This document shows positions 1 through 9,188 of a stretch of 9,188 nt of DNA, piece after piece. Every line of letters begins with the position of its first letter. Position 1 is the first letter of the stretch. The notes beneath the pieces are model-generated. The model was given only the letters and a program-made list of their open reading frames with translations. It was not told the DNA's origin and did no database searches. The position numbers and the translations under genes are program-made. The stretch is from Euryarchaeota archaeon UBA33 (lineage in GTDB: Archaea > Thermoplasmatota > E2 > DHVEG-1), in the NCBI GenBank assembly GCA_002506745.1, contig DAYE01000087.1, positions 13,064 through 22,251 on the forward strand. The letters run 5' to 3'.

Positions 1-662
1 CCGATATGGATCGCTGGTACATTGACTTGATCCCATTTATCCTCCAATGAGACATTCGTCCAATAGTCCATCGTGTAGTTCTCATGAGCCCACAACTCAG
101 GAAGGATGTCGGTGCTCCCTTGAGCTTTTAGCCACTCCTCGACAAGGTTCTTTCTGAATTCTCCACCAGGGTACATCGCATGTTTGTACATATCGGGTGT
201 GGCGACCTGGATGTATTGGCATGCAAGCTGTGAGGGATTTGCTCCTGCGGTCATGTATTGAGTGATTCCTAATGCAGACCCACCAAAGGTCGCAACCTTC
301 CCATTTGACCATGTTTGATCTGCCAACCAAGCAAGGGTATCAGGACCATCGGTATGATCGCTTTTAAACACAGTATCGTTCCCTTCTGATGCAAACCTTC
401 CCCGCATATCCTGGACTACGGTAGGCCAACCGCTCTGCGCCCAGTTCATCCCAAGAAGAACCAGTGCGTCTTTATTATACGGTGTTCTGATTAGAATTGC
501 GCCATGCTCCTGACTCTGTGTTTTTATATAGACATCAGTAGCAAGGTGAACATTATCTCGCATCGGAACCATATACTGTTTTGGCGTCACACAGCCAGCG
601 AGTAATAATGAAAAGAAAAGAATACATAACATCACTCCACCAACGAATTTCTTATTCTTCAT
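1..662 (-). CDS. CocE/NonD (S15-type) alpha/beta hydrolase lipoprotein, 3' part cut off by window edge
   Basis: Reading the minus strand from the ATG at 662 gives about 220 open codons running off the left edge. Residues 1-24 form a lipoprotein signal peptide: Lys-rich start, hydrophobic core, lipobox LLLAGC with Cys24, so the enzyme is probably anchored outside the membrane. The mature part follows the X-Pro dipeptidyl-peptidase/cocaine-esterase pattern: MRDNVHLATDVY near 34-45, VVQDMRGRFASEG near 82-94, then DGPDTLAWLADQTWSNGKV and the nucleophile motif GGSALG with Ser129 (family usual GxSYxG). The catalytic Asp and His and the C-terminal beta-sandwich lie outside the window. Such enzymes hydrolyse acyl-Pro peptides, esters or amides; the substrate cannot be read here. 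A GGGAT sequence lies about 7 bases before the ATG. Family call is firm, substrate unknown. Confidence 0.88.
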   Translation of the reverse strand, partial: MKNKKFVGGVMLCILFFSLLLAGCVTPKQYMVPMRDNVHLATDVYIKTQSQEHGAILIRTPYNKDALVLLGMNWAQSGWPTVVQDMRGRFASEGNDTVFKSDHTDGPDTLAWLADQTWSNGKVATFGGSALGITQYMTAGANPSQLACQYIQVATPDMYKHAMYPGGEFRKNLVEEWLKAQGSTDILPELWAHENYTMDYWTNVSLEDKWDQVNVPAIHI

Positions 663-691
663 AACAGTATCCCTATAAACCATTATGTCAA

Positions 692-708
692 GGATATTAT
701 ATATATTG
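692..708 (-). promoter_or_regulatory. Probable TATA box of the hydrolase gene
   Basis: An uninterrupted AT run (ATTATATATATATTG on plus) lies about 35-40 bases before the ATG at 662 on the minus strand. This would start transcription some 10-15 bases before the gene. A second weaker box (TTTATAGG) sits closer, near 674-681. Inferred from archaeal promoter spacing only. Confidence 0.45.
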
Positions 709-742
709 TTTCCTCTGTTGCGAATCAGTTTATTTTTTTACG

Positions 743-758
743 TTTTGACATTTTGACA
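743..758 (+). repeat. Tandem 8-base direct repeat TTTTGACA x2
   Basis: TTTTGACA occurs twice with no gap (743-750 and 751-758), ending 8 bases before the plus-strand TATA run at 766-774. This is where an archaeal upstream activator or a BRE-adjacent factor could bind. A third TGACAG follows at 781-786. Two short copies in AT-rich DNA may be chance. Confidence 0.4.
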
Positions 759-765
759 GAGCAAC

Positions 766-775
766 TATATATATC
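766..775 (+). promoter_or_regulatory. TATA box for the 48-residue protein gene
   Basis: TATATATAT at 766-774 is a strong archaeal-type box. Counting about 25 bases on puts transcription start near 793-798, directly before the hairpin at 800-821 and about 40 bases before the ATG at 836. Confidence 0.55.
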
Positions 776-799
776 ATAAGTGACAGAAATCATCATGCG

Positions 800-821
800 T
801 TCCGCTCTGAGAAGAGCGGGA
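800..821 (+). promoter_or_regulatory. 5'-leader hairpin with GAGA (GNRA-type) tetraloop
   Basis: TTCCGCTCT pairs with AGAGCGGGA over nine positions (one U-G wobble) around the loop GAGA. The TATA spacing places it within a few bases of the predicted 5' end, and the Shine-Dalgarno GAGAGGT begins right after it. It could protect the 5' end, act as a translational control element or bind a protein. The pairing is seen in the sequence; the role is inferred. Confidence 0.6.
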
Positions 822-835
822 AGAGAGGTAAAAAA

Positions 836-982
836 ATGAAGCAATACCACTATAAGGAATATGGAGGGAATGGAGAGTACAAACAAGGGTATCGTAAGAA
901 TGATAAGAAAAAGAAAACACCATATTATAAACAAACCACACTTCCTTGGAAAAACAGTCAGAAATCAATCCATTCAACCTAA
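836..982 (+). CDS. Small Tyr/Lys-rich hypothetical protein, 48 residues
   Basis: I do not recognise this protein. The ATG at 836 follows GAGAGG (823-828) at 7 bases, a good Shine-Dalgarno, and the upstream TATA and hairpin fit this start. The product has 11 Lys and 7 Tyr in 48 residues, with Gly and Gln, a run of four Lys at 24-27 and no hydrophobic segment, so it is basic, probably disordered and cytoplasmic. The composition would suit nucleic-acid binding, but nothing proves it. It lies just upstream of the RPA-like gene on the same strand, separated by a T-rich stretch. An overlapping +1-shifted frame (861-1079) is longer, but its ATG has an SD-like AAGGA only 2 bases away, so I prefer this one. 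It is too short for codon statistics to settle. Confidence 0.5.
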   Translation: MKQYHYKEYGGNGEYKQGYRKNDKKKKTPYYKQTTLPWKNSQKSIHST

Positions 983-1038
983 CATCGCAGGATTATTTGT
1001 ATCATATCTCTACCGCCTTGCAATCCCAACTACCACGC

Positions 1039-1060
1039 CTTCTTTTTATTTTTTTTATTG
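1039..1060 (+). terminator. T-tract, probable archaeal terminator
   Basis: CTTCTTTTTATTTTTTTTATTG lies after the 48-residue gene and before the next TATA-like box. Archaeal RNA polymerase often ends on such T-runs without a hairpin. It could also be simple AT-rich promoter DNA for the following gene. Confidence 0.4.
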
Positions 1061-1073
1061 GATGTATAGCAGA

Positions 1074-1102
1074 CTATAAGTAAGAACACGGCATACCGTG
1101 TT
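1074..1102 (+). promoter_or_regulatory. RPA gene promoter with perfect 7-bp inverted repeat
   Basis: A TATA-like CTATAAGT (1074-1081) is followed at 1085-1102 by AACACGG-CATA-CCGTGTT, a perfect 7-base inverted repeat with a 4-base spacer. Predicted transcription start is near 1100, so the repeat fills the space between box and start, the usual place for an archaeal repressor operator. The ATG at 1112 would then have a leader of about 10 bases and no clear Shine-Dalgarno. A 5' hairpin is the alternative. Confidence 0.5.
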
Positions 1103-1111
1103 ACGCTGCGG

Positions 1112-1888
1112 ATGCATAAGACAAAAACAGAGCTTCTTGAATTAATCGCTGACATCAAACCAAAAAAGGAATTTGAAAAAGAAATCAACAGACAATATAA
1201 GTTCTATGACGAACTTATTGATAAGGACACCATCGCGTACTTACTTGTTGATCAGCTCGGCAGGAACACCCATAGCATTACAAAAATCGCTGAACTAGCT
1301 CCGAATGGGGATTATACCGTTGTCGGCAGAGTCATGAGTTTCTCGGATTCAAAGACATTTAAAAGGAAAAATGGTTCCCCCGGAAAAGTCATCAACCTAG
1401 AGATAACGGATGAAACGGGAACCTGTCAGCTTGTCCTTTGGAACGGGGATACCAACTCAATAAAAAACAAGGAGATCAAGCAGGGGACCTTGATTAAGAT
1501 CATCAATGGGTACACCAAGACAGGGTACACCGGTGGTATGGAAATTCATCTTGGTCGTTGGGGACTTCTTAAAGTTGAACCGACAGATGCGTCATCACAG
1601 TCGCAACAACGAAAGAATCTTTGTGATGAAATCTCTGGTGTTTTAGTACTCAAAGAACCAACCAAGGCGTTCTTCAAAGATGATGGCGAGTTCGGTTTTA
1701 TCACGACAATTACGATGAAGGAACACAACATAAAAAAAGAACTGATCCTCTGGGATGGGAATGTCAAAGACATCCAAACTTGTCATATCGGGGATTCGAT
1801 CACTCTGAAAAATGTCACGAAAAAATGGTGCAACGGTAAAACAGAGTTCCATGTCATGCAGAATGGTTCAGTCGAGAAACGCAAATAA
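1112..1888 (+). CDS. RPA-like single-stranded DNA-binding protein (two OB folds)
   Basis: This 258-residue protein matches archaeal replication protein A. Residues 1-52 form the helical N-terminal region typical of euryarchaeal RPA1 (KTELLELIADIKP, then DTIAYLLVDQLGRN). OB fold 1 spans about 66-157: YTVVGRVMSFSDSKTF, then VINLEITDETGTCQLVLW and HLGRWGLLKVE. A Ser/Gln linker follows. OB fold 2 spans about 172-255, with a second strand pair ending ELILWDG. There is no zinc-finger Cys cluster, so it is shorter than the longest archaeal RPAs. It should coat single-stranded DNA in replication, repair and recombination; any partner subunit is outside the window. It appears to be transcribed alone, flanked by two small basic-protein genes on the same strand. 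The start fits the family N-terminus. Confidence 0.85.
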   Translation: MHKTKTELLELIADIKPKKEFEKEINRQYKFYDELIDKDTIAYLLVDQLGRNTHSITKIAELAPNGDYTVVGRVMSFSDSKTFKRKNGSPGKVINLEITDETGTCQLVLWNGDTNSIKNKEIKQGTLIKIINGYTKTGYTGGMEIHLGRWGLLKVEPTDASSQSQQRKNLCDEISGVLVLKEPTKAFFKDDGEFGFITTITMKEHNIKKELILWDGNVKDIQTCHIGDSITLKNVTKKWCNGKTEFHVMQNGSVEKRK

Positions 1889-1890
1889 GC

Positions 1891-1904
1891 CTCTCTTTTT
1901 CCTC
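1891..1904 (+). terminator. T-rich terminator after the RPA gene
   Basis: CTCTCTTTTTCCTC starts within a few bases of the RPA stop codon and comes before the next TATA box. This agrees with intrinsic archaeal termination at pyrimidine/T-runs. Confidence 0.4.
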
Positions 1905-1910
1905 GTTACC

Positions 1911-1920
1911 CTAATATAAA
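1911..1920 (+). promoter_or_regulatory. TATA box for the 51-residue basic protein gene
   Basis: CTAATATAAA is a good archaeal box. About 25 bases on, transcription would start near 1940, just before the AAGGAGG at 1942-1948. This spacing excludes the upstream in-frame ATG at 1932 and favours the ATG at 1959. Confidence 0.5.
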
Positions 1921-1958
1921 CCTTCTTCGTTATGAGATATCAAGGAGGATGTTGCATT

Positions 1959-2114
1959 ATGCGGCCGCATTACCAACAGCCCCGTGATAAGCAATATTTT
2001 CATACAAAACCGAAAATCGATAAACGAGACATGGCAGCGCTGAAGAGAAAAGCTTTATTAATCCAGCGGAAAAAGCATATCGTTCGTTATGAGGAACGTT
2101 TCATCAGAGGCTAG
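1959..2114 (+). CDS. Small basic hypothetical protein, 51 residues
   Basis: I do not recognise this protein. The in-frame ATG at 1932 is less likely than the one at 1959, which has a full Shine-Dalgarno AAGGAGG ending 10 bases before it and lies at the right distance from the TATA box at 1911-1920. The 51-residue product is strongly basic (many Lys and Arg), starts with a polar Gln/His/Tyr-rich part and ends in a probable amphipathic helix (DMAALKRKALLIQRKK and on, residues 25-40). There is no membrane segment or Cys motif. This composition fits a nucleic-acid or ribosome-associated protein, which is inference only. Its TAG stop overlaps the stop of the opposite-strand DUF4346-like gene within CTAG at 2111-2114. 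Confidence 0.6.
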   Translation: MRPHYQQPRDKQYFHTKPKIDKRDMAALKRKALLIQRKKHIVRYEERFIRG

Positions 2115-2437
2115 CATCCACCCTGGATATACTTCTTTTGTTGTTCAAACGCGAGCTGTGCCTTTTGCAACTCACGACCAAGGTACAGGTAATGCTCTGG
2201 GCGCAGGCTGGGAACATGAACGGCTATCGTATCTGACAACGCATCAGCCTTGATTCCTGTAAAAGCCTTCTGAAGAACACCTGAGACAATTTGTTTGTTT
2301 TTATACACATTGGAATAGTACTCGACGCGGATGCTTTTGTTATCGACTTCGATGATAAAAAAACCCTGAGGGTCCAGGATGACGTCTTTTTCTATTGTTT
2401 TTTTTGCTTTAATTAAAGGAATTTCTCTATCCACCAT
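2111..2437 (-). CDS. DUF4346-like small protein, last gene of the mtrA-mtrH-metE cluster
   Basis: This 108-residue protein begins at the ATG at 2437, which has AGGAGAGG six bases upstream; the in-frame ATG at 2461 has no such site. It overlaps the end of the core metE gene by 11 bases, so the two are translationally coupled. The pattern DPQGFFIIEVD, then a short strand-rich middle and a C-terminal HYLYLGRELQKAQLAFEQQKKY resembles DUF4346 as I remember it: D-x-x-G-F-F-I then H-x-x-Y-L-G-R-E-L-x-K-A. That domain is known to me mainly next to pterin-binding (MtrH/DHPS-like) proteins. Here it stands alone beside mtrH, mtrA and metE, suggesting a role in methyl transfer, perhaps as a subunit or adaptor. 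The family call is from memory and the function is unknown. Confidence 0.65.
   Translation of the reverse strand: MVDREIPLIKAKKTIEKDVILDPQGFFIIEVDNKSIRVEYYSNVYKNKQIVSGVLQKAFTGIKADALSDTIAVHVPSLRPEHYLYLGRELQKAQLAFEQQKKYIQGGC
2116..2138 (+). terminator. Possible weak terminator inside the convergent gene
   Basis: ATCCA-CCC-TGGAT forms a 5-base stem directly after the plus-strand stop and is followed by a T-rich stretch (ACTTCTTTTGTTG). It would end plus-strand transcription inside the last codons of the minus-strand gene. The stem is short, so this is tentative. Confidence 0.25.
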
Positions 2438-3326
2438 TGAGAACCTCTCCTGCAGCTGCAAGGTTTTTTAATTTTTGGAACGCGATGTCTCGCGGGAGCA
2501 GCCGCTGTCCACAATCAGGCGCGATTTGAACAACATTTCCATCAAAGATTGCGATTGCTTTTTTGACATGGGTTACAATTTCTTCAACAGATTCAATGGT
2601 AACGTCATCAGATCGAACCGCTCCCACGCATATTTTTTTCCTATCGGGGTATTCTCGGAAAACATCGAACAGATGAGGGGTGGCTTTGAACTCATGGGAG
2701 AGGATGTCAACGGGCATGTCGATGAGCTGAGGAATAATCCGAGATACGTCGCCGCAGACATGCAGGCGCGTCGGGTGAGATAACCCATTGGTTATCATCT
2801 TGATGAGCTCATATGCGTACTCTGGTATTTCATTGGAAAAGACTGGTTCATCGATGCTGATGAAATCAACGTGTTTTAAGAGAATCTCTAATTCTTTTCG
2901 AAGTGCCTTAGCAAAATCAAAGGCTAATTCTTTTTCATCATGATAGAACGAATCAACACAGGATTTCGTAAGGGTATACGGGCCTGTGAGTACTCCGATG
3001 AGCCTGACATGTCTGGGGAGGAGGCGTTTCGCATAGATTTGATCTGGTACGGTGATAGGAGTATGATATTCGATGCGTCCGATGATCTCTGTTCTTTCTC
3101 TGATCCTACATCCTTTCAATTTTCTTGTGAATAACTGGATGAACGGATCCCGGGTCTGGCCATCTGACACATAATCGATGCCTGCCGTTGTCATGTCATG
3201 GACTGCTTGTTCAATATACTGCGTCCAGGACATCTGCTGTTCAGCAAAATAATCGTTCATCATGTCCTGGGTATTTATGGAGATTGGATAGGATCCGATG
3301 ACGCTGGTGTGTATCTTCTGCGTCAT
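2427..3326 (-). CDS. metE: Core (folate-domain-free) cobalamin-type methionine synthase, MetE family
   Basis: The 299-residue protein is a single UROD/MetE-type TIM barrel, the C-terminal half of bacterial MetE without its N-terminal folate-binding half. It should transfer a methyl group from a corrinoid to homocysteine, giving methionine. Zinc ligands expected from E. coli MetE (His641, Cys643, Glu665, Cys726) are all present: His189 and Cys191 in LHVCGD, Glu212 in SHEF, Cys272 in APDCGQRLLP. Also visible are the N-terminal TSVIGSYP, SDGQTRDP near 54-61 and SIDEP at 157-161. The true start is the ATG at 3326, in an ATGA overlap with the mtrH stop, with GGAGG 11 bases upstream; an upstream in-frame ATG at 3413 would add 29 unrelated residues. 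Archaeal core MetE proteins take methylcobalamin in vitro. The neighbouring mtrA suggests that MtrA is the donor. Confidence 0.88.
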   Translation of the reverse strand: MTQKIHTSVIGSYPISINTQDMMNDYFAEQQMSWTQYIEQAVHDMTTAGIDYVSDGQTRDPFIQLFTRKLKGCRIRERTEIIGRIEYHTPITVPDQIYAKRLLPRHVRLIGVLTGPYTLTKSCVDSFYHDEKELAFDFAKALRKELEILLKHVDFISIDEPVFSNEIPEYAYELIKMITNGLSHPTRLHVCGDVSRIIPQLIDMPVDILSHEFKATPHLFDVFREYPDRKKICVGAVRSDDVTIESVEEIVTHVKKAIAIFDGNVVQIAPDCGQRLLPRDIAFQKLKNLAAAGEVLNGG

Positions 3327-4225
3327 TTCAGCAGTTTCCTCCGGGGATGTGATGCGGTAGGGTTGATTCCGAAATAATTCTCGGTGTACTCGGAGACAAG
3401 GATATCCTGCCATGCTATAAGGGGAACAACAAGTTCTGCGTTTTCTATTGGACCGAACAGCGCATAGTCGCCTCCAAAGAGAGGGATGGTATTATTGGAA
3501 CAGACATCCACTGTTTTTTTTGCGAAGGGAAAATCGTTTAACCATCGTGATTTCTCAACTACGTTATGAATCGCACACCCAGTTGGGAGACCATATTCTT
3601 CCTTAATCACTGGGAGAGCAGCGATAGCAGCACCACTGTTCTCGCCAGGGGAGAGAGCAGCAGTATCGATTAGGAGTTTTTCAATTCCTATATGCCGAGC
3701 TGTTTCAAGAAGACCCGCTTCCATAAGATGCGCACCATTCTCCAACACCTCGATTTTTCCATCGGGGGATCTATCTTTTGGATTAAATGCGACAATGATT
3801 GCTGCTTCAGGGGTATATGTTCCTAATGCTTCGTTCTCCTCCTTTGTCATCCCGATATGTATGGAGTTGTAAATTGTCCGTGGGAGTAGTTTTCTGCTGG
3901 CAAGCTGTTCCAATGTCTCTATCTTTAGTGAGGGTTCGATGATATCAATGGAGAAGGGGTGTTTCTTGGGGATTACTTTTTCTATAAATGAGAGAATCGG
4001 CTCGATATAGTCGACTTTTTTAATGAAAAAATCAGGGATAACGGGAACACCGGTTTGCTTGCTGAGATCATAGAGTGTTTGAAGGTGTCGTTTTGCATCG
4101 TCAAAATCTGGTTCCCCTTTGAAGAACAGTCCACCGAAAAGAACTGTTGGATACATTCCTGGCTGTCCACCGATGGATATTCCTGAGATGTCGAATACCT
4201 TTTGTTCTTTGGTAAACGAAAACAT
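3323..4225 (-). CDS. mtrH: MtrH-like methyl-tetrahydropterin:corrinoid methyltransferase
   Basis: The 300-residue protein is close in length to methanogen MtrH and begins with the family signature: FDISGISIGGQPGMYPTVLFG, then a TIM-barrel pattern with DIIEPS, AAIIVAFNP, LLIDTAALSPG and GCAIHNVVEKSRWL. MtrH moves the methyl group of methyl-tetrahydromethanopterin to the cob(I)amide of MtrA. In this operon the donor could be the methanopterin or another tetrahydropterin; the sequence does not decide. Its ATG follows the mtrA stop directly (TAAATG), with AGAGG 7 bases upstream inside mtrA, and its own stop overlaps the metE start, so all three are translationally coupled. No mtrB-G genes are present here, so this is not the complete sodium-pumping complex of methanogens as far as the window shows. 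Confidence 0.9.
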   Translation of the reverse strand: MFSFTKEQKVFDISGISIGGQPGMYPTVLFGGLFFKGEPDFDDAKRHLQTLYDLSKQTGVPVIPDFFIKKVDYIEPILSFIEKVIPKKHPFSIDIIEPSLKIETLEQLASRKLLPRTIYNSIHIGMTKEENEALGTYTPEAAIIVAFNPKDRSPDGKIEVLENGAHLMEAGLLETARHIGIEKLLIDTAALSPGENSGAAIAALPVIKEEYGLPTGCAIHNVVEKSRWLNDFPFAKKTVDVCSNNTIPLFGGDYALFGPIENAELVVPLIAWQDILVSEYTENYFGINPTASHPRRKLLK

Positions 4226-4795
4226 TTATGCGCCTCTTTTTTTTATTTTTCCTAAATAATCGATGAGAATCCTTGAATGTAACGCGCGATTGTCCGTGAG
4301 GTTAACGGTGGCCTGCGGTTTCAATCGTATCGCGATGTATGGTTCTCCAAAAACTGGTGGGGTTTTGCGTATGCATTCAGCGATGACTGCATCGATTTTT
4401 TCTTTTTGTTTTTCCCCGATTAAATCGATCACGTTTAGTTGTGCTTGAAATCTTTTTATTGCCTCTTCCTTTAAGTTTTCGATATAAGGGATTGCTCCAG
4501 GAGCATGGATGATTCGATGGTTGTGGTCTATCCCGTTTTTATGTAACGCGATCAAGGAGGACCCTGAACGGTGTCCCCTGATATCATCCCCGCAGAGAAC
4601 AAGAAAACGGACCCAGGGGTTTGAGATTGTGTTTGCTATGATTTTTTCTATCCCTATGTTCTCTGTTTTTAATGACCCATAGATTGCGACACTCTTAGGA
4701 GGGTTGTATTGTATGTTAAGCAGCGCGACAGCGACGCATCCTTGTGGTTCACATGCGGTGAATTCACCGCCCCAGGGGTAGTAGTCATCGGTCAT
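4226..4795 (-). CDS. mtrA: MtrA-like corrinoid protein, soluble form without membrane anchor
   Basis: This 189-residue protein matches the corrinoid-binding domain of MtrA: GSLKTENIGIEKIIANTISNP near 40-60, then FLVLCGDDIRGHRSGSSL with His75, then NGID and APGAIPYIENL. His75 aligns, by my recollection of the M. marburgensis protein, with His84, the axial cobalt ligand. Methanogen MtrA is about 240 residues with a C-terminal transmembrane helix; here the protein ends in a charged tail (GKIKKRGA) and no membrane segment is present. It is therefore probably a cytoplasmic methyl carrier that accepts the methyl from MtrH and gives it to the core MetE. A weak AAGGCAGG lies upstream of the ATG at 4795. 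An alternative role would be another corrinoid-linked pathway, but the metE neighbour argues for methionine synthesis. Confidence 0.88.
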   Translation of the reverse strand: MTDDYYPWGGEFTACEPQGCVAVALLNIQYNPPKSVAIYGSLKTENIGIEKIIANTISNPWVRFLVLCGDDIRGHRSGSSLIALHKNGIDHNHRIIHAPGAIPYIENLKEEAIKRFQAQLNVIDLIGEKQKEKIDAVIAECIRKTPPVFGEPYIAIRLKPQATVNLTDNRALHSRILIDYLGKIKKRGA

Positions 4796-4809
4796 GAGGA
4801 GCCTGCCTT

Positions 4810-4825
4810 GTTACGATAGCGTAAC
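4810..4825 (-). promoter_or_regulatory. Perfect inverted repeat before mtrA (operator or leader hairpin)
   Basis: GTTACG-CTAT-CGTAAC (minus strand) is a perfect 6-base inverted repeat with a 4-base spacer in the 44-base gap between the hemK-like stop and the mtrA start. A TTAAAATC-like box lies at about 4840-4847, so the repeat falls near a possible transcription start for an mtrA promoter. It could be an operator for the methionine cluster or a small hairpin in a longer hemK-mtrA transcript. No T-tract follows it on the minus strand, so it is not an obvious terminator. Confidence 0.4.
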
Positions 4826-4839
4826 TCTTTTTGCTGATT

Positions 4840-5487
4840 TTAAGCTGTCGGAGAGACGCGGTAGACATCAAGGTCCTCTCCGTTATATCGATGGGAGGCG
4901 ATAATATGGGCTGATAATCGTTCATTTTTCAGATAGTGCTCTAGTGTTGATCGATTCGATAAGGAACTAAAGATAAAATATGCACATCCTTTGGGTTCAA
5001 GATGTTTGTGAAGTCCCTGGAGAAATTTCTTAGTGACTTTCAGACCAGTCGGTCCTCCGTCTGTTGCTGTATCGAACCATTCATTGATTTTCTCGTTTTT
5101 TTTCGTAGGAAGGTACGGTGGATTAAAAAGAATTACTGTGAAACGTTCATTGTTTTTCAGCACTGAAAAGAGGTTGCCTTGTCGTATTTCAATATCGCCT
5201 TTGAGAAGAAGTCGGTTTCGTTCGATGTTATGACGGGTGAGTTGAATTGCGTATGGGTTGATGTCTGTACAGACCACCTGGGCGCCATGATGAGCACATG
5301 CCAAAGCAATAAGGCCGCATCCAGTACCAAGTTCTAATATCGAATCTTTTGGATCAATGATGATGTTTTCGAGCAGCCAGAAGGAATCCTCAGCAGGGTC
5401 GTACACCTCAGGATGTAGTTCAATGGTTAGCTCGTTATAATGAAACAATGGAGGAGTTGCAGAGGGTGTTTTTTTCAAGGGTCGCAT
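4840..5487 (-). CDS. HemK2/Mtq2-type glutamine methyltransferase (release factor aRF1)
   Basis: The 215-residue protein carries the class I SAM-methyltransferase fold and the N5-glutamine methyltransferase signature. Visible are VYDPAEDSFWLLE (29-40), motif I ELGTGCG (52-58), the acidic residue in CTDINPYA (73-80) and the catalytic NPPY (122-125, in LFNPPYLPT). Archaeal and eukaryotic HemK2/Mtq2 proteins (N6AMT1 homologues) methylate the Gln of the GGQ motif in release factor a/eRF1; some also have been reported to modify other targets. The length fits the family. The ATG at 5487 is the only good start and lies about 30 bases after a TATA box, so the mRNA is probably nearly leaderless. It is the first gene of the minus-strand cluster, 44 bases before mtrA; it uses the SAM whose methyl group the downstream genes help to make. 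Confidence 0.88.
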   Translation of the reverse strand: MRPLKKTPSATPPLFHYNELTIELHPEVYDPAEDSFWLLENIIIDPKDSILELGTGCGLIALACAHHGAQVVCTDINPYAIQLTRHNIERNRLLLKGDIEIRQGNLFSVLKNNERFTVILFNPPYLPTKKNEKINEWFDTATDGGPTGLKVTKKFLQGLHKHLEPKGCAYFIFSSLSNRSTLEHYLKNERLSAHIIASHRYNGEDLDVYRVSPTA

Positions 5488-5525
5488 ACTACGGTAGTAA
5501 GAAAGAGTATTGTTATTAAAATATA
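5487..5525 (-). promoter_or_regulatory. hemK-like promoter: TATA box and start-site palindrome
   Basis: On the minus strand TATATTTT (5518-5525) lies 30 bases before the ATG at 5487, so transcription should start only a few bases before the gene. TACTAC-C-GTAGTA (5487-5499) is a perfect 13-base palindrome that includes the A of the ATG. At this site it could bind a regulator or block initiation. There is no Shine-Dalgarno, which fits a leaderless mRNA. Confidence 0.45.
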
Positions 5526-5603
5526 CCTATGGGGGAATCCAAAACCAATTATGACTTCTGTGTGTTTTTACCTCATGTTTTGTGCTATTACATGGGTTAG
5601 TAA

Positions 5604-5616
5604 AAGATTTATAACG
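5604..5616 (+). promoter_or_regulatory. TATA box for the 117-residue protein gene
   Basis: AAGATTTATAACG lies about 35 bases before the ATG at 5647. Transcription would start near 5632-5638, leaving a short leader with GGTG about 7 bases before the start codon. It faces the hemK-like promoter across about 90 bases. Confidence 0.45.
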
Positions 5617-5646
5617 TTGTGAAACATAATTATTCTGGTGTAACAG

Positions 5647-6000
5647 ATGCCTCATGTTGTTCTTACTGGTACCGTACGTATTGAAGATATCTTCAATACT
5701 GTGAAGGTGGTATTTATCCGTAACGAGAGTGGACTCCTTAAGACTGATACGAGTTATATGAGTCGTGATAAGACGGCCATACTCATAGAATCGTTAACTA
5801 TCGAAGGTGGTGTGAAAAGAAGTTTTTTTACATTGATTGGTCACAGGGATGATGGTGTGGTTGTACGGATCTATCCAGGCAGCGATGTTGAAAAGACGGT
5901 CGGTGTTAAGAGTATTTTATCTGAAATAGCAAAGCAACTCCTGGTAGCATTCCCTCAATTGATAATTGGGGAAACGAATCTTTTAGAGTATCTAAAATGA
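5647..6000 (+). CDS. Conserved-looking archaeal hypothetical protein, 117 residues
   Basis: I do not recognise a named family. The protein has no signal peptide or membrane segment and reads as a compact alpha/beta domain. It starts with beta-strands (VVLTGTVRIEDIF, VKVVFIRNE), continues with YMSRDKTAILIESLTIEGG, a basic turn, SFFTLIGHRDDGVVVRIYPG, and ends in a helix near 85-103 (VKSILSEIAKQLLVAF) and a short tail NLLEYLK. The style resembles small conserved hypothetical proteins in methanogens and relatives, from memory only. It is divergently transcribed from the hemK-like cluster and converges on the HEGAH membrane protein gene. Its TATA box, GGTG and ATG spacing support this start. No function is proposed. 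Confidence 0.75.
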   Translation: MPHVVLTGTVRIEDIFNTVKVVFIRNESGLLKTDTSYMSRDKTAILIESLTIEGGVKRSFFTLIGHRDDGVVVRIYPGSDVEKTVGVKSILSEIAKQLLVAFPQLIIGETNLLEYLK

Positions 6001-6034
6001 TCTTGGTTGTGAAATAAACAGGGTATGTGTCGTG

Positions 6035-6412
6035 TTAAATACTTGGAACACAAAATTGATGAGAGTTCCTTTTTAATCCCATTGATCCCAATTGGCGTAC
6101 CGTGAATGGTTTGAGTGGCGCCAAGAGGCAGAACAGGAGAGTCGTTGCTAAAAAGAGATATGCAAAGATGTTTGTGACTCCTTCTTGGACGAGGGCTTCA
6201 TATCGTGATTCTTTCGTAGTGGTCACAAATCCATAGCGACCGTTCTGCAGGGAGTCAGAATCTAACACATGGAATGATGTTACTGGTATTCCTTCCAGGC
6301 TGAACAGGATGTAGTGTGCTCCTTCATGGACGACCACTGGAACGGGTAAGAAAATGGCAATGATTGTGATACTTACAATGAGGAGTTTCAAGAATCCTTT
6401 CAGGAACTTCAT
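6035..6412 (-). CDS. Small HExxH membrane protein, metallopeptidase-like
   Basis: The 125-residue product has two hydrophobic segments, about 8-27 and 82-100. Directly after the first comes VVVHEGAHYILFSLEGIPV, with HEGAH at 29-33: His29 and His33 would bind zinc and Glu30 would be the catalytic base. Such placement in or at a membrane helix resembles M50 site-2 proteases and other integral membrane metallopeptidases. The usual M50 second motif (NxxPxxxxDG) is not seen; Glu72 or Glu77 could be a third ligand, as in gluzincins. It is shorter than most active M50 enzymes, so it may be a minimal peptidase, a truncated one or an inactive relative. There is no Shine-Dalgarno; AT-rich boxes at 6434-6445 and 6450-6459 suit a near-leaderless start. 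It is convergent with the 117-residue gene, 34 bases apart. Confidence 0.6.
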   Translation of the reverse strand: MKFLKGFLKLLIVSITIIAIFLPVPVVVHEGAHYILFSLEGIPVTSFHVLDSDSLQNGRYGFVTTTKESRYEALVQEGVTNIFAYLFLATTLLFCLLAPLKPFTVRQLGSMGLKRNSHQFCVPSI

Positions 6413-6433
6413 AATTATTTAGTTCTTTTGATA

Positions 6434-6460
6434 ATAAATATATTTTTTCATATATAAAAA
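6434..6460 (-). promoter_or_regulatory. TATA boxes of the HEGAH membrane protein gene
   Basis: Two AT-rich boxes read on the minus strand: AAAATATATTTA (6434-6445) and TTTTATATATG (6449-6459). The first implies a leaderless transcript and the second a leader of about 18 bases before the ATG at 6412. Confidence 0.35.
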
Positions 6461-6545
6461 ACACCCTGGTTTTCTTAATCCTAGATGCTGTGTACTAGTA
6501 TGACGTCTCAAACGTTCATAGAAAGAAAATATTCCAACCAAATAG

Positions 6546-6553
6546 TTTTATAC
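6546..6553 (+). promoter_or_regulatory. TATA box for the histidine kinase gene
   Basis: TTTTATAC predicts a transcription start near 6575 and therefore a leader of about 110 bases, long for an archaeon. No closer convincing box was found before the ATG at 6689. Confidence 0.35.
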
Positions 6554-6596
6554 CTAAAAATGTTTACTTTTTCATAACAATACGGATGGGATCTCG

Positions 6597-6675
6597 ATGA
6601 GTATTACGTACTCATTCACTGATAGTAATCAGTCGACAACAGATTCAGAATAAAAAACACGAAGAGTAGTTACTC
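6597..6675 (+). repeat. Three inverted repeats in the kinase leader
   Basis: ATGAGTA-TTACG-TACTCAT (6597-6615) is a perfect 7-base hairpin. ACTGAT-AGTA-ATCAGT (6618-6633) follows 2 bases later, a perfect 6-base hairpin. GAGTA-GT-TACTC (6664-6675) repeats the arms of the first. Because GAGTA and TACTC occur twice, the distant copies could also pair with each other, giving alternative RNA folds just before the Shine-Dalgarno AGAGG (6678-6682). As DNA they could be two copies of an operator. Confidence 0.5.
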
Positions 6676-6688
6676 CAAGAGGAAGAAT

Positions 6689-8524
6689 ATGAAAAACGAA
6701 GACCCTGAAATCATAAAAACATTACGACAAGAGGAACGACTCGGAAAATTACATGCTCATTCTCCTGGAAAACATACAATCGTCATACCAAAGGAACTAG
6801 AAGAAGAACCCATTGACTCGATTTTCACTATTTTACGACATCGGAAGGATGAGGATATCGAAACCATTGATCTTGGCGACCCTATCCAAAAATATCGGAT
6901 CATTTTTGATAATTCCGCTCTCGCCATCATGCTGACTGATGAGAACGAACGGATAGTCCACTGGAATAAATACACAGAAAAACTCCTGAGGATGAGCAGA
7001 GAAGATCTCATAATGAGACCAGTCAAATATCTCTACCCGCAAGAAGAATGGAAGAAAATACGATCAGAAAACATCAGGCAGAAAGGCATCCAGTATCATA
7101 TGGAGACAAAAATGATACGCAACGACAACGAACTGATCGATGTCGATATCTCCCTTAGTGTACTAAAAGACCACATCGGTAACGTCATCGGTTCGATTGG
7201 AATTGTAAAAGACAACTCACAGAATAAACAGATGGAAAAAGCGTTACGAACATCTGAAGAAAAATTCAAACAACTCTATGAAAAAGCACCGATTCCTTAC
7301 CATACGTTATCACCAGCGGGGACGATTACCGATGTGAACGAAAAATGGTGCAAATTGTTTGGGTATACGAAAGAAGAGGTCATTGGAAACCCTATTTTTG
7401 ATTATATCCATGGAGATGAACAAGAGATTGCAAAATCATCTTTTAAGGAAAAAATCAATAGTAAAAAAGCCTATACTGATGGTCATGAGCGAACCTTTAT
7501 CACAAAAAACGGTGAACCACGCGTGTTCCTCATTCATGATTTCCTTAGTTTTAATGAGACTGGTGGCATGCTCTCCGTCTTTTCTACTATGGAGGATGTC
7601 ACAGGACGGAAAAAAATTGAAGAAGAACTCCATAAAGCCCACTATTGGTTAGGAAAAAATGTCCAAGAACGCACTGTTGATCTTTCAAAAGAAAACCTGG
7701 TATTAAAAAAGAGAAACAATGAATATAAACGCGCCATCGGTGAACTTCATATCCAGCTTGAGAAAATTCAGAAAGCACAGAAAAAGATTGAGCAGCAGAA
7801 CGCTCGGCTGAAAAAACTTGATCATATCAAATCGAATTTCCTGAATGTCACCTCACATGAACTACGAACGTCAATGGCGACCATTAAAGGGTATGTCGAG
7901 ATAATTCTTATGAAAAGCCTTGGTCCCATCACCGAAGAGCAAAGAAAGGGTCTCGATGTGATTTTAACAAACACAGATCGGTTGGATCAACTTATCCAGG
8001 ATACTCTTGATGTCTCCCGACTTGAGTCGGGTACCATGAAATTCATCCCGGAGAAAACAGATATTGGACGATTAATCCAGAACGCGACAGGGACAATACA
8101 ATCCGCTGCAGATTTCAAGCAAATAAAAATCATTAAAGAAATAGAGGAAGAAATCCCAGAACTGAATATCGATCAGGAACGCATCAAACAAGTGCTTGTC
8201 AACCTCCTGCAGAATGCCATTAGTGTTTCACCGGAGGGGTCGAAAATCTCTGTTAAAGTGAATAAAGAACCTGAAGAGGTCTTATTTGAAATACAAGATT
8301 TCGGCCAGGGGATACCAAAGAACAAACAGAAGAAGATTTTTGATATCGTGTATCAAATTGATTCTGGTATCGATGATCTTGGGTTTACCATTGCTCGTGG
8401 TGTTGTGCTCGCCCATGGCGGAAAAATATGGGTTGATAGTGAACAGGGTCACGGGAGTACCTTCCGATTCACCTTACCGATAACACCAATACAAGATCAG
8501 GATGGAAAAAATCAAAAAAGTTGA
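6689..8524 (+). CDS. Soluble PAS-PAS sensor histidine kinase
   Basis: The 611-residue protein has no membrane segment, so it senses a cytoplasmic signal. Order: Glu-rich N-terminus (1-60), PAS 1 (about 65-180, with ALAIMLTDENERIVHWN), PAS 2 (about 187-310, with ITDVNEKWCKLFGYTKEEVIG), a long coiled coil (312-380), the HisKA dimerisation domain with H-box TSHELRTSM and phospho-acceptor His390, then the HATPase domain with N-box NLLQNA (Asn505, Asn509), G1 DFGQG (537-541), F-box KIFD and a C-terminal AHGGKIWVDSEQGHGSTFRFTLP. Two features are unusual: the H-box lacks the usual Pro after HELRT, and the G2 box reads DDLGFTIAR instead of GTGLGL. AGAGG six bases before the ATG supports the start. 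No response regulator gene is visible; the cation transporter gene starts 26 bases later. Confidence 0.92.
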   Translation: MKNEDPEIIKTLRQEERLGKLHAHSPGKHTIVIPKELEEEPIDSIFTILRHRKDEDIETIDLGDPIQKYRIIFDNSALAIMLTDENERIVHWNKYTEKLLRMSREDLIMRPVKYLYPQEEWKKIRSENIRQKGIQYHMETKMIRNDNELIDVDISLSVLKDHIGNVIGSIGIVKDNSQNKQMEKALRTSEEKFKQLYEKAPIPYHTLSPAGTITDVNEKWCKLFGYTKEEVIGNPIFDYIHGDEQEIAKSSFKEKINSKKAYTDGHERTFITKNGEPRVFLIHDFLSFNETGGMLSVFSTMEDVTGRKKIEEELHKAHYWLGKNVQERTVDLSKENLVLKKRNNEYKRAIGELHIQLEKIQKAQKKIEQQNARLKKLDHIKSNFLNVTSHELRTSMATIKGYVEIILMKSLGPITEEQRKGLDVILTNTDRLDQLIQDTLDVSRLESGTMKFIPEKTDIGRLIQNATGTIQSAADFKQIKIIKEIEEEIPELNIDQERIKQVLVNLLQNAISVSPEGSKISVKVNKEPEEVLFEIQDFGQGIPKNKQKKIFDIVYQIDSGIDDLGFTIARGVVLAHGGKIWVDSEQGHGSTFRFTLPITPIQDQDGKNQKS

Positions 8525-8547
8525 AATCTTTTAATTCGAGTTTCAAC
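8520..8547 (+). repeat. Inverted repeat across the kinase stop, before the transporter start
   Basis: GTTGAAA (8520-8526) and TTTCAAC (8541-8547) are perfect 7-base complements with a 14-base spacer. They span the kinase stop codon and end three bases before the transporter ATG. It could form a hairpin controlling translation of the transporter, or be an operator. Confidence 0.4.
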
Positions 8548-8550
8548 AGT

Positions 8551-9188
8551 ATGGAAGAGACAAGCGAAGCTATGAAGAAAGATACGACTAACAATGAAGA
8601 GGCAGAGCATCTTTTTGAATATCGACATGTTGAACAAAAAAAACTCATGGCATCGCTTTCTATCACCATTGTCGCAATGATCCTTGAACTCGTGGGAGGA
8701 TATCTGACCAACAGCATGGCGTTACTCAGCGATGCAGGACATATGTTCACTCATGCGTTTGCCCTGATTATCGGCCTTGCTGCGATTCTTATCGCTCGGA
8801 AACCCCCGTGTCATCACCAAACGTTCGGGTTATACCGCGCAGAGGTGCTCGCTGCGTTTGTCAACGGATTATTCCTCCTTGCTGTCGCCGGGATCATCAT
8901 CTATGAAGCAATCCTTAGATTACTACATCCGGTTGAAATCCTTGGTTTGGAAATGCTCTTCATTGCATTCATTGGGTTAATCGTCAACATCTCAAGTATT
9001 CTTATCCTAAGAGGATCTCACAAGAAAAATCTGAATATCCGGGGTGTTTTTTATCATATGTTTGCTGATGCGATATCCTCCGTTGGAATTGTTATCGCTG
9101 CTCTCGTTATCATGTATACGAACTGGATTTTCATTGATCCAATCGTCAGCATCGGTATATCCATTATTATCGTGTTCTGGGCATGGGG
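8551..9188 (+). CDS. Cation diffusion facilitator (CDF) metal efflux transporter, partial at right edge
   Basis: About 212 residues are visible and the frame runs off the window. After a charged cytoplasmic N-terminus, membrane segments begin near residue 34. TM2 has NSMALLSDAGHMFTHAFAL (54-72), TM3 follows a YRAEVLAAFVNG loop (95-106), and TM5 has HMFADAISSVGI with His169 and Asp173, the usual HxxxD metal site. In TM2 the matching site is His64-x3-His68, where CzcD/ZnT-type proteins have HxxxD, so the metal site may differ. The His-rich TM4-TM5 loop of many zinc transporters is not seen. CDF proteins export Zn, Co, Cd, Fe or Mn by proton antiport. The start at 8551 has no clear Shine-Dalgarno; an in-frame ATG at 8572 is possible. 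Close spacing suggests cotranscription with the kinase. Confidence 0.88.
   Translation, partial: MEETSEAMKKDTTNNEEAEHLFEYRHVEQKKLMASLSITIVAMILELVGGYLTNSMALLSDAGHMFTHAFALIIGLAAILIARKPPCHHQTFGLYRAEVLAAFVNGLFLLAVAGIIIYEAILRLLHPVEILGLEMLFIAFIGLIVNISSILILRGSHKKNLNIRGVFYHMFADAISSVGIVIAALVIMYTNWIFIDPIVSIGISIIIVFWAW

Follow-up and report, generated by a model that had tools for sequence, protein, structure and literature searches.

A conserved mtrA-mtrH-metE-DUF4346 gene block in Thermoplasmatota, a predicted relay for methionine synthesis

Gene products of the block

In the window, that is, the whole stretch of 9,188 nucleotides analysed, four genes of a Thermoplasmatota genome form a tight block on the minus strand (2111-4795). 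All four Pfam matches exceed the curated cut-offs and the cluster described in a first-pass annotation is present as claimed:

mtrA, 4795-4226, minus strand: corrinoid protein of soluble appearance, 189 aa (PF04208, 163.7 bits)
mtrH, 4225-3323, minus strand: methyltransferase of the methyl-pterin:corrinoid type, 300 aa (PF02007, 187.4 bits)
core metE, 3326-2427, minus strand: putative MesA-like core methionine synthase, 299 aa (PF01717, 101 bits)
DUF4346, 2437-2111, minus strand: stand-alone DUF4346 protein, 108 aa (PF14251, PterinBD-DUF4346, 72.5 bits)

The mtrH gene starts with the first base past the mtrA stop. For metE, the start is most likely the ATG at 3326, forming an ATGA overlap with the mtrH stop, and the ATG of the longest ORF further upstream was discarded. 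The DUF4346 start was corrected, most likely, to the ATG at 2437, since in three relatives (L033, L038, and L042) a stop codon lies just 5' of that point.

With 189 aa and no hydrophobic segment (highest Kyte-Doolittle mean over 19 residues, 0.92), MtrA looks like a soluble form, in agreement with the soluble carrier deduced in the first-pass annotation. Its His75 and Glu45 are spaced like His84 and Glu54, the pair that ligates cobalt in the MtrA of methanogens, and its motif GAIPYIEN is near the MtrA consensus, both as published in the consulted part of Wagner 2016 (PMC4915002). G74-H75 is invariant across 11 sequences (alignment A2), [RK]GH and TEN-type motifs are found in 41 of 42 MtrA copies, and the protein matches the PDB MtrA structures 5laa and 8q3v. 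The nearest PDB chains of MtrH, aligned over almost the full length, are MtrH 9qtp and the methylcorrinoid:tetrahydrofolate methyltransferase 6sj8.

For the DUF4346 protein, three strands and two helices are predicted (model pLDDT 80), and two models are matched weakly in their C-terminal portions, the MtrA model NF002128 at 5.5e-05 and TIGR00284 at 6.4e-10. No solved relative was found at E<=0.001, with weak matches at 0.08-0.85 looking like chance, nor did a structure search with the model yield a fold match at E<=0.001 or a literature search a paper under the DUF4346 name. A C-terminal Cys is present in 32 of 42 readable relatives, the ten exceptions all belonging to lineages outside the window's family, and the idea of a universal ligand at this position was dropped.

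The synthase consists of the MetE catalytic domain alone (PF01717, 299 aa), lacking the folate-binding domain. It retains Ser (GSYP), Gln (DGQT), Asp (IDEP), His and Cys (LHVCGD), Glu (SHEF), and Cys (PDCG), residues whose roles in zinc and homocysteine binding by MesA are given in the consulted part of PMC7857596. The zinc ligands His, Cys, Glu, and Cys as well as the homocysteine residues Ser, Gln, and Asp are invariant in eight sequences (alignment A1), and identity between aligned block copies of metE goes down to 35%. In a tree of 37 rows hand-picked from 73 profile-matching ORFs plus 13 of 120 listed proteins, the synthase falls together with MesA of methanogens, a 100/100 branch dividing it from ten proteins of the split-MetE type; 24 block proteins together with L055 form one clade (100/99) beside 13 MesA-type rows, seven of these bearing the name of a methanogen source. 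Regarding the clade assignment among MesA to MesD proposed in the first-pass annotation, the tree hence supports MesA as against split MetE, its rows including none of MesB, MesC, MesD, L069, and crenarchaeal split MetE. Against NF002119, which we take to be the MesA model, the synthase scores 236.8 bits and misses the equivalog cut-off of 258. By the published criterion, a MesA protein scores 174 bits or more in a phmmer comparison with METE_METTM, and MesA is described as confined to methanogens (PMC7857596, consulted part). With proxies in place of METE_METTM itself, two Methanothermobacter proteins give the synthase 146.8 and 154.8 bits, and the M. jannaschii protein gives 174.9 bits; 13 of the 24 block synthases in the tree attain 174 bits against the first Methanothermobacter proxy. 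The restriction to methanogens fails, as McrA is encoded in none of the 19 genomes sampled from the window's family. Assignment to MesA proper was rejected because the NF002119 cut-off is missed, the host is a non-methanogen and the proxy scores fall on both sides of the 174-bit line; the enzyme is termed "MesA-like" here.

The synthase might alternatively be the catalytic half of a split MetE using methyl-folate directly, with MtrA and MtrH serving another acceptor. Split-type MetE pairs do occur in other sampled Thermoplasmatota, and MesA resembles split MetE catalytic halves (PMC7857596, consulted part). However, the folate domain of the N-terminal half (PF08267) is found in 0/19 family genomes and the ten sampled split-type proteins lie across the 100/100 branch, in a tree that left crenarchaeal split MetE outside, making this explanation highly improbable; for the window's family, split MetE was rejected on the PF08267 result. 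Likewise, the zinc enzyme could methylate another thiol, for instance coenzyme M or some small thiol of the cell, the block being a soluble remnant of methyl-thiol metabolism. This is suggested by a weak likeness to methylcobamide:CoM methyltransferases (27.8 bits to NF040654 at a cut-off of 400; PDB 4ay7 at 1.8e-07 using an alignment profile) and by a study of Asgard archaea in which coenzyme M is put forward as a molecule that might accept methyl groups from soluble MtrA/MtrH (PMC11291895, consulted part). Against it, the Ser, Gln, and Asp holding the amino and carboxyl groups of homocysteine in MesA and MesC (roles from PMC7857596, consulted part) are kept, McrA is absent from all 19 family genomes, and 18 of these have no second candidate methionine synthase; another thiol as acceptor is thus quite improbable.

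Conservation of the block

Among 26 MtrA-seeded loci, the order mtrA-mtrH-metE-DUF4346 is found in 19, representing four families. All 19 carriers are McrA-free, and the order is kept in 19 of the 21 loci from McrA-free genomes, these McrA counts excluding the named genomes of the metE-seeded set, one of which (L057) bears the title Methanomassiliicoccales archaeon. The metE-seeded scan, which uses short patterns, is therefore non-exhaustive, and may miss the window's own genome, gave 56 loci, of which seven bacterial ones with 22-28% matches (L103-L109) were left out. The four-gene order is present in 41 of the remaining 49 archaeal loci, and five more are cut or unreadable. As both sets overlap (L030 and L054, for example, are the same contig), their counts were not summed. 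The order is kept beyond the window's family, bearing out the conserved neighbourhood looked for since the first-pass annotation.

An explanation of this conservation by local synteny alone was rejected, because in other lineages the four genes remain together where the flanking genes are not seen: an RPA-like neighbour gene is present in 15 of 16 window-family loci and a HemK-like gene adjoins mtrA in eight of these, whereas RPA-like and HemK-like neighbours are found in 0/11 four-gene loci of other lineages (the contigs of L054 and L087 being too short on one side). With its occurrence next to mtrA in only 8/16 family loci, the HemK-like upstream gene was also rejected as part of the block.

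Speaking against a dedicated relay, three of the 49 metE-seeded loci (L055, L069, and L102) are without mtrA and mtrH in the stretch read. The genome of L055 (G010) has mtrA on a separate contig with no mtrH beside it. In L061, an opposite-strand ORF lies between mtrH and metE. Two further genomes (G005 and G017) encode a MesA-like synthase in the absence of MtrA; therefore, the pairing is not obligatory.

Methyl donors, synthases, and cofactor supply in the window's family

As the completeness of the window's genome is no more than 73%, absences were deduced from its relatives, with 10 of the 19 family genomes being at least 90% complete. MtrA is the sole methyl-corrinoid protein among three families searched, and 16/19 genomes encode it together with exactly one PF01717 gene, the block's own. 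The other three (G123, G132, and G135) possess neither MtrA nor PF01717 and have kept methylenetetrahydrofolate reductase (MTHFR), which counts against the relay; G132 is a single contig. Neither full metE nor the N-half of split metE nor MetH was found in the 19 genomes, the MetH-type B12 domain PF02607 being at 0/19. A PF02574 homocysteine methyltransferase domain occurs in one of them (G044, a 308-aa match) and outside the family in G018, and could be a second methionine route. The iron-sulfur corrinoid protein CFeSP (PF03599, CdhD/CdhE) is likewise at 0/19 and was rejected as methyl donor of the MesB/MesC type for this family. MtrE (PF04206), the membrane subunit looked for, was detected in the controls M. 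jannaschii and M. acetivorans and in 0/145 genomes of the phylum, including 0/19 of the family, so that a full Mtr complex was rejected for the latter and the claim that other Mtr subunits are lacking holds for MtrE. Consequently, neither of the two findings named in the first-pass annotation as contrary to its reading, a full metE or metH accompanied by a non-conserved cluster or a normal methanogen complex (sought through MtrE), was encountered.

MTHFR is encoded in all 19 family genomes, in the window's genome adjoining a MetV-type gene. Directly upstream of mtrA, MTHFR is present in 6 of 49 metE-seeded loci, a seventh being cut at a contig edge; two unlike types (24-27% identical) fill this place, one of them 56% identical to MetF of the window's genome. 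This genome also matches a B12-type ribonucleotide reductase model above the cut-off, a sign of cobamide use. Against the relay, this reductase occurs in only 10/19 family genomes and CobS in 0/19, and cobamide would therefore need salvage.

MtrH-type transfer is reversible in principle, and the soluble proteins might serve catabolic methyl use, feeding methyl groups of methylated compounds into the pterin pool, with metE in the block by chance. In contrast, no substrate methyltransferase gene was seen in the block, PF02607 is absent from all 19 family genomes, metE is part of the block in 19/21 MtrA-seeded loci from McrA-free genomes, and MTHFR lies upstream in six loci, with a seventh cut at a contig edge. 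Hence, catabolic use appears improbable for this block, though for other soluble MtrA/MtrH it has been reported in Nitrososphaeria and suggested for Bathyarchaeia (PMC8407382, consulted part).

The predicted relay and known systems

Conserved gene order, kept catalytic residues, and the absence of other donors and synthases from the sampled family support the methionine relay proposed in the first-pass annotation, and we predict, with a probability of roughly 0.8, that the four genes encode a dedicated methionine-making relay. A methyl-pterin would be the source of the methyl group, which MtrH would load onto the B12-type cofactor carried by soluble MtrA; the MesA-like zinc enzyme would then take it from there to methylate homocysteine. 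The pterin is probably methyl-tetrahydrofolate supplied by MetF (in the window's genome together with MetV) and the cobamide presumably salvaged, while DUF4346 may be a small partner of MtrA aiding docking or reactivation. In the cobalamin-dependent methionine synthase MetH, the methyl group proceeds from methyl-pterin via cobalamin to homocysteine. The relay would thus resemble a split B12-dependent methionine synthase, with MtrH, MtrA, and the MetE-type barrel taking the roles of the pterin, B12, and homocysteine domains of MetH, respectively. A far more speculative and rather doubtful proposal is the combination of a third methionine synthase architecture, a four-protein split B12-dependent enzyme with these domain equivalences, with DUF4346 as essential fourth part in the role of the MetH reactivation domain and with a soluble biosynthetic module that is possibly older than, and the source of, the sodium-pumping Mtr of methanogens.

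Two questions are joined here, the methyl donor to MesA-type methionine synthases and the job of detached MtrA/MtrH in archaea without methane metabolism. The conserved block unites proposed donor, charging enzyme, and acceptor enzyme, in some lineages with MTHFR upstream, and both questions can be put to a direct test using the four proteins, which are small and soluble. The block also cautions against taking the presence of mtrA and mtrH as an indication of methane metabolism. The relay would give detached methanogenesis proteins a likely biosynthetic job; moreover, the MesA-like clade is extended beyond methanogens and the uncharacterised DUF4346 family gains a concrete context.

The turn of an Mtr module from energy conservation to biosynthesis, as read in the first-pass annotation, presumes a direction of evolution and goes beyond these data. 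The contrast with the literature drawn in the first-pass annotation, a donor of the MtrA type instead of CFeSP, was incomplete, as the synthase groups with MesA, for which MtrA had already been predicted as donor in methanogens (PMC7857596, 2021, consulted part). The single MetE catalytic domain, the zinc and homocysteine residues, and the predicted MtrA donor are shared with that MesA, whereas here the enzyme occurs in genomes without McrA or MtrE and is gene-linked to soluble mtrAH. In Ca. Methanomethylicus mesodigestum, too, a metE homolog is located with MtrH and a corrinoid protein, with an anabolic role mentioned as possible; in the consulted part of that study (PMC7886697, 2021), however, this corrinoid protein is treated in the context of methylamine-type (MtbB/MttB) systems and not as MtrA, and DUF4346 is not mentioned. 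Asgard archaea share MtrA-like proteins, MtrH, and an MtrAH fusion without the full complex in non-methanogens, the methyl fate being called uncertain and methionine not mentioned in the consulted part of PMC11291895 (2024). Compared to the single chain of MetH, whose logic would be shared, three to four separate proteins of the Mtr and MetE families are encoded here, and the MetH combination of PF02607 with PF02574 is not seen (0/19 and 1/19 family genomes, respectively). In the Na+-pumping Mtr complex, MtrA bears a C-terminal membrane anchor, which the 189-aa MtrA of the window lacks. The latter instead agrees with the cytoplasmic MtrA homologues in being shorter than 215 aa, apparently soluble, and in keeping the cobalt-ligating His; while no methyl acceptor is assigned to these in the consulted part of PMC4915002, the gene block described here points to homocysteine.

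Gene arrangement of the block in the window

In the UBA33 genome (1.68 Mb on 121 contigs, 73% complete, assigned to Thermoplasmatota by its relatives), the block is composed of four genes, all passing the Pfam cut-off:

4795-4226, minus strand, mtrA
4225-3323, minus strand, mtrH
3326-2427, minus strand, core metE
2437-2111, minus strand, DUF4346

The mtrA stop and the mtrH start are adjacent bases, the mtrH stop and the metE start overlap as ATGA, and the 3' end of metE overlaps the DUF4346 gene by 11 bases. A HemK2/MTQ2-type protein methyltransferase gene (4840-5487, minus strand) precedes mtrA by 44 bases and is possibly co-transcribed with it, and a gene for an RPA-like OB-fold protein (1112-1888, plus strand) faces the block end. 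The window also encodes a histidine kinase with two PAS domains (6689-8524, plus strand), with a cation efflux transporter gene starting directly behind it at 8521, and a Peptidase S15 protein (X-Pro dipeptidyl-peptidase; 3-683, minus strand), which is likely exported, judging by an N-terminus that by eye is lipobox-like.

The window MtrA (189 aa) is without a membrane segment. Its His75 and Glu45 are spaced like His84 and Glu54, which ligate cobalt in methanogen MtrA, and its motif GAIPYIEN resembles the MtrA consensus, ligands and consensus being those in Wagner 2016 (PMC4915002). Over nearly its full length, MtrH can be aligned with two proteins of known structure, an MtrH and a methylcorrinoid:tetrahydrofolate methyltransferase. 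DUF4346 is matched by 2656 database proteins of similar length; a fold comparison of its predicted model (mean pLDDT 80, first 17 residues of low confidence) with the PDB gave nothing at E<=0.001. The domain weakly matches one NCBIfam MtrA model and TIGR00284, in each case in the C-terminal part, which ties it to MtrA and pterin-type proteins; it may act in docking or reactivation.

Conservation and genome context

MtrA was found in 25 of 145 sampled genomes of the phylum. The order mtrA-mtrH-metE-DUF4346 is present in 19 of the 26 MtrA loci read; the window's family accounts for 16 of these genomes, and three other families contribute one apiece. McrA, the marker of methane formation, was found in none of these 19 genomes. 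Five of the remaining seven loci belong to four McrA-positive genomes (G062, G083, G087, G137) and are without linked metE; in L049, L050, L051 and L053 from these genomes, mtrA and mtrH are paired and MtrA is 252-255 aa long. The last two are mtrA alone (G010) and a contig ending within mtrH (G027). Scanning genome contigs with patterns from a metE alignment yielded 56 loci, of which 49 are archaeal, their titles naming Thermoplasmata/Thermoplasmatota lineages, Euryarchaeota or uncultured archaeon, and in one case Methanomassiliicoccales. The entire block is found in order in 41/49, mtrA is unreadable in four (three contig edges, one with unreadable bases), one locus stops short of DUF4346, and three have metE without mtrAH within the stretch read. 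Among the 16 family loci, 15 have the RPA-like neighbour and 8 a HemK-like gene adjoining mtrA, whereas neither occurs in the 11 four-gene loci of other lineages (two contigs being too short on one side). As the four genes are kept while flanking genes differ between lineages, the linkage is not just shared regional descent, and so more than this keeps them together.

Within the family (19 sampled genomes), MtrA is present in 16 genomes, as is PF01717, always as a single copy and always the block copy. MetE N-domain, CFeSP (iron-sulfur corrinoid protein), PF02607 corrinoid domain and McrA were found in 0/19, and MtrE, the membrane subunit of the Na+-pumping Mtr complex, neither in these nor in any of the 145 genomes, with both methanogen controls positive. 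A MetH/BHMT-type domain was found in one genome (G044, from the window's genus; open frame of 308 aa). Block-bearing single-contig genomes are G108 (89% complete) and G126 (83%). In G123, G132 and G135, neither MtrA nor PF01717 was found; since G132 is a single contig, block loss may be real there. CobS was found in none of the 19 genomes, and a B12-type ribonucleotide reductase model scored above cut-off in ten (the window's genome, the six relatives sampled from its genus and three others; control search, above cut-off in 7/14 genomes). We infer that cobamide is salvaged.

Affiliation of the core methionine synthase

The window synthase retains the homocysteine residues Ser/Gln/Asp and the zinc ligands His/Cys/Glu/Cys (residue list from PMC7857596). 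DGQT, DEP and PDCG each occur in 49/49 metE-seeded loci, GS[YFL]P and the Glu-Phe motif in 48/49 each and strict LH.CGD in 42/49. In the synthase tree, with the midpoint root as a drawing aid, 24 block synthases and L055 form one clade (100/99), nested in a group with 13 rows of the type of MesA, the methanogen core methionine synthase (seven listed under methanogen names). A 100/100 branch parts block synthases and MesA-type rows from ten split-type proteins (separate N-domain and catalytic halves). In phmmer searches, with scores matched to queries by the order of result blocks, the window synthase reached 146.8 and 154.8 bits versus two Methanothermobacter queries and 174.9 versus M. jannaschii, and split-type proteins at most 54.2 bits. 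L102 and L127 (G005) are MesA-like on long branches, in genomes without MtrA; G017, with a score equal to that of L102, has CFeSP.

Predicted methyl route and known systems

MTHFR (MetF) is encoded in 19/19 family genomes, in the window's genome next to a MetV-type gene (PF12225) on a contig other than the block's. In L058, L061, L062, L064 and L070, the gene immediately upstream of mtrA, in the same orientation, encodes an MTHFR; L060 has a second MTHFR type at this position and L087 one cut by the contig edge, which makes 7/49 metE-seeded loci, one partial. Those confirmed by Pfam are, in other archaea of the same phylum:

L061, 2277-3230, MTHFR upstream of mtrA
L058, 589-1536, MTHFR upstream of mtrA
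L060, 2783-3712, MTHFR upstream of mtrA, second type

The two types share 24-27% identity; the L060 protein and the MTHFR of the window's genome share 56%. As two unlike MTHFRs occupy one position, the natural reading of this gene order is that the upstream enzyme would supply methyl-pterin to the block. The methionine synthesis relay proposed in the first-pass annotation can now be outlined as a route from MetF via MtrH and MtrA to homocysteine, predicted from sequence as the most economical reading: MetF would provide methyl-pterin, MtrH would pass its methyl group to cob(I)alamin on MtrA, and the MesA-like barrel would transfer the MtrA-borne methyl to homocysteine bound at its zinc. Three other readings are each less likely, namely uptake of methyl groups for catabolism, a split MetE and a different thiol as acceptor.

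The first authors of PMC7857596, PMC7005905 and PMC7886697 are Price, Deobald and Loh, respectively. In the literature covered, mostly outside subscription papers and preprints, no published description of such a block in Thermoplasmatota was found, judging by titles, abstract openings and excerpts. PMC9635834 (Adam 2022) and PMC11291895 (2024) deal with mtrAH in the absence of the full complex, with 'methionine' occurring in neither, and PMC4632066 states that nonmethanogen mtrA/mtrH homologs probably serve novel methyl transfers. According to PMC7005905 (2020), Schroder and Thauer proposed MTH124 or MTH1156 (MtrH) as candidates. In Ca. Methanomethylicus mesodigestum, metE is co-localised with a corrinoid protein-mtrH pair and an anabolic option was raised (PMC7886697, 2021), and MtrA was predicted as donor for MesA, reported in methanogens only, in PMC7857596 (2021).
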